Positions 1-64,000 of a stretch of DNA of 64,000 bases are shown here, piece after piece. How positions within the stretch are numbered: position 1 is the stretch's first letter; every line of letters begins with the position of its first letter. The stretch covers positions 1 to 64,000 of the forward strand of contig JAHEDX010000002.1 in the NCBI GenBank assembly GCA_024641005.1, in the 5' to 3' direction. The position numbers and the translations under genes are program-made. The DNA comes from Acidimicrobiaceae bacterium (GTDB lineage: Bacteria; Actinomycetota; Acidimicrobiia; Acidimicrobiales; Ilumatobacteraceae). Under the pieces are notes generated by a model. It was not told the DNA's origin and ran no database searches. It saw only the letters and a program-made list of their open reading frames with translations.

Positions 1-102
1 CACGCATAGACCGGGGCCGATCTCGCCGACCACCGCCGTCGAATCGTCGGGTGCGACCACCTCCACACTCGCTCGAATCACCCGCTGCACCAGGCCACGC
101 AT
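1..102 (-). CDS. dtd: D-aminoacyl-tRNA deacylase, N-terminal part (cut by window edge)
   Basis: Only the first 34 codons lie in the window; the gene continues past the left edge. The reading begins MRGLVQRVIRASVEV and includes VVGEIGPGLCV, which match the start and the conserved GEIGPGL segment of Dtd. The family hydrolyses D-amino acids (and glycine from tRNA-Ala) off mischarged tRNAs in the cytoplasm. The gene is divergent from the aldose epimerase gene, with 37 bp between the chosen starts. The catalytic TxP motif would lie outside the window, so activity cannot be judged. Confidence 0.85.
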   Translation of the reverse strand, partial: MRGLVQRVIRASVEVVAPDDSTAVVGEIGPGLCV

Positions 103-139
103 GGCGAGAAGCCTGCCACGGGGGCGTCGATCGGGAACA

Positions 140-961
140 ATGGGTGGCATCGAGAACAATCCAACGACGAATGCGTCCTCGCCCGACGGCCTGACGATCG
201 GCGACGACGTGGTCCGCGTCGAGATCGACGCGGTCCGGGGTGGCCGGGTCTCCCAAGTCCGTGTCCGCGACATCGATCTGCTGATCGGGCCCGACTCGGG
301 TACCCACGATCCGATGCGCTGGGGGTCGTATCCGATGGTGCCCTGGGCAGGGCGGATCCGCGGCGGACGGTTCGAGTTCGACGGCACCGCGTACCAACTG
401 CCCACCCTCGGCGACGGGCACGCGATCCACGGCGTCGGGTACGTGTCCGCGTGGGATGTCGTACACCGAACCGACCGAACCGTCGAGCTGACGCTGTCAC
501 TGCCGAGCGACGAGACGTGGCCGTTCGGTGGTCACTCCCATCAGCGGATCAGCGTCGATGAAGATGGTGTGCTGCTCGAACTCGACGTCTCCGCCGGCGT
601 CGTTTCGTTTCCGGCCACGATCGGTTGGCATCCCTGGTTTCGAAAGCCCGATCGGTTCGATTTCCATCCCATCTCGATGTACCGCCGCGTCGACGGGGTA
701 GCGACCACCGAGCAGATCGATGTGCAGCCCGGCCCATGGGACGACTGCTTCGTCAACAACGACGCCGTCACGGTGACGATCGCGGGCGTCGCCGTTCGGC
801 TCACGTCAGACTGCACCGACTGGGTGGTCTACGACCAACCCGACCATGCGACCTGCATCGAACCGCAGTCGGGACCCCCGGACGCCCACAACACCCGGCC
901 CCATGTTCTACGACCCGGCGACAGGCTGCGCCGCTGGTTCCGGATCGGATTCGACCACTGA
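140..961 (+). CDS. aldose 1-epimerase family protein (GalM-like)
   Basis: A 273-residue beta-sandwich mutarotase-type protein. Candidate catalytic residues are His97 (in AIHGVGY), His164 (in GWHPWF) and Glu241 (in CIEPQSG), the His/His/Glu arrangement of the galactose mutarotase superfamily. The ATG at 140 is preferred because an upstream in-frame ATG at 101 would overlap the divergent dtd start and adds only Arg/Gly-rich sequence. The family interconverts sugar anomers; the substrate cannot be told from sequence and could be a phosphorylated or non-standard hexose. No obvious Shine-Dalgarno or close -10 box is visible. Confidence 0.85.
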   Translation: MGGIENNPTTNASSPDGLTIGDDVVRVEIDAVRGGRVSQVRVRDIDLLIGPDSGTHDPMRWGSYPMVPWAGRIRGGRFEFDGTAYQLPTLGDGHAIHGVGYVSAWDVVHRTDRTVELTLSLPSDETWPFGGHSHQRISVDEDGVLLELDVSAGVVSFPATIGWHPWFRKPDRFDFHPISMYRRVDGVATTEQIDVQPGPWDDCFVNNDAVTVTIAGVAVRLTSDCTDWVVYDQPDHATCIEPQSGPPDAHNTRPHVLRPGDRLRRWFRIGFDH

Positions 962-1062
962 GCGGCCGGCACTGACCGCGGCGCTACGCAGCTGGTACGC
1001 CAGACTCCAGACCAACCGACTTCGACCATCCCCACCATCACCGACCGAGCCACACACCGATC

Positions 1063-2157
1063 ATGAGCGACATGCCCACCCTCGACGACGCCGCCGACGC
1101 ACAGCTCGTCGCCGCCCACCTGGCCGGGGACGGGCGCGCGCTCGGGGCGATCTACGACCGTTCAGGCGATGCGCTGTACGACACGGCTGCGGCCATGATG
1201 CGGTACCGCGACGACGCCGCCGACGTGATGCAGGACGTGTTCGTCACCGCCTCCGGCCACATGGGCGAGCTGCGAGACCCCGATCGGCTGCGGGCGTGGT
1301 TGTTCGCAATTCTTCGTAACGAGGTGTACCGCCGGCCGGGCAACAGCCGACGTCAGGTAGCGATCGATGTCGCTCGACACAGAGGCGAGACCACCCTCGC
1401 CCCGACGCTGACGGGGGACCCGTCGACGGTCGAGTTCCAACAGCTCGCCAGACGCGTACGCGGTGCCGGGGCAGGCCTCACCGAGCGGGACCAGCTGGTG
1501 GCCGAGTTCTCACTGCGACGTGGTCTGACCGGCAACGACCTCGCAGACGCGCTCGGCGTCATGCCACAGCAGTGCTACGGGCTGGTACACCGCATGCGCC
1601 AACACACCCAACGAAGCCTGAGCGCCTACTGCGTCGCTCGTACCGGGCGCGACGCGTGCCCTGAGCTGAACGAGCTCCTGCTGGGGTGGAACGAGGAACT
1701 CTCGACGCTCGTGAGCAAACGCGTCGCGCGACATATCGACGACTGCGAAGTCTGCCGCTCGACGCGCTCGACGTCAGCACCGTTTGCGCTGTTCGGCGCG
1801 GCGCCGGTGCTCACGGCCCCGCCTGGCGTGCGCGAACGAGTCCTGGGCGCTGCCCACCACGAACTCGACACCACGCCGTACGGCTTCGACCCCACGAACG
1901 GCTTCCCCGATGTGATCAGGTACGCACGGCGCACCAAGATCTGGGTGGTCCTCACCGCGATCGCATTGCTCGTCTCGATCGGCACGACGATCTACGTACT
2001 CGCGGCCGACGATCAGGACACCCCATCGCCCCCCGCCGGCTCTGCGACACCGTCGTCGGGCGAGACCCAGACGATCGGGTCCGATGCCGATCGCCGAAGT
2101 GTCTCGGCCCTCGGTGTCGACCCGGATCACCCCCGCACGGTTGTTACCCAACGGTAA
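1063..2157 (+). CDS. ECF-like sigma factor with C-terminal zinc-finger and membrane anchor
   Basis: A 364-residue protein with two parts. Residues 12-90 look like sigma-70 region 2 (DVMQDVF, LRAWLFAILRN) and residues 139-185 like region 4 with a helix-turn-helix (LTERDQL..., LADALGVMPQQCYGLVHRM). After these comes a zf-HC2/anti-sigma-like motif, His224-x3-Cys228-x2-Cys231 (RHIDDCEVC), then a single membrane segment at about 293-314 and a short Ser/Pro/Thr-rich tail. ECF factors usually have a separate anti-sigma gene; here the inhibitory module appears fused, and no anti-sigma gene follows. Release could need proteolysis or a conformational signal, which is inference. The next gene is a glycosyltransferase 23 bp downstream with its own promoter-like box. 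Confidence 0.8.
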   Translation: MSDMPTLDDAADAQLVAAHLAGDGRALGAIYDRSGDALYDTAAAMMRYRDDAADVMQDVFVTASGHMGELRDPDRLRAWLFAILRNEVYRRPGNSRRQVAIDVARHRGETTLAPTLTGDPSTVEFQQLARRVRGAGAGLTERDQLVAEFSLRRGLTGNDLADALGVMPQQCYGLVHRMRQHTQRSLSAYCVARTGRDACPELNELLLGWNEELSTLVSKRVARHIDDCEVCRSTRSTSAPFALFGAAPVLTAPPGVRERVLGAAHHELDTTPYGFDPTNGFPDVIRYARRTKIWVVLTAIALLVSIGTTIYVLAADDQDTPSPPAGSATPSSGETQTIGSDADRRSVSALGVDPDHPRTVVTQR

Positions 2158-2168
2158 TGGGCCACCGG

Positions 2169-2174
2169 TAGCCT
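2169..2174 (+). promoter_or_regulatory. -10 box (TAGCCT), leaderless start at 2181
   Basis: TAGCCT ends 6 nt before the ATG of the glycosyltransferase, placing the transcription start at or next to the start codon. There is no Shine-Dalgarno. A TTACCC at 2144-2149 is a weak -35 candidate, 19 nt upstream. Confidence 0.55.
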
Positions 2175-2180
2175 GTCCGG

Positions 2181-3482
2181 ATGCCGAAATCGGCCGGGCT
2201 CGACCCGGACGCGCCTCTGTCGCTCGCATACCTCACATATCGCGGCAAGCCCCACGTCGGGGGCCAGGGCATCTACACGCGCCATCTCACCAAGGCGCTC
2301 GTCGATCTCGGCCACTCCGTCGAGGTGCTCGGCGGCCAGCCATACCCGGTGCTCGACGATCGGGTCACGCTCACGAAGCTCCCGAGCCTCGACCTGTTCA
2401 ATGATCAGTACCCCGGCCGCTTCCCCGCCTATTGGGAGTTCAAGACCCGATACGACTTTCTCGAGGTCGCTCAGTTCTGCACCGGAGTCTTCCCCGAGCC
2501 GTTGGCGTTCAGCGCCCGGGTGCATGCCCATCTGAGCGAACGCCTCAGCCAGTTCGACCTCGTCCACGACAACCAATGCCTCGGGTACGGCATCGTCAAG
2601 CTCGAAGAGAAGCTGCCCCTGATCGTCACGCTCCATCACCCGATCACGCGGGACCGGATGCTCGAGATGGAGGCTGCCCCGAACCGCTTCAAGCGCTGGT
2701 CGATCGGGCGCTGGTACAACTTCGTGAAGATGCAGGGACGGGTCGCGTCCAAGATGCCCCGCGTCGTGGTGGTCAGCGAGAACTCGATCCAGGACATCCA
2801 CACCGACATGGGTGTCTCACTCGACCGCATGCGTCTGGTTCCGGTCGGGGTCGATCCCGACCTGTTCAAGCCGGTCGACGGCGTGCACCGGATTCGCGGC
2901 AGATTGATCACGACCGCCTCCGCGGACGTCGCCCTCAAGGGTCTTGCCTTCCTGATCGAAGCGATGGCCAAGCTGCGCGCCGACGGGCACGACATCACCC
3001 TCACCATCATCGGCAAGCCCAAACCGGGTAAGTCGATGGACCTGATCGACCAATACGGCCTCGCCCCGCACATCGACTTCGTGTCCGGCGTGACCGACGA
3101 GCGGATCGTCGAGTTGTACAGCCAGGCCGAACTCGCCGTGGTTCCCAGCCTCTACGAGGGGTTCAGCCTGCCGGCGATCGAGGCCATGTGCACGGGAACA
3201 CCGCTCGTCGCCACCGACGGCGGCGCCCTCCCCGAGGTCACCGGCACCCCTGGCGAGACCGTCTTCCGCTGCCGCAAGGGCGATGCCGACGACCTGGCAT
3301 CGACCATCAGGGACGCACTCGCCAACCCCGACGCTCGCACCCGCGTCGGAGAAGCAGGCCGCCAACGCGTGCTCGAGCGCTGGACCTGGGCCAGGTGTGC
3401 CCAACTCACCGTCGAGCAGTACCGAGAGGTACTCGCCATGCCCCAGAACATCGAGAAGCTGCGTCGCAACGGGCGACTCTGA
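2181..3482 (+). CDS. family 4 glycosyltransferase (GT-B fold)
   Basis: A 433-residue GT-B enzyme. The N-terminal Rossmann half has the glycine-rich GGQGIYTRHL acceptor-side loop near residue 28; the C-terminal half has the nucleotide-sugar signature SLYEGFSLPAIEAM with the usual E-x7-E glutamates. It should transfer a sugar from a nucleotide donor onto a lipid or glycan at the cytoplasmic membrane face. It is followed 30 bp later by a SAM methyltransferase and an alpha/alpha-barrel protein, so the three probably act on one glycan or glycolipid. Donor and acceptor are not deducible. Confidence 0.88.
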   Translation: MPKSAGLDPDAPLSLAYLTYRGKPHVGGQGIYTRHLTKALVDLGHSVEVLGGQPYPVLDDRVTLTKLPSLDLFNDQYPGRFPAYWEFKTRYDFLEVAQFCTGVFPEPLAFSARVHAHLSERLSQFDLVHDNQCLGYGIVKLEEKLPLIVTLHHPITRDRMLEMEAAPNRFKRWSIGRWYNFVKMQGRVASKMPRVVVVSENSIQDIHTDMGVSLDRMRLVPVGVDPDLFKPVDGVHRIRGRLITTASADVALKGLAFLIEAMAKLRADGHDITLTIIGKPKPGKSMDLIDQYGLAPHIDFVSGVTDERIVELYSQAELAVVPSLYEGFSLPAIEAMCTGTPLVATDGGALPEVTGTPGETVFRCRKGDADDLASTIRDALANPDARTRVGEAGRQRVLERWTWARCAQLTVEQYREVLAMPQNIEKLRRNGRL

Positions 3483-3512
3483 CAGCGATACCACCTGAAG
3501 CGAACCCACGAC

Positions 3513-4244
3513 ATGCTCACCATCCGATTCGACGAACTCGGCCTGCGACCGGGAGATCGTGTGCTCGACGTGGGGTCCGGCTTCGGTCGCCACGTCTACG
3601 AGTGCGCGCGACGGGGCGCCCATGTCGTCGCCCTCGACTATGCAGCCGACGAGGTGGCGGGGACCCTCAACACGCTCGGAGCGATGGTCGAGGCCGGTGA
3701 GATCACAGCCGACAAGCTGATCGGCGTGCTGCGTGCCGACGCGCGTCGGCTGCCGTTTCCCGATGGCTCGTTCGACGTCGTGATCACGTCGGAAGTGCTC
3801 GAGCACATCCAGGACGACGTGGCGGCCATCGCCGAGATGGTTCGGGTGCTCAAGCCAGGTGGACGATTTGCTGCGACCGTTCCGTCCTGGTTTCCCGAGG
3901 CGGTCAACTGGAGGCTGTCCGACGAATACCACGCCCCCAAGAGCGAGGGCGGACACGTCCGGATCTATGCCACGACCGAACTGCGCGCCAAGCTCAAGTC
4001 GGCCGGCCTCGATGTCGACGGCTATCACCGGGCCCACGCCCTGCATTCGCCCTATTGGTGGTTGAAGTGTGCGGTCGGCCCCCGCAACGAGGATCACCCG
4101 GCCGTCGTCAAATACCGGCGATTCCTCGAGTGGGACATCATCGAACAGCCGGCGAGCACCCGTATCGCCGAGCGTGTCCTGTCGCCAGTGCTCGGGAAGA
4201 GCTCGGTTCACTACGCCACCAAACCGGGAGGGGCGCCCCGGTGA
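3513..4244 (+). CDS. class I SAM-dependent methyltransferase
   Basis: A 243-residue Rossmann methyltransferase. Motif I is VLDVGSGFGRHV (about residues 16-27), an acidic residue follows in VVALDYA, and the post-motif region DVVITSEVLEHI is typical of UbiE/Methyltransf_11 enzymes. Its stop overlaps the next gene's GTG start (GTGA, 4241-4244), implying translational coupling. Set between a GT4 glycosyltransferase and a six-hairpin/prenyltransferase-like protein, it may O-methylate the glycosylated product. That role is inferred from neighbours only. Confidence 0.87.
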   Translation: MLTIRFDELGLRPGDRVLDVGSGFGRHVYECARRGAHVVALDYAADEVAGTLNTLGAMVEAGEITADKLIGVLRADARRLPFPDGSFDVVITSEVLEHIQDDVAAIAEMVRVLKPGGRFAATVPSWFPEAVNWRLSDEYHAPKSEGGHVRIYATTELRAKLKSAGLDVDGYHRAHALHSPYWWLKCAVGPRNEDHPAVVKYRRFLEWDIIEQPASTRIAERVLSPVLGKSSVHYATKPGGAPR

Positions 4245-5290
4245 GCTCGATCCCCGATCTTCCTGGTGTGCTGTCGGCCGACGAGGTCGTGCAGTCGGGC
4301 CGCCATCTCGCATCGCTCCAGACGGCGAGCGGCATGATCCCGTGGTTCACCGGCGGCCATTGCGACCCGTGGAACCACATCGAGTCGGCGATGGCGCTCG
4401 ACGTAGCAGGCTTCAACTCGGAGGCCGAACGCGCCTACGAGTGGCTGGCCGACATCCAGCGCCCCGATGGCAGCTGGCACAACTACTACGTTGCCGACGG
4501 CGGCCGGGATGACACCGTCGCAGAGGCGAAGCTCGACACGAACGTCTGCGCCTACATCGCCACCGGTGTGTGGCATCACTGGCGCTGCACTGCCGATCGC
4601 GGGTTCGTCGACAACCTCTGGTCGACGGTCGAGCGGGCCCTCGACTGGGTGCTGTCGCTTCGTCGCCCCGACGGGCTGGTGCTGTGGGCGGTCGAACCCG
4701 ACGCCCAACCCTGGGACTACGCGCTGCTCACCGGTTCGGCCTCGATCCAGCACGCACTGCGATGTGGCGCGGCCGTCGGTCTCGCAACGGGCTCGCCCCG
4801 CCCGGATTGGATCGAGGCCGCCGACGTGATGTGCACCTTGATCGGCCACGCTCCCCTGTCGTTCCAGCCCAAGACGCGCTGGGCGATGGACTGGTACTAC
4901 CCGGTGCTCACGGGTGCGATCAGCGACGATCACGCCAAGCTCCGGCTCGCCGAGGGCTGGCCGACCTTTGCGATGGAAGGTCTCGGCATCCGATGTGTGT
5001 ACGACGAACCTTGGGTCACGGCGTCCGAGACCGCCGAGGCGTCGCTCAGCTACGCGGCCGTCGGCGATCTCGCCACGGCGACCGATCTGCTCGCGTGGAC
5101 CCGCGGTCACCGTCTCGGCAGCGGCGCCTACCTGACCGGGCTGGTGCACCCCGATCGCATCGTGTTCCCGGCCGATGAGCATTCGTCGTACACGGCCGCA
5201 GCGGTGATCCTTGCCGCAGATGCGATCGCCGGCGCCTCCCCCGCCAGCGACCTGTTCGTCACCCCGGCCTTGCGCGCCGCCTGGGCCTGA
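4241..5290 (+). CDS. alpha/alpha-barrel protein (prenyltransferase / six-hairpin glycosidase-like)
   Basis: A 349-residue protein read from the GTG at 4241, which overlaps the methyltransferase stop by 4 nt and follows a GGGAGGGG Shine-Dalgarno at 4226-4233. Repeated helical-hairpin motifs such as QRPDGSWHNYY resemble the DGSW repeats of squalene/prenyltransferase-type alpha/alpha toroids, but also occur in six-hairpin glycosidases. I do not see the DxDD motif of squalene-hopene cyclases, so cyclase activity is unlikely. Last gene of a three-gene glycosyltransferase-methyltransferase operon. The precise reaction is unknown. Confidence 0.6.
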   Translation: MSSIPDLPGVLSADEVVQSGRHLASLQTASGMIPWFTGGHCDPWNHIESAMALDVAGFNSEAERAYEWLADIQRPDGSWHNYYVADGGRDDTVAEAKLDTNVCAYIATGVWHHWRCTADRGFVDNLWSTVERALDWVLSLRRPDGLVLWAVEPDAQPWDYALLTGSASIQHALRCGAAVGLATGSPRPDWIEAADVMCTLIGHAPLSFQPKTRWAMDWYYPVLTGAISDDHAKLRLAEGWPTFAMEGLGIRCVYDEPWVTASETAEASLSYAAVGDLATATDLLAWTRGHRLGSGAYLTGLVHPDRIVFPADEHSSYTAAAVILAADAIAGASPASDLFVTPALRAAWA

Positions 5291-5395
5291 CCGGCCCGCG
5301 GCATCCGGTGCCGGGCACCTGATCTCAAGCCGGCGGATGCATCACCGGGACGTCCGTGCGAAACTGCACGTCAGGGGGCACGGCCGCTGGCGTTC

Positions 5396-5668
5396 GTGGG
5401 CGGGGATCGCGACCGGCTGATCGAGGTGATGGACACGCTCGATGTCGCGACGCAGGTCGTCGTGCCGCAGATCCATCGGCTCGGCGAGCATGCCGCGGTG
5501 GCCGAACGACGGGAGCTCACCGTCGACGGCCTCGCCGAGACGCACTGGGTCGGGGTGTACGGCTTCGAGGACGGCCTGGTTCGACGGTTGGAGATCTTCG
5601 CTCTGGACGATTTCGACGCCGCGCTCGCGCACTACGACGAATTGGTCGCGGGTGCAGGAACTACCTGA
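5396..5668 (+). pseudogene. C-terminal fragment of a larger protein, probable gene remnant
   Basis: The 90 codons from the GTG at 5396 encode a stretch containing VYGFEDGLVRRLEIFALDD and an AALAHYDEL ending. This resembles the NTF2/SnoaL-like tails of large actinobacterial transcriptional or cyclase-type regulators. The protein-like reading continues upstream of the GTG in frame (ARPLAFVGGDRDRL), but no N-terminal domains fit in the space after the previous gene. I read it as the decayed end of a lost gene. A short functional protein remains possible. Confidence 0.4.
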
Positions 5669-5675
5669 TCAGAGG

Positions 5676-5704
5676 TTGCATATCGAACATACGTTCGCTA
5701 CCAT
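5676..5704 (+). promoter_or_regulatory. SOS-type promoter of the HNH gene: -35, LexA box, -10
   Basis: TTGCAT (5676-5681) and TACCAT (5699-5704) are spaced 17 bp and form a normal sigma-70 promoter. The spacer is filled by the near-palindrome TCGAACATACGTTCGC (5683-5698), matching the actinobacterial LexA consensus TCGAAC-N4-GTTCGA except for the final base. The -10 ends 6 nt before the ATG at 5711, so the mRNA should be leaderless. LexA bound here would cover the promoter and repress it until DNA damage. Confidence 0.8.
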
Positions 5705-5710
5705 GTTCAC

Positions 5711-7009
5711 ATGAATCCCACCACCGATCCCGTGCTCGTCATCACGACGATGACCGCCGCGGATGTCGATGGGTTCGATGCCGACCGCGCCGCGCAGGCG
5801 CTGGCCGATGTCAAAGTGGTCCGAGGGTTCATCGACCGACACGAGGCTGCAGTCACGTCACATCTCCGCCGCCTTCACGAACGGGGCGAGAGCGCCCCGG
5901 CCAGTGATCTGCACACCCGCAGTGGTGGCGTGTCGGCCAAGGAGGCGCGCCGCAAAGAGCGCCGGGCCAAGGCACTCGAACAGGCACCGGCAGTCGCAGA
6001 TGCGCTCGCCAACGGTGTGATCGGCGCCGAGCATGCCGACGTCCTGGCGAACGTCACCAACCGACTCGACGAAGCGATCGTCTCCACGTTCTTCGATCAC
6101 CAGCACGACTTGGCTCGCGACGCGTCCCGCATGACGCCCGAACAATTCGGCCGTAGCTGCCTCGACCTGGTTCGTCTGCTCGAACGCGACGAGGGGCTCG
6201 AACGCGCCGAACGCCAACGCCGCGAGACCGAGTTGTCCAAGCGCGTCGACCGGGACGGCATGTACGTGCTCACTGCCCGCATGCACCCCGAGCTCGGCCA
6301 TGCGGTGTTCAACGCGATCGACGCCGAGGTGGCGGCCCTCGTCAAGTCAGCTGGCGACCGCGCCGTCGATCGTGGACGCATCGGCGCCGAGGCACTCGGC
6401 AATCTCGTCGCCGGAGGGCATCAGGCGATCCGGGCGATCGAGGCCGAGATCCGGCTGCACGTCGACGCGACGTCACTCCTCGACGGCATCCACGAGGATT
6501 CCGTGTGCGAACTCGACGACGGCACTCCCCTGCCACCGACCAGCGTGCGGCGCCTGCTGTGCAACGGACGCATCGTGCCGATCATCATCGACGCCGACGG
6601 TGTCGCGTTGAATGTCGGCCGTCAGCAGCGACTCGCCACTCGCACCCAGCGCCGGGCCTTGCGAGCGATGTACCGCACGTGCGCCTTCCACGGCTGCGAT
6701 GTGGCCTTCAACCGTTGCGAGATCCACCACATCCACGAATGGGAACTCGGCGGACCAAGCGATCTCGACAACTTGCTTCCCTTGTGCAGCCGACATCATC
6801 ACGAGGTGCACGAAGGGGGCTGGACATTGCGCCTCGCCCCCGACCGAACACTCACGATCCGACAACCCGACGGATCGGTGTTCGCGACCTCGCCTCCCCA
6901 GATCGCGAACCGACGGTCGCGACCGAGCGATGGCTCGACTGGGCCGCCATCGCCACCGCAAGATCACCGGTCTGGCGAACCCCCGAACCAGCTGCTGCTC
7001 ACCGCCTGA
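5711..7009 (+). CDS. DUF222 / 13E12-family HNH endonuclease-like protein
   Basis: A 432-residue protein with an N-terminal DUF222 helical region (about 20-260) and a C-terminal HNH nuclease motif around residues 330-375: CEIHHIHEWELGG, then DNLLPLCSRHHHEVHE. The His pair, central Asn and final His of a beta-beta-alpha-metal nuclease are all present. Family members occur in many diverged copies in actinobacteria (REP13E12 in Mycobacterium), behave as mobile-like elements, and several mycobacterial copies are LexA-regulated, in line with the SOS box here. The 3' end is partly duplicated just downstream. The target and biological role of the family are not established. Confidence 0.85.
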   Translation: MNPTTDPVLVITTMTAADVDGFDADRAAQALADVKVVRGFIDRHEAAVTSHLRRLHERGESAPASDLHTRSGGVSAKEARRKERRAKALEQAPAVADALANGVIGAEHADVLANVTNRLDEAIVSTFFDHQHDLARDASRMTPEQFGRSCLDLVRLLERDEGLERAERQRRETELSKRVDRDGMYVLTARMHPELGHAVFNAIDAEVAALVKSAGDRAVDRGRIGAEALGNLVAGGHQAIRAIEAEIRLHVDATSLLDGIHEDSVCELDDGTPLPPTSVRRLLCNGRIVPIIIDADGVALNVGRQQRLATRTQRRALRAMYRTCAFHGCDVAFNRCEIHHIHEWELGGPSDLDNLLPLCSRHHHEVHEGGWTLRLAPDRTLTIRQPDGSVFATSPPQIANRRSRPSDGSTGPPSPPQDHRSGEPPNQLLLTA

Positions 7010-7065
7010 TCCGCAACGGTCTGGCGAACCCCGAACCAGCTGACGTTCTCCGCTTGATCGTGCCG
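6969..7065 (+). repeat. imperfect 49-bp direct repeat duplicating the 3' end of the HNH gene
   Basis: Copy 1 (6969-7017) and copy 2 (from 7018) both begin GGTCTGGCGAACCCC; their first 25-26 bp differ by one C, and similarity continues through a CCGC(C/T)TGATC segment. Copy 1 includes the TGA at 7007-7009. Copy 2 carries a similar coding tail in a shifted frame and lies in the gap before the plsC-like gene. This is a tandem gene-end duplication. Confidence 0.75.
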
Positions 7066-7123
7066 GGCCGCCGACCACGGCCCCACGTCAGGCCCGGTGC
7101 GAAGCTCCCGTCGTGGCTGCTCG

Positions 7124-7129
7124 TACACT
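7124..7129 (+). promoter_or_regulatory. -10 box (TACACT), leaderless start at 7137
   Basis: TACACT ends 7 nt before the GTG at 7137. It supports 7137 over the upstream in-frame GTG at 7113, which would lie before the promoter. Confidence 0.5.
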
Positions 7130-7136
7130 CGCAAGC

Positions 7137-7910
7137 GTGTCCCAACTGCTGCAGACCAAGGCCGCCCGAACCGTACTGAGCATCTGGGCATGGTTCGTGC
7201 TCGGGGTCACCGTGTTGATCATCGTGCCGCTGGTGGCGATCGTGCGACTGGTCACCATGCCGTTCGACCCCGGCCGCTATCACGCCGGTCTGCTGTTCCG
7301 CAAGATCGCCGTCATCCACCAGAAGCTGAATCCCCTCTGGAAATTCACCGTGTCGGGCGAGGTGCCCACCGATGGCCGCCTGCCCTATGTTGCGGTCGCC
7401 AACCACGAGAGTTTCGTCGACATCCTCCTGATCTCGCACCTCCCGTTCGAGATGAAATGGATGTCGAAGAGCGAGTTCTTCAAGATCCCGTTCGTCGGTT
7501 GGGCGATGTGGCTCGCCGGCGACATACGGCTCGAGCGAGGCGACAAGAAGTCTGGGGTGCGCGCCCTGCAGGAGTGTCGTGATCGGCTCGACAAGCGCGT
7601 CTCAGTGATGATCTTCCCCGAGGGAACCCGCTCGTTCACCGGCGAACTGGGCGAGTTCAAGGATGGCGCGTTCAAGATCGCCATCCAGGCCGGCGCCCCC
7701 ATCCTCCCGCTGGCAGTGCTCGGCAGCCGCACCGCGCTGATCAAACACGACTGGCGCTTCGGGTACAGCCACGCCGAGGTGCGGGTCCTCGACCCGATCC
7801 CCACCGACAGACTCACGAAGGCCGACGTGGGCGATCTGCGAGATCGCACACGAGCGGTGATCGCCGACGCGCTCGACACGATGCGCGCCGAACGCGCCGC
7901 TACGGAGTAG
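7137..7910 (+). CDS. 1-acyl-sn-glycerol-3-phosphate acyltransferase family protein (PlsC-like)
   Basis: A 257-residue membrane acyltransferase. An N-terminal hydrophobic helix (about 14-40) precedes the catalytic NHESFVD box (H90, D95; the HX4D motif) and the substrate-binding FPEGTRS box at 160-166. The family acylates lysophosphatidic acid with acyl-CoA or acyl-ACP to make phosphatidic acid at the inner face of the membrane. Start 7137 was chosen from the -10 box; 7113 would add eight residues. Followed 3 bp later by an MFS gene, so probably the head of a three-gene operon. Confidence 0.9.
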   Translation: MSQLLQTKAARTVLSIWAWFVLGVTVLIIVPLVAIVRLVTMPFDPGRYHAGLLFRKIAVIHQKLNPLWKFTVSGEVPTDGRLPYVAVANHESFVDILLISHLPFEMKWMSKSEFFKIPFVGWAMWLAGDIRLERGDKKSGVRALQECRDRLDKRVSVMIFPEGTRSFTGELGEFKDGAFKIAIQAGAPILPLAVLGSRTALIKHDWRFGYSHAEVRVLDPIPTDRLTKADVGDLRDRTRAVIADALDTMRAERAATE

Positions 7911-7913
7911 TCC

Positions 7914-9050
7914 GTGCTCCAGGCGCCCGTTCGACTGCTGTTCGCGCTCAAGCCGAAGATCCCCGCCGGCGTGCTCGCTGCGACTGCGGTGAGCACGGTC
8001 GTCTTCGCAGCTACGCCGTTCCTGGTCAAGGGCGTCGCTGTCGACCAGAACGTCAACGTCTCGACGGTCGCCGTCATCTCCACGGCCCAGTTGGCCGGAT
8101 TCATGCTCACGTCCTGGGGAGCGGGCCGGCTGCTGCGCCCACGCCGGCGGGTGATGGTGATCGCCCTGCTGCTCGGTCTGCTCGCCAATGCTGCGTCGGC
8201 GTTGACCCCATGGTTCTCGTTGCTCGTCGGCATCAGGTTCGTGAGCGGTGTCTCCCTCGGTCTGATCTCGTGGATCGCGTGGTCAGAGGTGTTCGGCAAC
8301 GACGAGAAGGTGGGCGACGTCGCCGTGATCGGCCCGATCGTCGGCACCATCAGCGCCCCGTTGATCGCCACCGTGATCGATGTATCGGGCACCGACCTGC
8401 TGTTCCTCGTGCTGGCCGGGCTGCACCTGCTGCCGCTCGCGTTCGTGCGCGAGACCCACCTCGAAGCTGCCGCCCGGCCCCACCGCGAGCGCCACCGGCC
8501 TACCCGTGCGGCGACCGCGATCCTGATCTGTCTGGGACTCACCACACTGGGCGGATCCGCCGTCTTCGTGTTCGCTGCGGTGATCGGCCAGGACGATGTC
8601 GGATTGAGTGCGCTCGCCGTGTCGTTCGCGTTCTCTGCCAACGCATTGGCAGGTGCACCATCCGCCCGCTACCGGGGCGCCCGGCCACTCCCGGGGGTTT
8701 GGATGACCCTCACCGGCGTGTGCGCCCTGCTGATCGCCACCGTTCACCAGCCGCTCGTGTTCTGGCTGGCGTTGCCGACCTGGGGATTCGCCTTCTGGAT
8801 GGGAATCCCCGGCGTCTACTCGCTGCTCGCCGAACGCTCGCACTACCCCGAGGAACGAGCAGGGGACGCTCAGGCGATCATGGCGGCCGGACGTGTCATC
8901 GGCCCCTTGCTGGGCGGCGCCCTGTACGCCTGGTCGGCGCCCGCTCTCGGAATCGTGGGTGGTGGCGTGATGGCGCTGTCGGGGTTGGGGATGATCTATG
9001 TCGAGTGGCGAATCCGGCCCGAAGTCCTCGGAGACCTGGTCGGAGCATGA
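7914..9050 (+). CDS. MFS transporter
   Basis: A 378-residue polytopic protein with about 10-12 hydrophobic segments and a short basic loop (GRLLRPRRRV) after the second or third helix, typical of MFS. The GTG at 7914 follows GGAG by 6 nt and lies 3 bp after the acyltransferase stop. Its own stop overlaps the next MFS gene (ATGA, 9047-9050). The substrate is unknown; the coupling to a PlsC-like enzyme allows a lipid or fatty-acid link, as in LplT-type carriers, but no sequence feature proves it. Confidence 0.8.
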   Translation: MLQAPVRLLFALKPKIPAGVLAATAVSTVVFAATPFLVKGVAVDQNVNVSTVAVISTAQLAGFMLTSWGAGRLLRPRRRVMVIALLLGLLANAASALTPWFSLLVGIRFVSGVSLGLISWIAWSEVFGNDEKVGDVAVIGPIVGTISAPLIATVIDVSGTDLLFLVLAGLHLLPLAFVRETHLEAAARPHRERHRPTRAATAILICLGLTTLGGSAVFVFAAVIGQDDVGLSALAVSFAFSANALAGAPSARYRGARPLPGVWMTLTGVCALLIATVHQPLVFWLALPTWGFAFWMGIPGVYSLLAERSHYPEERAGDAQAIMAAGRVIGPLLGGALYAWSAPALGIVGGGVMALSGLGMIYVEWRIRPEVLGDLVGA

Positions 9051-10285
9051 CCTCGCCGGCTCCCGCGGCCCGACCGTGGCGCCTGCAAGTCTCACTGCTC
9101 GGGCTCGTCACGATCGGCGCGTACGGGCTGATCCTCTACGGCTTCGGGGCATTCGTCGCCCCGATCCGGGACGACACCGGCTGGTCGAACGCCGCCATCT
9201 CCGCAGCGTTCTCGATCTCCATCTTGTTCGGAGGTCTGACGGCGCTGGGCACTGGCCGGCTCCTCGATCGAGTCGGCGCGCTGCCGGTCATGTCGGGCAC
9301 GCTCGCGGTCGGGTCCGGCCTGCTGGTGCTCGCGTCGTTCGCCGATACCGCCTGGAAGTTCGCCGCGGCATGGGGCACGGGCGGCGCCATCGCTTCGGCG
9401 GGACTGTTCTACAACACGACCATGGCGGTCACGGCGCGCGCAGCTTCCACGGCGGACCGACCGCGTGCGTACACCTGGCTGACCGTGATCGGCGGACTCG
9501 CCTCACCGATCGCGTTTCCCTTGGCCGGCATCCTCGTCGAAGGGTGGGGGTGGCGGCTCGCGATCCGAGCGATGGTCGCATTCATGATTCTGTGCGCCAT
9601 GCCGGCGCTGGTCGTCATCGCCCGCCACGATCGCTCACACGTCGAGCATGCGGCGGACGACCGGCTCCTCGGCTTCGCCGACGTCCGAGGGGCATTGTCG
9701 TCCTCGACCGTTCGACGCTGGCTCCTTGCCAGCTCGGCAGCGATGGCAGGCCTGGTCGCCGTGCAAGTGCATCATGTCGGAGCGATCGAAGCGACGGGCG
9801 TGTCGGTGGGCCTCGCATCGACACTGGCCGGCATCCGCGGGCTGCTGTCTCTGCCAGGTCGCGCCGCCGCAGCGTCGGTCACCAATCGGATCGGCGTCGT
9901 CAACGCACTCCGGCTCACCTACGCCACCATGGCGGTGGGCACCCTCGCCCTCGTGGCCGCCGGCACGATCGCCTGGGTGTGGATCTTCGTCGTGCTGACC
10001 GGGATCGCCTTCGGTTCCGTCTCCCCCTTACAAGGGCTGTATTCCGCTGACCTCTACGGTCAACGACGGATCGGCACCTTGTTGGGCATGCAACAGGTGA
10101 TCCTCGGTGGAGCGAGCGCTGCCGGCCCCCTGTTGCTGGGTCTCACGATCGACGCGACCGGTGGCTACGCGACGATGCTCGTCATCGCGACGGCGCTCCA
10201 GGTGATCGCGATGCTGCTGTTCCGCGACCCTGCGCGCCGTCCCCTCGACGGATCCGGCGCGACCACCGTCACGCGACCCGGATGA
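9047..10285 (+). CDS. MFS transporter, second of a coupled pair
   Basis: A 412-residue, 12-helix MFS protein starting at the ATG overlapping the previous stop by 4 nt. The longer open frame back to 8210 is an out-of-frame reading of the upstream gene. The motif GTGRLLDRVGALPV between helices 2 and 3 matches MFS motif A (GxxxDRxGRR-like). The organisation suggests monocarboxylate-porter-like or drug/organic-acid carriers, but the substrate is not predictable. The last 17 bp overlap the convergent methyltransferase gene. Confidence 0.82.
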   Translation: MTSPAPAARPWRLQVSLLGLVTIGAYGLILYGFGAFVAPIRDDTGWSNAAISAAFSISILFGGLTALGTGRLLDRVGALPVMSGTLAVGSGLLVLASFADTAWKFAAAWGTGGAIASAGLFYNTTMAVTARAASTADRPRAYTWLTVIGGLASPIAFPLAGILVEGWGWRLAIRAMVAFMILCAMPALVVIARHDRSHVEHAADDRLLGFADVRGALSSSTVRRWLLASSAAMAGLVAVQVHHVGAIEATGVSVGLASTLAGIRGLLSLPGRAAAASVTNRIGVVNALRLTYATMAVGTLALVAAGTIAWVWIFVVLTGIAFGSVSPLQGLYSADLYGQRRIGTLLGMQQVILGGASAAGPLLLGLTIDATGGYATMLVIATALQVIAMLLFRDPARRPLDGSGATTVTRPG

Positions 10286-10907
10286 GCGTCCGCAGCGAGC
10301 CCGACACCGACGCCAGCTCGAAACGTCCGCTCGCGATGGCAGGCAGGTAGATCTGCTCGTAGGGCGGTCGGCCGCCGTCGCTCGGGTCGGGAAAGACGTC
10401 GTGGATCGCCAGGGTCCCACCCGTCGCGACATGCGGCGCCCAACCCTCGTAGTCGTTGCGTGCCGGTTCGACACCGTGACCGCCGTCGATGAACAAGAAC
10501 GCGAGCGGCGTCGTCCAATGCCGGGCGACGATCGGCGACCGCCCGATGACGCCGACGACGTGATCTTCGAGCCCAGCATCGTGCACGGCGTTGCGGAAGA
10601 AGGGCAAGGTGTCCATCTTGCCCACGCGCGGATCGACGACCTCGGTGTCGTGATGCTCCCAGCCGGCCTGGTTCTCCTCCGACCCGCGATGATGATCGAC
10701 GGCGAACACCACGGTTCCCGCCGCGCGAGCGGCATCGCCGAGCCAGATCGTCGAACGCCCGCAGTACGAGCCGACCTCGACCCACGGCGCCCCGGGGACG
10801 GCGGCGGCCGCCTCGATGGCCGCCGCGTGGAGGGCGTCGCCCTCGTCGGCAGGCATGAAGCCCTTCGTGGCGAGGGCGAGCTCGCGTAGCGTCGGATCGA
10901 TCGGCAC
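10269..10907 (-). CDS. class I SAM methyltransferase (Methyltransf_24-like)
   Basis: A 212-residue protein with a SAM-binding core: PWVEVGSYCGRSTIWLG (motif I, about 42-58), VVFAVDHH (acidic end of strand 2) and AFLFIDGGHGVE, a signature of the class-24/cephalosporin-hydroxylase-like group acting on sugars or O-linked substrates. It starts at a GTG with a leaderless-type -10 box. Its 3' end overlaps the convergent MFS gene by 17 bp. The substrate is unknown. Confidence 0.8.
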   Translation of the reverse strand: MPIDPTLRELALATKGFMPADEGDALHAAAIEAAAAVPGAPWVEVGSYCGRSTIWLGDAARAAGTVVFAVDHHRGSEENQAGWEHHDTEVVDPRVGKMDTLPFFRNAVHDAGLEDHVVGVIGRSPIVARHWTTPLAFLFIDGGHGVEPARNDYEGWAPHVATGGTLAIHDVFPDPSDGGRPPYEQIYLPAIASGRFELASVSGSLRTLIRVA

Positions 10908-10914
10908 CCCTGTG

Positions 10915-10920
10915 AGGCTA
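10915..10920 (-). promoter_or_regulatory. -10 box (TAGCCT on minus strand), leaderless start at 10907
   Basis: Read on the minus strand, TAGCCT ends 7 nt before the GTG start of the methyltransferase gene. Confidence 0.5.
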
Positions 10921-11004
10921 CGCAGCCGAGCCGATCACCAGACGCTCGGCAGCATCGGAGGTAGCGGGGGGTCGTCCGTCCACACCGATCAGGATCGACG
11001 CGAA

Positions 11005-11541
11005 TCAGCAGGGAGGCGTCACGGAATCGGTGCCGATGCTCCGCTGTACCAGCACGAGATCGCACCAACGATCGAACTTGCGGCCGGCCTCCGGCAATCG
11101 GCCGACCTCGACGAACCCGAGTCGCTCGTGAAAGGCCAGCGAGCCGACGTTGCTGGCGTCGATCGCACCGATCATCACGTGGACACCCGAGCCGCGTGCG
11201 CGCTCGACGAGAGCTTCCATCAACAAGGTGGCGATACCGGTTGCCCACCAACGCTCGTCGACATGCACGGTGTGCTCGACCGTGTACCGAAATCCGGCGC
11301 GAGTAATCGAATCCCTGAAGTCGCCATAGCTCGCGAACCCGACGACATCGCCGTCGGCCTCCGCGACCAGCACGGGGAACCCACGCTCGACCTGCCGTTC
11401 GAACCACAACGAGCGACCCTCGACGGTGTGGGGCACCTCGGTGTACTCGTACGTGGTTGTCGCGAGCAGCGCATTGAGCAGATGGACGATCGCTTCGAGG
11501 TCGCCGGATCCTGCATCACGGACGGTCGCCGAAGACGTCAT
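11005..11541 (-). CDS. GNAT-family N-acetyltransferase (phosphinothricin acetyltransferase-like)
   Basis: A 178-residue GNAT protein. The N-terminal ATTTYEYTEVPHT region is characteristic of the PAT/Bar subgroup, followed by FPVLVAEADGDVVGFASYG (core strands) and an acetyl-CoA loop around WWATGIATLLMEAL. The start at 11541 overlaps the upstream deaminase stop (ATGA, 11538-11541); longer frames are antisense noise. The subgroup acetylates phosphinothricin, methionine sulfone or related amino acids. Here it is more likely general metabolite detoxification than herbicide resistance. Confidence 0.83.
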   Translation of the reverse strand: MTSSATVRDAGSGDLEAIVHLLNALLATTTYEYTEVPHTVEGRSLWFERQVERGFPVLVAEADGDVVGFASYGDFRDSITRAGFRYTVEHTVHVDERWWATGIATLLMEALVERARGSGVHVMIGAIDASNVGSLAFHERLGFVEVGRLPEAGRKFDRWCDLVLVQRSIGTDSVTPPC

Positions 11542-12224
11542 TCGTGCACCTCGGACAGCGCTTGGACCTCGTGCACACACTCGGACAGCTGCGACCACAC
11601 CGACGAGGCGAACGTGACGATGTCGGCACCGGCCGACGCCTGTTCGACAACCAGACCCGAGCCGACCATGCGTCTCGCCGTATCGGTCACGATCGGCAGA
11701 CGCCGTGACCATTCATCGAGCAGGATCGACCGGAGGACGACCGCATGCGTCGGCAACAACAGCGCCAGCACCGACCACTCCGTGATCGCGACCTGCTCGA
11801 TCTGCGGCCAACGCCGGGCGACGAAGGCGTTGACTCCCTCGATTCGCTCGACCCCACGCATGATCGGATCGGGTGCGAGCATCCTCACCCGGCGGACAGG
11901 GCTCAGCCGAATCGCTGCGAGGCACTGGATGCACGGCTGCAACGTCGTGTGCAGCACCAACTCGTCATCCTCGTGATGGCCAATCGGCAACTTGGCGAGC
12001 ACGTTCAACTCGGCGTGGGCGAGCGACGAGCCGGCGAGCACGTCATCACCGGGGTCGTGTTCGAAGAGCCGGTTGCGCCCGGTCGCCACCTCCGCGCCGT
12101 CGGCCTGCGACACCACAGCGCCCACGCCGAGGCTGCCGGCGCACGCGGATTCCCACGCCAGTTCGAGCGCCCGCCGCATGGAGCCGTCGAGCGCCTCACA
12201 TGAACGCTCGATGACATCACCCAT
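11538..12224 (-). CDS. cytidine/deoxycytidylate deaminase-fold zinc enzyme
   Basis: A 228-residue protein whose N-terminal 120 residues form a CDA/tRNA-adenosine-deaminase-type domain: His70-Ala-Glu72 and Cys98-x2-Cys101 (TLQPCIQC) supply zinc ligands and the proton-shuttling Glu. The C-terminal 100 residues are not recognised. It probably deaminates a nucleoside, base or pterin-like ring; the substrate is open. It is operonic with the acetyltransferase and divergent from TesB. The start at 12224 is supported by the -10 box 6 nt upstream. Confidence 0.82.
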   Translation of the reverse strand: MGDVIERSCEALDGSMRRALELAWESACAGSLGVGAVVSQADGAEVATGRNRLFEHDPGDDVLAGSSLAHAELNVLAKLPIGHHEDDELVLHTTLQPCIQCLAAIRLSPVRRVRMLAPDPIMRGVERIEGVNAFVARRWPQIEQVAITEWSVLALLLPTHAVVLRSILLDEWSRRLPIVTDTARRMVGSGLVVEQASAGADIVTFASSVWSQLSECVHEVQALSEVHE

Positions 12225-12230
12225 GTCGGC

Positions 12231-12236
12231 AGCGTA
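12231..12236 (-). promoter_or_regulatory. -10 box (TACGCT on minus strand), leaderless start at 12224
   Basis: TACGCT ends 6 nt before the ATG of the deaminase gene. It lies in the 42-bp region shared with the divergent thioesterase gene. Confidence 0.55.
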
Positions 12237-12266
12237 GGCGGCCGCACGACGTGGCAGCATGGCCGC

Positions 12267-13121
12267 ATGGCGGATGCTCTGCAGAACCTGATCGAACTGC
12301 TCGACCTGGAACCGATCGAGGTCAACATCTTCCGCGGTGTGCAGCCCGACGAAGACCGTCAGCGGGTGTTCGGCGGCCAGGTAGCCGGCCAAGCCCTCGT
12401 CGCTGCGGCGCGCACCGTCGACGAACCAGGGCGCCTCGTGCACTCGCTACACGCCTACTTCCTGCGGCCCGGCGACCCGAGCGTGCCGATCCTGTACGAG
12501 GTCGACCGCCTCCGCGACGGCCGCAGCTTCACGACTCGTCGTGTCGTGGCGATCCAGCACGGACGACCGATCTTCAACCTGCAGGCCAGCTTCCACGACC
12601 CCGAGCCGGGCCTGGATCACCACATGAAGGCGCCCGTCGATGTTCCGGGGCCCGAGACGCTGCCCGCATTCCGGGAGCGGATGAAAGCACATCGCGAACA
12701 GATCGGGGACTGGTACGACCGGCCCCGTCCGATCGACACCCGGTACGTGCCACCCGACCCCGCCTTCGAACCAGGCGTCAAGACCGACGAACAGCTCGTC
12801 TGGCTCCGTGCCGACGGGCGTCTGCCGGACGACCCGGTGTTGCACGCCTGCATCGTCACCTACGCCAGTGACATGACCTTGCTCGACACGGCACTGCGAC
12901 CGTTCGGCATGTCGTCGTTCAACGACAACCTCATGATGGCCAGCCTCGACCACGCGATGTGGTTCCACCGGCCGTTCCGGGCCGATGAGTGGCTGCTCTA
13001 CCAGCAGCAGGCCATCTCGAGTTCGTCGGCACGCGGACTCTCGGGGGGATCCCTGTACAACACGGCCGGCCAACTCGTCGTCAATGTCGTTCAGGAGGGT
13101 CTGATCCGGGTGCTGCCGTGA
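12267..13121 (+). CDS. tesB: acyl-CoA thioesterase II
   Basis: A 284-residue double-hotdog thioesterase. The N-terminal half has the TesB signature RVFGGQVAGQALVAA (about 37-51) and HSLHAYFLRPGD. The second half carries the TLLDTALRPFG and SLDHAMWFHRPF segments typical of the second hotdog. It hydrolyses medium- to long-chain acyl-CoA to free acid and CoA. The stop overlaps the GTG of the sugar dehydrogenase (GTGA, 13118-13121). Length matches the family. Confidence 0.92.
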   Translation: MADALQNLIELLDLEPIEVNIFRGVQPDEDRQRVFGGQVAGQALVAAARTVDEPGRLVHSLHAYFLRPGDPSVPILYEVDRLRDGRSFTTRRVVAIQHGRPIFNLQASFHDPEPGLDHHMKAPVDVPGPETLPAFRERMKAHREQIGDWYDRPRPIDTRYVPPDPAFEPGVKTDEQLVWLRADGRLPDDPVLHACIVTYASDMTLLDTALRPFGMSSFNDNLMMASLDHAMWFHRPFRADEWLLYQQQAISSSSARGLSGGSLYNTAGQLVVNVVQEGLIRVLP

Positions 13122-14401
13122 GGCGAACTCGGGCAGCGGCATTGGCGGTGCTGGTGCTCGCCGCATGCGCGGACGACGGGTCACCCGACCGCGCCGGCTC
13201 GGCCGTCATCGCGACGACCACGATCGCTTCCATGGCGCAGGCATCGCCCGTCACTGCGGCGGATGGCTCACCGGTGACATCGTCGCTGCCGACGGTATCT
13301 GCCCCACCCGAATCGGTCTCGACGGTCGTCGAGTACCCACCCATTGGCGACCCGCGCGTGGCCGCAGTCGAGGTGGCACGGTTCGATCAGCCGGTCGATC
13401 TCGTCGCCCGGCCCGCTGACGATGCGCTCTACGTGGTCGAGAAGGTCGGGCGCGTAGTGCGATTCGATGGCACCGACGCGATCGACGTCGCGGACGTCTC
13501 CGACCGCATCAGCTCCGGGGGCGAACAGGGGCTGCTCGGCCTCGAGTTCTCGCCACAGGGCGACTTCGCATACCTCGACTACACCGATCGTGACGGGGCC
13601 ACCGTTGTCGCCGAGTACCCGATCGCGCCGGATGGTGCGATCGACGTCGGGGCGGAACGGGTCCTTCTCACGGTGCCCCAGCCATATGCGAACCACAACG
13701 GGGGTGACCTCGCTACCGGTCCGGACGGCATGCTGTACATCGCTCTCGGCGATGGCGGATCGGCCAACGACCCACAACGGCGCGCCGGCGATCCCCGCTC
13801 GCTGCTGGGGTCGCTGTTGCGGATCGATCCGACACCGAGTGCAACTGCCCCCTACACGATCCCGCCAGACAACCCGTTCGCGGACGGCTCGTTCGAGGGC
13901 GTCGAAGGCGCGCCCGAGATCTGGGCCTGGGGGCTCCGGAACCCGTGGAAGATCGCGTTCGATCCAGTCACCGACGACCTGTGGGTCGCCGACGTCGGTC
14001 AGAACAGGATCGAAGAGGTCAACCTCGTCTCGGTCACCGACGGGATGCCTGCAGGGCGCGGTGTCAACTTCGGCTGGAGCGCATTCGAGGGCACCGACCG
14101 ATTCAACGCCGATGTCGACGCGGACTCGTGGGCGCCCAGTCTCACCTATCTACACGGAGACGACGGGTGCTCGATCTCGGGAGGAGTCCCGTATCGCGGC
14201 ACGGCGATCCCAGAGCTCGAGCCGGCCTACGTCTACAGCGACTACTGCTCCGGCAAGGTCTGGGCACTCGACCTCGCCGGCGGCCGCAATCTCAGCCTGC
14301 TCGATGGCTTCCACAGCGTGTCTGCGGTGAGAGCGGGCCCCGACGGCGAGCTCTATGTGCTCGAACTGACCGGAAAGCTGTACCGGCTCGTCGCCGGTTG
14401 A
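13118..14401 (+). CDS. lipoprotein PQQ-dependent sugar dehydrogenase (GSDH family)
   Basis: A 427-residue six-bladed beta-propeller of the soluble glucose/aldose sugar dehydrogenase (YliI/Asd) family. Reading from the GTG at 13118 gives a lipoprotein signal RTRAAALAVLVLAAC with the lipobox Cys at residue 17. Family motifs include ANHNGGDLATGPDGMLYIAL, WGLRNPWKIAFDP and WVADVGQNRIEEV; the His/Asp/Arg set used for PQQ and sugar oxidation lies in these blades. It would oxidise aldoses at the outer membrane face. No pqq synthesis genes are in the window. The start also overlaps the tesB stop, an unusual partner for a sugar dehydrogenase. Confidence 0.87.
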   Translation: MRRTRAAALAVLVLAACADDGSPDRAGSAVIATTTIASMAQASPVTAADGSPVTSSLPTVSAPPESVSTVVEYPPIGDPRVAAVEVARFDQPVDLVARPADDALYVVEKVGRVVRFDGTDAIDVADVSDRISSGGEQGLLGLEFSPQGDFAYLDYTDRDGATVVAEYPIAPDGAIDVGAERVLLTVPQPYANHNGGDLATGPDGMLYIALGDGGSANDPQRRAGDPRSLLGSLLRIDPTPSATAPYTIPPDNPFADGSFEGVEGAPEIWAWGLRNPWKIAFDPVTDDLWVADVGQNRIEEVNLVSVTDGMPAGRGVNFGWSAFEGTDRFNADVDADSWAPSLTYLHGDDGCSISGGVPYRGTAIPELEPAYVYSDYCSGKVWALDLAGGRNLSLLDGFHSVSAVRAGPDGELYVLELTGKLYRLVAG

Positions 14402-14419
14402 GCCGGTACCCGACTCAAC
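14397..14419. terminator. possible bidirectional terminator between convergent genes
   Basis: GTTGAG (14397-14402) and CTCAAC (14414-14419) are complementary around an 11-nt loop. The hairpin spans the stops of the sugar dehydrogenase (14401) and the RNB gene (14415). The stem is short and has no T tract, so support is modest. Confidence 0.4.
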
Positions 14420-15809
14420 TGACGCGAACGAATTCGACGAAGCGCCGTTCGGGATCGGCTGTCACCAACCTGACGCGCAGATCGTCGCCCGGGTCCACCC
14501 GACGAGCGGCCACCCGCGCCAGCACGGCAGGTTCACTGATCTGCACCTCGACCCCCCGGTCGTGCTCGTCGACCACCACGGCATCGAAAATCTCACCCTC
14601 GCGTCCGGCGAGTACGACTGCTTCGGCGAGTTCGAGCGCCTCACGCTCGGCACGGTTCGCCCGTTGATCGCCGCGCGACATGGCGTGGGGCAGACGCTCG
14701 AAACCTGCCTGGATCTCGTCGGGCACCGGGCGATCATTCGCCACCGCCAGTGCGGCTTCGATCACGTACCGGTCCTGCAGGCGCCGCAGCGGAGCGGTCG
14801 CCTGAGCGTAGGTTGCTGCCACCGCAGAATGCCACGGAGGCTGATCCGAGTCGAATGGTGCGTACGAGGCACCGCCCGCCGACCGCCGAACCGCCAGCAG
14901 AAACGCCGAGGTACGCGGGTCGGAGCGAGGCAGCGATCGCTCGAACGTGGAGAGCGGCACATCCTTCGGCCACTCCAGACCGAACGCCCGCGCCGAGTGC
15001 CGCAAGCGGCGGAACTGCCGCTCGTCGACATCCGGCATCACCCGGAACAGACCGGTGCCGGCACCGTACAAGGCAGCTGCCACCGCCAGGTTGGTCGCCA
15101 GTGACATGGCGGCGTTCTGCTCTTCGGACACGAGGCGCGGCCGGAAGCGCAGTACGTACCGACCGTCGTCGATGCGATCGATCTCCTGCTCGGGGAACTC
15201 GACACGGGGCGCACTTCGGGCGTCCTCCGCGAATTCGATGCGACGGTGAAGTTCCTCGAATCCGTCCGGCAGGTCTTCGCGAGTGACGGTGTCGTACGCG
15301 AGTTTGGCCCGACTGCGCACGATCGCCCGCTCGACGCCATCGAGCACTGTGACGCCGTCCGAGCCGACCCGCACCGTGAACACGACCGCAGGCCGATCCA
15401 CCTCGGGCAGCAGGCTCGCAGCCCCTTCGGACAGCTCGGTCGGATACAACGTCGCCCGATGATCCGGCAGGTACACCGTGACCGCCCGCTCGAACGCCTC
15501 GGTGTCGAGTAGATCCCCGGGTTGGACGAACCACCCGACATCGGCGATCGCGTAGTGCAGGATGATCTCGTCACCGGCCATCTCGAGCGAGAACGCCTGA
15601 TCGAGGTCGATCGAGGAGGCTGGGTCGAGCGTCACGAACGGGCGGCGGGTACGGTCGACGTGGTCACCACCCAGCGGCTTGGCCGCAGCCGCGTGCGCCG
15701 CCGCCGAGACCTCGCCGGAGAACGCCTCCTGGATATCGCAATCAGCACGAATGCCGTCGAGGCCGACCGCCATCGCCTCGGCCGCAGCTGCGCGAAGACG
15801 AACGGTCAG
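14415..15809 (-). CDS. RNB-domain ribonuclease (RNase II/R family, short actinobacterial type)
   Basis: About 464 residues with one central RNB catalytic domain: the magnesium-binding Asp cluster is visible in LDPASSIDLDQAFSLE (D62, D68, D70), with further motifs HYAIADVGWFV and ATAPLRRLQDRYV. There is no N-terminal cold-shock pair and only a short C-terminal S1-like tail. It should degrade single-stranded RNA 3'-to-5'. Start: homology-like sequence (TVRLRAAAAEAMAVGL) begins before the first ATG (15773), and a CTG at 15809 overlaps the mreB stop as CTGA with GGGGG 7 nt upstream; I prefer it. The conventional alternative is 15773. Confidence 0.85.
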   Translation of the reverse strand: MTVRLRAAAAEAMAVGLDGIRADCDIQEAFSGEVSAAAHAAAAKPLGGDHVDRTRRPFVTLDPASSIDLDQAFSLEMAGDEIILHYAIADVGWFVQPGDLLDTEAFERAVTVYLPDHRATLYPTELSEGAASLLPEVDRPAVVFTVRVGSDGVTVLDGVERAIVRSRAKLAYDTVTREDLPDGFEELHRRIEFAEDARSAPRVEFPEQEIDRIDDGRYVLRFRPRLVSEEQNAAMSLATNLAVAAALYGAGTGLFRVMPDVDERQFRRLRHSARAFGLEWPKDVPLSTFERSLPRSDPRTSAFLLAVRRSAGGASYAPFDSDQPPWHSAVAATYAQATAPLRRLQDRYVIEAALAVANDRPVPDEIQAGFERLPHAMSRGDQRANRAEREALELAEAVVLAGREGEIFDAVVVDEHDRGVEVQISEPAVLARVAARRVDPGDDLRVRLVTADPERRFVEFVRVS

Positions 15810-16816
15810 CGGCGTGCCCCCATGAACATGCCCTTCAACGCGTCGTAGTGCTCGATCACGTGCCCGGCACCGAGCACCACGGCCTCGAGCGGTACGTTCG
15901 ACATCCGCACCGGCACCTCGGTCTCGAGTTCGATCCGTTCGGCGAGACCGCGCAACAGGCCACCGCCGCCGACGAGGTACATGCCGCGTACGAGGAAGTC
16001 TTGCGACAGTTCGGGCGGCGCTTTCGACAGACAACGGATGACCGACGAGACGATCGACGACACCACGTCGTCGATGGCGTAGCGCACCTCCTCAGGGGTG
16101 AGGATCACCGTCTTGGGCAGGCCGGTCATCAGGTCGCGACCGCGCACCTCGGCCTGCGACTCCTGGGGGGTCGGGTGGGCCGATCCGATCGCCATCTTGA
16201 TCTCTTCGGCCGTGCGCTCACCGACGGCGATGCCGTGCTCGCGACGGATGTAGTTCTGGATCGCCGCGTCGATGTCGAACGAACCGACACGAACGGCTTC
16301 GAGGGCGACGATGCCACCCAGGCTGATGACTGCTGTCTCACTGGTGCCACCGCCGATGTCGATGACCATGTTGCCGACCGGTTCGTCGATCGGCAGGTCG
16401 GCGCCGATCGCTGCAGCCATGGGCTGCTCGATCAGGTTGGCATCGGCGGCGCCGGCCCGACGGGCGGCATCGGTGACGGCACGGCGCTCGACCTCGGTGA
16501 TCGCGGACGGCACACAGATGACGACCTTGGGCCGCGTGAACCTGCTGACACCCACCCGCTGCAACAGCAGGCGGATCATGCGTTCGGTGATCTCGAAGTC
16601 GGTGATGGCCCCACCTCGCAGCGGGCGGACAGCGACGATGTACCCGGGTGTGCGGCCGATCATCTGCCAGGCCTCACGTCCGGTCGCGAGCACCTCGCCC
16701 GTCTGCCGGTTGAGGGCGATCACCGACGGCTCGTTCAAGACGATGCCTCGCCCCTTCATGTAGACGAGCGTGTTGGCGGTGCCGAGGTCGATTGCCAGGT
16801 CACGCGCCACGGGCAT
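15806..16816 (-). CDS. mreB: MreB/actin-like cell-shape protein
   Basis: A 336-residue bacterial actin. Phosphate-1 motif DLAIDLGTANTLVY begins at residue 6; the connect/phosphate-2 segment VGNMVIDIGGGTSETAVISLGG and the adenosine loop GGGGLLRGLAERI are intact, so ATP binding should be normal. MreB filaments guide peripheral wall synthesis below the membrane. The start at 16816 gives the usual MreB length; longer frames are noise. It is unusual in having no mreC, mreD or rodA beside it: it sits between a small acidic membrane protein (17-bp overlap) and an RNase gene. It could be a non-canonical MreB paralogue. Confidence 0.93.
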   Translation of the reverse strand: MPVARDLAIDLGTANTLVYMKGRGIVLNEPSVIALNRQTGEVLATGREAWQMIGRTPGYIVAVRPLRGGAITDFEITERMIRLLLQRVGVSRFTRPKVVICVPSAITEVERRAVTDAARRAGAADANLIEQPMAAAIGADLPIDEPVGNMVIDIGGGTSETAVISLGGIVALEAVRVGSFDIDAAIQNYIRREHGIAVGERTAEEIKMAIGSAHPTPQESQAEVRGRDLMTGLPKTVILTPEEVRYAIDDVVSSIVSSVIRCLSKAPPELSQDFLVRGMYLVGGGGLLRGLAERIELETEVPVRMSNVPLEAVVLGAGHVIEHYDALKGMFMGARR

Positions 16817-17123
16817 CACCCTCGTCGTCGCCCTGATCACCCTCGTCGCCCGCGTCACCCGCGTCGCCGCCGGTCGCATCACCCTCGGCCTCGTCTGCAC
16901 CGGATGTGACCGGCTCGTCTGCACGAGGTTCGGCGCGAAGGTCGTGACGGCCAGAGCTGCCATACATCTGGTCGATCACCGGTCGGCGCGCCTCGGGTGA
17001 CAAAGCGTCGATCTGCCGACGGAACGAATCGACGCCGTCGTTCGACCGGCGAGTCCGAGAGATCATGACCAGGATCAGCGCGAGAACTGCAACGCCGATG
17101 ACGACGGCGACGAGTGGGTTCAC
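16800..17123 (-). CDS. small single-pass membrane protein with acidic Asp/Gly-rich tail
   Basis: A 107-residue protein starting at a GTG overlapping the moaE stop (GTGA, 17120-17123). Residues 2-21 (NPLVAVVIGVAVLALILVMI) form one membrane helix, followed by basic SRTRRS, a soluble DSFRRQIDALSPEARRPVID segment, and a low-complexity tail of about 35 residues rich in Gly-Asp and Glu. Its last 17 bp overlap mreB. No family is recognised. Location suggests a membrane-anchored partner for MreB or the wall machinery, but this is positional inference. Confidence 0.7.
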   Translation of the reverse strand: MNPLVAVVIGVAVLALILVMISRTRRSNDGVDSFRRQIDALSPEARRPVIDQMYGSSGRHDLRAEPRADEPVTSGADEAEGDATGGDAGDAGDEGDQGDDEGDARGA

Positions 17124-17629
17124 GAGCCGGCCCCGATCGAGTCGGACACCGGGTTCGGTCCGGCGACATCGCTGGCGTCGACAAGATCTGCCGCGTTGGT
17201 GCCCCAGTCGGAGCCGCCCTCCCAGATCTCGCGTTTCCACACGGGCACCGAAACTTTCAGGGCATCGATCACGAAGCGGGCCGCCGCGAATGCCTCTGGC
17301 CGATGCGGTGCCGAGACCGCTGCGACGACCGAGCTCTCGCCCAACTCGAGTCGGCCGACCCGATGGACGAGCGCAATCCTCCCGACGTCCGGCCACCGCG
17401 TTCGGGTCTCGACCACGATCTCGTCGAGCTTGGGGACGACCATCTCGTCGTAGGCCTCGTACTCGAGGAACTGCACATCGCTGCGCCCATCGGCATGGTC
17501 TCGAACCGTGCCGCTGAACAGCACCACCGCGCCACAATCGGGCCGGACACACCACTCGTACATCGCGCCGATGGGCAGCTGTGCGTCGGTGAGACCGAGC
17601 CAGTCGTCGCCTTCGCCAGGTGGTTGCAC
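17120..17629 (-). CDS. moaE: molybdopterin synthase catalytic subunit MoaE
   Basis: A 169-residue MoaE. Key segments are CGAVVLFSGTVRDHADG, IALVHRVGRLELGESSVV, APHRPEAFAAARFVID and the active-site KVSVPVWKREIWEGG, whose lysines bind the pterin intermediate. With thiocarboxylated MoaD it inserts sulfur into cyclic pyranopterin to form molybdopterin; no moaD is nearby. The start at the GTG 17629 is set by a TACGAT box 6 nt upstream and by a DDWLGLTDAQLP lead typical of actinobacterial short forms. It heads the operon moaE - membrane protein - mreB - RNB. Confidence 0.9.
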   Translation of the reverse strand: MQPPGEGDDWLGLTDAQLPIGAMYEWCVRPDCGAVVLFSGTVRDHADGRSDVQFLEYEAYDEMVVPKLDEIVVETRTRWPDVGRIALVHRVGRLELGESSVVAAVSAPHRPEAFAAARFVIDALKVSVPVWKREIWEGGSDWGTNAADLVDASDVAGPNPVSDSIGAGS

Positions 17630-17635
17630 ACTGGC

Positions 17636-17641
17636 ATCGTA
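17636..17641 (-). promoter_or_regulatory. -10 box (TACGAT on minus strand), leaderless start at 17629
   Basis: TACGAT ends 6 nt before the moaE GTG. It lies in the narrow divergent gap with the next plus-strand gene and is the only promoter-like signal ahead of the moaE-mreB-RNB operon. Confidence 0.6.
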
Positions 17642-17671
17642 GCCGTGTGTCCTGGCGCGCGACGCCCGTTG

Positions 17672-18451
17672 GTGTTGCGCCTTCACTACGATCTCGCAAC
17701 TGTGGAGCGTGGCCCTCTCCCACCGCACGAGCGCACGTGGCGACATCCGTCCGAGCTCGCCGCCGAAGAACGCGAGTTGGTTCGCGCCCAGGCGGCCGCC
17801 CCGTCGACGCGAGTCTTCGCGCTGACGACCGGCACACTCGGTCTGATCGCGGTCGGCGTCTTGATCCTGGCGGTCACGCCACGCCGTCAAGAGTCCCCGA
17901 TCGCGATCAGTGCCACCACGACCCCCGCTGCGGTTTCCGTCGTCGGATCCAGCGATCCCGGATCAGTACGACCGGCGGCGCTCGCTCCGACGTTCGTGGG
18001 GCGCGGGACCACGACCACCGTTGCAACGAACGGTCAGCACGCCTGGGCGACCCCGATCGACGAGGGCATCATGGCGATCGTCACTCGCGAGGCCATGACC
18101 AGCCTCGATGCGACCCGAGTCGAGGTACTGCTTCCGTCGGGGCGCGTCGGGCTCGGCGAGATCATCGGCTACGTCGGCGACGCGTTGCTGATCGAGCTGC
18201 AAGAGTCCGAGCCCGGCCACCGCGTTGCGAACGGGCCACCCGGCGACGCCGAGATCGTCACGGTGATGGCGTCGCCACCGGTGACGATCGCGTTTGCCGA
18301 CGTGGGCACGCTCGATCTTCACGAGGGCACCGCCGTGCTGGATAGTCGAGGCGACCTGGTCGGCATCTGCAGTCATGACGAGAGCGATGGACGGGTCCGG
18401 GTGATCGAGATCAACGCGGATCTCGTCGACGCCACCAACGACGGCCAATGA
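17672..18451 (+). CDS. membrane-anchored protein with degenerate trypsin-like domain
   Basis: About 259 residues. The N-terminal motif GPLPPHERTWRHPSEL recurs in actinobacterial membrane proteins, usually ahead of S1C-type protease domains. A membrane helix follows (FALTTGTLGLIAVGVLILAV), then a Ser/Thr/Pro linker and a beta-rich extracytoplasmic domain (IMAIVTREAMTSLD..., GTAVLDSRGDLVGICSHDE). The latter resembles the second barrel of HtrA-like proteases but lacks a GNSGG catalytic serine motif, so it is probably not an active peptidase. GTG starts at 17645, 17672 and 17702 are all possible. Its 3' end overlaps the convergent SDR gene by 41 bp. Confidence 0.6.
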   Translation: MLRLHYDLATVERGPLPPHERTWRHPSELAAEERELVRAQAAAPSTRVFALTTGTLGLIAVGVLILAVTPRRQESPIAISATTTPAAVSVVGSSDPGSVRPAALAPTFVGRGTTTTVATNGQHAWATPIDEGIMAIVTREAMTSLDATRVEVLLPSGRVGLGEIIGYVGDALLIELQESEPGHRVANGPPGDAEIVTVMASPPVTIAFADVGTLDLHEGTAVLDSRGDLVGICSHDESDGRVRVIEINADLVDATNDGQ

Positions 18452-19469
18452 CCCCACCGATCAGCGTCGCGACGACGATGCCGCCGATCATGCCGCCGAG
18501 TGCAATCTCCTGACGTCGTTTCGGCGTGACCATCGTCCACCACTTGCCCTCGGTGCCCTCGACGTAGGCCTGTTCGTTCGTGACGGTCGGCGACCAACCC
18601 TCCGCACGGAGTTTGTCATTGGCGACGATCCAGGGTTCGCGCGTGTACGGACCCAATCCCGGCGGGATCGGTCCGCGCTGGAACCGCCAACGAAGGGCGC
18701 CGACGACGTCGGCGGCCCGGTCCGGCAACGGCAGACGGAACCGCTGTCCTGACAGCGCCCGCACCTGATCGCCGGGGATGCTCCCATCGGGTGCCACGTT
18801 GTACACGCCGTCGAGTTCGCGTTCGACCGCCAACGTGACAGCGCTCGCGACGTCGTCGTGGTGAACGAACTGGGCGCCAGGTGACGCCTCCCCGAATCGT
18901 CGACCGAAGCCCGCCGTGAGCGCCCGAGCGATCGACGACGTGCCGTCCGCGGCGAGAGGCACTGCAGGGCGCAGCATCGCGACAGTTCGACCGGGATCGC
19001 CAACACGCCACGCTTCGATGGCCTCCTCTGCGGCGGCGAGCTGGCGGGCGTAGACGAACGTCGTGTCCGGCCTGAGCACCGTGTCCTCCGTGATCGGGAC
19101 GGGATTGTTCGCCAGCGCGCCGTACACCATCGCCGACGACAGCACGACCAACCGGTCGACCCCGAGCGTGTGGGCGTCGACGAGCAGGTCGTGCGCTCCG
19201 GCGGTCACGCTCGCGCCGCGCCGCCCCAGCAGGTCGTGGTCCGCGACGCCGACGTCGACGATCACGTCGAACCGGCCGAGCGCAGGAACTGCGGGTGCGT
19301 CGCCCGAGCCGACGACGACCTCGAGCGCAGGAAGCTCGCCGAGCACATCGGCGACGCGCCATCCGAGCGAGCTCCGTGCACCACGTACGTAGACACGCCG
19401 GACGCGCCGGACGACGTCGTCACCGGCGACATGCTCCACCCCGGCGTTCTCGGAGATCTCTGCGATCAC
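18411..19469 (-). CDS. NAD-dependent epimerase/dehydratase-like SDR with C-terminal membrane anchor
   Basis: A 352-residue extended-SDR protein. The N-terminal nucleotide loop is weak (VRGARSSLGWRV rather than GxxGxxG). VVLSSAMVYG fits the SDR serine strand, and the catalytic tyrosine position reads YARQL where YxxxK is expected, so the lysine is missing. RPAVPLA and FVHHDDVASAV are also SDR-like. The C-terminus ends in a membrane helix (GGMIGGIVVATLIGGVIG) and a basic tail. Catalysis is doubtful; a binding or regulatory role at the membrane is possible. GTG start supported by a -10 box. Confidence 0.75.
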   Translation of the reverse strand: MIAEISENAGVEHVAGDDVVRRVRRVYVRGARSSLGWRVADVLGELPALEVVVGSGDAPAVPALGRFDVIVDVGVADHDLLGRRGASVTAGAHDLLVDAHTLGVDRLVVLSSAMVYGALANNPVPITEDTVLRPDTTFVYARQLAAAEEAIEAWRVGDPGRTVAMLRPAVPLAADGTSSIARALTAGFGRRFGEASPGAQFVHHDDVASAVTLAVERELDGVYNVAPDGSIPGDQVRALSGQRFRLPLPDRAADVVGALRWRFQRGPIPPGLGPYTREPWIVANDKLRAEGWSPTVTNEQAYVEGTEGKWWTMVTPKRRQEIALGGMIGGIVVATLIGGVIGRRWWRRRDPR

Positions 19470-19476
19470 GCCAGCG

Positions 19477-19482
19477 ACGCTA
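19477..19482 (-). promoter_or_regulatory. -10 box (TAGCGT on minus strand), leaderless start at 19469
   Basis: TAGCGT ends 7 nt before the GTG of the SDR gene. The divergent gap of 59 bp also holds the plus-strand box at 19517. Confidence 0.5.
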
Positions 19483-19516
19483 GTGCGGCACGACTGGGAA
19501 ATCGGCAGACGACCCG

Positions 19517-19522
19517 TAACAT
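19517..19522 (+). promoter_or_regulatory. -10 box (TAACAT), leaderless start at 19529
   Basis: TAACAT ends 6 nt before the ATG of the DUF2342 gene; no Shine-Dalgarno is present. Confidence 0.5.
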
Positions 19523-19528
19523 CGGTGT

Positions 19529-20740
19529 ATGGCCGACGGCCCGACCCCCGACGAACACGACGACGAACACAACGACGCGATCAATCCGTTTGCTGGTCTG
19601 CCGATGTTCGGCGACATCGCCCGGGCACTACAGGGGCAGGGTCCACTCAACTGGGACGCCGCCCGCCAGTTCGCGATGCTCGGAGCGACCCAGGGGCAGC
19701 CCGAGCGCAACACGGATCCGTCGGTGCGGATCGCCTACACCGATCTGGCCCGCATCGCCGGGATGCACGTCAATGACGTCACGGGTTCCGATACCAACTT
19801 TCCCGAACCACGAATCGTCACGCGCGGCGTATGGGCGAGCGAGACACTCGACGCGTACCGTCCCCTCTTCACCGATATGGCGACATCGCTCGGCCAGCAA
19901 CCCTCGGACGCGCCGCTCGACGAAACGGGTGACCCGATGATGCAGATGATGGCCGGGCTGAGCCGCATGATGGCACCGGCGATGATGGGCATGTCGGTGG
20001 GGTCGATGGTCGGCCACCTGTCCCAGCGCGTGTTCGGCCTGCACGATCTGCCGATTCCGCGTGACAAACACGAGGTGGTACTCGTCGGGCAGACGATCGA
20101 CGAGTTCGCAGCACAGTGGGAGATTCCGCTCGACCAGATGCGGTTGTGGGTGCTCGCCCACGAGCTGTCGGGCTACCAGGTGTTCTCGATCCCTCATCTG
20201 CGCACCGGACTGGCCGACCTCGTACGGGCCCACGTCGGCGGATTCCGGCCCGACCCGTCGGCGATCGCCGACAAGCTCGGTGGCTTCGATCCACTGGGCG
20301 ACGATGCATCAGGCGATCCGATGGCCGCCATCCAGCAGGCGTTCTCCGATCCCGAGATCCTGTTGGGGGCGGTCGAGTCCGACGCGCAACGCGCGCTGCG
20401 GCCTCGCCTCGACGCGGCGGTTGCGACCGTCGTGGGCTACACCGACTGGGTCGTCGACGCAGTGGCCGTTCGGGTGATCGGTGGCGAGGCGTTGCGAATC
20501 GCCGATGCCGTGCGCCGCCAACGTGCCGACAGCACGGCCGACGACGTGTTCGTCGAGCGTCTACTCGGCATCCGCGTGGGTGAGGACCAGGTACGGCGCG
20601 GCAAGTCGTTCGTGCAAGGCGTGGTCGACCGCGCTGGCGAGACCGAACTCACACGGTTGCTGCAGGTCCCCGACTCGATGCCGACCCCCAACGAGATCGA
20701 CGCCCCCGGTCTGTGGATCGCCCGGATCAGCGGCGAGTAG
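19529..20740 (+). CDS. DUF2342 / zincin-like protein with degenerate metal motif
   Basis: A 403-residue member of the actinobacterial DUF2342 family, sometimes labelled putative zinc metalloprotease or F420-associated protein. Supporting features are NPFAGLPMFGDI near the N-terminus, the Met-rich MMQMMAGLSRMMAPAMMGMS segment (137-156), then DEFAAQWEIPLDQMRLWVLAHELSGYQ. Family members carry HExxH here; this protein has H211-E212-L-S-G215, losing the second zinc-ligand histidine. Downstream helices with ERLLGIRVGEDQVRRGKSFV are family-typical. Peptidase activity is therefore unlikely without an alternative ligand. Confidence 0.8.
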   Translation: MADGPTPDEHDDEHNDAINPFAGLPMFGDIARALQGQGPLNWDAARQFAMLGATQGQPERNTDPSVRIAYTDLARIAGMHVNDVTGSDTNFPEPRIVTRGVWASETLDAYRPLFTDMATSLGQQPSDAPLDETGDPMMQMMAGLSRMMAPAMMGMSVGSMVGHLSQRVFGLHDLPIPRDKHEVVLVGQTIDEFAAQWEIPLDQMRLWVLAHELSGYQVFSIPHLRTGLADLVRAHVGGFRPDPSAIADKLGGFDPLGDDASGDPMAAIQQAFSDPEILLGAVESDAQRALRPRLDAAVATVVGYTDWVVDAVAVRVIGGEALRIADAVRRQRADSTADDVFVERLLGIRVGEDQVRRGKSFVQGVVDRAGETELTRLLQVPDSMPTPNEIDAPGLWIARISGE

Positions 20741-20802
20741 TAACCCATCGACGAGTCCCGACCGTCCGGTCGACAGTCTCACGGGCTGGCCTCGTGCCCC
20801 GG

Positions 20803-21987
20803 TCAGAAATGTGGCGCCGCCCGTTCGGACCGATCGTCGGCACGAACCCCTGCGACATAGTTCAGAACCGCCGCGGTTGCGACGACACCGACCAGCATGA
20901 ACCCTGCGCTGCCGGGGATCTCCAGCACGACCGGCAACACGGCAGCGATCACCCAGCCCAGCTGAAATCGGGTTTCGAATCGGGCGAACGCTTGACCGCG
21001 GTTGGTCGCGGGGCCGTCTCGTTGCACGATGCTCTCGAACGACAGACGGCCGATCGCCGCCGAGAAGTTGACGACGACGGCGACCATGATGCCCGCCTTC
21101 GTACCACCGAGCACCGCCGCGATCAGGCCGGCCGCGGCCGGTAGAGCGAGCGCGAGCGTGATCATCCGTTCCTCGTGGAGCGTTCGGCGCAGCCGCGGCG
21201 CCAGTGCGTTCCCGCTCATCGTCCCGAGCGACGACAGCCCGACCGCCATGCCCAGCAAGTACTTCTCGTTCTCCTGACCGCGGAACCAGAACGCCAGGTG
21301 GAAGAGCATGAAGCCCGCCGACGCCCGCAGGATCAGCATCGCCACCCACGCCAGCTGCAGGCTGGTGGTGGCCGCCTCGTGGCTCGCGGCCGACGGCGTG
21401 TCAGGACGAATCACCAGCTCGCGAGGCAGCCGGAACGACGCGAACAGCGCGAGACCGAACAGCGCGGCGCCGTAGGCGAGGGTGGCGGTGGGGCCAAGTG
21501 TGTACTGCAACCCTGCGGCAGGGATCACGGCCACGACCCCTGCCAATCCGGCGATCAGACCGAGCTTCGAGTTGGCCTCGACCAGCTCACGGTCGGTCCG
21601 CACGACGGCCGGCACCAGCGCCGATTTCGACACCGTGTACGTCTTCTGCAGCACGAGCGCGACAAACACGAGCGGGAACAACGCGATGTCGTCGATGAAC
21701 CGGATCATCAGCAACTGGATGACGATCCGACTCGCTGCGACCGCCTGCACCATGAAACGGCGACCCCCGCGCACCCGGTCGATCGCTGGGCCGATCATGG
21801 GGGCGATCAGCAGAAATGGGGCAAAGCTGACCAGGAGAAATCCGAGTACCTTGCTGCGCGCGCCGTTCGGATCGACGTCGAAGAAGAACGAGTCGGCCAA
21901 CGCGACGATCATCGTGGCTTCGCCCGCGACCATCGCCGCATGGGTGAACGCGAGCTGTTGGAACTTCGAGTGCGTCGCCGCGGTCAC
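20803..21987 (-). CDS. MFS transporter
   Basis: A 394-residue protein with 11-12 predicted membrane helices. PAIDRVRGGRRFMVQ between helices 2 and 3 matches MFS motif A (D-R-x-G/R-R-R). The N-terminal region with DSFFFDVDPNGARSKV and a long helix-rich first half resembles non-sugar MFS exporters. No partner gene suggests a substrate. The start is a GTG with a leaderless-type -10 box. Monocistronic, convergent with DUF2342. Confidence 0.8.
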   Translation of the reverse strand: MTAATHSKFQQLAFTHAAMVAGEATMIVALADSFFFDVDPNGARSKVLGFLLVSFAPFLLIAPMIGPAIDRVRGGRRFMVQAVAASRIVIQLLMIRFIDDIALFPLVFVALVLQKTYTVSKSALVPAVVRTDRELVEANSKLGLIAGLAGVVAVIPAAGLQYTLGPTATLAYGAALFGLALFASFRLPRELVIRPDTPSAASHEAATTSLQLAWVAMLILRASAGFMLFHLAFWFRGQENEKYLLGMAVGLSSLGTMSGNALAPRLRRTLHEERMITLALALPAAAGLIAAVLGGTKAGIMVAVVVNFSAAIGRLSFESIVQRDGPATNRGQAFARFETRFQLGWVIAAVLPVVLEIPGSAGFMLVGVVATAAVLNYVAGVRADDRSERAAPHF

Positions 21988-21993
21988 GGGCTG

Positions 21994-21999
21994 ATCGTA
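21994..21999 (-). promoter_or_regulatory. -10 box (TACGAT on minus strand), leaderless start at 21987
   Basis: TACGAT ends 6 nt before the GTG of the MFS gene, just downstream of the hypothetical gene ending at 22032. Confidence 0.5.
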
Positions 22000-22031
22000 G
22001 GGGCTCGCAACCCGCTCGAACCGTGCAACAG

Positions 22032-22589
22032 TCAGGTACCGGCGAACGTGATCGTCGCATCAGCGAGGCGTTGACAGGCGCGTCGCTCGTGGCGAATCGG
22101 CCACCAGTCGTAGAGCAGAATCTCGAGCGGCTTCCACATCGACACCCAACCGAGCACCGACAGCCCCTCGTGGATGACCTCGATCATCGGGTTGGTGCTG
22201 CTGCCGATCAGGCGCGAGACGGCATTGAAGCCCGCCAGCGCGGCCAATCCGATGACCAGGCTGATCCGGCCTTCGCGCAGGAGTTTGCGGAGCTGCCGAT
22301 CGGTCTGCCATTCGCGATACTCGAAGTGACTGAGCAGACCGTTGGCGATGATCTCCTCGCGACCGTCCAGCCTGCCGTCGGCCACGGAGATCTCGACCTC
22401 CATCGGGTCGTCGGCGTCGAGGTCCTCGGCCCACTCCTCGATCCAGTCGGCCACCTCCTCGTTCAACGCCCGCTCGTGGAGCGGTGACGGGTCCATCCGA
22501 TTGAAGAGATGTTCAACCGTCGCTACCCGAACCTTGATCGGACCCTCACTGAGCTCGTCACGGTTCCGCAGAAAGAGGCGCTGTTCCAT
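22032..22589 (-). CDS. conserved hypothetical protein with two hydrophobic segments
   Basis: A 185-residue protein of unknown family. The N-terminal 90 residues are soluble and acidic, with an LHERALNEEVADWIEEWAED helix; the middle has two hydrophobic stretches (LVIGLAALAGFNAVSRLIG and a later EGLSVLGWVSMWKPLEILLY). The arrangement suggests a cytoplasmic domain tethered by a hairpin membrane anchor. It lies just after the phosphate regulator operon on the same strand, but has its own promoter-like box. No function assigned. Confidence 0.7.
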   Translation of the reverse strand: MEQRLFLRNRDELSEGPIKVRVATVEHLFNRMDPSPLHERALNEEVADWIEEWAEDLDADDPMEVEISVADGRLDGREEIIANGLLSHFEYREWQTDRQLRKLLREGRISLVIGLAALAGFNAVSRLIGSSTNPMIEVIHEGLSVLGWVSMWKPLEILLYDWWPIRHERRACQRLADATITFAGT

Positions 22590-22597
22590 GAGGCGTC

Positions 22598-22603
22598 ACG
22601 CTA
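22598..22603 (-). promoter_or_regulatory. -10 box (TAGCGT on minus strand), leaderless start at 22589
   Basis: TAGCGT ends 8 nt before the ATG of the 185-residue hypothetical gene, separating it from regX3 upstream. Confidence 0.45.
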
Positions 22604-22660
22604 GGGCAGGCATCACAGCGCGTCGGGCACCTTGTCGGGCACTCAGCTCGCACCGACGAG

Positions 22661-23383
22661 TCAGCGGTCGGGTCGGGCCGCCGGCCGCTCGTACTTGTAG
22701 CCCAGACCGCGAATCGTCACGATCCGTTCGGGTACGGCCGGATCGACCTCGATCTTCGATCGCAGCCGTTTGATGTGGACATCGAGCGTCTTCGTGTCGC
22801 CGACATAGTCATGGCCCCACACCCGTTCGATGAGGGTTTCGCGGGTCAGCACCCGGCCAGCGTTCGCGAGCAACAGGTGCAGCACCTCGAACTCTTTGAG
22901 CGGCAACGAGACCTCCACCTCGGCGACCGTGACCCGGTGTTCGTCGGGATCGAGCGCTACTTCGCCGACGCGGATCGCAGCATCGCTCGAGCGTTCCACC
23001 TCACCCGTTGCATCCATGGTCGAGCGACGGAGCAGTGCCCGGATACGTGCGACCAACTCGCGAACTCGATACGGCTTGGTGACATAGTCGTCGGCGCCGA
23101 CCTCGAGGCCTACCACGGTATCGATCTCACTCGATTTGGCCGTGACCATGATGATGGGCACGCTGCTCGTCTGCCGGATCTGGCGGCACACATCGATGCC
23201 CGAGAGACGCGGCAGCATGACGTCGAGCAGCACCAGATCGGGTTGCACGTCGGAGAACCGTTCGAGCGCCTGGACGCCGTCGGTGGCGACCTCGACGTGG
23301 AATCCCTCTCTGGTGAGGCCGATCTGCAGCGCCTCGACGAAGCTCGCTTCGTCTTCGACAACCAGGATGGTGTGGTGGCTCAC
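22661..23383 (-). CDS. regX3: OmpR/PhoB-family response regulator (RegX3-like)
   Basis: A 240-residue regulator. The receiver domain (1-120) has acidic residues E10-D11, phospho-acceptor Asp54 in LVLLDVMLP, the switch Thr in IIMVTAKSS and Lys in VTKPYR. The C-terminal winged helix (about 140-232) ends with LDVHIKRLRSKIE and VTIRGLGYKYE, as in PhoB/RegX3. It is the last gene of the pst operon, overlapping the sensor gene by 4 nt, so it should act as the phosphate-starvation regulator. It probably binds the repeats ahead of pstS, completing an autoregulatory loop. Confidence 0.9.
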   Translation of the reverse strand: MSHHTILVVEDEASFVEALQIGLTREGFHVEVATDGVQALERFSDVQPDLVLLDVMLPRLSGIDVCRQIRQTSSVPIIMVTAKSSEIDTVVGLEVGADDYVTKPYRVRELVARIRALLRRSTMDATGEVERSSDAAIRVGEVALDPDEHRVTVAEVEVSLPLKEFEVLHLLLANAGRVLTRETLIERVWGHDYVGDTKTLDVHIKRLRSKIEVDPAVPERIVTIRGLGYKYERPAARPDR

Positions 23384-24579
23384 GCTGCTCCCTCGATGGC
23401 TCCAGATGATGATCGGTCGACGTCAGCGACCGCTCGGACGACCTGTGCGCTGTGCACCGGGAGGCGCAGCACGAAGGTGCTGCCCTCGCCCTCGGTCGAC
23501 GTCACCTTGATCTCGCCGCCGTGATTCGTCACCACATGACGCACGATCGACAGGCCGAGTCCGGTGCCTCCGGTGTCTCGGCTACGAGCCCGATCGACCC
23601 GATAGAACCGTTCGAAGATACGGCCGAGATCGCGCTGGGGGATGCCGACGCCGTGGTCGACCACGGCGATCTCGAGCCAGTCGTCATGGTCGCTGACGAG
23701 CACCTGAACGTGCCCGCCCGACTCGCTGTACTTCACCGCGTTCTCGACGAGGTTGCCCACCGCCGATACGAGTTGCCGACGGTCCCCCTCGATGACCGGC
23801 GATTCGGCCGGCGTGCGCTCCGCATCGATCGCCCCGAGCGTCGAAATTCCGATGTCGCGCTGAGCAGCCAACTCTGTCACGCGAGCGACAGCTCCGCGGA
23901 CTACCTCCGCCACGCTGACCACGTCGACCTCGCGTTCACCGCCCAACTCGATTCGTGACAACTCCATGAGGTCATCGATCGTGCGCGACGCCCGCTCGGC
24001 CTCGCCCATCATCCGGCGCACCACACGATCGATCGTGTCGCGATCGGTCTCGCCCTCGAGTGTCTCGGCCAACACCGACAAGGCACCGATCGGCGTTTTC
24101 AACTCGTGCGAGATGTTCGCCACGAAGTCGGTCCGAACCTGATCGATCCGCCGTTGCTCGGAGATGTCGTCGATGAAGACCACCGCGCCGCCTTCGGGCA
24201 TCGGTCGAGCCTCGACGACGAAGACGGCTCTGGGCGGTCCGTACATCTCGAGCACCTCATCGCTGCGAATGCCCGCTCGCGCCTCGGCGATGTGACGATC
24301 GACGGCCTCGTCGAGCAACACCCTGACGTGAGTGCCACTCATCGCCCTCGCAGCGGCATTTCGATAGGTGATCGCGCCGTCTCGACCCGCCACGACCACG
24401 CCGGACGGATGCTCCTCGACCACCTCGGCGAACGACGGCGTCGTCGAGTGGGACACCTCAGGGCTGGGGGCCGTTGGCTCGCCATGCTGCAACGGAGGGC
24501 GGCCGCCACGCCCTGCCGCCCAACCGAGTCCGAATGCGACGACGGTCCCCGCTATCACGAGGAACGTCTGCACTGTCAC
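23380..24579 (-). CDS. senX3: phosphate-responsive sensor histidine kinase (SenX3/PhoR-like)
   Basis: A 399-residue kinase: one N-terminal membrane helix (about 5-22), a PAS domain (48-145, with VVVAGRDGAITYRN), HisKA with phospho-acceptor His158 in FVANISHELKTP, and an HATPase domain with N, G1 (VVDHGVGIP), F (FERFYRVD) and G2 (GTGLGLSIV) boxes. There is no periplasmic sensing domain, as in SenX3/PhoR kinases that read phosphate through Pst and PhoU. Overlaps of 4 nt with phoU and regX3 imply tight stoichiometry. Confidence 0.9.
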   Translation of the reverse strand: MTVQTFLVIAGTVVAFGLGWAAGRGGRPPLQHGEPTAPSPEVSHSTTPSFAEVVEEHPSGVVVAGRDGAITYRNAAARAMSGTHVRVLLDEAVDRHIAEARAGIRSDEVLEMYGPPRAVFVVEARPMPEGGAVVFIDDISEQRRIDQVRTDFVANISHELKTPIGALSVLAETLEGETDRDTIDRVVRRMMGEAERASRTIDDLMELSRIELGGEREVDVVSVAEVVRGAVARVTELAAQRDIGISTLGAIDAERTPAESPVIEGDRRQLVSAVGNLVENAVKYSESGGHVQVLVSDHDDWLEIAVVDHGVGIPQRDLGRIFERFYRVDRARSRDTGGTGLGLSIVRHVVTNHGGEIKVTSTEGEGSTFVLRLPVHSAQVVRAVADVDRSSSGAIEGAA

Positions 24580-25340
24580 CCCTCGCCTTGTTCCTCAACG
24601 CCCTGTTCCCCGCCGCCTTGTATGCCGGCAGTGGCGTCGGCCGCTTCCCTCTCCAGTTGGCGTTGAGCGGCGTCATGCTGCGGCAGCCAACCGCTCGCGA
24701 TGTACAGGACGCGGTGACTGATGTTGACCGCGTGGTCACCCAGCCGTTCGTAGAAACGCGCCACGACGGCAAGTTGCACGGCGACCTGGAGGTCGATCTT
24801 GTCGGTGGCGTGGCTCTCGAAGATCTGCTGGATGAACTGACGATGCAGATCATCGAGATAATCGTCCATGTCACGCAACGCCGCTGCCCGAACGGAATCG
24901 CCGGCCACGTAGGCCTCGACGACCTGCTTGTACTCCTGCTGGGCCTGATCGCTCATCCGCTGGAGCATGCCGCGGAGCTTCGGGTCGAGCTCGTGGCCGT
25001 AGATCCGGCGAGCGGCCTTGCAGATATTGCAGCACAGATCAGCAGAACGCTCGATCTCGGGGGCCAGCTTGAGGCACGCTGCGATCTGACGAAGGTCACC
25101 GGCGACCGGGGCCTGCAGCGCCAACAGCCTCAAGGCACGTTCTTCGACGTCGACCGATCGTGCATCGATCTCGTCGTCGCCGCGCAGGACGTACTCGGCG
25201 CCTTCGAGATCTTGGCGCAGGAGGATGTCGGTGACACGCGGAATGAGCTCGACGATCGTGGCACCGAGTCGGGCGATGTCGCTGCGCAGGTCGTCGACGC
25301 CGGTGTGGAGCTGAGACCGCAGATCGGTGTGATCGGGCAT
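24576..25340 (-). CDS. phoU: phosphate uptake regulator PhoU
   Basis: A 254-residue two-repeat helical protein. Each three-helix bundle has the PhoU metal-site signature: one around RSADLCCNICKAARR in the first repeat, the second as RFYERLGDHAVNISHRVLY (E/D-rich ExxxD type). PhoU links Pst transporter state to the sensor kinase and limits phosphate uptake. It overlaps pstB by 1 nt (TGATG) and senX3 by 4 nt. The last 25 residues are a Gly/Glu/Gln-rich tail not usual in the family. Confidence 0.93.
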   Translation of the reverse strand: MPDHTDLRSQLHTGVDDLRSDIARLGATIVELIPRVTDILLRQDLEGAEYVLRGDDEIDARSVDVEERALRLLALQAPVAGDLRQIAACLKLAPEIERSADLCCNICKAARRIYGHELDPKLRGMLQRMSDQAQQEYKQVVEAYVAGDSVRAAALRDMDDYLDDLHRQFIQQIFESHATDKIDLQVAVQLAVVARFYERLGDHAVNISHRVLYIASGWLPQHDAAQRQLEREAADATAGIQGGGEQGVEEQGEG

Positions 25341-26206
25341 CAGCCGAACCTTCCTGTCACATAGTCCTGAGTGGCTTGCTGGATCGGGTTGGAGAAGATG
25401 ACGGCCGTGTCATCCATCTCGATCAGGCGTCCGGGTTTGCCGGTGCCCTCGATATTGAAGAATGCCGTGCGTTCGCTGACCCGAGCGGCCTGCTGCATGT
25501 TGTGGGTGACGATCACGATCGTGTACTTCTCCTTGAGCTCGAGCATGAGCTGTTCGACGGCGAGCGTGGAGATCGGATCGAGCGCCGAACAGGGCTCGTC
25601 CATCAGCAGGACCTCCGGCTCGACTGCGATCGCACGCGCGATGCACAACCGCTGCTGCTGACCGCCCGACAGGCCCCCTCCGGGAGCGTCGAGCCGATCC
25701 TTCACCTCTTCCCAGAGGTTGGAGTCGCGCAACGCTGCTTCGACGACCTCATCCGCCTCGTTCTTCTTGAGCCGACGCTGGTTCAATCGCTTCCCTGCCA
25801 AAACGTTCTCGGCGATCGACATCGTCGGGAACGGGTTGGGACGCTGGAAGACCATCCCGATCTTGCGGCGAACCAGCACGGGGTCGACCCTCGGACCGTA
25901 GAGGTCGACGCCGTTGATCTGTACCGAGCCCTCGACCGTGGCCCCGTCGATCACCTCGTGCATCCGGTTCAACGACCGTAGAAAGGTCGACTTGCCGCAG
26001 CCTGATGGCCCGATCAACGCCGTCACCGATTGCGGCTCGATGTCCATGTCGACATCGGCGATCGCCCGGAACTTCCCGTAGAAGATGTTGAGGTCCCGTA
26101 CCGTGATCCGATGCTCGACGAACGAGCCGGCGCCGGTCGAAGTCGTCCGTTGGTCGGTGTCGTTGTTGGTCATGGCGTGTCCTGTTACAGAGTCGGTGCT
26201 GTTCAT
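25340..26206 (-). CDS. pstB: phosphate ABC transporter ATP-binding protein PstB
   Basis: A 288-residue ABC ATPase. Walker A is GPSGCGKST, the signature is LSGGQQQRL, Walker B is [13 protein letters not shown], and the switch His lies in [16 protein letters not shown]. The PstB-typical [15 protein letters not shown] and [14 protein letters not shown] segments fix the assignment. It powers PstCA. About 33 N-terminal residues precede the core; the start is kept at 26206 because it overlaps the pstA stop as ATGA. Confidence 0.96.
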
Positions 26207-27285
26207 CGGAGTCCCTTGGGCTGCAAGACCTTGGCGATCACGCGAGCAACCGTGAACAGCGCGAGCACGATGATAATGAGGACGAGAGCGGCCGCCCAGC
26301 CTCGGTCGTAGCCGGCCTCGGGAGGAAAGCCAGGGGCGACGTAGCCGTAATACGACATGACCGGCAAGGTGGTCATGCGTCCACTCAACGGGTTGAGGTT
26401 CGTGTCCTGAGCGAGCCCACAGGCGATCAGCAGCGGTGCCGTCTCACCGATCACCCGGGCGATGGCCAGGGTGATACCGGTCAGGATCCCACCGATCGCA
26501 GTCGGGAGCACGACCTTGACGATGGTCTTCCACTTCGGGACCCCGAGCGCGAACGCCGCCTCCCGAAGATCATTCGGTACGAGACGCAGCATCTCCTCGG
26601 TCGCCCGAACCACGACCGGGGTCATGAGCACGGTCAGGGCCACCGCACCGGCGAGGCCCGAGCGTGCACCGGGACCCTGGAACACAGCGAACAACGAATA
26701 GGCGAAGAGACCTGCAACGATCGAGGGGATACCAGTCATCACGTCGACCATCGTGGTGATCATCGACGACAGCCGATTCCGCCTGCCGTACTCGACGAGG
26801 TAGATCGCGACGAGGATGCCGATCGGCACCGACATCAACGCCGCAAGGCCGGTGATGATCAGCGTGCCGATGATGGCGTGCTTCGCACCGCCCCCGGCGC
26901 CGACGACGCCGCGCATGGTCTCGGTGAAGAAGGCGCTGTCGAAACGCGCCGACCCACGATCGATCGTGGTCCAGATCACTGAGACGAGCGGAATGGTGAC
27001 CAACAAGAAGGCGCCGGTGACGAGCGTGGTGACCAACCGGTCGAAGCCGCGACGCCGGCCCTCGACGCGACGAGAGACGACATATATCGACAGGGCGTAC
27101 ACCACCGCGCCGATCGCCAGCACACGAGCGGGGGCGACGCCCCCCATCAAGGCTGACAGCACCACGGCGATGACCATCGACGCTCCAGCGATGGCGGCAG
27201 TGGCGCGACGGGCGAGCGGTGGCGAATCGAAGTGGTGTGCGACCATCTCGTCGGACGTCAAATGCGCTACCGAGACCGACATCAC
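26203..27285 (-). CDS. pstA: phosphate ABC transporter permease PstA
   Basis: A 360-residue permease. The MetI-like core spans about residues 130-345, with the EAA loop around [22 protein letters not shown] that contacts PstB. The N-terminus carries an extra region of about 70 residues with two hydrophobic segments ([20 protein letters not shown] and [16 protein letters not shown]), making it longer than the 280-300 residues common in the family. It forms the phosphate channel with PstC. Overlaps pstB and pstC by 4 nt each. Confidence 0.94.
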
Positions 27286-28256
27286 GCGACCCTTCCACGG
27301 GAGACTCGCCTCGACATCACGTTGACGAACAACGTGATCGCGAACAGCACCAAACCCGTTGCGATCAGCGTGTTCACCTCGAGACCCGTCGACTCGGGAA
27401 ACTGCAGGGCGATGTTGGCGGCGATCGTGTTGGGGTTCTGGCTGGTGAACAGCTTGAACGAGTACACGTTCGCCGGGGCGAGGATCAGCGCCACCGCCAT
27501 CGTCTCGCCCAACGCCCGACCCAGCCCGAGCATCGCGCCGCTGATCACGCCCGATCTACCGTACGGGAGCACGGCGATACGAATCATCTCCCACCGCGTC
27601 GCCCCAAGGGCGAGCGCCGCCTCCTCGTTCAAGCGAGGAGTCTGTAGGAACACCTCCCGCGAGATCGCGGTGATGATCGGCAGGATCATCACCGCCAACA
27701 CCAGCCCGACCGTGGCCATCGAGCGGCCGCTCGCCAACACCTTGCCCGAGAAGAACGGGATGAAGCCCAGATGGTCGTTGAACCAGGGGTACACGTGCTT
27801 CGCCATGGCAGGGGCCAGGACGAAGATCCCCCACAGCCCGTACACGACGCTCGGGATTGCCGCCAGCAGATCGATCACGTAGCCGAGCGTTCGGGACAGT
27901 CGCCGAGGCGCATAGTGCGAGATGAAGAGCGCGATCGCAATCCCGAAAGGTACGGCGATCGACAACGCGATGACCGACGCCCACACGGTGCCGAACACCA
28001 GCGTGCCGACGTACGGGAGGAAGCCGCTGCCGTTCCCCTCGCTGCCCCCCGGCCCGATCTCGCTCGGGTCGGCGGTCAGCGCCGGCAAGGCCCTCCAGAT
28101 CAGGAACAGCGCCACGCCGGCGAGCGTGACGAGGATCACGAGCCCGGCGCCGCGCGACATCCCGCTGAACACGCGATCACCGACGCGATTGACCTGCCCG
28201 CTGGCGAAGTCGTCACCGGTGTCCCGGTTGATGTCGTCGGTGATGTCGGTACTCAC
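27282..28256 (-). CDS. pstC: phosphate ABC transporter permease PstC
   Basis: A 324-residue permease with six membrane helices; the first (LVILVTLAGVALFLIWRALP) is followed by a periplasmic loop and the MetI-like core. The EAA loop NEEAALALGATRWEMIRIAVLP contacts PstB. It pairs with PstA. It lies 126 bp downstream of pstS, separated by a strong minus-strand hairpin, so pstCAB-phoU-senX3-regX3 is probably expressed by read-through at lower level than pstS. Confidence 0.94.
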   Translation of the reverse strand: MSTDITDDINRDTGDDFASGQVNRVGDRVFSGMSRGAGLVILVTLAGVALFLIWRALPALTADPSEIGPGGSEGNGSGFLPYVGTLVFGTVWASVIALSIAVPFGIAIALFISHYAPRRLSRTLGYVIDLLAAIPSVVYGLWGIFVLAPAMAKHVYPWFNDHLGFIPFFSGKVLASGRSMATVGLVLAVMILPIITAISREVFLQTPRLNEEAALALGATRWEMIRIAVLPYGRSGVISGAMLGLGRALGETMAVALILAPANVYSFKLFTSQNPNTIAANIALQFPESTGLEVNTLIATGLVLFAITLFVNVMSRRVSRGRVA

Positions 28257-28308
28257 GGTTCGATTCTCTGAAGATGCGTTGCCTGGGACCCAGCGAGTCG
28301 TGGGACGA

Positions 28309-28345
28309 ATGGTGCGGCCGGACGAGGGGAATCCGACCGCACCAT
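28309..28345 (-). terminator. attenuator-type hairpin between pstS and pstC
   Basis: Fourteen-base arms (28309-28322 and 28332-28345) flank a 9-nt loop. On the plus strand one C/A mismatch exists; in minus-strand RNA, the pst transcript, the same position is a G-U wobble, so the stem is fully paired in the transcribed direction. It lies 37 nt after the pstS stop. It has no U tract, so partial termination or 3'-end protection of pstS mRNA is likelier than full termination. Confidence 0.7.
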
Positions 28346-28357
28346 CTTCGCAGAGTT

Positions 28358-28369
28358 ACCTCGCGAGGT
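28358..28369. other. 12-bp perfect palindrome after pstS
   Basis: ACCTCGCGAGGT lies between the pstS stop and the attenuator hairpin. It could be a dimeric-regulator site or a small secondary hairpin; nothing else identifies it. Confidence 0.35.
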
Positions 28370-28382
28370 CACCAGCCGTGTT

Positions 28383-29522
28383 TCAGCCGGCCACCGAGAT
28401 CTGATCGATCGACTCGAGCAGCTGGGTCCGGAGATCGTCAGAGATCGGAGCCGAACCGGCTGCCGCTGCGGCGGCCGCCTGACCCGCTTGCGACCCCACG
28501 TAGGTCATGAACGACTTGACGAAGTCGACCTTGGCCTGATCCTCGTACTGCAAGCACACGATGTGGTAGCTGACGAGGGTGATCGGATACACACCCGCCG
28601 CGGTCGTCGTGCGATCGAGCTCGAAGCCGAAGTCGTACGGGCTGCGGCCCTCGACACGATTCGACACCTCGACCGACTTGGCTGCCGCCTCCGGCGTGTA
28701 CTGCACGAACGAGTCACCGACACCGATCAGAGCGACCGAAAGTTCACCGACCTGGGAGGCATCGGCATAGCCGATCGAGCCCTCGCCTGCATTGAGCGAC
28801 TGGATGACACCTGAGGTCTGCGGGGCGCCCTCGCCACCGATGCCCTCCGGCCAGGCCTTGACCTTGCCGTAGGTCCAGACGTCAGGCTGCACCGCGGACA
28901 GGTAGTCGGTGAAGTTCTCGGTGGTACCCGACTCGTCCGAGCGGTGGACGGGGTTGATGTCCTCGTCCGGGAGCGTGATGTCGGGGTTCGCATCGGTGAT
29001 CGCCGAGTCGCTCCAGTTGGTGATCGTGCCGGCGAAGATGCCGGCGATCGCCGCTGGGGTCAGATTGAGTGCGTCGACGCCCGGAAGGTTGTAGGCGACT
29101 GCGATCGGCGAGATGTAATGCGGCAGGTTGATCGCACCCTGGTCGCCGGCGCACCGGTCGATCGACGTCTGGTACTCCTCGTCCTTCAGGTAGGCATCCG
29201 AACCGGCGAAGTCGGTCGCACCTGCGAGGAACTGCTCGCGCCCGCCACCCGAGCCGATCGGGTCGTACTCGACGGTGGCGTCGGGGTTCACTGCCTGGAA
29301 ACCGGCCTGCCAGGCAGCCATCGCGGCTGCCTGCGCCGAGCTGCCTGCGCCCACCAGGGTGCCGCTGACCGGCGCCATGTCCGAGCCAGGCGTGGTCGCT
29401 CCGGGGGTGTCGGTCACCGGCGGGGCATCCGTGGTCGTGGTGTCGTCGTCGCCGCCGCACGAGGCCAGGACGAACGCTGCTGCCATCGCCCCTGCGATGA
29501 ACCGCTTGGAGGAAATTCTCAC
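28383..29522 (-). CDS. pstS: phosphate-binding lipoprotein PstS
   Basis: A 379-residue solute-binding protein. A lipoprotein signal (RFIAGAMAAAFVLASC) places the modified Cys at residue 22, followed by a Thr/Asp-rich spacer. Binding-site motifs of PstS are visible: LVGAGSSAQAAA, IGSGGGREQFL, and HRSDESGTTENFTDYL. It captures phosphate outside the membrane for PstCAB. It starts at a GTG preceded by CGGAG at about 8 nt, and is the first gene of the phosphate operon, downstream of PHO-box-like repeats. Confidence 0.95.
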   Translation of the reverse strand: MRISSKRFIAGAMAAAFVLASCGGDDDTTTTDAPPVTDTPGATTPGSDMAPVSGTLVGAGSSAQAAAMAAWQAGFQAVNPDATVEYDPIGSGGGREQFLAGATDFAGSDAYLKDEEYQTSIDRCAGDQGAINLPHYISPIAVAYNLPGVDALNLTPAAIAGIFAGTITNWSDSAITDANPDITLPDEDINPVHRSDESGTTENFTDYLSAVQPDVWTYGKVKAWPEGIGGEGAPQTSGVIQSLNAGEGSIGYADASQVGELSVALIGVGDSFVQYTPEAAAKSVEVSNRVEGRSPYDFGFELDRTTTAAGVYPITLVSYHIVCLQYEDQAKVDFVKSFMTYVGSQAGQAAAAAAAGSAPISDDLRTQLLESIDQISVAG

Positions 29523-29557
29523 GCTGTGTACTCCGATCAGAGATGTTCACGAATGGG

Positions 29558-29574
29558 CGAAGTCGTCGACTTCG
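29558..29574. other. inverted repeat in the pstS leader
   Basis: CGAAGTC-GTC-GACTTCG can form a 7-bp stem with a 3-nt loop about 36 nt before the pstS start. It may be a leader hairpin affecting pstS mRNA stability or initiation. Confidence 0.4.
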
Positions 29575-29580
29575 ACAACA

Positions 29581-29636
29581 ACGGTACGGATCGCAAGTGA
29601 ACGCCCGGTGGTGGATCGGGTGAACGGAACCTGAAC
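29581..29636 (-). promoter_or_regulatory. pstS promoter with PHO-box-like direct repeats
   Basis: On the minus strand, in pstS sense, GTTCA occurs at 29636-29632, 29625-29621 and 29602-29598: spacings of 11 and 23 bp, i.e. about one and two helical turns. The Streptomyces PhoP box is 11-bp repeats starting GTTCA. A TACCGT (-10-like) at 29586-29581 follows the last repeat at normal activator-promoter distance and leaves a leader of about 50 nt. RegX3 is the likely binder. Confidence 0.7.
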
Positions 29637-29670
29637 TGTCGGCTCGACGGGATCGTCACTGATCAGGGCT

Positions 29671-29710
29671 TGTTCAGCCCGTGTTCACCTGTTCGCCATC
29701 CGTCTTCACC
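29671..29710 (+). promoter_or_regulatory. second PHO-box-like repeat cluster, opposite orientation
   Basis: GTTCA at 29672 and 29683 (11-bp spacing), then GTTCG at 29691 and CTTCA at 29704, all reading on the plus strand. No plus-strand gene follows, so this cluster probably forms an upstream, inverted extension of the pstS control region rather than a separate promoter. Confidence 0.5.
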
Positions 29711-29764
29711 GCTCGTGACCACGGTCACGATCAGATGAACGAGAAGCGGGGCCGGAGGCCTTTC

Positions 29765-31852
29765 TCAACGGCGCACTTGGTGCTGGCGCTCGACGGTCCA
29801 GCGGTACATCTGTTCTTGCGCATCTGGCTCGTAGACATCGAGAGGGCCGCTGCGTAGCCAGGTGTCGTCTGGCTGCAGTTCCCAGCGCACGATGTCGTCG
29901 GCGAGATCGAACTCGAGCACCTGATCGAGCCACTCGCGATGCTTGGGGTGCTCGATCGGTACCAACACTTCGACTCGACGCTCGAGGTTGCGCGGCATCA
30001 GGTCGGCCGACCCGATGAGGTACATCGGCTGGTCCCCCTCATCGCCGTGGGCGAAGCGATAAATGCGGCTGTGTTCGAGATAGCGACCCAGGATGCTGCG
30101 CACCCGGATGTTCTCGGAAAGTCCTGGGACTCCGGCTCGCATGGTGCAGATGCCGCGCACGACACCATCGATTCGAACACCGGCGGCGCTGGCCGCATAC
30201 AGCGCTTCGACGACGTCGACGTCGGCGATCGAATTGCACTTGAGCGCGATATGTCCGTCGGCCCCGAATGACGACTCGTGTTCGATCAGATCGATCAGCT
30301 GACGCTTCAGATCGCGCGGGGCCACCAGCAGTGTCTGGTACTCGACGCTGCGGCTGTATCCGGTGAGGTGATTGAACAGCTGGGTGGCGTCTGCGCCGAC
30401 CTGGTTGTCGCACGAGAACAGGCCCAGGTCCTCGTACAGGCGGGCCGTCTTCGAGTTGTAGTTGCCGGTTCCGATGTGGCAGTAGCGACGCAGCTGGTCG
30501 CCATCGTCGCGTACCACCAACACCACCTTGGAGTGGGTCTTCAGACCGACCATCCCGTAGACGACGTGCACGCCGGCCCGCTCGAGCTGCTTGGCCCAGG
30601 CGACATTGTTGGCCTCGTCGAACCTCGCCTTGAGCTCGACCAGCACCGCCACCTGCTTGCCACGCTCGGCCGCCGTGATGAGGCTGCGAATGATCGGGCT
30701 GTCGCCCCCCGCCCGATACAACGTCATCTTGATCGACTGGACGCGTGGGTCGGTCGCTGCCTGTTCGAGAAACACCTCGACGCTGCTGGCGAAGCTCTCG
30801 TAGGGATGGTGCACGAGAATCGCCCGGTCACGCATCACCGAGAACATCGAACGATCGGTTTCCTCGGCCACGAACAGCCGACCGGCGGTGAGGGGCGGCC
30901 ACGCCCGGTCCTTCAGGTCGGGCCGATCGACGGCGTGCAGATGCCAGAGACAACTGAGGTCGAGCAAGGCCCGATGTCGGGACACGTTGCGACGATCGAG
31001 CGCGAGCTCACGAACGAGCAAGTCGAGCAGTTCGTCACCGATGTTCTCCGCGACCTCGAGTCGAATGGCCTTGTTGAACCGTCGCTTGCGCAGTTCGAGC
31101 TCGACCGCCTCGAGCAGATCGTCGGCCTCGTCCTCCTCGAGCGTGAGGTCGGCATTACGGGTGACGCGAAACACCGCCCATTCCTCGACCACCATGCCGA
31201 CGAACAGGGTGTGGAGGTGGGCCGCGATCACATCTTCGGCCGGAACGAACCGGCCGTCACCGAGCGGAATCAGTCGAGGGAAGACATCGGGAACCTTGAG
31301 ACGAACGAAACGTCGCTCTGCCGTCTCGGGGTCGGCGACGTGAGCAGCGAGGCTGAGGGCCAGATTGGAGATGTACGGAAACGGATGGCCGGGGTCGACT
31401 GCCAATGGCGTCAGCACCGGGAAGATGCGGGCGTCGTAGTACTCGCGCATCGCCGACCGGTCATCGCTGGAGAGGGCCTCCCAGTGGACGATCTCGACGC
31501 CTTCCGCCGCGAGGGCCGGGGCGATCTGGTCGATGAAGATCGACTCCTGACGGGCGATCATCTCGGGTACGCGTGTCGAGATCTCGAGCAGTTGCTGTTG
31601 CGGTGTTCGACCATCCCATGTCGGATCATCGATGCCGGCCGCCACCTGATCGCGTAAGGCGGCGACGCGCACCTGGAAGAACTCGTCGAGATTCGTGGCG
31701 AAGATGGCGCAGAACTTCGCTCGTTCGAGCAACGGAATCCCGGGCTCGGACGCCAGGCTGAGCACCCGATCGTTGAAGTCGAGCCAGCTCAACTCCCGGT
31801 TGAGCACGCGATGCTGAGGGTCGATCGTGTTCGAGGCGTCGGTCCCTGTCAT
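29765..31852 (-). CDS. ppk1: polyphosphate kinase 1
   Basis: A 695-residue PPK1 of normal length. The phosphorylated histidine lies in YCHIGTGNYNSKTARLYED and the second conserved His in LEHSRIYRF; the N-terminal RELSWLDFNDRVL and middle FPYISNLALSLA segments are classic. It reversibly transfers the gamma-phosphate of ATP to polyphosphate. The open frame extends upstream to 32329, but the ATG at 31852 gives the family N-terminus (HRVLNRELSWLDF). It lies 22 bp after a small conserved gene and shares the pstS control region with the phosphate operon. Confidence 0.96.
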   Translation of the reverse strand: MTGTDASNTIDPQHRVLNRELSWLDFNDRVLSLASEPGIPLLERAKFCAIFATNLDEFFQVRVAALRDQVAAGIDDPTWDGRTPQQQLLEISTRVPEMIARQESIFIDQIAPALAAEGVEIVHWEALSSDDRSAMREYYDARIFPVLTPLAVDPGHPFPYISNLALSLAAHVADPETAERRFVRLKVPDVFPRLIPLGDGRFVPAEDVIAAHLHTLFVGMVVEEWAVFRVTRNADLTLEEDEADDLLEAVELELRKRRFNKAIRLEVAENIGDELLDLLVRELALDRRNVSRHRALLDLSCLWHLHAVDRPDLKDRAWPPLTAGRLFVAEETDRSMFSVMRDRAILVHHPYESFASSVEVFLEQAATDPRVQSIKMTLYRAGGDSPIIRSLITAAERGKQVAVLVELKARFDEANNVAWAKQLERAGVHVVYGMVGLKTHSKVVLVVRDDGDQLRRYCHIGTGNYNSKTARLYEDLGLFSCDNQVGADATQLFNHLTGYSRSVEYQTLLVAPRDLKRQLIDLIEHESSFGADGHIALKCNSIADVDVVEALYAASAAGVRIDGVVRGICTMRAGVPGLSENIRVRSILGRYLEHSRIYRFAHGDEGDQPMYLIGSADLMPRNLERRVEVLVPIEHPKHREWLDQVLEFDLADDIVRWELQPDDTWLRSGPLDVYEPDAQEQMYRWTVERQHQVRR

Positions 31853-31874
31853 CGGACTAGGTCGCGATGCGACC

Positions 31875-32144
31875 TCACTGCTGGGAATCTTCGGGAAGAC
31901 CGAGCTCCCACTCGATGGACACGAGTTCGCGCTCGGCGTCGCGGTTGATGCGCTCCTTGTTGCGGCGGAACTGGGGGTCGTCGCGCGGCAACAGCACCAG
32001 CCGTGCAAGCGCACGGGCCCGGAACTCGTCGAGCACCTGACGCTCGCCCCAATCTCCGTAGACCTCCCAGTGCGGCGACACCGGGCCCAGGTACACGATG
32101 CGGGCGTGCGCTCGTGGCGCTGCTTCTTCGACGACGTCGGACAT
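31875..32144 (-). CDS. conserved small hypothetical protein upstream of ppk1
   Basis: An 89-residue soluble protein with the compact motif VYLGPVSPHWEVYGDWGER and a highly charged C-terminal helix (DPQFRRNKERINRDAERELV). No family is recognised. The start at 32144 is fixed by a leaderless-type TACACT box 7 nt upstream. Co-transcription with ppk1 (22-bp gap) suggests a role in polyphosphate metabolism or its control, by position only. Confidence 0.75.
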   Translation of the reverse strand: MSDVVEEAAPRAHARIVYLGPVSPHWEVYGDWGERQVLDEFRARALARLVLLPRDDPQFRRNKERINRDAERELVSIEWELGLPEDSQQ

Positions 32145-32567
32145 TCTCGGCAGTGTACCGCCCGGCCCTCGCGACGGAACAGGACGACGCGACCGACGCC
32201 CATCGACACCGCGCGACACCATGGGCGCACGCCTCGCCGACACGGCGACGGGTGCGTCGCCGTGTCGCCGACGGGAAGATCGAGAGCGGCCAGCGGGTTC
32301 ACATGACCGGGACGGCGCACGGTGACCATCCGCTGGTGACGATCCGCTTCGGGCGTCGGTCCTGCCAGAGATCGAGACGACGGGCCAGATGACGGAAAGG
32401 TAACGAAATGGTAAGAGTTGCCGCCCGCCGACCATGAACAATGGACTTTTCATTACAGTTCCGTTACGCTCACCCCTCAGACGGGAACCAACCAGCTCTG
32501 CCATACGTCAAGATCAGTAATCCGCATGATTCGACGTACCGATTCGTTTGACGACGTGCACCATTGA
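32145..32567. other. non-coding region between ppk1 operon and whiB
   Basis: After the minus-strand promoter at 32152, no convincing gene is seen. The segment 32395-32560 is noticeably AT-richer than its surroundings and includes GGTAACG (32399) and CGTTAC (32462) and an inverted TACGTC/GACGTA pair (32504, 32533). It most likely holds the whiB promoter and a long 5' leader. I could not fix a transcription start. Confidence 0.5.
32152..32157 (-). promoter_or_regulatory. -10 box (TACACT on minus strand), leaderless start at 32144
   Basis: TACACT ends 7 nt before the ATG of the small gene ahead of ppk1, making it the likely promoter of the ppk1 operon. Confidence 0.5.
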
Positions 32568-32615
32568 GTTGCGGCACCCCCCAGCACCGCAACCACGAGA
32601 CCCCCCTCCAGGAGG
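32568..32615 (+). promoter_or_regulatory. structured whiB leader: C6-loop hairpin and masked Shine-Dalgarno
   Basis: GTTGCGG (32568-32574) pairs perfectly with CCGCAAC (32587-32593), exposing a run of six C in the loop (32577-32582). A second six-C run lies at 32601-32606, directly before AGGAGG (32610-32615). CCTCC next to GGAGG could fold back and mask the ribosome site. The two six-C runs recall the actinobacterial 6C RNA, but the second hairpin is not formed well. Confidence 0.5.
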
Positions 32616-32626
32616 CGCGAGGACAC

Positions 32627-32902
32627 ATGAATACGAGCCCACTCCCCGACCCAGACTCGCCGACGGCGTGGATGGCCGACGGCCTGTGCCGCATGTACCC
32701 GCCATCGAAGTTCTTCCCCAGTGACGGCGTCGGAGTCGACAAGGCCCGAAAGATCTGCGCCGACTGCCCCGTCAAGGACACCTGCCTCGAGCACGCACTC
32801 GACCACCGCATCGAGCACGGGGTCTGGGGCGGTTGCAGCGAACGCGAGCGTCGCCGGATCCTCAAACGCCGTCGGCTCGAGGCCACCGCTCTCTCGAACT
32901 GA
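32627..32902 (+). CDS. WhiB-family [4Fe-4S] transcriptional regulator
   Basis: A 91-residue Wbl protein. Four cysteines in the order C-x(n)-C-x2-C-x5-C (GLCRM, KICADCPVKDTCLEH) ligate an iron-sulfur cluster; GVWGG is the conserved beta-turn and RRRILKRRR the basic DNA-contact tail. Wbl proteins act as redox or NO-responsive partners of the principal sigma factor. The ATG at 32627 follows AGGAGG. The subclass is uncertain. It is convergent with the whiB-tatA pair and shares a hairpin terminator with it. Confidence 0.93.
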   Translation: MNTSPLPDPDSPTAWMADGLCRMYPPSKFFPSDGVGVDKARKICADCPVKDTCLEHALDHRIEHGVWGGCSERERRRILKRRRLEATALSN

Positions 32903-33238
32903 CAACCGCCTGTTCGCGGCCCGGCGTCGGACGGGTCGTCGCCAATCTGGTTCCCGTCGGTCGCCGACAACGGGACACGTTGCTGCTCGACCGCTGCGAT
33001 TGGCCTCCGGCCGGTCGACTCACCCCGCAGTCGTGCCGAGTTCGACGAACCACGGCGGAGCTGCCCGGAATGCGGGGTCTGCGTGCCGATACCTCACGGT
33101 CACACTCAAGAGGCCCATTCATCGTACGAGCCTGCCCGCCGAACATCTGTCGGATCGCTGCCCGGACACAGTTCTCAGCCCACCTGATCGACATCGACGA
33201 CCATGTTCTGGTCGGAGTCGGCCCGGTGGGCTGCGATC
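32903..33238. other. 336-bp gene-poor stretch after whiB
   Basis: I see no supported gene. An open frame on the minus strand (32862-33194) has Arg/Ser/Pro-rich composition and overlaps the whiB end, consistent with antisense noise. No tRNA-like fold or repeat was recognised. Confidence 0.5.
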
Positions 33239-33269
33239 ATTCGACGTCCCCCATCGGGGACCATCGAAT
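33239..33269. terminator. bidirectional terminator-like hairpin after tatA
   Basis: ATTCGA...TCGAAT (33239-33244/33264-33269) encloses GTCCCC-CATC-GGGGAC (33246-33261), giving a 12-bp stem with small bulges. It abuts the tatA stop and lies between convergent whiB and whiB-tatA units, so it could stop transcription from both sides. Confidence 0.65.
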
Positions 33270-33433
33270 CAGCTCTTGTCGTCGGCGCCGTCGTCTTTCA
33301 TTCCCTCGGCAAGGCCATCCTTGAACTCTTTCTGGGCCTTCCCGAGATTCTTCGCGAGCTTCGGAAGCTGAGAGCCGCCGAAAACCAGCAAGACGATGAC
33401 GAGGACGATGATCCATTCGGAACCACTGGGCAT
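33269..33433 (-). CDS. tatA: twin-arginine translocase subunit TatA/E
   Basis: A 54-residue TatA: short N-terminal membrane helix ([15 protein letters not shown], residues 6-20), the [16 protein letters not shown] hinge and amphipathic helix, then an acidic/polar tail (KDDGADDKS). It oligomerises to form the folded-protein pore of the Tat system with TatC, which is not in the window. It is only 18 bp downstream of the second whiB on the same strand, so co-transcribed. Its small size makes it easy to miss. Confidence 0.95.
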
Positions 33434-33451
33434 GACGACAGCCTAACTCGA

Positions 33452-33739
33452 CTACGCGCCGATGATGCTGCGCGCTGCCTGCGCACGTTGACGGCGGATC
33501 CGGCGGCGCTCTCGTTCGGACAGCCCACCCCAGATTCCGAACTTCTCACCATTCTGCAAGGCGAACTCGAGGCACTGCTCGCGAACGACACAGCCACGAC
33601 ACACCTCTTTTGCTTCCCGCGTCGACGCACCCCGCTCAGGAAAGAACAGATCAGGGTCGACCCCGAGACAGTTGGCATCGTCTTGCCAATTCTCCTCGAG
33701 TTCCGCTGGCTGCAGCATGTCGTCATAGCTCTGTGTCAT
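33452..33739 (-). CDS. whiB: WhiB-family regulator (WhiB/WhiB2 type)
   Basis: A 95-residue Wbl protein closely resembling Streptomyces WhiB / mycobacterial WhiB2 (WhmD), regulators of septation and cell division. Four cysteines occur in DANCLGVDPDLFFPERGAST and EVCRGCVVREQCLEFAL; FGIWGGLSERERRR is the G[VI]WGG turn and basic tail. The start at 33739 (MTQSYDDML) is preferred over upstream noise. It precedes tatA by 18 bp. The gap up to 33997 should hold its promoter; I see AT-rich sequence around 33845-33895 but no clear box. Confidence 0.92.
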   Translation of the reverse strand: MTQSYDDMLQPAELEENWQDDANCLGVDPDLFFPERGASTREAKEVCRGCVVREQCLEFALQNGEKFGIWGGLSERERRRIRRQRAQAARSIIGA

Positions 33740-33997
33740 GTTGAGGGCCCCCCTGCCGTGGTCGCCCGCCGGCTTCGAAACGGGATCCTGCCCGAACCGA
33801 TGCGCCGATGTCGATCGTGTGTCGTCGACACGGACGTGACGACGGCTGTAGTTACATGCGTGTGATTCTCGCATACCATACCGGGTTCTCGCAAGAGTGC
33901 ATTTCACGAACGCGTGACCAGGGCTCTCGCGCGGTTCGCGCGCCGACCTCGATCTCGGCATCCTGGCCGCCACAGAGCGCGGTCGGATTCGCGCGGC

Positions 33998-36004
33998 TCA
34001 GCCGGCGCGCCGCTGCGTCATCCGGCGCCGATGCTCGAGAAAGTCGACGAGCACATAGTCGCCGAGCGCCTCGTTCGTGGTGTAGAAGGCCCGACCACCA
34101 TTGATCTCGGTGAGTCGCTCGATGAACTGTGTGAGCGCAGTGGTCGCGTCGAGCACGAAGGTGTTGATTCGGATCTGATCACGGGTGCAGCGGACGACTT
34201 CTCGGAGTGTGGCCTCGATCGTCTCGCGGACCGGCGGGTAGTTGAAGTACACGTCACCCTGGGCAGTGATGTGAGCTGTCGGTTCGCCGTCGGTGATCAT
34301 GATGATCTGCTTGGTGCCGGTCTGCTTCGACAACAGTTGCCTGGCGAGCGTGAACCCATGGTGCATGTTCGTGCCGTACACGAAATCCCACGACACCTCG
34401 GGGAGTTGATCGGCAGTGATCACCCGCGCCGTCTCGCTGAAGCCGACGAGGCCGAGATAGTCGCGCGGGAACTGCGACGAGATCAGATGATGCAACGCCA
34501 TCGCGACCTTCTTGGCAGGCAAGAAGTTGTCGCGCATCGGCATCGACATCGACAAGTCGAGCATCAACACGGTCGACGATCGCGTGAGGTGCTCGGTTCG
34601 TTCGATCTCGAAATCGTCGGGTTGGAGCCGGACCGGCGTGCCCTGGCCGGTGCGACGCAACGCATTGCGAATCGTATTGTGCAGGTCGAGCTGGAACGGG
34701 TCGCCGAACTCGTACGCCTTGGTCTGATACGTGCGCTCATGCCCCTGACCGAGCTGATGAGTCTGGTGCTGGCCGACATGCTCTTTGGTGAGCTTCGTGA
34801 AGAGATCGCGCAGCGCATTGGAGCCGATCGCCCGGAGCCCCCTGGGGGTGAGCTCGAGCCGGCCTTCCTTGTTCTCGATCAGGCCTGCCTCCTCGAGCAT
34901 CTTCGTGAGCTGGCTCAGCCGCTCGAGGGAGGTCGCTGCGTCGTCACCGAGCAACTCGCGCACGCGGTCCATGTCTGCCTCGGCGAGCGCCCCCGGATTC
35001 GTAGCGCTCTGTAGCAGGTGCTCGAGCTGATCGAGGTCGCCGAGATCGGCCATCGCCTGCATGGCCTGGTTGAAACCCATCGGATCCTGCCCCTCGAAGT
35101 CATACGACTGACCCCAGTTGAGTTGCGGGAACATCTGTTGCAGATTCGCACCGAGTTGGCCCATCTGCCATTGCAGGTCCATGTCCGACAGCAGCTGGTC
35201 GGACAACTCCTGCAGCTGGGCGCGCTGCTCGGGCGTCATCGAGTTGAGCATCGCCTGCATCGCAGCCATGCGCTTCGCCATCGTCTCCAGCAGCTCTTCG
35301 AGGCTCTGCGGATCCTCCGGGAAGAAGTCGCCGTATTCCTCCATGAACTGTTCGAATCCGGGGTCCTGCCCCTGCTGGTGCTGCTCGAGCATCTCGTTCA
35401 GGGCGGCGAGCATGTCCTTCATACGTTGCATGTCGGCAGGCGACATGTTCTGCAGGCCGTCACTCATCTGATCGACCGCCTGCTGCATCAGTTGCTGGCG
35501 CAGCTTGTCCATCATCTGCTCGAACCGCAGCTGGGCGTCGGCCGACTCGAAGTCGTACGCACTCAGTTCGCGAACCTTTCCCGCCAGATCGTCAGGCATC
35601 AGGTCGAGTCGCATGTTTCGCTCTGCAGCCGTGGTACGCGCCGCATCGGCACGTCGCTGCTCCCCACTCGCCTCGGCCTCGCGCACCGCGTTGTCGATCG
35701 AGTGTCGTTCCTCGTCGATGATGTCATCGAGCTCCGCAGCGATCTCGTCGTACACCCCGCCGAGGTTCGACTGCTCGAGCCGGTCCTGCCGTTCCCGGCG
35801 CAGACGATCCAACATGTCACGCAACCCGTCGAGCCGTTCACCGTCCGGCCCGCGCATTCCTTCTTGCATCATGCGGCGAAGAGCAGCATTGACATCGCCG
35901 TGATACAGCAACTCGTCGGTCAGCTGGTCGAAGAGCAGATCTGCGTCGAGGTCGAAGCCGCGCTGTGTGCCGTCCCACCGCGAATAGGTGAAGCGGGGTG
36001 CCAT
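33998..36004 (-). CDS. VWA-domain protein (MoxR partner, BatA/CoxE-type)
   Basis: A 668-residue protein. The first 430 residues are helical and charged, with Met/Gln-rich coiled-coil-like stretches such as MQRMKDMLAALNEMLEQHQQ. The C-terminal VWA domain (about 470-650) has an intact MIDAS: DLSMS, the Thr in GTNMHHG and Asp in ITDGEPTAH. Such proteins pair with MoxR AAA+ ATPases as metal-dependent chaperones; the MoxR gene is at 37283-38692 on the same strand, but two plus-strand genes lie between. Start supported by TACGTT 6 nt upstream. Confidence 0.85.
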   Translation of the reverse strand: MAPRFTYSRWDGTQRGFDLDADLLFDQLTDELLYHGDVNAALRRMMQEGMRGPDGERLDGLRDMLDRLRRERQDRLEQSNLGGVYDEIAAELDDIIDEERHSIDNAVREAEASGEQRRADAARTTAAERNMRLDLMPDDLAGKVRELSAYDFESADAQLRFEQMMDKLRQQLMQQAVDQMSDGLQNMSPADMQRMKDMLAALNEMLEQHQQGQDPGFEQFMEEYGDFFPEDPQSLEELLETMAKRMAAMQAMLNSMTPEQRAQLQELSDQLLSDMDLQWQMGQLGANLQQMFPQLNWGQSYDFEGQDPMGFNQAMQAMADLGDLDQLEHLLQSATNPGALAEADMDRVRELLGDDAATSLERLSQLTKMLEEAGLIENKEGRLELTPRGLRAIGSNALRDLFTKLTKEHVGQHQTHQLGQGHERTYQTKAYEFGDPFQLDLHNTIRNALRRTGQGTPVRLQPDDFEIERTEHLTRSSTVLMLDLSMSMPMRDNFLPAKKVAMALHHLISSQFPRDYLGLVGFSETARVITADQLPEVSWDFVYGTNMHHGFTLARQLLSKQTGTKQIIMITDGEPTAHITAQGDVYFNYPPVRETIEATLREVVRCTRDQIRINTFVLDATTALTQFIERLTEINGGRAFYTTNEALGDYVLVDFLEHRRRMTQRRAG

Positions 36005-36010
36005 GTGACA

Positions 36011-36016
36011 AACGTA
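36011..36016 (-). promoter_or_regulatory. -10 box (TACGTT on minus strand), leaderless start at 36004
   Basis: TACGTT ends 6 nt before the ATG of the VWA gene. In the same 63-bp divergent gap the cyclase has its own box at 36055. Confidence 0.55.
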
Positions 36017-36054
36017 ACTCAGTGGAGGTACCCGATCGCCGTCGGGCAACGCCG

Positions 36055-36060
36055 TACGCT
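36055..36060 (+). promoter_or_regulatory. -10 box (TACGCT), leaderless start at 36068
   Basis: TACGCT ends 7 nt before the GTG of the cyclase gene. Confidence 0.55.
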
Positions 36061-36067
36061 GAACGGG

Positions 36068-36616
36068 GTGCGAGTTCCGAGGACCTTCATCTTCGTCGAC
36101 CTGTCGGGATTCACGAACTACACGGCTGCCTATGGCGACGACGCCGCCGGACGGATCCTCGGCACATTTCGCACACTGGTTCGCGAAGTCGCCTCCGAGC
36201 GAGGCGTCCGGGTCGCCAAGTGGCTCGGCGACGGGTGCATGGTCGTCTCCGTCGAGCAACGAGCCGGCGTCGAGTTCGCGACCGACCTCGCCCGGCGGGC
36301 TGCGAGCGTGTGTGCTCCACTCACCTTGCGCGCCGGGCTCGCCACCGGCCATGCGCTGTTGTTCGAAGGCGACGACTACATCGGCTCGGCCGTCAACATG
36401 GCCTCCCGGCTGTGCGACGGCGCCAAGAACGTCGACGTGCTGATGCCGACGATGCATCTCGACCGCCTCCCGGAAGGGGTCGTCGCCGAGCACTTCGGCG
36501 AAATCGAGTTGCGAGGGTTCCCAGGTCGGATCGATGTGGTACGGCTCACCGGGGCGCCTGCCACGCTCGACCGCAACGACACCGGCGAGCTCTGGACTCG
36601 CAACACCTTCATCTGA
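36068..36616 (+). CDS. class III nucleotide cyclase, stand-alone catalytic domain
   Basis: A 182-residue minimal adenylate/guanylate cyclase. Metal Asp in FVDLSGFTNYT, second metal Asp and substrate Lys in KWLGDGCMVV, and transition-state residues in GSAVNMASRLCDGA are all present, so it should be active as a dimer. No membrane or sensor domain is attached. The start at GTG 36068 is set by the -10 box; the longer frame back to 35018 is antisense of the VWA gene. The likely product is cAMP, judged from general family use. Confidence 0.87.
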   Translation: MRVPRTFIFVDLSGFTNYTAAYGDDAAGRILGTFRTLVREVASERGVRVAKWLGDGCMVVSVEQRAGVEFATDLARRAASVCAPLTLRAGLATGHALLFEGDDYIGSAVNMASRLCDGAKNVDVLMPTMHLDRLPEGVVAEHFGEIELRGFPGRIDVVRLTGAPATLDRNDTGELWTRNTFI

Positions 36617-36703
36617 CGGTCACCCATCGGCGTGTCGGGCACCTGACCGTCTCCGCAGGCACGACCGCTGCTCGACGTCGCCCGATGCGCGACACTGCTC
36701 AAC

Positions 36704-37201
36704 ATGACACCTGCACGACTCTTTCTCGTGTGTGGCCTCCCCGGTGCCGGCAAGACCACCACGGCGACACTGCTCGCGGACGAGCACCAGGCGGTCAGGA
36801 TGTGCCCCGATGAATGGATCGGACAGCTCGGGATCGACCTGTGGGACACCGATCAACGCGAACGCGTCGAACAGCTGCAGTGGTCGATCACCACTGAACT
36901 GCTCCAGCGCGGGATCAATGTCGTGGTCGAGTGGGGGCTGTGGACGCGGGCCGAACGCGACGAACTCCGCACGGCAGCACATGCACTCGGAGCCGAAGCA
37001 CACCTGTTCTTCCTCGATCCACCCGTCGAAGTGCTGTGGAAACGGATCGAGGAGCGAGGTCGGGAAGCCGAACTCGGGTGGCGCCCGATCAAACGGATCG
37101 AGCTCGACCAGTGGCATTTCGACCTCGAACGCCCCGATGCAGAAGAATTCGATGCCTACGACGATGTGCCGAGCCGGCCGACCGGAAACGCCCAGCGCTG
37201 A
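36704..37201 (+). CDS. P-loop kinase (AAA_33 / zeta-toxin-like fold)
   Basis: A 165-residue P-loop protein: Walker A GLPGAGKTT near residue 11, then RMCPDEWIGQL (acidic substrate-side residue), VVVEWGLWTRAERDEL and HLFFLDPPVEVLWKRI. The layout matches small-molecule or nucleoside kinases of the AAA_33/chloramphenicol phosphotransferase-like group. The substrate is unknown and no antitoxin is present, so a toxin role is unlikely. It follows the cyclase by 87 bp and may be cotranscribed. Confidence 0.8.
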   Translation: MTPARLFLVCGLPGAGKTTTATLLADEHQAVRMCPDEWIGQLGIDLWDTDQRERVEQLQWSITTELLQRGINVVVEWGLWTRAERDELRTAAHALGAEAHLFFLDPPVEVLWKRIEERGREAELGWRPIKRIELDQWHFDLERPDAEEFDAYDDVPSRPTGNAQR

Positions 37202-37282
37202 CCGCCCGCGTCTCGACCGCTGCCTCCCCGACCCCGAACACCGAGCCGTACGAGGCCGGTCGGGATGTGCCGATCCAACCCG

Positions 37283-38692
37283 TCAGAGACGTCCGCGGTA
37301 GGTCGCGCTCGAGCCCGAGTCGTCCTTGTTGAGACGTTTCGACAGGTGCAGACCCTCCAACACGAACTCGACGGCTGCTGCGAGGGCCGGAGCCGATGAA
37401 TCATCCGGTGTGAGCGCACCGACCGGGGCGCGAAGAGCGGGCACCTCGATCACCAACCCGGCGAGCTGATCGCTCGTCATGTCCTCGCCGGTCTGTACGA
37501 CCAGCCCCTCCTCGAATGCATCGACGATGGGGGTGGTGTGCGACGGGTCGACCCGATCCTTGAAGACGGTCAGGACGGCACCCTTCACGAGATTGTCGAA
37601 GATCACGCCCTCGCGTCCGTCCTCGAGCGCTTCGATCTCGATCTTGCCGATCGAGCTGGCGGCGAGAGCATCGAGATCGTCGACCCGGGCGACCACGGTG
37701 CGCTCCCCGGCGCGCAGGCCTCGGCGCAGGGCATTCGCAGCGAGTGCTTCGTAGTTCGACACCGACAACCTCACGCTGACACCGCTGCGCTGGTTGACAT
37801 GGTTGCTCGATCGAGCGAGCTGGCTGAAGGTGGCGACCACCTCTCCCAGGTACTCGGGAACCGTCACACCGACGCTCTCGCCGACAGACAACGGGCGGGC
37901 CTCCTGTTTCATGATCTGGTATTCGAGATCGGCGTCGAGCGGATAATGCGTTCGGATCTGCGAACCGAACCGGTCTTTCAACGGGGTGATGATGCGGCCC
38001 CTGTTCGTGTAGTCCTCGGGGTTGGCGGAGGCGACCAGCATCACGTCGAGCGGCAAGCGGATCTTGTAGCCGCGGATCTGTACGTCGCGCTCCTCGAGCA
38101 CGTTGAGCATGCCGACTTGGATCCGCTCGGCGAGATCCGGAAGTTCGTTGATCGCGAAGATGCCGCGATTGGTGCGCGGCACCAGCCCGTAATGCAACGT
38201 GAGTTCATCGGACAGGTACCGCCCTTCGGCCACCTTGATCGGATCGACCTCGCCGATCAAATCGGAGATGGAGGTGTCGGGCGTGGCGAGTTTCTCACCG
38301 AACCGAGCATCTCGATGAACCCAGCTGATCGGGGTGTCGTCACCCATCTCGTCGATCAGATCACGAGCATGTTTCGAGACCGGAGCGTACGGATCGTCAT
38401 TGATCTCGCTGCCGGCGACGATCGGCATCCACTCATCGAGCAGCCCGGTGAGCGACCGGATCATGCGTGTCTTGGCCTGGCCCCGCTCGCCCAGGAAGAT
38501 CACGTCGTGGCCTGCGAGCAGCGCGTTCTCGAGCTGAGGCATGACGGTGTCCTCATACCCGAGCACACCGTCGAACAGGGCCTCGCCGGCGCTGATCTTC
38601 GCGACCGCGTTGGCGCGGATCTCCTCCTTCACCGGCAGGGACATCCAACCCGATGCCCGAAGCTCCCCCAACGTCGCCGCACGCTCAGTCAT
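37283..38692 (-). CDS. MoxR/ChlI-type AAA+ ATPase
   Basis: A 469-residue AAA+ protein. Walker A reads LGERGQAKTRMIR, Walker B-like GIFAINELPDLAERIQ, sensor-1 VMLVASANPEDYTNRG and arginine-finger region LKDRFGSQIRTHYP, as in Mg-chelatase subunit I/MoxR. It presumably remodels target proteins with the VWA partner at 33998-36004. The C-terminal 150 residues are helical with a variable tail. Start 38692 is supported by a -10 box at 38699; Met17 is an alternative. Confidence 0.87.
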   Translation of the reverse strand: MTERAATLGELRASGWMSLPVKEEIRANAVAKISAGEALFDGVLGYEDTVMPQLENALLAGHDVIFLGERGQAKTRMIRSLTGLLDEWMPIVAGSEINDDPYAPVSKHARDLIDEMGDDTPISWVHRDARFGEKLATPDTSISDLIGEVDPIKVAEGRYLSDELTLHYGLVPRTNRGIFAINELPDLAERIQVGMLNVLEERDVQIRGYKIRLPLDVMLVASANPEDYTNRGRIITPLKDRFGSQIRTHYPLDADLEYQIMKQEARPLSVGESVGVTVPEYLGEVVATFSQLARSSNHVNQRSGVSVRLSVSNYEALAANALRRGLRAGERTVVARVDDLDALAASSIGKIEIEALEDGREGVIFDNLVKGAVLTVFKDRVDPSHTTPIVDAFEEGLVVQTGEDMTSDQLAGLVIEVPALRAPVGALTPDDSSAPALAAAVEFVLEGLHLSKRLNKDDSGSSATYRGRL

Positions 38693-38698
38693 GTGCCG

Positions 38699-38704
38699 AA
38701 CCTA
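38699..38704 (-). promoter_or_regulatory. -10 box (TAGGTT on minus strand), leaderless start at 38692
   Basis: TAGGTT ends 6 nt before the ATG of the MoxR-type gene. Confidence 0.5.
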
Positions 38705-38750
38705 GCCCGCTGTGCGACCGTGTGTCCCCTCGGCTTCTGATCGCGAACGA

Positions 38751-38864
38751 TCAGGCCGACCATGACAACAGCCAGAGGGTCCCCATGCCCGCCAGCAGGG
38801 TCCAGATCAGGTTCCGTCGCCACAGTGCGACACCCCCCGCAACGACCAGTGCCGCCGCCTCCAT
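38751..38864 (-). pseudogene. azlD: azlD C-terminal remnant
   Basis: Thirty-seven codons from ATG 38864 read as the end of AzlD, with AALVVAGGVALWRRNLIW and LLAGMGTLWLLSW, the usual last membrane segments. No AzlD N-terminus precedes it; instead the azlC fragment in another frame runs directly into it. AzlD is the small partner of AzlC in branched-chain amino-acid export. A truncated, non-functional remnant is the best reading. Confidence 0.75.
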
Positions 38865-39114
38865 GGCGGGGGTTGATCACGAAGCCGGCCATCACCACGG
38901 CCCAGAACGAAGCGGTGCCCGCAAGCATGATCACCGCCGGTTGGGCGACACCGGCGAAGATCAGCGGCGACGTCGCCCAGCCGATCGCCACGGGCATCTC
39001 CCCCTCGGTCACGGCGAGCCCCAGTACGAACCCGAACGGGATCGCCGGAAGGAACAGCGGGATGGCCTCAGCGATCGCCCGTCGATCGATCCTCGACGTC
39101 GAGGTGTCGCTCAT
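38863..39114 (-). pseudogene. azlC: azlC N-terminal remnant
   Basis: The reading from ATG 39114 has AzlC features for about 84 codons: AIPLFLPAIPFGFVLGLAV, LIFAGVAQPAVIMLAGTA and VINPRH, where AzlC has its conserved N-x-RH. At the His codon (38865-38863) AzlC similarity stops and the open frame (to 38689) continues as unrelated Gly/Arg-rich residues while the AzlD end appears one frame over. AzlC normally continues for another 130 or more residues. An internal deletion spanning the azlC 3' end and azlD 5' end explains this. Confidence 0.75.
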
Positions 39115-39197
39115 CCGTGGCCCTTGCTCATCCTCACACCCTCACTGGTCCGTTGCCCAAGCACATCCGTGGGGAGGGTACCCAGGCGCACGGTGGG

Positions 39198-39203
39198 TAC
39201 GAT
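39198..39203 (+). promoter_or_regulatory. -10 box (TACGAT), leaderless start at 39210
   Basis: TACGAT ends 6 nt before the GTG of the GH2 gene and supports 39210 over an upstream in-frame start at 39117. Confidence 0.5.
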
Positions 39204-39209
39204 CCGCCC

Positions 39210-41330
39210 GTGGAGCTGAACGGGGTGTGGCGGGTGCGGCCTGCCGATGACGACCTGCGACGCGATGGGATCGGCATCGACGTCGACGACTCGTCATGGC
39301 CGCAGATCATCGTTCCTGGTCATTGGCGGCACCATCCGGATTTCTCCGACCACGACGGCCCCCTGTTGCACCGCCGATGTTTCGCGATGGCCGAACCGCC
39401 GGATGGACGGAGACGGTGGGTCACCCTCGACGGCGTCTTCTACCAAGCCGATGTGTGGCTCGACGGCGCGTACCTCGGCGATCCCGAGGGCTACTTCATG
39501 CCGCACACGTTCGACATCACGGCACTCTCGCGGATCGGCGACGAGCACGTCCTGGCCGTCGAGGTCGCGTGCACCCCGCAGACCAGTCATCGCGGCAAGC
39601 GCAACATCACCGGCATCTTCCAGCACTGGGACGGCATCGACCGCGAGTGGAATCCAGGCGGCCTGTGGCGACCCGTTCACGTGTACGACACCGGGCCGGT
39701 ACGGGTCGATCGGTTCCGGGTGCTGTGCCGCGACGCCGACGACGCACGAGCCCACCTGTTGCTGTCGGCTCGGCTCGACAGCGATACAGCCCGCATCGTC
39801 AACATCCGAACGATCGTCGACGGCGAACTCGTGATCGACGACGACCGACGGGTCGCGGGCGGGCTCAACGAGGTGAACTGGAGCCTCGACATCGCGGACC
39901 CCGCGTTGTGGTGGCCCCGTTCGCTCGGCGATCAACCATTGACCGACATCGAGGTCGAGGTCGTCGTCAACGGCGAGGTCAGCGACCGCCGAAGCCGTCG
40001 GACCGGTCTGCGTGTCGTCGCCTGGAACAACTGGTCTTGCTCGGTCAACGGCGAACGACTCTTTCTGAAGGGCGCCAACCTGCTGCCGACAAAGGCCGCG
40101 CTCGGCGACGCGACCCCCGACGAACTGCGCCGCGACGTCGAACTCGCCGCCGAGGCAGGTCTGGACGCGTTACGCGTTCATGGCCACATAGCACCGCGTC
40201 AGATCTACGACACTGCCGACGAAATGGGCATGCTGCTGCTGCAGGATTTCCCGCTGCAGTGGGGCTATGCCCGATCGGTCCGCGGTCAGGCGGTCGACCA
40301 GGCGCGCGCGGCGGTCGACATGCTGGGGCACCATCCATCGATCATCCAGTGGAACGCGCACAACGATCCGGCCGCCGTGGCGATCGGTATCGAGGGTGAC
40401 ACCACTCGCGCGCGGGTGCAGTATCTCGCGTCCCAACAACTCCCGTCGTGGAACAAGTCGGTGCTCGACCGCTGGGTCAAGCGCACCTTCGAACGCTGCG
40501 ACCCGACCCGACTGTGTGTCCCCCATTCAGGGGTGCTTCCGCACCTGCCGATGCTCGACGGGACCGACAGCCACTTCTATTTCGGCTGGTATCACGGCGA
40601 CGTCCGCGATGTCGAGCGCCTCGCTCGCCGGGTCCCGCGGGTGGTGCGGTTCATGTCGGAGTTCGGCGCCCAGGCCGTGCCGACCTCGTCCGAGTTCATC
40701 GACACGAGCGGTTGGCCCGAACTCGATTGGGACCACCTCGAAGTTCACCACGGTCTCCAGAAATGGGTCTTCGACGATCGGGTGCCACCGGCCGACTTCG
40801 CGTCGTTCGACGCGTGGAAATCGGCGACCCAGATGTACCAGGCCGAGCTGCTCCGCCACCACATCGAGCTACTGCGGCGTCTCAAATACCGTCCCACAGG
40901 GGGGTTCTGCATGTTCGCCCTCAATGACCCGGCCCCGGTCGTGTCCTGGAGCGTGCTCGATCACCGACGAGTTCCCAAACTCGGGTGGCGGGCGTTGAAA
41001 GACGCGTGTGCACCCGTCATCGTGGCTGCCGATCGTCCCCCGGCAATCGTCTCACCCGGCCAATCACTCGAACTCGGCGTACACGTCGTCAACGATCTTC
41101 GGGTGGCCGTCGACCCAGCGGTGGTCGACGTGCACGCACGGTGGGCCGGCGGCGAGCGACGCTGGAGGTTCGGCGGTGGCGTCCCTGCCGACGATTGCGT
41201 CCGGGTCGGGGTGCTCGAACTCGAAGTACCGCACACGCTCGGCGCGATGACCTTCAACCTGGCGCTGACGGCGGGCGACATCAGCGCCCGGAACTACTAC
41301 TCGACGGCCATCACGGTCGTTCCCGAATAG
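39210..41330 (+). CDS. glycoside hydrolase family 2 protein with altered acid/base residue
   Basis: A 706-residue GH2-type protein: sugar-binding jelly-roll (about 1-180), immunoglobulin-like domain (180-280), (beta/alpha)8 barrel (290-560) and a C-terminal beta domain. The nucleophile is Glu484 in FMSEFGAQ. The catalytic acid/base position, usually Glu in a W-x-x-x-N-E motif after HPS, reads HPSIIQWNAHND, giving Asp386. There is no signal peptide, so it would act in the cytoplasm. The closest activity is probably beta-mannosidase- or beta-glucuronidase-like. The Asp may weaken or change catalysis. Confidence 0.8.
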   Translation: MELNGVWRVRPADDDLRRDGIGIDVDDSSWPQIIVPGHWRHHPDFSDHDGPLLHRRCFAMAEPPDGRRRWVTLDGVFYQADVWLDGAYLGDPEGYFMPHTFDITALSRIGDEHVLAVEVACTPQTSHRGKRNITGIFQHWDGIDREWNPGGLWRPVHVYDTGPVRVDRFRVLCRDADDARAHLLLSARLDSDTARIVNIRTIVDGELVIDDDRRVAGGLNEVNWSLDIADPALWWPRSLGDQPLTDIEVEVVVNGEVSDRRSRRTGLRVVAWNNWSCSVNGERLFLKGANLLPTKAALGDATPDELRRDVELAAEAGLDALRVHGHIAPRQIYDTADEMGMLLLQDFPLQWGYARSVRGQAVDQARAAVDMLGHHPSIIQWNAHNDPAAVAIGIEGDTTRARVQYLASQQLPSWNKSVLDRWVKRTFERCDPTRLCVPHSGVLPHLPMLDGTDSHFYFGWYHGDVRDVERLARRVPRVVRFMSEFGAQAVPTSSEFIDTSGWPELDWDHLEVHHGLQKWVFDDRVPPADFASFDAWKSATQMYQAELLRHHIELLRRLKYRPTGGFCMFALNDPAPVVSWSVLDHRRVPKLGWRALKDACAPVIVAADRPPAIVSPGQSLELGVHVVNDLRVAVDPAVVDVHARWAGGERRWRFGGGVPADDCVRVGVLELEVPHTLGAMTFNLALTAGDISARNYYSTAITVVPE

Positions 41331-41370
41331 CGCCAACCGAAGTCACCGCGACGCAATCGAGCACAACCCG

Positions 41371-41376
41371 TACGAT
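41371..41376 (+). promoter_or_regulatory. -10 box (TACGAT), leaderless start at 41383
   Basis: TACGAT ends 6 nt before the ATG of the ABC-F gene. Confidence 0.5.
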
Positions 41377-41382
41377 CCAGCG

Positions 41383-42969
41383 ATGGCCTCGATCCAGGTG
41401 TCACAGCTCGGTTGGAAGCTACCAAGCGGCGACGAGCTGTTCCGCGACATCTCGTTCTCGGTCGGCAACGGCGACCGCGTCGCGCTGATCGGAGCGAACG
41501 GCGTCGGCAAGTCGACCTTGCTGCGGGTGCTCGTCGGCGACGACAAGGCCTCGGCCGGAACGGTGTCGATCGACGGACGCCTCGGCGTGATGCGCCAGTT
41601 GGTCGGCATGAACGGACCGGGCGAGGATCATCCGCGCGATGTCCGATCGCTACTGCTGTCGCTGTCACCCGATCGGATCCGCGACGCTGCACGACGGCTC
41701 GACGTCGCGCAGCACCATGTAACGACCGAACCGATGCGATACGCCGAAGCGCTCAGCGTCTGGGGCGACTCGGGCGGCTACGACATCGAGGTGCAATGGG
41801 ACGAGGCGTGCGGACGGGCTCTGGGGGTCGACTTCCGCGACGTCGCCGATCGCCCGTTGCGCACGTTGAGCGGTGGCGAACAGAAGCGACTCGCGCTCGA
41901 GTACCTCCTGCGCGGCGAGGACGACATCCTCGTGCTCGACGAGCCGGACAACTTTCTCGACGTCCCCGCCAAACGGTGGCTCGAACGCGAGCTGAACGTC
42001 ACCCGCAAGACGGTGCTGTTCGTCAGCCACGATCGCGAGCTGCTGGCAGCGAGCGCCGGCAAGATCGTCACGATCGAGGCATCCGGGGCGTGGACCCACG
42101 GAGGAGGCTTCACGACGTACGCGACGGCGAGGGAGGCCCATGCCGTCAAGCGGGCGAACGACACGGCGCTGTACGACGACGAGCGCAAACGTCTGGAGGA
42201 CTATGTCGTCCTGATGCGCCAGCGCGCCAAGATCAGTGACACGTTCGCACCCAAACTCAAAGCGGCCGAGTCGAAGCTGCGTTTGTTCCTGGCGAAGAAC
42301 GAACGCCCGGCCGAGCTGCTCGATCAGAAGATCGATGTTCGGCTGCGCGGGGCGCGAACAGGCAAACGGGTCGTGATCGCCGAGCGGCTCGAGATCGCCG
42401 GCCTGACGGATCCCTTCGATATCGAGTTCTGGTACGGCGAGCGGATCGCGGTGCTGGGCGGTAACGGGGTCGGCAAGAGCCACTTCCTCCGACTGCTCGC
42501 CGATGACCCGTCCGTCGCATACGCGGGCGCTTGGCGATTCGGGGCCAACGTGGTGCCCGGTCTGTTCCACCAGACCCACGAGCACCCCGAGTGGGTCGGC
42601 CGGACCTTGATCGAGATCCTCCACGACCACGACGTGGTGCTCGCCCCGGCCATGGCGATGCTGCGCCGCTACGAGATCCACGGCTGTGCGCATCAACCGT
42701 TCGACACCTTGTCGGGCGGACAGCAGGCCCGGTTCCAGATCATCCTGCTCGAGATCTCCGGGGCGACGTTGCTCTTGCTCGACGAGCCCACTGACAACCT
42801 CGACCTGGTGTCAGCAGAGGCGCTGGAGGCCGGCCTCGAACAGTTCGAGGGCACGGTGATCGCCGTCACGCACGACCGCTGGTTCCTGCGTGGCTTCGAC
42901 CGGTTCGTGGTGTTCGGGGACGATTGTGCCGTGACCGACCACGCCGAGTGCCCGCCCGCCTGGCGCTGA
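41383..42969 (+). CDS. ABC-F family ATPase
   Basis: A 528-residue protein with two ABC domains and no membrane segments. The first has IGANGVGKST, LSGGEQKRLAL and ILVLDEPDNFLD; the second has LGGNGVGKSH, LSGGQQARFQI and LLLLDEPTDNLD. A charged linker of about 80 residues joins them (ARRE/ABC-F P-site tRNA-interaction motif region). The second Walker A ends Lys-Ser-His instead of Lys-Ser-Thr/Ser, an odd substitution. ABC-F proteins act on ribosomes to relieve stalling or antibiotic binding. Confidence 0.87.
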   Translation: MASIQVSQLGWKLPSGDELFRDISFSVGNGDRVALIGANGVGKSTLLRVLVGDDKASAGTVSIDGRLGVMRQLVGMNGPGEDHPRDVRSLLLSLSPDRIRDAARRLDVAQHHVTTEPMRYAEALSVWGDSGGYDIEVQWDEACGRALGVDFRDVADRPLRTLSGGEQKRLALEYLLRGEDDILVLDEPDNFLDVPAKRWLERELNVTRKTVLFVSHDRELLAASAGKIVTIEASGAWTHGGGFTTYATAREAHAVKRANDTALYDDERKRLEDYVVLMRQRAKISDTFAPKLKAAESKLRLFLAKNERPAELLDQKIDVRLRGARTGKRVVIAERLEIAGLTDPFDIEFWYGERIAVLGGNGVGKSHFLRLLADDPSVAYAGAWRFGANVVPGLFHQTHEHPEWVGRTLIEILHDHDVVLAPAMAMLRRYEIHGCAHQPFDTLSGGQQARFQIILLEISGATLLLLDEPTDNLDLVSAEALEAGLEQFEGTVIAVTHDRWFLRGFDRFVVFGDDCAVTDHAECPPAWR

Positions 42970-43011
42970 CCCGTAACGGATTGGCGCCAGGCACCGTTGC
43001 GTTACGGGTCA
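42967..43011. terminator. bidirectional hairpin containing both convergent stop codons
   Basis: TGACCCGTAACG (42967-42978) and CGTTACGGGTCA (43000-43011) are perfect 12-bp inverted arms around a 21-nt loop. The left arm starts with the ABC-F stop; the right arm ends with the sdhB stop on the other strand. The symmetry gives the same terminator to both convergent units. Confidence 0.75.
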
Positions 43012-43785
43012 GATGCGGCTGAGATTCTTGCGGTTCTTGAACTTGGCCTTCAGATAGTCGGCGTTCAACAGTGCGATCACGTCGATCGAGATCGACTTCG
43101 GGCAGGCTGCCTCGCATTCGCCGTGGTTGGTGCACGATCCGAAATGCTCGTCCATCGTCTCGACCATCGCCTCGGCTCGCTGGAAGCGCTCGGCCTGACC
43201 CTGCGGGAGCAGGTTGAGGTGAGCCATCTTGGCGCCCGTGAACAGGTTCGCTGCCCCGTTGGGGCACGCCGCCACACACGCTCCACAACCGATGCACTCG
43301 GCAGCGTCCATCGACGCGTCAGCAACGGGCTTCGGGATCGGGATCAAGTTCGCGTCCGGCGCTCCACCTGTCTCGGCTGTGATGAAGCCACCCGCCTCGA
43401 CGATCCGGTCGAGCGGGGCCCGGTCGACCATCAGATCCTTGATGATCGGGAAGGCGCTCGCCCGCCACGGTTCGATGACGATCGTGTCATTGCTCTCGAA
43501 CTTGCGCATGTGCAGTTGGCAGGTTGCGGTGCCCTTCTGCGGACCGTGGGCCTGGCCGTCGATCATCAACGAGCAGGTGCCACAGATGCCCTCGCGGCAG
43601 TCGTGATCGAAGACCACCGCCTCCTTGCCCTCGCTGATGAGTTGCTCGTTGAGCAGATCGAGCATCTCGAGGAACGAGGCCTCGTCACTGATCTCGGGCA
43701 CGAGGTACGACTCGAAGCGACCTCGGTCACTCGGGCCGACCTGACGCCAGATCTTGAGCGTGATGTTCTTCAGGTGCTGGCTCAT
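43009..43785 (-). CDS. sdhB: succinate dehydrogenase/fumarate reductase iron-sulfur subunit
   Basis: A 258-residue subunit. The [2Fe-2S] ligands lie in HDCREGICGTCSLMIDGQ (C63, C68, C71), and ferredoxin-type clusters in AAECIGCGACVAACPNG and NHGECEAACPKS. It passes electrons between SdhA and the quinone site in SdhC. It follows sdhA by 64 bp in the order sdhC-sdhA-sdhB and resembles the mycobacterial Sdh1-type complex without sdhD. Confidence 0.95.
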   Translation of the reverse strand: MSQHLKNITLKIWRQVGPSDRGRFESYLVPEISDEASFLEMLDLLNEQLISEGKEAVVFDHDCREGICGTCSLMIDGQAHGPQKGTATCQLHMRKFESNDTIVIEPWRASAFPIIKDLMVDRAPLDRIVEAGGFITAETGGAPDANLIPIPKPVADASMDAAECIGCGACVAACPNGAANLFTGAKMAHLNLLPQGQAERFQRAEAMVETMDEHFGSCTNHGECEAACPKSISIDVIALLNADYLKAKFKNRKNLSRI

Positions 43786-43849
43786 TGTTGGCCTCCGCGG
43801 TACGAGATGCCGGACGTGTTCGGTGACTCGGTGGTTCGCGACGACGCGC

Positions 43850-45768
<1,919 letters not shown>

Positions 45769-45772
<4 letters not shown>

Positions 45773-46587
45773 TCGGAGACCTCCTGCACGCTCGGCACCG
45801 AAGCGTCGTACTCGATCACACCGGCGAGCGTCATGATCGGGAACGACACGTTGCCCACCACGATCAGCGTGGCGACACCCGTGGCCAGGCCCTTGCGCCA
45901 TTGATTGAACCGCGGGTTGTTCCAGCCGATCGACTGGAACAAGCTCCAGGTGCCGTGGAACAGGTGGATGCCGAGTGCGATGTTGGCGACGATGTACAAC
46001 ACGGCAACGGGCACCCGACTGAGGCTGGCATCGAGGTTGCGGTACACCGCGCCGTGCTCGAATCCGGGGTTGAACCAGCCCCAGGTCAGATCTGCGAGGT
46101 GCCAGAAGAGGAACAGCACGACGATGATCCCCGTCCAGCGCATGCTGCGGCTGGCGAAGTTGGCGACCTGATAGTCACGAGACGACTGGTACTTCACCGG
46201 GCGGGCCTTGCGATTGAGGATCGTCAGCGAGTACGCGGCGTGGATGTGCAGCAGCACCGCGGCGATCAACCCGATCCGCATGATCCACAAGAAGTAGCCG
46301 TGCGGAAGGATCGGGACCAACAACTCGCGGAGGTACTCGCCGTACACGTCGATGTCGTAGGCCCGCGAACCCTGATGGTCGATGACACCGAGGTACGCCT
46401 TGAGGTTGCCGACCATGTGGCCGATCACGAACCCGATACCGATGATGCCGGTGACCGCCATCACGTATTTCTTGCCGACAGCCGTGGAGTAGAAGTCGAT
46501 CAGGAAGGGCTTGCGCTTGCCCCGCTTGCCGACTGCGGTACCCGAAACGGGGCCACGCCCCCGCTCGTTGGAGATGGTCTGTGCCAT
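45769..46587 (-). CDS. sdhC: succinate dehydrogenase cytochrome b subunit
   Basis: A 272-residue membrane anchor with five helices, of the single-subunit cytochrome b558 type. Candidate haem histidines are in [32 protein letters not shown] and [13 protein letters not shown]. It holds SdhAB at the membrane and passes electrons to or from quinone. The start at 46587 was chosen from the -10 box 7 nt upstream; an earlier in-frame codon at 46662 is less likely. Confidence 0.9.
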
Positions 46588-46764
46588 TCGACGCAAACTA
46601 CTCGGGACGACGCCATCGGCCCGAAATCCGGCACCGACCGATCGCAACGAACGCGAGGCCATCGCTGACTCCGATCACAAGTGCGAGGCTTCGGGTTGGA
46701 GAGTTGGGGTCTGACCGACCATCATTGGACGACTCTGTACGACGCCCCAGGAGGCACGCCAACA
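46588..46764. promoter_or_regulatory. divergent promoter region between sdhCAB and hppA
   Basis: A 177-bp gap between two energy-conserving operons. On the minus side TAGTTT (46600-46595) ends 7 nt before sdhC. On the plus side AGGAGG (46749-46754) lies 10 nt before the hppA GTG, so hppA has an ordinary leader. No operator palindrome was obvious. Confidence 0.55.
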
Positions 46765-48849
<2,085 letters not shown>

Positions 48850-48869
48850 GCCACGAACGACCCGAAAAC

Positions 48870-48902
48870 AAGCGAGCCCGGGCGACATGCCCGGGCTCGC
48901 TT
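48870..48902 (+). terminator. intrinsic-type terminator after hppA
   Basis: AAGCGAGCCCGGGC (48870-48883) pairs perfectly with GCCCGGGCTCGCTT (48889-48902): 14 bp around a GACAT loop, 20 nt after the hppA stop. It lacks a long T tract, as common in actinobacteria. Confidence 0.85.
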
Positions 48903-49029
48903 CGCGTCCGACACCAAGGCGAGCGGCACGATCGGCCGCCGCGACCGGGCAACCGTGCCTGTCGGATGTCCGTCGTGAGCGGCCTCGTCCCAGGCATCGT
49001 CAGACGGTCCGGCAGACCGGACGCCTGGC

Positions 49030-49035
49030 TAGTTT
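49030..49035 (+). promoter_or_regulatory. -10 box (TAGTTT), leaderless start at 49042
   Basis: TAGTTT ends 6 nt before the ATG of the aldo/keto reductase gene. Confidence 0.5.
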
Positions 49036-49041
49036 GACGGC

Positions 49042-49977
49042 ATGGAGTTCCGCTCGATCGGCCGGCTCGACGTGTCCCTCGTCGGACTGGGCTGCAACAA
49101 CTTCGGCATGCGAATCGATGCCGACCAGACCAAGCGGGTGGTCGACGCCGCGATCGATGCCGGGATCAATTACTTCGACACCGCGGAGAGCTATGGACGC
49201 GGCCTGTCCGAGGAGTACCTCGGCCGAGCCTTGGGTACGAGACGCTCCGAGGTACTCATCGCCAGCAAATGGGGACACACCGTCAGCCTCGGCGACGGAG
49301 AACGCGGCGGCGACCCGGCACAGATTCGCAAACGACTCGAAGGCAGCCTCACACGACTCGGCACCGACTACATCGACCAGTTTCAACTGCACCGCCCCGA
49401 CCCCGACACCCCGGCCGAGGAGACGCTCGGCTGCCTCGCGGAGCTTCGGGCCGAAGGCAAGATCCGTGAGATCGGCTGTACCCATTTCACGGCCGACGAC
49501 CTCGCTCGATCGCACACGGCGGCAACCGAGCACGGCCTCGTCTCGTACCCGTCGGTGCAGAACCACTACAGCCTGCTCACCAGAGATCCCGAGACAGATG
49601 GAGTTTTCGCCACGTGTGAACGACTCGGCATCGCGTTCGTCCCTTACTTCCCACTCGAATCAGGGCTGCTGACCGGCAAGTACCGCCTGGGTCAGGATCT
49701 CCCCGATGGCTCGAGATTGGCGGCGTGGGGCGAGCGGGCGGGCGCCTTCATCGACGACGAGAAGCTCGCGGTCGTCGAGCGCCTGCTCACCTGGGCCGGC
49801 GCCCACGGCCATTCCCTGCTCGACCTGGCCATCAGCTGGCACACCTCGCACCCTCTCGTCGCGTCGGTCATCGCCGGCGCCACGACCGCAGCGCAAGTCG
49901 ACGCCAACGTCGCCGCAGCCACATGGACCCTCACGCAAGCCGACCGCGCCGAGGTCGACGCCGCGATCGCGGGCTGA
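49042..49977 (+). CDS. aldo/keto reductase
   Basis: A 311-residue (beta/alpha)8 reductase. The catalytic tetrad is visible: Asp and Tyr in YFDTAESYGRG, Lys in IASKWG and His in FQLHRPD. The NADPH-binding C-terminal region includes VASVIAGATTAAQVDANVAA, the usual IPG-like cofactor motif of AKR. It reduces an aldehyde or ketone; the substrate is unknown. Monocistronic after the hppA terminator. Confidence 0.9.
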   Translation: MEFRSIGRLDVSLVGLGCNNFGMRIDADQTKRVVDAAIDAGINYFDTAESYGRGLSEEYLGRALGTRRSEVLIASKWGHTVSLGDGERGGDPAQIRKRLEGSLTRLGTDYIDQFQLHRPDPDTPAEETLGCLAELRAEGKIREIGCTHFTADDLARSHTAATEHGLVSYPSVQNHYSLLTRDPETDGVFATCERLGIAFVPYFPLESGLLTGKYRLGQDLPDGSRLAAWGERAGAFIDDEKLAVVERLLTWAGAHGHSLLDLAISWHTSHPLVASVIAGATTAAQVDANVAAATWTLTQADRAEVDAAIAG

Positions 49978-50039
49978 CGTACATCTCGCCGATCGACAGA
50001 TCAGCTGCGCCTCGAGCGGTCGACCCGACCGGGAACGGA

Positions 50040-50843
50040 TCAGTCCTCGGCGACGAAGTCGATCAGGCGCTCGACTGCGCCGACCAGTTCAGGTTCGAGA
50101 TCTGCGTAGGTCTTGACCTGGTTGCGCAGGCGCGGCCAGAAACCCTCGAACGGCACACCGAGCGCGGCGCACATCCCCTCCTTCCAGGGGCGCCCCTTCG
50201 GCACGTCGGGCCAGGCATGCAACCCGACCGCCCTGGGGCGGATCCCGGCCCACACGTCGACGAACGGATGGCCCGCGATCAGCACCGCCGGATGGTCGAC
50301 CGTGGCGGCGATACGCGACTCCTTCGACCCGGCGACGAGGTGGTCGAGCAACACTCCGAGCCGGCGGCCACCGCCCGGCTGGAACTCGCTGACCGCTGCG
50401 GCGAGATCGTCTGCGCCGTGGAGCGGCTCGATCACGATGCCCAGTTCGCGCAGGTCATCGCCCCACACGTGTTCGACGAGTTCGGCGTCGTGTTTGCCCT
50501 CCACCCAGATTCGGCTGGCCTTCGCCACCCGTGCGGCAGAACGGTCGGCGGCGATCGAACCCGACGCCGTGACCTGCTGCGTGGCCGACGCCTGCTGTGC
50601 GGGTCGCGACAGAGTGACCGGCTTGCCCTCCAGCAGGAAACCGCCCGGCTTCCACGTGAAGTGCCGGAGGTAGTGGTTGCGGTCGCGCAACGTGACGGCT
50701 TCGTAGTTCCACCGCACGACGTCTCCGACGAAGCCACTGGCGCGGTCTTCGACCACCAATCCGACCGACACCTCGACGGTCAGGTACCTGGTGGGCTGCT
50801 TGCTCGCGGCGAAGTCGTCGAGGATGTCGCGCTCGTATCCCAT
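50040..50843 (-). CDS. DUF3097 family protein
   Basis: A 267-residue actinobacterial DUF3097 protein. The central segment SRIWVEGKHDAELVEHVWG resembles the start of a TOPRIM fold (conserved Glu followed by an acidic pair), with a possible second acidic strand at RRLGVLLDHLV. The N-terminal half is beta-rich (LTVEVSVGLVVED, GDVVRWNYEAVTL). TOPRIM kinship would suggest a metal-dependent nucleic-acid function, but the family is uncharacterised. The start is ATG 50843; it is divergent from the DUF4349 gene. Confidence 0.8.
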   Translation of the reverse strand: MGYERDILDDFAASKQPTRYLTVEVSVGLVVEDRASGFVGDVVRWNYEAVTLRDRNHYLRHFTWKPGGFLLEGKPVTLSRPAQQASATQQVTASGSIAADRSAARVAKASRIWVEGKHDAELVEHVWGDDLRELGIVIEPLHGADDLAAAVSEFQPGGGRRLGVLLDHLVAGSKESRIAATVDHPAVLIAGHPFVDVWAGIRPRAVGLHAWPDVPKGRPWKEGMCAALGVPFEGFWPRLRNQVKTYADLEPELVGAVERLIDFVAED

Positions 50844-50892
50844 GCGACCGTCGAGTGTGCCACGGGAACCGGACCGCGTCGCGGCACGTCGA

Positions 50893-51942
50893 ATGTTCAT
50901 GGGGAGCAACACGACATCACACGACCGACCAGGCGAGCTGACGCGGCAACGACGACGAGGGGTCGGCGCGGTGGCGATCGTCGCCGTGCTGACGCTGGCC
51001 GCCTGCGCGGGCAGCGACGATGACAGCATGGCGAGCGAGGCGACCTCTGCTCCAGCGGCCAGCGTTGGCGCGCTGTCAGCTGACGACGCGGGCTCCGGCG
51101 CCACGATCGCAGCCGATGCCGCCGAGGTAGCGGCCGATCCCAGCGGGCCATTCGACATCGGCATCGTCGGGCGCGACGTCATCATCGAGATGCACGTCGT
51201 GCTCAGTACCGACGACATCGGACGCACGGTCGCGTCGATCATGGCCCAGGCCTCATCGCTCGGGGGCGGGATCGCCTCGTCGAACGTGAACTACGGCCGC
51301 CAGGCCGATTCCGGCAGCGACGGCGGCTCGGCTGTACTGGTCGTGAAGGTGCCGCCGCAGTCGATCGATCGTCTCCTCGCCGGGCTGGCCGACACCGGCA
51401 CGGTGCAATCGATCAACCAGAGCGCCCAGGACGTCACCGAACAACTGGTCGATCTCGATGTTCGGATCAGCAATGCACGCCAGAGCGTGGCCAACGTACG
51501 CGAGTTCATGGACCGCACGCAGAACCTGAACGAATTGGTCACGTTGGAGGGTGAACTCACGCGACGCCAGACCGAACTGGAACGGCTCGAGGCGCAGCAG
51601 CGCAACCTCAGTGAGCGAGTGGCACTGTCGACCATCACCATCGAGGTCATGCCGACCGCGCCGGCGCCCGAACCTATCGACGAAGGATCGGACACCATCG
51701 GTGATGCCCTCCGAACTGGGTGGGACGCCTTCACCGGGTTCCTGTTCGGCATCGGATTCGTCCTGGCCGTGCTGCTGCCGTTCCTGGCCGTCGCCGCGAT
51801 CGCCTCGACGATCGGTTGGCAGTTGATGCGCCGCCGCAACCGCCGGTCAGCGGGCGACGACCAGAGAGGCGACCCTGTCGACGGGATCAGTTCGGCCGAT
51901 GTCGAGCCCGCCAACCAGTCGGGCCCAGCACCCAGTCGCTGA
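50893..51942 (+). CDS. DUF4349 lipoprotein with C-terminal membrane helix
   Basis: About 349 residues. Read from ATG 50893 (or 50899), a signal ends in VAVLTLAAC, a lipobox. The extracellular DUF4349 part (about 95-260) has VVKVPPQSIDRLLAGLAD and a coiled coil around VANVREFMDRTQNLNELVTL; a membrane helix (GFLFGIGFVLAVLLPFLAVA) and basic tail follow. Lipid anchor plus C-terminal helix would pin both ends in the membrane. Function unknown. It overlaps the convergent gene by 56 bp. Confidence 0.8.
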   Translation: MFMGSNTTSHDRPGELTRQRRRGVGAVAIVAVLTLAACAGSDDDSMASEATSAPAASVGALSADDAGSGATIAADAAEVAADPSGPFDIGIVGRDVIIEMHVVLSTDDIGRTVASIMAQASSLGGGIASSNVNYGRQADSGSDGGSAVLVVKVPPQSIDRLLAGLADTGTVQSINQSAQDVTEQLVDLDVRISNARQSVANVREFMDRTQNLNELVTLEGELTRRQTELERLEAQQRNLSERVALSTITIEVMPTAPAPEPIDEGSDTIGDALRTGWDAFTGFLFGIGFVLAVLLPFLAVAAIASTIGWQLMRRRNRRSAGDDQRGDPVDGISSADVEPANQSGPAPSR

Positions 51943-52540
51943 CCGTCCCGTTCGGAAACGCGAACGCGGCTCGTAGCCCGGTGTGTGCCATGACCGGTTC
52001 GAGCGGCACCGGGCCGAGATCAGGATCCCCGCTCCATCGGTGCCATCTCTGGGCGGGGATCTCGGCAAGGTCGAGATCAGGACGGCCGAGCAGTTCGACC
52101 AGACCGTGGAGCACGCCGCGTTGGCGGTAACCGTCGTCGATCTGTTCCACGCCCTCGACTGCGTACCACTCGAGATCCATCGCCATCGGGGTCGGTACGC
52201 CGTAGGCGCGCCCGAGTGCATCGTCAGCGTCGTCGAGTGCTGTGGCGTGCGCCTCGTTGCCGACCGACCACTGTTCGAAGGGGGCGACACAGTGATGCTC
52301 GGCCCACATCTCCGGTGCCTTGACGATGAAGGGATCCGAGCGGCGCACGACGTTCCACTCCGCGAGATGCAGCAGAGGCCGGCCGGACTCGACGAGCCCC
52401 GCCCAATACCAGTCGCCCGCAGAGGTCAGCCGGTGGCCCGACACCACACCGATCCGTCCGTCCGGGCTCCATGCCGCGAACACCCACTCCTCAACCGCCG
52501 CGCCGACGTGCGGCAGGTCGTCAGTGGGCGAGAGCGACAT
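51887..52540 (-). CDS. conserved actinobacterial hypothetical protein
   Basis: A 217-residue soluble protein rich in Trp and with repeated acidic/aromatic stretches (EEWVFAAWSPDGRIGVVSGH, LHLAEWNVVRRSDPFIVKA, MWAEHHCVAPFEQWSVGNEA). It looks like a beta-sandwich or lipocalin-like protein of the kind found beside acyl-CoA or sterol enzymes; this is a guess. The start is set by TAGTCT 8 nt upstream. It is divergent from the SCP2 gene, with 23 bp between starts. Confidence 0.7.
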   Translation of the reverse strand: MSLSPTDDLPHVGAAVEEWVFAAWSPDGRIGVVSGHRLTSAGDWYWAGLVESGRPLLHLAEWNVVRRSDPFIVKAPEMWAEHHCVAPFEQWSVGNEAHATALDDADDALGRAYGVPTPMAMDLEWYAVEGVEQIDDGYRQRGVLHGLVELLGRPDLDLAEIPAQRWHRWSGDPDLGPVPLEPVMAHTGLRAAFAFPNGTVSDWVLGPTGWRARHRPN

Positions 52541-52548
52541 GATCGGGC

Positions 52549-52554
52549 AGACTA
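52549..52554 (-). promoter_or_regulatory. -10 box (TAGTCT on minus strand), leaderless start at 52540
   Basis: TAGTCT ends 8 nt before the ATG of the hypothetical gene. Its CTAG core overlaps TAGGGA on the plus strand, which may serve the SCP2 gene starting at 52564, so the two promoters share bases. Confidence 0.45.
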
Positions 52555-52563
52555 GGGAACCTC

Positions 52564-52971
52564 ATGAGCGATGACACGACGATTCGGTACCTGAGCCTGG
52601 CATGGATCCGCGAACTCACGCGCGAGGTCGGCGAGAGCGAGGCATTGCGAGAGTTGGCCACCGAGCACGAGATCGGGGTCACCCAAATCGTGACGGGCGG
52701 TCCGGAAGGCGACGTCACCTACCACTTGCGTGTCGGGGACGGCGAGGCATCCTTCGGTGCCGGGCCGGCCGAGCCCGAAGACGTCAGGATGCAGCAGGAC
52801 TGGGAGACCGCCGTCGCAGTCGCCACCGGCGACACGAACGCCCAAGAGGCGTTCATCACCGGCAAGATCCTGTTGTTCGGCGACCAGCAGGCCTTGATGG
52901 CGGCACAGCCGGTGTTCGGCGCGCTCGACTCGATCTTCTCAGCCGTACGGGAACGAACGCGATACGAGTGA
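52564..52971 (+). CDS. SCP2 sterol-binding domain protein
   Basis: A 135-residue single SCP2-fold protein: VTYHLRVGDGEASFGAGPAE and AVAVATGDTNAQEAFITGKI match the SCP2 sheet and lipid-pocket helix, then LFGDQQALMAAQPVFGAL. Such proteins bind acyl chains or sterols in the cytoplasm. It precedes the Fpg-like gene by 9 bp and is likely cotranscribed, though the two functions are unrelated. Confidence 0.85.
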   Translation: MSDDTTIRYLSLAWIRELTREVGESEALRELATEHEIGVTQIVTGGPEGDVTYHLRVGDGEASFGAGPAEPEDVRMQQDWETAVAVATGDTNAQEAFITGKILLFGDQQALMAAQPVFGALDSIFSAVRERTRYE

Positions 52972-52980
52972 ACTGAACCC

Positions 52981-53823
52981 ATGCCAGAGCTCCCCGAGGT
53001 CCAGGCCCACGCCGAACGGCTCAGCGACGAGTTCTCCGGACGTGTGCTCGCTCGATTCCACCCGATCAAGTTCACCGCATTGCGGACCGCGGTCCCCGCT
53101 CCCGACGAGGCCTACGGCCGTGCGTTGCTCGGAGTGAGCCGCCGGGGGAAGTACCTCTTGCTCGAGTTCGAACCGGTGCAGTTCGCCGTACACCTGATGC
53201 AAGGCGGACGCCTGCTCGTCGATCGCCAACAGTCGCAGAAACCACGAGGCGGCCAGGCCCGCTTCGTGTTCGAGGGCGACGGCCCCGCCCTGTTGTTGAC
53301 CGAAGCAGGCACCGAGCGGCGGGCAGGCGTGTGGTGCCTGCCGGCTGCCACCGCATTGTCGACCCCGCCCCTCGATGTACTCGGACCCGAGGCCGACCTG
53401 GTGACCCCCGCCGAGATGCTCGAGCTGCTCGCGGCCAAGAATCAGCGCATCCACGGCTTCTTGCGCGATCAGCGCTCGATCGCAGGCCTCGGCCGGCGGC
53501 TGGCGAACGAGATCTGTCATCGGGCGCAACTCAGCCCGTTCGCGATGACCGGCAAGCTCGGTCCCACCGGCGCGGCGGCGCTCGTCGAAGCCATCCGGGC
53601 GGCCGTCGACGAGGGTCTTGCCTACGAGCGCACACGAACCGACATGAGTTCGTCGAAGGATCGGCCCAGCGCGGTGCACGGCCGGGCCGGCGAAACCTGC
53701 CCGGTGTGTCGACAAGTAGTACGCGCCGTCGAGTACAGCGGATACACGGTGAACTACTGCGCCTCGTGCCAGACGGGCGGCAAGATCCTCGCCGACAACA
53801 CAACGAGCAAATTCCTCAAGTAG
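52981..53823 (+). CDS. Fpg/Nei-family DNA glycosylase with substituted DNA-contact residues
   Basis: A 280-residue protein starting MPELPEV: Pro2 and Glu3 are the catalytic base and acid of Fpg/Nei enzymes. SRRGKYLLLEF supplies the conserved Lys, and a C4 zinc finger is present (CPVCRQVV ... YCASCQTGG). Two normally conserved DNA contacts differ: the Asn of GxGNxYxxE reads Arg (GLGRRLANE), and the Arg of the zinc-finger GRST loop reads Tyr (SGYTVNYC). Glycosylase chemistry may be kept, but specificity is probably altered. The last ten codons are the first copy of a tandem repeat. Confidence 0.85.
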   Translation: MPELPEVQAHAERLSDEFSGRVLARFHPIKFTALRTAVPAPDEAYGRALLGVSRRGKYLLLEFEPVQFAVHLMQGGRLLVDRQQSQKPRGGQARFVFEGDGPALLLTEAGTERRAGVWCLPAATALSTPPLDVLGPEADLVTPAEMLELLAAKNQRIHGFLRDQRSIAGLGRRLANEICHRAQLSPFAMTGKLGPTGAAALVEAIRAAVDEGLAYERTRTDMSSSKDRPSAVHGRAGETCPVCRQVVRAVEYSGYTVNYCASCQTGGKILADNTTSKFLK

Positions 53824-53999
53824 ATCGAACTGCCGGGTCACCGAACTGCGATCCACCATCGACAACACAACGAGCAAATCCCTCGAGTAGATCGAACTGC
53901 CGGGTCACCGAACTGCGATCCACCATCGACAACACAACGAGCAAATCCCTCGAGTAGATCGAACTGCCGGGTCACCGAACTGCGGTCTACCATCAGCAA
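53794..53999. repeat. three tandem copies of a 67-bp repeat
   Basis: Units start with GACAACACAACGAGCAAAT at 53794, 53861 and 53928. Copy 1 covers the last codons of the Fpg-like gene, including the TAG; copies 2 and 3 are nearly identical, and a fourth start lies at 53995 directly before the glgM GTG. The period is not a multiple of 3. The final unit carries a TACCAT where others have CACCAT, creating the glgM -10 box. Confidence 0.9.
53988..53993 (+). promoter_or_regulatory. -10 box (TACCAT), leaderless start at 54001
   Basis: TACCAT ends 7 nt before the GTG of glgM. It is the last tandem copy; in earlier copies the sequence is CACCAT, so repeat drift apparently made or kept the promoter. 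Confidence 0.55.
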
Positions 54000-54000
54000 C

Positions 54001-55155
54001 GTGCGCATCGGAATCCTCACCCGCGAATATCCGCCCGACGTCTACGGGGGTGCCGGCGTCCACGTCGATTTCCTCGTACGCGAACTGGTCAAACTGGCCG
54101 AGGTCGACGTGCACTGCATGGGCGAGCCGCGCGACGGTGCGACCGCTCATTCCGAACACGAACCGTTCCTCGACGGCGCCAACGCGACCTTGCGCACCCT
54201 CGCCGCCGACCTCGGCATGGCCGACCAGACAGCAACCTGCGATCTCGTGCACTCGCACACCTGGTACGCCAACATGGGCGGCCACCTGGCGAAGTTGCTG
54301 CACGGCATCCCCCATGTGGTCACTTCACATTCGCTCGAACCGCAACGGCCCTGGAAGGCAGAGCAGTTGGGCGGCGGCTACCGCGTGTCGTCGTGGGCCG
54401 AGCAGACCGCGTACGAGGCAGCAAACGCCGTGATCGCCGTCAGCCACGGTTCGAAACGCGACGTCATGGCCTCGTACCCGAAGCTGGACGAATCGAAGGT
54501 ACACGTCGTCCACAACGGCATCGACACCGGCTTCTACCGCCCCGATCCGAACGTCGACGTGCTCGAACGCATGGGTGTCGACCCGAGCCGCCCGTCCGTC
54601 GTGTTCGTGGGGCGCATCACCCGCCAGAAGGGCGTGCCCCATCTGCTGCGGGCCGCGCTGCAGTTCGACGACTCGGCCCAGTTGGTACTGCTCGCCGGCG
54701 CCGCCGACACACCCGAACTCGCAGCCGAGACCGACGCCGCGATCGCGCAACTGCGGGCCAGGCGCGACGGCGTGTTCGTCGTGTCGGAGATGCTGCCTCG
54801 CGACCAGGTGCGACAGGTGCTCACCCACGGCACCGTCTTCGCCTGCCCATCCGTCTATGAGCCACTCGGCATCGTCAATCTCGAGGCGATGGCATGCGAG
54901 ACAGCGGTCGTGGCCAGCGACGTCGGCGGCATCCCCGAGGTCGTCGCCGATGGCGAGACCGGCCTGCTGGTGCACTTCGACGAGCGCGACACCACTACGT
55001 TCGAGCACGAGTTCGCAACGGCCGTCAACGAGGTACTCCGAGACCGACGACGCGCCGACGCCATGGGGCTCGCCGGCCGCGAGCGAGCGGTGCGGGACTT
55101 CGGCTGGGACGCCGCCGCCCGCAAGACGATGGCGATCTACGAATCGGTACTGTGA
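54001..55155 (+). CDS. glgM: GT4 glycosyltransferase, GlgM-type maltose-1-phosphate/glycogen synthase
   Basis: A 384-residue GT-B enzyme of the actinobacterial GlgA/GlgM group: LTREYPPDVYGGAGVHVDFL at the N-terminus, HSHTWYANMGGHLAK, SLEPQRPWKAEQLGGGY and the nucleotide-binding SVYEPLGIVNLEAMACETAV, all typical of GlgM. It uses ADP-glucose to form maltose-1-phosphate for GlgE or to extend glycogen. No glgE or glgC is in the window. The GTG follows a leaderless-type box within the tandem repeat. Confidence 0.87.
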   Translation: MRIGILTREYPPDVYGGAGVHVDFLVRELVKLAEVDVHCMGEPRDGATAHSEHEPFLDGANATLRTLAADLGMADQTATCDLVHSHTWYANMGGHLAKLLHGIPHVVTSHSLEPQRPWKAEQLGGGYRVSSWAEQTAYEAANAVIAVSHGSKRDVMASYPKLDESKVHVVHNGIDTGFYRPDPNVDVLERMGVDPSRPSVVFVGRITRQKGVPHLLRAALQFDDSAQLVLLAGAADTPELAAETDAAIAQLRARRDGVFVVSEMLPRDQVRQVLTHGTVFACPSVYEPLGIVNLEAMACETAVVASDVGGIPEVVADGETGLLVHFDERDTTTFEHEFATAVNEVLRDRRRADAMGLAGRERAVRDFGWDAAARKTMAIYESVL

Positions 55156-55231
55156 TCTCGCGTTCCGACTCGGGTGGCCCGACCCGATGACCATCCTCGG
55201 ATCGTCCGGGGCGACCCCACGCTCGATCCCC

Positions 55232-55237
55232 TAGCCT
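55232..55237 (+). promoter_or_regulatory. -10 box (TAGCCT), start at 55247
   Basis: TAGCCT ends 9 nt before the valS ATG, leaving at most a few untranslated bases. No T-box leader is seen. Confidence 0.45.
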
Positions 55238-55246
55238 GGTCGACCT

Positions 55247-57781
55247 ATGGCGAACATTCCCGAACGGCCGACGCTCGACGGCATCGAAGAACGCTGGGCC
55301 AGCCAGTGGGACTCGGATGGCATCTACCGCTTCGACGATTCGGCCGTGCGTGCCGACGTGTTCTCGATCGACACCCCACCCCCCACCGTGTCGGGCTCAC
55401 TGCACATGGGCCATGTGTTCAGCTACACCCACACCGACACGATCGCTCGATTCCAGCGCATGAGCGGCAAGTCGGTGTTCTACCCGATGGGGTGGGACGA
55501 CAACGGCCTGCCGACCGAACGCCGTGTCCAGAACTACTACGGCGTCCGGTGCGACCCGAGTCAGCCCTACCAGGCGGGCTTCGAGCCACCGTTCCGAGGC
55601 GACCCACCCAAGAACCACCACGCGATTCCCATCTCGAGACCCAACTTCCTCGAGCTCTGCGACGAGCTCGTCGAGATCGACGAGCAGGTTTTCGAATCGC
55701 TGTTCCGCCGCCTCGGCCTCAGCGTCGACTGGAACCATCTCTATGCCACCATCGACGAACGCAGCCGCCGCGTCAGCCAGCGTGCCTTTCTGCGCAACCT
55801 GGCGCGTGGCGAGGCGTACAGCCAAGAGGCGCCCACGATGTGGGACGTCGACTTCCAGACCGCCGTCGCTCAGGCCGAGATGGAGGACCGCGACCGACCG
55901 GGCGCATACCACAAGATCGCCTTCCACAAGACCGATGGCACGGGCGACGTACTGATCGACACCACACGACCAGAGTTACTGGCCGCCTGTGTCGCACTGG
56001 TGGCTCACCCGGACGACGAGCGCTACCGGCCACTGTTCGGTACCACCGTGCGCACCCCGCTGTACGGCGTCGAGGTGCCGATCGTGGCCCACGAACTCGC
56101 GCAACCCGACAAGGGCACGGGAATTGCGATGATCTGCACGTTCGGCGACACCACCGACGTCACCTGGTGGCGCGAACTCGACTTGAACATGCGCCCGATC
56201 ATCGGCCGCAATGGCCGGATACTCGCCGATCCACCCCAGGGCGTCGACGCCGAGGCCTACGAGACGATCGCCGGTCTCAACGTCAAGCAGGCCCAGCGCA
56301 CCATCGTCGAGCAGCTCCAGGCCTCGGGCGAGATGCTCGGCGAGCCGGATCCGATCCAACACCCGGTGAAGTTCTACGAAAAAGGCGACCGTCCGCTCGA
56401 GATCGTCACCAGCCGCCAGTGGTACATCCGCAACGGTGGGCGCGGAGCTGATCTCCGCAACGCGCTGGTCAAGCGTGGCGGAGAGATCACCTGGCATCCC
56501 AGCCACATGCAGCATCGCTACGACAACTGGGTCGAGGGGCTCAACGGCGACTGGCTCGTCAGCCGTCAGCGGTTCTTCGGTGTGCCGATCCCCGTGTGGT
56601 ACGCCCTCGACGCCGATGGCGAGCCCGACCACGCACGACCGCTGCTGCCCGACGAGTCCCAGCTGCCGATCGATCCGTCGACCGACATTCCGACGGGCTT
56701 CACGGCCGATCAGCGAAATCAGCCCAACGGGTTCATGGGCGACCCGGACATCTTCGACACATGGGCGACCTCGTCGCTCAGCCCCCAGATCGCCGGGCTG
56801 TGGGAGGAGGACGGAGCCGGTCTCTTCGATCGCGTGTACCCGATGGACATGCGTCCCCAGGCTCACGACATCATCCGCACCTGGTTGTTCGCCACGGTCG
56901 TGCGCAGCCATCACGAACACGGCAAGGCACCGTGGGCACACGCCGCGCTCTCGGGGTGGATCCTCGACCCCGATCGCAAGAAGATGTCGAAGTCGAAGGG
57001 CAATGTGGTCACACCGATCGACCTGTTCGACCAATACGGAACCGATGCCGTGCGCTACTGGGCGGCCTCGGCCCGCCCCGGCACCGACACGGCGTTCAGC
57101 GAGGACCAGATGAAGGTGGGACGCAAACTCGCCAACAAACTGTTGAACGTTTCGAAGTTCGTGTTGTCGTTCGGTGAGGTCCCCGAGGGCACACAGGCCA
57201 CCGACCCGATCGATCTCTCGATGCTGGCCAAACTGGATGCGGTCATCACCGAGGCGACCAGCGCCTTCGCCGCATTCGACTATGCCCGGGCGCTCGAACG
57301 CACCGAGTCGTTCTTCTGGTGGTTCTGCGACAACTATGTCGAACTGGTCAAGGGTCGCGCCTACGCCACGCGCGGCGAGGATGCCGCCAACTCGGCCCGT
57401 GCGGCGCTGCTCGCGGCTCTGAGCGCGATCCAGCGACTGTTCGCCCCGATCCTGCCGTTCGCGGCGGAAGAGGCGTGGCGGTGGTGGAACGATGCGAGCG
57501 TGCACGTCGAACCATGGCCCCTTCCCACCGGCACCCAGGGCGACCCGAGCCTCATCGATCCCACCCTCGAGGTGCTCGCGCTCGTGCGCCGCGCCAAGAC
57601 CGAGGCCAAGGTCAGCCAACGCGCCGAGGTCGCATCGCTGCAGGTCGGAGCGCCCGCGACGATGCACGAAGCGCTGTCGGCAGGCAGGGACGACCTCACC
57701 GAAGCCGGGTCGATCCTCCAGATCCTGGTCCGCGATGCCGATGGTCTCAATTGTGAGATCGAACTCGTCATGTCGACGTGA
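55247..57781 (+). CDS. valS: valyl-tRNA synthetase, short archaeal-type
   Basis: An 844-residue class I synthetase. HIGH-type motif is PTVSGSLHMGHVF; KMSKS is KKMSKSKGNVVTP. The editing domain has TRPELLAACVALVAH and GTGIAMICTFGDTTD; bacterial enzymes usually read GTGAVKITPAHD here, and the CTFGD form is the archaeal/rickettsial type. The usual C-terminal tRNA-binding coiled coil of bacterial ValS is missing, which explains the shorter length. It is likely the cell's valine enzyme. Confidence 0.95.
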   Translation: MANIPERPTLDGIEERWASQWDSDGIYRFDDSAVRADVFSIDTPPPTVSGSLHMGHVFSYTHTDTIARFQRMSGKSVFYPMGWDDNGLPTERRVQNYYGVRCDPSQPYQAGFEPPFRGDPPKNHHAIPISRPNFLELCDELVEIDEQVFESLFRRLGLSVDWNHLYATIDERSRRVSQRAFLRNLARGEAYSQEAPTMWDVDFQTAVAQAEMEDRDRPGAYHKIAFHKTDGTGDVLIDTTRPELLAACVALVAHPDDERYRPLFGTTVRTPLYGVEVPIVAHELAQPDKGTGIAMICTFGDTTDVTWWRELDLNMRPIIGRNGRILADPPQGVDAEAYETIAGLNVKQAQRTIVEQLQASGEMLGEPDPIQHPVKFYEKGDRPLEIVTSRQWYIRNGGRGADLRNALVKRGGEITWHPSHMQHRYDNWVEGLNGDWLVSRQRFFGVPIPVWYALDADGEPDHARPLLPDESQLPIDPSTDIPTGFTADQRNQPNGFMGDPDIFDTWATSSLSPQIAGLWEEDGAGLFDRVYPMDMRPQAHDIIRTWLFATVVRSHHEHGKAPWAHAALSGWILDPDRKKMSKSKGNVVTPIDLFDQYGTDAVRYWAASARPGTDTAFSEDQMKVGRKLANKLLNVSKFVLSFGEVPEGTQATDPIDLSMLAKLDAVITEATSAFAAFDYARALERTESFFWWFCDNYVELVKGRAYATRGEDAANSARAALLAALSAIQRLFAPILPFAAEEAWRWWNDASVHVEPWPLPTGTQGDPSLIDPTLEVLALVRRAKTEAKVSQRAEVASLQVGAPATMHEALSAGRDDLTEAGSILQILVRDADGLNCEIELVMST

Positions 57782-57795
57782 CCGACCGATGACGG

Positions 57796-57801
57796 TACAG
57801 T
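57796..57801 (+). promoter_or_regulatory. -10 box (TACAGT), leaderless start at 57810
   Basis: TACAGT ends 8 nt before the GTG at 57810 and supports that start over the ATG at 57789, which lies before the promoter. Confidence 0.45.
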
Positions 57802-57809
57802 CGAACACC

Positions 57810-58550
57810 GTGCACTCGCTGTTGGGACGCTGTGTCGCGCTGACGATCATCGGTACCTCCGTGATCTTCGGCGCCTCCGAGGCGGCAGCGACACCGACGG
57901 AAGCGACCACCACGACCACAACGACGACCACCACGACGACCGTCGCGTCGAGCACCACCACGACGATCGCTCCATCGTCGACGACCTCGACCCCCACCAC
58001 GGCCCCGACGACCACACCGCCGGCGCCACTCGTCGTCGGTCTGTCACCCTCGCCGGCCCCACCCGAGCGAGGCACCCAGGCCCAGGTCGCCGAGACACTG
58101 CCGCCTCCTCCGACGACCACCACGATCGCCAATGGACTCCCCGCCGACTCGGGCACCGGACGCCGAGCGGTCTACTCGAAATCGAAGCAGCGGGTCTGGA
58201 CCGTCGAAGCGAACGGCGTCGTCTCGCAGACACACGCCGTATCCGGCCGGCTCACGTGGGACCAACCGCTCCCCGGCACCTACAGCGTGTTCTCCCGATC
58301 CGGCTACACCTGCAACATCAAGAATCCCGCAATCTGCTGGCGGTACATGATCCGGTTCGCCAAGGGATCCGACGGCGACAACATCGGGTTCCACGAGATT
58401 CCGGTCAACACCACCACCGGTCAGCCAGTACAGAGCGAAGCACAGCTCGGTGCCGCGTTGTCGGGTGGTTGTGTCCGACAAGCGACTGCTGATGCTCAGT
58501 ACATGTGGAACTGGGCCCCGGTCGGCACAAAGGTCGTCGTCCTGCCCTGA
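57810..58550 (+). CDS. secreted L,D-transpeptidase (YkuD domain)
   Basis: About 246 residues. From GTG 57810 a clean signal peptide is read (CVALTIIGTSVIFGASEAAA), then a Thr-rich spacer with an uninterrupted run of Thr (roughly residues 32-90) and Pro-rich linker that would cross the wall. The YkuD domain has His195 in FHEIP and catalytic Cys221 in LSGGCVRQ; the motif has Gly-Gly before Cys instead of the usual His-Gly. It cross-links peptidoglycan through meso-diaminopimelate or attaches proteins. ATG 57789 is an alternative start. Confidence 0.87.
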   Translation: MHSLLGRCVALTIIGTSVIFGASEAAATPTEATTTTTTTTTTTTVASSTTTTIAPSSTTSTPTTAPTTTPPAPLVVGLSPSPAPPERGTQAQVAETLPPPPTTTTIANGLPADSGTGRRAVYSKSKQRVWTVEANGVVSQTHAVSGRLTWDQPLPGTYSVFSRSGYTCNIKNPAICWRYMIRFAKGSDGDNIGFHEIPVNTTTGQPVQSEAQLGAALSGGCVRQATADAQYMWNWAPVGTKVVVLP

Positions 58551-58570
58551 CCTCGTGGCGCGGTCGCCGG

Positions 58571-58576
58571 TACGCT
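58571..58576 (+). promoter_or_regulatory. -10 box (TACGCT), start at 58586
   Basis: TACGCT ends 9 nt before the ATG of the LCP gene. Confidence 0.4.
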
Positions 58577-58585
58577 TGTGCCGCC

Positions 58586-59869
58586 ATGACCACGAAGAAA
58601 CAGCGGCGAACGTGGCCGCAACGACTGACGTTCAGCCTGGTGCTCCTGGTTGCGATCGCATGCTTCGCGACGGCCGGAAGCCTGGCGACCGGTCAGTGGG
58701 TGCTGTCGCAACGTAACCTCGTCGCACTCGACTCGCCCATGTCGGCCCAGGGTGGCGGAGCACCCGACGTCGTCGTTCCCGGCGGGACATCGCCGACAGG
58801 GTCCGATGTCAGCACCACCAGCATCGCCCTCGCCGAGCCCGACGCAGCCAACTTCCTCATCGTCGGCGCCGACAACAACGCCTGCGCCGGCGACAACGCA
58901 CCGACCATCGGGAATCGTGACAGCCTCGGCGAGCGCAGCGACACGATCATGATCTGGCGGGCCAACCCCGAGGCCAACCAACTCGCTGTCCTGTCGCTCC
59001 CACGCGATCTCTACGTCGATATCGCAGGAGGCCGCAAGGCACGCATCAACAGCGCCTACCGCCGCGACGATCCGACGAGGCTGATCGACACGATCTACCT
59101 CAACTTCGGGATCCCGATCGACCATTACATCCAGGTCGACTTCTGCGCGTTCGAACGCCTCGTCAACTCGGTCGGCGGGGTTCAGGTGCCGTTCGACTAC
59201 CCGGCCCGCGATGCCAAGAGCGGCCTGTCGATCACGACCGCCGGCTGTGTCCGCCTCGAGGGCGACGCCGCGCTTGCCTATGTTCGATCTCGGCATTATC
59301 AGTACGAGGATCCGCCCGGAAGCGGGGAATGGCACTCCGATGGAACGTCCGATTTCGGACGGATCGCCCGCCAGCAAGACTTCCTGAGGCGGGTGATCGC
59401 AACCATCATCAACGACGGTCTGTATTCACCGAACGTGGCGACCGCGCTGATCACCACGAATCGTGATTATGTCGTGACCGACACCGGGCTCACGCTGCGC
59501 AGGATGCTCGAGTTCGCCAACACGCTTCGCCGACTGGACCCAGCCGACATCACGACCTATCGAATCGAGTCGACGTCCGAGACCACCTCAGGGGGAGAAC
59601 TGGTCGAGCGACCGCGGCTCGAGGGCAGCAACATGAAGGCCATCCTCGCCGTGTTCCGAGGCGAGGCATCGTTGGCCTCCGCTCCCGAGCAACAGTTCGA
59701 TTCCGCGAACACGACCACGAGTTCCGTCGTCACGACCACCACCGCACCGAGTGACGAGGACGTTTCGGGAGACGGCCCCGGCATCTCGCCGACGACCACG
59801 TTGCCTCAGGTCGAAGCCGACGAGAACACGGTCGGCATCTCGCCCGACCGCAACGTCACCTGCCCCTGA
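58586..59869 (+). CDS. LytR-CpsA-Psr (LCP) family wall-polymer ligase
   Basis: A 427-residue protein: one N-terminal membrane helix (LTFSLVLLVAIACFATAGS), a linker, then the LCP domain (about 90-330) with NFLIVGADN, RSDTIMIWRA, LSLPRDLYVDIAGGRKARIN and LAYVRSRHYQYEDPP. The Arg/Asp residues that bind polyprenyl-pyrophosphate are present. The C-terminus is a Thr/Ser/Asp-rich tail. It transfers wall glycopolymers from lipid carrier to peptidoglycan on the outer membrane face. It sits beside the L,D-transpeptidase gene. Confidence 0.9.
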   Translation: MTTKKQRRTWPQRLTFSLVLLVAIACFATAGSLATGQWVLSQRNLVALDSPMSAQGGGAPDVVVPGGTSPTGSDVSTTSIALAEPDAANFLIVGADNNACAGDNAPTIGNRDSLGERSDTIMIWRANPEANQLAVLSLPRDLYVDIAGGRKARINSAYRRDDPTRLIDTIYLNFGIPIDHYIQVDFCAFERLVNSVGGVQVPFDYPARDAKSGLSITTAGCVRLEGDAALAYVRSRHYQYEDPPGSGEWHSDGTSDFGRIARQQDFLRRVIATIINDGLYSPNVATALITTNRDYVVTDTGLTLRRMLEFANTLRRLDPADITTYRIESTSETTSGGELVERPRLEGSNMKAILAVFRGEASLASAPEQQFDSANTTTSSVVTTTTAPSDEDVSGDGPGISPTTTLPQVEADENTVGISPDRNVTCP

Positions 59870-59891
59870 CCGCCCCCACATCGACGCTCGA

Positions 59892-60827
59892 TCAGCGGTC
59901 GAGGACCCGGGCGAGCGCGGTGACGATCGACGAGGGGCCGTCGACAGTCGTCCACTTCGCACCACATGCCTGTGCCAACCGAGCCGCCTCGTCGCTGTCG
60001 CCCTCCGGCGCGAGGATCACGAGTTCGTCCAGTGAGCGAGCAGCGGCGACCGCATCGCCCGGCTCGGTCGAGCGGCAATCCGACAGCAGAATCGTGACTC
60101 GACGGGTGGAACCTGCCATACGCAACTGCTCAGCGGCCGACCACAACGCCCGTGCGACGTCGGTCGTGCCGTGCCCTCGCAGCGCAAGCACGCGATCGAG
60201 CACATCGTCGACCGATCGCACTTCCCACATCGCTTTGGGCGCGACCACCTCTCGACCGAACGACAACACCGCATACTCACGCTCCGCGCGGACGGCGACG
60301 GCGGCGGCAGCCAGCGCGGCGGTCGCGAGGGGTCGACCGTGCATCGACCCACTTCGATCGACCGCCAGACACCACGCCGTCGTCGGCTTGGCCCAGGCCC
60401 GAACGGAGAGGTCGCCAGGGTCGACCAGTCGTCGCTCGGACCGCGCCGCGACGATCTCCTCGAGGCTGCGTTCCACATCGAGGTCGCCACCATCGGACCG
60501 GTACGGCATCGTGACGATCCGGCCGATCCCCGCGGCTTGGGTGTGCTGTGTCCGGGCCAGGTCGAGGAACAGCCGAGACGCGAGATGCTTCGCGAGGGCC
60601 CGCAGGTGGACATCGGTCGCCTGGCTCATCTGGGCGAGCAGCGACATCAGTTCATCCGGGTCGTCAGCGAGGGCCTCCGACACGGCGGCCTCGTCGATCT
60701 GACCGACCTCGGGCGAGATGTCGTCGAACTGTGGTGACCTCGAGAGTTCGCGACGCGACACGGTCCGGCGGCGCGCCTCGTCGATGACCTGATCAGCATC
60801 CGCCCCGGTCGCCGCCGGTGGCGTCAG
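59892..60827 (-). CDS. VWA-domain protein, second MoxR partner (CoxE-like)
   Basis: About 311 residues; a helical N-terminal half precedes a VWA domain with MIDAS DRSGSM, Thr in GHGTTDVARAL and Asp in LLSDCRS. It directly follows the MoxR gene, as usual for these chaperone pairs. The stop of the MoxR gene (60824-60826) overlaps a CTG at 60827 as CTGA; no ATG, GTG or TTG is suitably near, so CTG is proposed. The longest conventional option is a GTG at 60911, which would overlap the MoxR gene by 88 bp. Confidence 0.78.
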   Translation of the reverse strand: MTPPAATGADADQVIDEARRRTVSRRELSRSPQFDDISPEVGQIDEAAVSEALADDPDELMSLLAQMSQATDVHLRALAKHLASRLFLDLARTQHTQAAGIGRIVTMPYRSDGGDLDVERSLEEIVAARSERRLVDPGDLSVRAWAKPTTAWCLAVDRSGSMHGRPLATAALAAAAVAVRAEREYAVLSFGREVVAPKAMWEVRSVDDVLDRVLALRGHGTTDVARALWSAAEQLRMAGSTRRVTILLSDCRSTEPGDAVAAARSLDELVILAPEGDSDEAARLAQACGAKWTTVDGPSSIVTALARVLDR

Positions 60828-61744
60828 TGATGTGCCGCCGCCCCCGTCGGGGCGCTCGCTTTTCCCGGTTCGTCCGCCGTCTGCTCGGTGGTGTCGAACA
60901 CAGCACGCCACAGCTCGGTGATGATCGACTCGGCATCGCGCGATGACCCCTCACGCACCCGCACTCTGCCCGAGAGCGCCACGAGTGCTGCATCGAGGGA
61001 GACATCACGGTCGCTGACGGGGCGGGCGCGCACTTCGGCCAGCGAGGCGGCGACCGCACACAGGTCGATCGCTCCTCGCACGGAAGACCCGACACGAAGG
61101 TCGGGGTGCGAACGCGTCCGGCGGACCAACTCGACCGCTCGCGCAGCCCACTCGGGCGAGACTGCGGCACGATGCTGCACGACGATGTCGCGCTCGTCGA
61201 TGGCATCTTGGTAGTCGACGGCCAGCCGGCACACACGATCGTAGATCGCCGATGAGATCCGGGCCGTGCCGACGGCATCGAACGGGTTCATCGCTGCGAC
61301 CAACCGGAACCCCGGCGCAGCGGCCAGCCGCCCGAGGCGTGGCACGTTGAGTTCGCGCTCGCTCATCACGGTGACGAGCACGTTGAGTGTTTCCTCGGGC
61401 ACCCGGTTGAGTTCTTCGATGTACAGCAGCGACCCGGTCCGTAACGCCGACGCGAGCGGACCGTCGACGAACACATCCGGGTCGTAGCCATCTGCGAGCA
61501 CCCTGGCGGGGTCGAAGTGCCCGACCAGTCGTGCCGGAGTCAGCTCGGCGTTGCCTTCGACGAACTCGAACCCCAACTCCAGCTCGCGAGCGACCGCCCT
61601 GAGCAGGGTCGACTTACCCGTGCCCGGCGGCCCCTCGAGCAGGATGTGCCGCTCGGCCGCGAGCGCAGCGACGACGAGATCTATCTCACGTCGGCGGCCG
61701 ACGACCGTTCGAGCGAGACGCTCTACCAGCTGATGCGTGTCCAC
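60824..61744 (-). CDS. MoxR-family AAA+ ATPase
   Basis: A 306-residue AAA+ protein: Walker A LEGPPGTGKST (about 36-46), Walker B LLYIEELNRVPEE, sensor region VAAMNPFDAVGTARI and a C-terminal lid. It lacks the second long tail of the larger MoxR at 37283-38692, so the two belong to different subfamilies. It acts with the VWA protein encoded directly downstream. The start is a GTG 7 nt after a TACGGT box. Confidence 0.9.
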   Translation of the reverse strand: MDTHQLVERLARTVVGRRREIDLVVAALAAERHILLEGPPGTGKSTLLRAVARELELGFEFVEGNAELTPARLVGHFDPARVLADGYDPDVFVDGPLASALRTGSLLYIEELNRVPEETLNVLVTVMSERELNVPRLGRLAAAPGFRLVAAMNPFDAVGTARISSAIYDRVCRLAVDYQDAIDERDIVVQHRAAVSPEWAARAVELVRRTRSHPDLRVGSSVRGAIDLCAVAASLAEVRARPVSDRDVSLDAALVALSGRVRVREGSSRDAESIITELWRAVFDTTEQTADEPGKASAPTGAAAHH

Positions 61745-61751
61745 TGCGCCG

Positions 61752-61757
61752 ACCGTA
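61752..61757 (-). promoter_or_regulatory. -10 box (TACGGT on minus strand), leaderless start at 61744
   Basis: TACGGT ends 7 nt before the GTG of the second MoxR gene, within the 75-bp gap to the dehydrogenase. Confidence 0.5.
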
Positions 61758-61819
61758 ACGCCGACGCGACGCCGACGCCGCCCCGGGGAACGAACTCGCG
61801 ACCTTTGGTCGGCGATCGA

Positions 61820-62944
61820 TCAGTCGAACAAGATGACGCCACGGATGTTCTCACCGTTGCGCATCGCGTCGTACCCTTCGTTGATCTGGTCGAGCGTGTA
61901 CGTCCGGGTGACCAGATCGTCGAGGTTCAACTGACCCTGGGTATAGAGCTCCATCAGACGCGGAATGTCCTTGCGGATGTTGCCGGAGCCGAACAGCGAT
62001 CCGATCAGCTGCTTCTCCATCAGCGTGAGGAAGACACCAGGCACCTGGATCGACGCCTCGGCCGTCGGATGGATGTTGGTGACCACGATCTTGGCCCTCT
62101 TGCCGCCGAGGTGAAATGCTTCCCCGAGCGCCTCGCCGTTGCCGACCCCCATGGTCATGATCACCTTGTCGAAGCCACGACCCCAGGTGGAATCGGCGAG
62201 ATTCTCCATCGCCTCCTGGATGGACGAATACGTGTGGGTGGCACCGAACGTCATCGCCTTCTCACGCTTGAATTCGATCGGATCGATGGCCGCGATCGCC
62301 CGGGCCCCCGCCATCTTGGCCCCCTGCACGGCGTTCGCGCCGATACCGCCGATGCCGACGACAGCGACATAGTCACCCGGTTGCACATCAGCGGCGTACA
62401 CCGCCGAACCCCAACCCGTCACCACGCCACAACCCAGCAGACACGCCTTGTCGAGTGGCCAATCCTTCTCGATCTTCACGCAGCTCGACTCGTGTACCAC
62501 CGTGTGCTCCGCGAACGTGCCGAGCAGGCACATCAGCCCGAGGTCCTGGCCGTGCTGATCGTGGTGACGAGCCGTGCCGTCTCCGATCTGCAATCCCGTC
62601 GGGAACGCAGCCGCGTTGTCACACAGGTTCGAATGTCCCTCGACACAGCTGATGCACCGACCGCACGACGGCACGAAACCGAACACGACATGGTCGCCGG
62701 GTGCCAGCCAATCGACGCCGGGACCGACCTCCATCACGACGCCGGCACCTTCGTGCCCACCGATCATCGGCATCGGAGGCGTCACCCCCGCCATATCACC
62801 GGTGACGACGTGCTCGTCGGAGTGACACAGGCCAGAAGCACCGAGCTTCACGAGTACTTCGTTGGCCTTCGGCGGATCGAGCTCGATCTCCTCGATGCTC
62901 CATGGCGCATTGATCTCACGGATGATGGCAGCTCGTGTCTTCAT
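61820..62944 (-). CDS. NDMA-dependent-type zinc alcohol dehydrogenase (MDR)
   Basis: A 374-residue MDR enzyme. Catalytic zinc ligands: Cys in SGLCHSDEHV, His-Glu in GGHEGAGVV; structural zinc: four Cys in PSCGRCISCVEGHSNLC; Rossmann motif VVGIGGIGANAVQGA. The whole pattern, including GWGSAVYAADVQPGD and LGGKRAKIVV, fits the Rxyl_3153/NDMA-dependent group, in which NAD is tightly bound and electrons leave through mycofactocin. It has a normal AGGG Shine-Dalgarno ahead of the ATG. No mft genes are in the window. Confidence 0.9.
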   Translation of the reverse strand: MKTRAAIIREINAPWSIEEIELDPPKANEVLVKLGASGLCHSDEHVVTGDMAGVTPPMPMIGGHEGAGVVMEVGPGVDWLAPGDHVVFGFVPSCGRCISCVEGHSNLCDNAAAFPTGLQIGDGTARHHDQHGQDLGLMCLLGTFAEHTVVHESSCVKIEKDWPLDKACLLGCGVVTGWGSAVYAADVQPGDYVAVVGIGGIGANAVQGAKMAGARAIAAIDPIEFKREKAMTFGATHTYSSIQEAMENLADSTWGRGFDKVIMTMGVGNGEALGEAFHLGGKRAKIVVTNIHPTAEASIQVPGVFLTLMEKQLIGSLFGSGNIRKDIPRLMELYTQGQLNLDDLVTRTYTLDQINEGYDAMRNGENIRGVILFD

Positions 62945-63117
62945 GTCGATCCCTTGTCTCGTAGGTGCGTCGGCCACCACGGTGGCGCGATCACATTCGG
63001 CCCGTGATTCGGACTGTAGCCACCGCCGTCGCACCGGACCCGATCGGGACGACGCCCCAAGCGTCCGATGTCGTGCGACCTCGGTACCCGGATGCGCGAG
63101 CATGCCAAGCTGCTCCG
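62945..63117. other. 173-bp divergent intergenic region
   Basis: The gap between the alcohol dehydrogenase and PhzF-like genes. It holds the dehydrogenase Shine-Dalgarno near 62953 but no close TANNNT box on either side, unlike most units here. Its promoters were not identified. Confidence 0.3.
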
Positions 63118-63948
63118 ATGCAACGCAGCTTCCAACAGGTCGACGTGTTCGGCACCACCCCGTACTCGGGGAACCCGCTCGCCGTCGTGGCAGACGGCAC
63201 CGGGCTCTCCGACGAGGAGATGCAGCGATTCGCGAACTGGACCAATCTGTCGGAGACGACATTCCTGCTCCCCCCGGCCGACGCCGACGCCGACTACCGC
63301 GTCCGTATCTTCACCACCACCAGGGAGTTGCCCTTCGCCGGCCATCCCACGCTCGGTTCGTGCCAGGTGTGGCTCGGCCAGGGTGGTCGACCGCGCCACG
63401 ACGACGTCATCGTGCAGGAGTGCGGCGTCGGCCTGGTCCGGCTCCGCCGACAGGCAGGGCAGCTCGCCTTCGGTGCGCCCGAGCGCGTCCGATCCGGCCC
63501 GGTCGACGAAACACTCCGGCACAGGATCGAACGCACGCTGCGCACCGAGGTGATCGACGTCGCGTGGGCGGACAACGGGCCCGGATGGGTGGCCGCTCTG
63601 CTTCCGTCGGCCGATCAGGTGTTGGCGCTCGAACCCGATTTCGGTGACACGCTCGATCTGAAGCTCGGCGTCGTCGGGCCGTCCAACGTCGACGACGGCC
63701 ACGATGTCGAGGTGCGCGCCTTCTTCCCCGGCCCCAACGCGATGGAGGAAGACCCCGTGACGGGCAGCTTGAACGCCTCGCTGGCCCAATGGTTGATGGA
63801 ACGCGACCCGGCTCTACGTTCCTATACCGCGCGGCAGGGCACGGCGCTGGGTCGACGCGGGCTCGTTCATCTCGATCGTGACGATGACGGCGTGATCTGG
63901 GTCGGCGGCAAAGTCACCACCGCGATCGCCGGCTTCGCCCACCTCTGA
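63118..63948 (+). CDS. PhzF-family isomerase/epimerase-like protein
   Basis: A 276-residue PhzF/DapF-fold protein: QQVDVFGTTPYSGNPLAVV at the N-terminus, catalytic Glu in NLSETTFLLPP, ELPFAGHPTLGS, and the C-terminal EDPVTGSLNASLAQW mirror motif. PhzF isomerises a dihydroanthranilate in phenazine synthesis, but most relatives act on unknown metabolites, and no phz genes are present. The start at 63118 (MQRSF) matches the family N-terminus; earlier in-frame codons are noise. Confidence 0.88.
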   Translation: MQRSFQQVDVFGTTPYSGNPLAVVADGTGLSDEEMQRFANWTNLSETTFLLPPADADADYRVRIFTTTRELPFAGHPTLGSCQVWLGQGGRPRHDDVIVQECGVGLVRLRRQAGQLAFGAPERVRSGPVDETLRHRIERTLRTEVIDVAWADNGPGWVAALLPSADQVLALEPDFGDTLDLKLGVVGPSNVDDGHDVEVRAFFPGPNAMEEDPVTGSLNASLAQWLMERDPALRSYTARQGTALGRRGLVHLDRDDDGVIWVGGKVTTAIAGFAHL

Positions 63949-64000
63949 ACACGGGTAGCTCCTGGCACTGAGACCAGCGCCCGACCCTGAACGGCTAGCG

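Follow-up and report, generated by a model that had tools for sequence, protein, structure and literature searches.

A probable deletion pseudogene of azlC-azlD upstream of moxR in an Acidimicrobiaceae bacterium

Results

Remnants of two exporter genes at one locus

AzlCD is a branched-chain amino-acid exporter, called BrnFE in Corynebacterium and YgaZH in E. coli. The locus described here lies in a 64,000-nt stretch of contig JAHEDX010000002.1 (hereafter the window), from an Acidimicrobiaceae bacterium of the Ilumatobacteraceae (GCA_024641005.1). The source assembly comprises 175 contigs, is 94% complete with 2.7% contamination, and is probably a metagenome bin. On the minus strand, upstream of an intact moxR gene, a single open reading frame (ORF) overlaps parts of both azlC and azlD (Table 1).

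Table 1. Features of the collapsed azl locus (window coordinates)
Feature	Position	Strand	Size or evidence
Collapsed ORF	39114..38689	-	141 aa
azlC remnant, codons 1-84, the last being the RH histidine codon (38865-38863)	38863..39114	-	Pfam AzlC 1-67 of 137
Deletion junction	38862..38864	-	blastn break; missing lengths and breakpoints in seven relatives
azlD remnant, final 36 codons and stop, frame shifted by one relative to azlC	38751..38861	-	Pfam AzlD 67-98 of 99
azlC frame beyond the junction, open and without match; its TGA overlaps the moxR ATG	38689..38862	-	corresponding frame open in 7/7 relatives
TACCCT box, conserved 5' of azlC starts; putative leaderless -10 element	39175..39180	-	7/7 intact relatives
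Apparent second lesion: out-of-frame ATG 39166 and 9-bp direct repeat CCACGGATG	39112..39172	-	start comparison, repeat search
moxR, intact downstream MoxR-type AAA ATPase gene	37283..38692	-	AAA_5 domain; 93% identical to G003

Residues 19-84 of the collapsed ORF matched positions 1-67 of the 137-position Pfam AzlC profile (PF03591) with 35.4 bits, against a cut-off of 32.1. AzlD (PF05437) was found in the next frame, where a 37-aa peptide read from 38864 matched positions 67-98 of 99 with 24.8 bits (cut-off 23.7). A six-frame family search of the genome placed AzlC at 38863-39060 and AzlD at 38766-38870. A first-pass annotation, made from the window's letters, had proposed that AzlC similarity ends at the RH histidine codon and that the AzlD C terminus starts one frame over at 38864; Pfam and the genome search agreed on both points. 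The same annotation gave 38751 as the end of the open frame, which was an error: the azlD stop codon ends there, and the frame runs on to 38689. It further expected gene callers to report one intact hypothetical protein. One open frame is indeed present, but its score above the Pfam AzlC threshold might lead callers to give it more than a hypothetical label; against NCBIfam, the collapsed ORF gave no match at E ≤ 0.01.

The intact orthologues at G003:C82, in the nearest relative, which belongs to the same genus, share the gene neighbourhood, including the adjoining moxR. The azlC remnant is 77% identical to this AzlC over residues 4-84, and the azlD remnant is 77.8% identical to its AzlD across 36 residues. 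Whereas both genes are full length in G003 (azlC, 237 aa when read from an internal ATG; azlD, 105 aa) and cover profile positions 1-136 and 3-98, respectively, neither domain is whole in the window. Of AzlC, the locus retains the N-terminal half and has lost the C-terminal half; of AzlD, it retains the C-terminal third and has lost the N-terminal two thirds. The remains keep the original gene order but lie in different frames. In place of the two intact, adjacent subunit genes of an AzlCD exporter, there is one collapsed frame.

Intact relatives reveal a clean internal deletion

When the window was compared with G003 by blastn, two arms were obtained, each 79% identical, with one unassigned base between them in the window and 680 bases between them in G003. 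One arm stops at 38864 and the other restarts at 38862, so that the junction is sharp to 1-2 bases and lies where it had first been placed. With the count begun at the histidine codon, the locus lacks 679 bp relative to G003 and 658-679 bp across seven relatives, a length whose remainder modulo 3 is 1 in all seven. The missing portion consists of the azlC 3' end and the azlD 5' end. Alignment to the intact genes of relatives therefore shows exactly the single internal deletion proposed in the first-pass annotation.

Full azlC and azlD are present in seven of nine same-genus genomes, azlC being absent from G002 and G008. We compared eight relative regions, with moxR as the synteny anchor, leaving out G008, which has neither azlC nor moxR. 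The divergent glycosidase gene was found in all eight, and intact azlC and azlD orthologues occupy the same place in every one except G002. As at the window locus, moxR directly follows azlD in G003, G009, G001 and G007. Approximately 2 kb separates the two genes in G004 and G005, and G006 has no moxR on its azl contig, just a moxR fragment on another. Counting this fragment, moxR occurs in eight of the nine genus relatives.

A search of 200 family genomes with the 84-residue remnant gave matches in 27, the genome of origin included. In the other 26, the open frames holding the best match measured at least 238 aa from stop to stop, and the short form was absent from all of them; relatives sharing the same short protein, which, if under selection, had been named among the observations that would speak against a deletion, did not appear. 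We also considered a programmed frameshift or a natural fusion of the two genes. Both are ruled out, as azlC and azlD are separate and complete in the relatives, and the missing sequence is absent from the window rather than out of frame.

A break of this kind might also arise in assembly, if the organism's azlCD were intact and about 0.67 kb had been skipped by the assembler or through a chimeric read, and the fragmentation of the source assembly is compatible with such an error. We consider it unlikely, because the breakpoints in the relatives match in register over only 1-2 bases, and the longest word common to both breakpoints within 60 bp is 7-13 bases long and does not lie at the junction. 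Survival of the missing segment elsewhere in the assembly was likewise ruled out. The family search of the genome yielded three AzlC and three AzlD matches, which correspond to two intact pairs (contigs C35 and C32) and the remnant, with no trace of the missing piece; a DNA search of the same genome with the missing G003 segment returned only stretches of up to about 50 bases, the best being 42 bases (E 7e-4). Moreover, the displaced start and the faster protein change described below are two further signs of decay, neither of which rests on the junction.

The azlC start signal is displaced in the window

Each of the seven intact relatives has an ATG or GTG in frame with azlC that is preceded, at a distance of 5-8 bases, by a TAC[CT]CT box. 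The sequence TANNNT is described about 12 bp upstream of the start of leaderless bacterial genes (PMC3160421) and as the common -10 motif in M. tuberculosis (PMC3898074). The box-to-start layout of the intact azlC genes is that of a leaderless gene.

In the window, the box is followed by an ATG at 39166 that sits 79 bases from the anchor codon and out of the azlC frame, and the frame opened by this ATG stops after 10 codons. Such an out-of-frame displacement occurs in the window only, by comparison with the seven genus relatives that form the control set. The comparison thus shows the putative azlC start signal displaced from its gene, an apparent second lesion that was missed in the first reading of the sequence and became visible when starts were compared across relatives.

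The 9-mer CCACGGATG occurs twice on the minus strand, at 39172-39164 and at 39120-39112, 52 bp apart, and the last three bases of the second copy are the ATG with which the azlC remnant begins. From this repeat we infer that the displacement probably reflects a small insertion of about 52 bp at the azlC start codon. The repeat itself is suggestive rather than proof of an insertion and could be due to chance: among 722 pairs of ATGs spaced 20-90 bp apart on this strand, five, the CCACGGATG pair included, share at least 6 bases on their left. The 43 bases between the two copies are found nowhere else in the genome of origin, allowing 3 mismatches, and give only chance-level matches in the other genomes of the genus; on these grounds, an insertion element was rejected as their origin. 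A scan for sigma-70 promoters and terminators found nothing. Six bases upstream of the internal ATG at 39114 stands a weak AAGGG, and the azlC remnant may still be translated from this ATG.

The remnants change faster than the adjoining moxR

Of 47 positions that are invariant across all seven intact relatives, 5 are changed in the window. As a control, every intact relative was scored against the remaining six, which gave 0-3 changed positions among 47-50.

We polarised the differences between the window and G003 by means of other genomes, with moxR as the evolutionary-rate control. In the azlC part (75 codons), there were 10 amino-acid and 14 synonymous changes on the window lineage, and 4 and 9 on that of G003. 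The azlD part (36 codons) gave 5 and 6 in the window and 3 and 5 in G003, and moxR (465 codons) gave 7 and 91 in the window and 19 and 52 in G003. By Fisher's test on these simple parsimony counts, in which changes are few, p = 0.009 for azlC versus moxR and p = 0.008 for the azlC and azlD remnants together versus moxR. The contrast in the ratio of amino-acid to synonymous changes between azl and moxR had p = 7e-6 within the window lineage and p = 0.59 within G003. Amino-acid change is faster in the remnants than in the adjoining moxR, and constraint on them is relaxed, judged on small numbers. The pairwise dN/dS between the azlC remnant and G003 is still low (0.118), suggesting that the two had for the most part diverged before constraint was lost.

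The open frame past the junction is unremarkable

The first-pass annotation had held that the azlC frame continues past the junction by chance. Given the base composition, 57 post-junction codons would stay open with a probability of about 0.22 (22%), and all seven intact relatives have 44-76 open codons in the corresponding frame; the claim is borne out, and the open frame requires no explanation. The ATGA in which the stop of the collapsed ORF overlaps the start of moxR arises as a by-product of the sequence at that start.

The openness of the ORF, together with this overlap of its TGA and the moxR ATG, could otherwise point to a functional short protein or leader peptide, the 141-aa ORF being kept, for instance, for translational coupling to moxR. 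We think this very improbable, given that the same frame is open in the intact relatives by the same accident, that no other matching genome has a short form, that the azlC part is changing at conserved residues, and that moxR has a conserved start signal of its own. This signal is a TAGGTT box immediately 5' of the moxR ATG (38692 in the window), found in seven of the eight compared genomes and replaced by TAGCGT in G007. Its conservation suggests that moxR probably has its own leaderless start and that the collapse upstream need not harm it. We would be surprised if the collapsed ORF were translated as a small membrane peptide, with the N-terminal part of AzlC and a new tail, ending at the start codon of moxR and kept as a leader for coupling or tuning moxR expression.

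Discussion

We are confident that the locus is a deletion pseudogene of azlC-azlD. An ancestral azlC-azlD pair stood between the divergent glycosidase gene and a moxR-VWA gene pair. As the comparison with relatives shows, one event removed about 0.66-0.68 kb and left codon 84 of azlC followed, in a different frame, by the final 36 codons of azlD. The conserved start signal was also moved out of the azlC frame, probably through the insertion of about 52 bp. A working exporter is no longer possible from this locus, and the rate comparison suggests that the remnants are drifting. The genome still has two other azlCD pairs, which probably explains why loss of this one was tolerated, and moxR was probably unaffected, since it carries its own conserved TAGGTT-ATG signal of the leaderless type.

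This is ordinary biology: a well-preserved pseudogene and a tidy case of a common process. Like ordinary bacterial deletion pseudogenes, the locus has a clean internal deletion, an extra lesion, relaxed constraint and redundant copies elsewhere; it differs from them only in that the azl frame is open through the junction and resembles one gene. Because the two collapsed genes read as one open gene that scores above the Pfam AzlC threshold, automatic annotation could list an exporter that is not there. Comparison of start signals across relatives can expose a second lesion that protein comparison misses.

The place of azlCD is occupied otherwise in G002, where a PAS-GGDEF-EAL gene (L080:3484-5814), encoded on the other strand from moxR, takes up the site flanked by moxR and the glycosidase gene.

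Follow-up and report, generated by a model that had tools for sequence, protein, structure and literature searches.

The junction between an Fpg-like DNA glycosylase gene and a glycogen synthase-type gene in the window (the whole stretch of DNA that was analysed, 64,000 nucleotides) holds a 67-bp tandem repeat that is probably a locus-specific minisatellite, produced by a small tandem duplication and one unequal crossing-over, in which the outer copies hold function and the added 134 bp would most likely serve as neutral spacer. Three head-to-tail copies occupy 53793–53993 without indels, and Tandem Repeats Finder gave a corresponding call (53793–53994; period, 67; copies, 3.0; matches, 97%; no indels), so that the array in the contig is confirmed as genuine. 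This agrees with a sequence-only reading of the same DNA, which had described three 67-bp units extending from the end of the Fpg gene to the synthase promoter, with a period that is not a multiple of three. The same reading had the units reach the GTG start codon of the synthase gene; the number of units was correct, but the last unit ends at 53993 and is followed by a 7-nt spacer (CAGCAAC; 53994–54000, + strand), a diverged match to the first 7 bases of the unit. With tandem, head-to-tail units in the 10–100 bp range and high identity (67 bp × 3, 97%), the array corresponds to a minisatellite. At an offset of 67, the longest exact run was 99 bp, compared to longest tandem runs of 11–14 bp when the whole window was shuffled ten times, and a tandem-repeat census of a 169-kb sample that included the window identified one further array of similar quality (39 bp × 2.2).

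A total of four substitutions separates the three copies (all + strand). Copy 1 (53793–53859) and copy 2 (53860–53926) differ solely in the 5′ half, at unit positions 21 (T/C) and 26 (A/G), while copy 2 and copy 3 (53927–53993) differ solely in the 3′ half, at unit positions 59 (A/G) and 62 (C/T). Copy 2 is a chimera composed of a copy-3-type 5′ half and a copy-1-type 3′ half, which is what unequal crossing-over between two copies that had already diverged should give, and neither functional half is kept in it. The same chimera is exactly what an assembler would yield by looping twice through a two-copy locus, and, as the genome was assembled in 175 contigs, a true locus with fewer copies, to which units were added by looping in the assembly graph, has to be considered. 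Even so, the longest exact repeat would be just 32 bp with two copies (99 bp with three and 166 bp with four), and final contigs are normally built with longer k-mers. Further, repeat collapse is the commoner error and the four substitutions require two diverged copies in any case. As only k-mers of 32 or less could turn two copies into three, at least three copies are the likelier state, misassembly of two copies into three is unlikely, and the copy count at the locus may even be above three.

The Fpg/Nei-like DNA glycosylase gene (52981–53823, + strand, 280 amino acids) scored over the cut-offs for PF01149 and PF06831, and its top NCBIfam matches were Fpg models, for which it scored below the equivalog cut-offs. 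The nearest named relatives of the gene were from Ilumatobacter and Ilumatobacteraceae assemblies. Copy 1 opens with 31 bases made up of the final codons (DNTTSKFLK) and TAG stop (53821–53823) of this reading frame, after which CACCAT occurs at the −10 register; copy 1 is coding and the other copies are not, as had been proposed previously. Copies 2 and 3 would encode SKSLE (F to S, K to E) where copy 1 encodes SKFLK, such that copy 3 contains a relic Fpg end. The C-terminus ...ADNTTS[K/R]FL[K/R] was shared by the window protein and 25 other distinct family homologues with ~50% identity or more (one remote homologue at 44% was left out of the comparison), with F in all of the other family members (25/25) and K or R as the last residue.

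Downstream, the GT4 glycogen synthase-type gene (GlgA/GlgM; 54001–55155, + strand) initiates at a GTG and matched TIGR02149 at 566 bits (cut-off, 302), a model that covers both GlgA- and GlgM-type actinobacterial enzymes and does not separate the two. The gene had been named glgM in the sequence-only reading. This name is without support because the GlgE N-domain (PF11896) had zero matches in the genome of origin (94% complete) and GlgC was present above cut-off in the same genome; of the two markers of GlgM membership, only the TIGR02149 match was found, and the assignment of the gene to glgM is unproven, though it could still hold with 6% of the genome missing. Beside the synthase gene, a valine–tRNA ligase (55247–57781) matched the NCBIfam alt_ValS exception model (1418 bits).

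Copy 3 ends in TACCAT (53988–53993, + strand), the −10 box (TANNNT) of a predicted leaderless promoter, with its first T at −13 and 7 nt between the box and the GTG at 54001. Published work on actinobacteria (PMC3160421, PMC3898074) describes a TANNNT ~12 nt upstream of the start codon as the mark of leaderless genes, and the placement at the synthase gene, with the first T ~12–13 nt before the start codon, corresponds to it. All of the family glycogen-synthase genes read, including that of the window (9/9), possessed a TANNNT with its first T placed at −13 or −12; the 80 bp upstream of these nine genes contained no other TANNNT. The motif is rare in the window (80 hexamers over the 64 kb, both strands counted), and 19 of the 80 precede, by exactly 12–13 nt, a start codon followed by ≥80 open codons; for each strand, 3–6 hexamers occurred at each of the spacings 12 and 13, compared to 0–4 (mostly 0 or 1) at other spacings. 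Leaderless transcription is likely to be widespread across the window, and the locus is further evidence that the lineage depends on leaderless TANNNT promoters. In the −10 register, copies 1 and 2 read CACCAT and lack the T that is invariant in the nine TANNNT boxes. It had been noted previously that T in place of C in the last unit produces the TACCAT box. The last copy does hold the box, but the direction of the change would be the reverse of a gain: with TANNNT common to 9/9 family genes, copies 1 and 2 are most simply read as having lost the box. The gain of a promoter in copy 3 was rejected, as the box occupies the same place in all nine of the genes read.

The closest relatives belong to other species and have one copy, and relatives with this gene order lack the array. 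The closest syntenic relative (L070; synthase, 87% amino acid identity) has the same SCP2–Fpg–synthase–ValS order, one copy and no repeat, and reducing the window to one copy by removal of 134 bp would leave a gap of 43 bp, close to the 41 bp found in G007. In L070, the sequence CGACAAC, identical to the first 7 bases of the repeat unit, occurs twice at a distance of 108 bp, in the end of the Fpg gene and immediately ahead of the GTG. This microhomology at both edges was seen in one relative, L070, and the window spacer now reads CAGCAAC. A first step in the formation of the array would be duplication of the 67-bp segment bounded by two CGACAAC boxes, one within the final Fpg codons and the other just ahead of the synthase start, probably through slippage or recombination at the 7-bp microhomology, after which the spacer would have mutated from CGACAAC to CAGCAAC. 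The two internal junctions between copies (CATCGACAACACAACG) fit a duplication between 7-bp boxes of the CGACAAC type. Based on the pattern of substitutions, the upstream copy would then have kept the Fpg C-terminus and lost the −10 box, while the downstream copy would have kept the −10 box and lost the Fpg C-terminus. Lastly, as suggested by the chimera, the misaligned copies would have crossed over to produce a middle hybrid with neither function. In its present state, Fpg would still terminate in copy 1 and the predicted leaderless promoter in copy 3 would still drive the synthase gene. The retention of working parts in only the outermost copies favors an ordinary small duplication over a regulatory device, and in the likeliest reading the array is a neutral minisatellite with an end under selection on either side. 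As such, the locus shows plainly, on a small scale, what becomes of a tandem duplication over time, with selected halves kept in the outer copies and neither half kept in the crossover copy between them.

Mycobacterial MIRUs have a similar unit size and run from stop codon to promoter, and those at senX3-regX3 overlap gene ends. A dispersed intergenic repeat (MIRU/REP-like), a unit of which inserted at the locus and was then amplified, would resemble the array in both size and position. Against this, the unit is confined to one place in its own 4.1-Mb genome (175 contigs, 94% complete), exact-pattern scans returned no match to the unit in the species collection or in viral contigs, a DNA search of 200 family genomes matched essentially just the conserved Fpg coding end, and copy 1 is native fpg sequence. 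Such an origin has next to no probability, and a MIRU-like repeat, which should occur at many loci, was rejected based on the single place in the genome. The gap between senX3 and regX3 in the Mycobacterium tuberculosis complex holds MIRUs (PMC2639699), which similarly place repeat units between two co-directional genes, though MIRUs are a dispersed family and the 67-bp unit is found at one place. A literature search on Ilumatobacter repeats and on MIRUs at senX3-regX3 found nothing directly comparable.

A role for the number of units in tuning expression of the synthase gene, through a change in the DNA upstream, in the distance from fpg read-through, or through hairpins in the individual units, is quite improbable. 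The array is directly upstream of the −10 box, the 99-bp identity makes changes in copy number plausible, and a weak hairpin could form in each unit. However, hairpin z-scores from folding of the units (−0.7 to −1.8) were within chance, relatives of the same gene order lack the array, the upstream copies have lost the −10 box, and the core promoter (−73 to −8) is entirely in copy 3. A sigma-70 and terminator scan found no site, terminator-like sites included. Copy 3 by itself reaches from about −74 to −8 relative to the synthase start and, as the core promoter region is wholly within it, a change in copy number would leave the core promoter untouched; an earlier proposal that such changes move the promoter relative to upstream DNA applies only to DNA beyond about −73. 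It had also been proposed that both proteins would survive a change in copy number, which is mostly right, in that contraction through the 32-bp identity block of copies 1 and 3 would keep both. Contraction through the 20-bp 5′ block, however, would turn SKFLK into SKSLE, and contraction through the last 5 bases would put CACCAT at the synthase gene. Were copy number to vary and affect expression, the locus would provide a natural promoter-spacing series, though nothing observed here points that way.

The array resembles bacterial intergenic minisatellites and VNTR loci in its short, near-identical, head-to-tail units, which contract or expand through recombination or slippage. It differs in that each unit joins a gene end to a promoter region, with the functional halves in the outer copies. 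In common with described leaderless actinobacterial promoters (PMC3898074, PMC3160421), the TACCAT is 7 nt from the GTG and conserved across the family, whereas here the synthase promoter region has become part of a tandem duplication whose two upstream copies have decayed.

Other arrays were observed in neighboring contexts. In L076 (3360–3464, Ilumatobacteraceae), a 29-bp × 3.6 array occurs between fpg and a different downstream gene, with TACGCT six nt before an ATG in only the last, diverged unit and AACGCT in the other units. This array suggests that such arrays arise repeatedly, without showing a role. A broader proposal, that short arrays across leaderless promoters recur in the lineage, where they would put tunable distance or insulation between fpg read-through and the next gene, with L076 as an independent case, is highly improbable. 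In Intrasporangium flavum (L116:1238–1436), a perfect 95-bp × 2.1 tandem repeat takes in a TAGGGT box and, six nt further along, an ATG with the opening codons of the reading frame. A 101-bp × 2.9 array with paired GGCGATTAAATC / GGCGATTTAATCG motifs is located near a second Fpg-like gene (L049:3402–3692), and similar arrays are present in L047 and L048.
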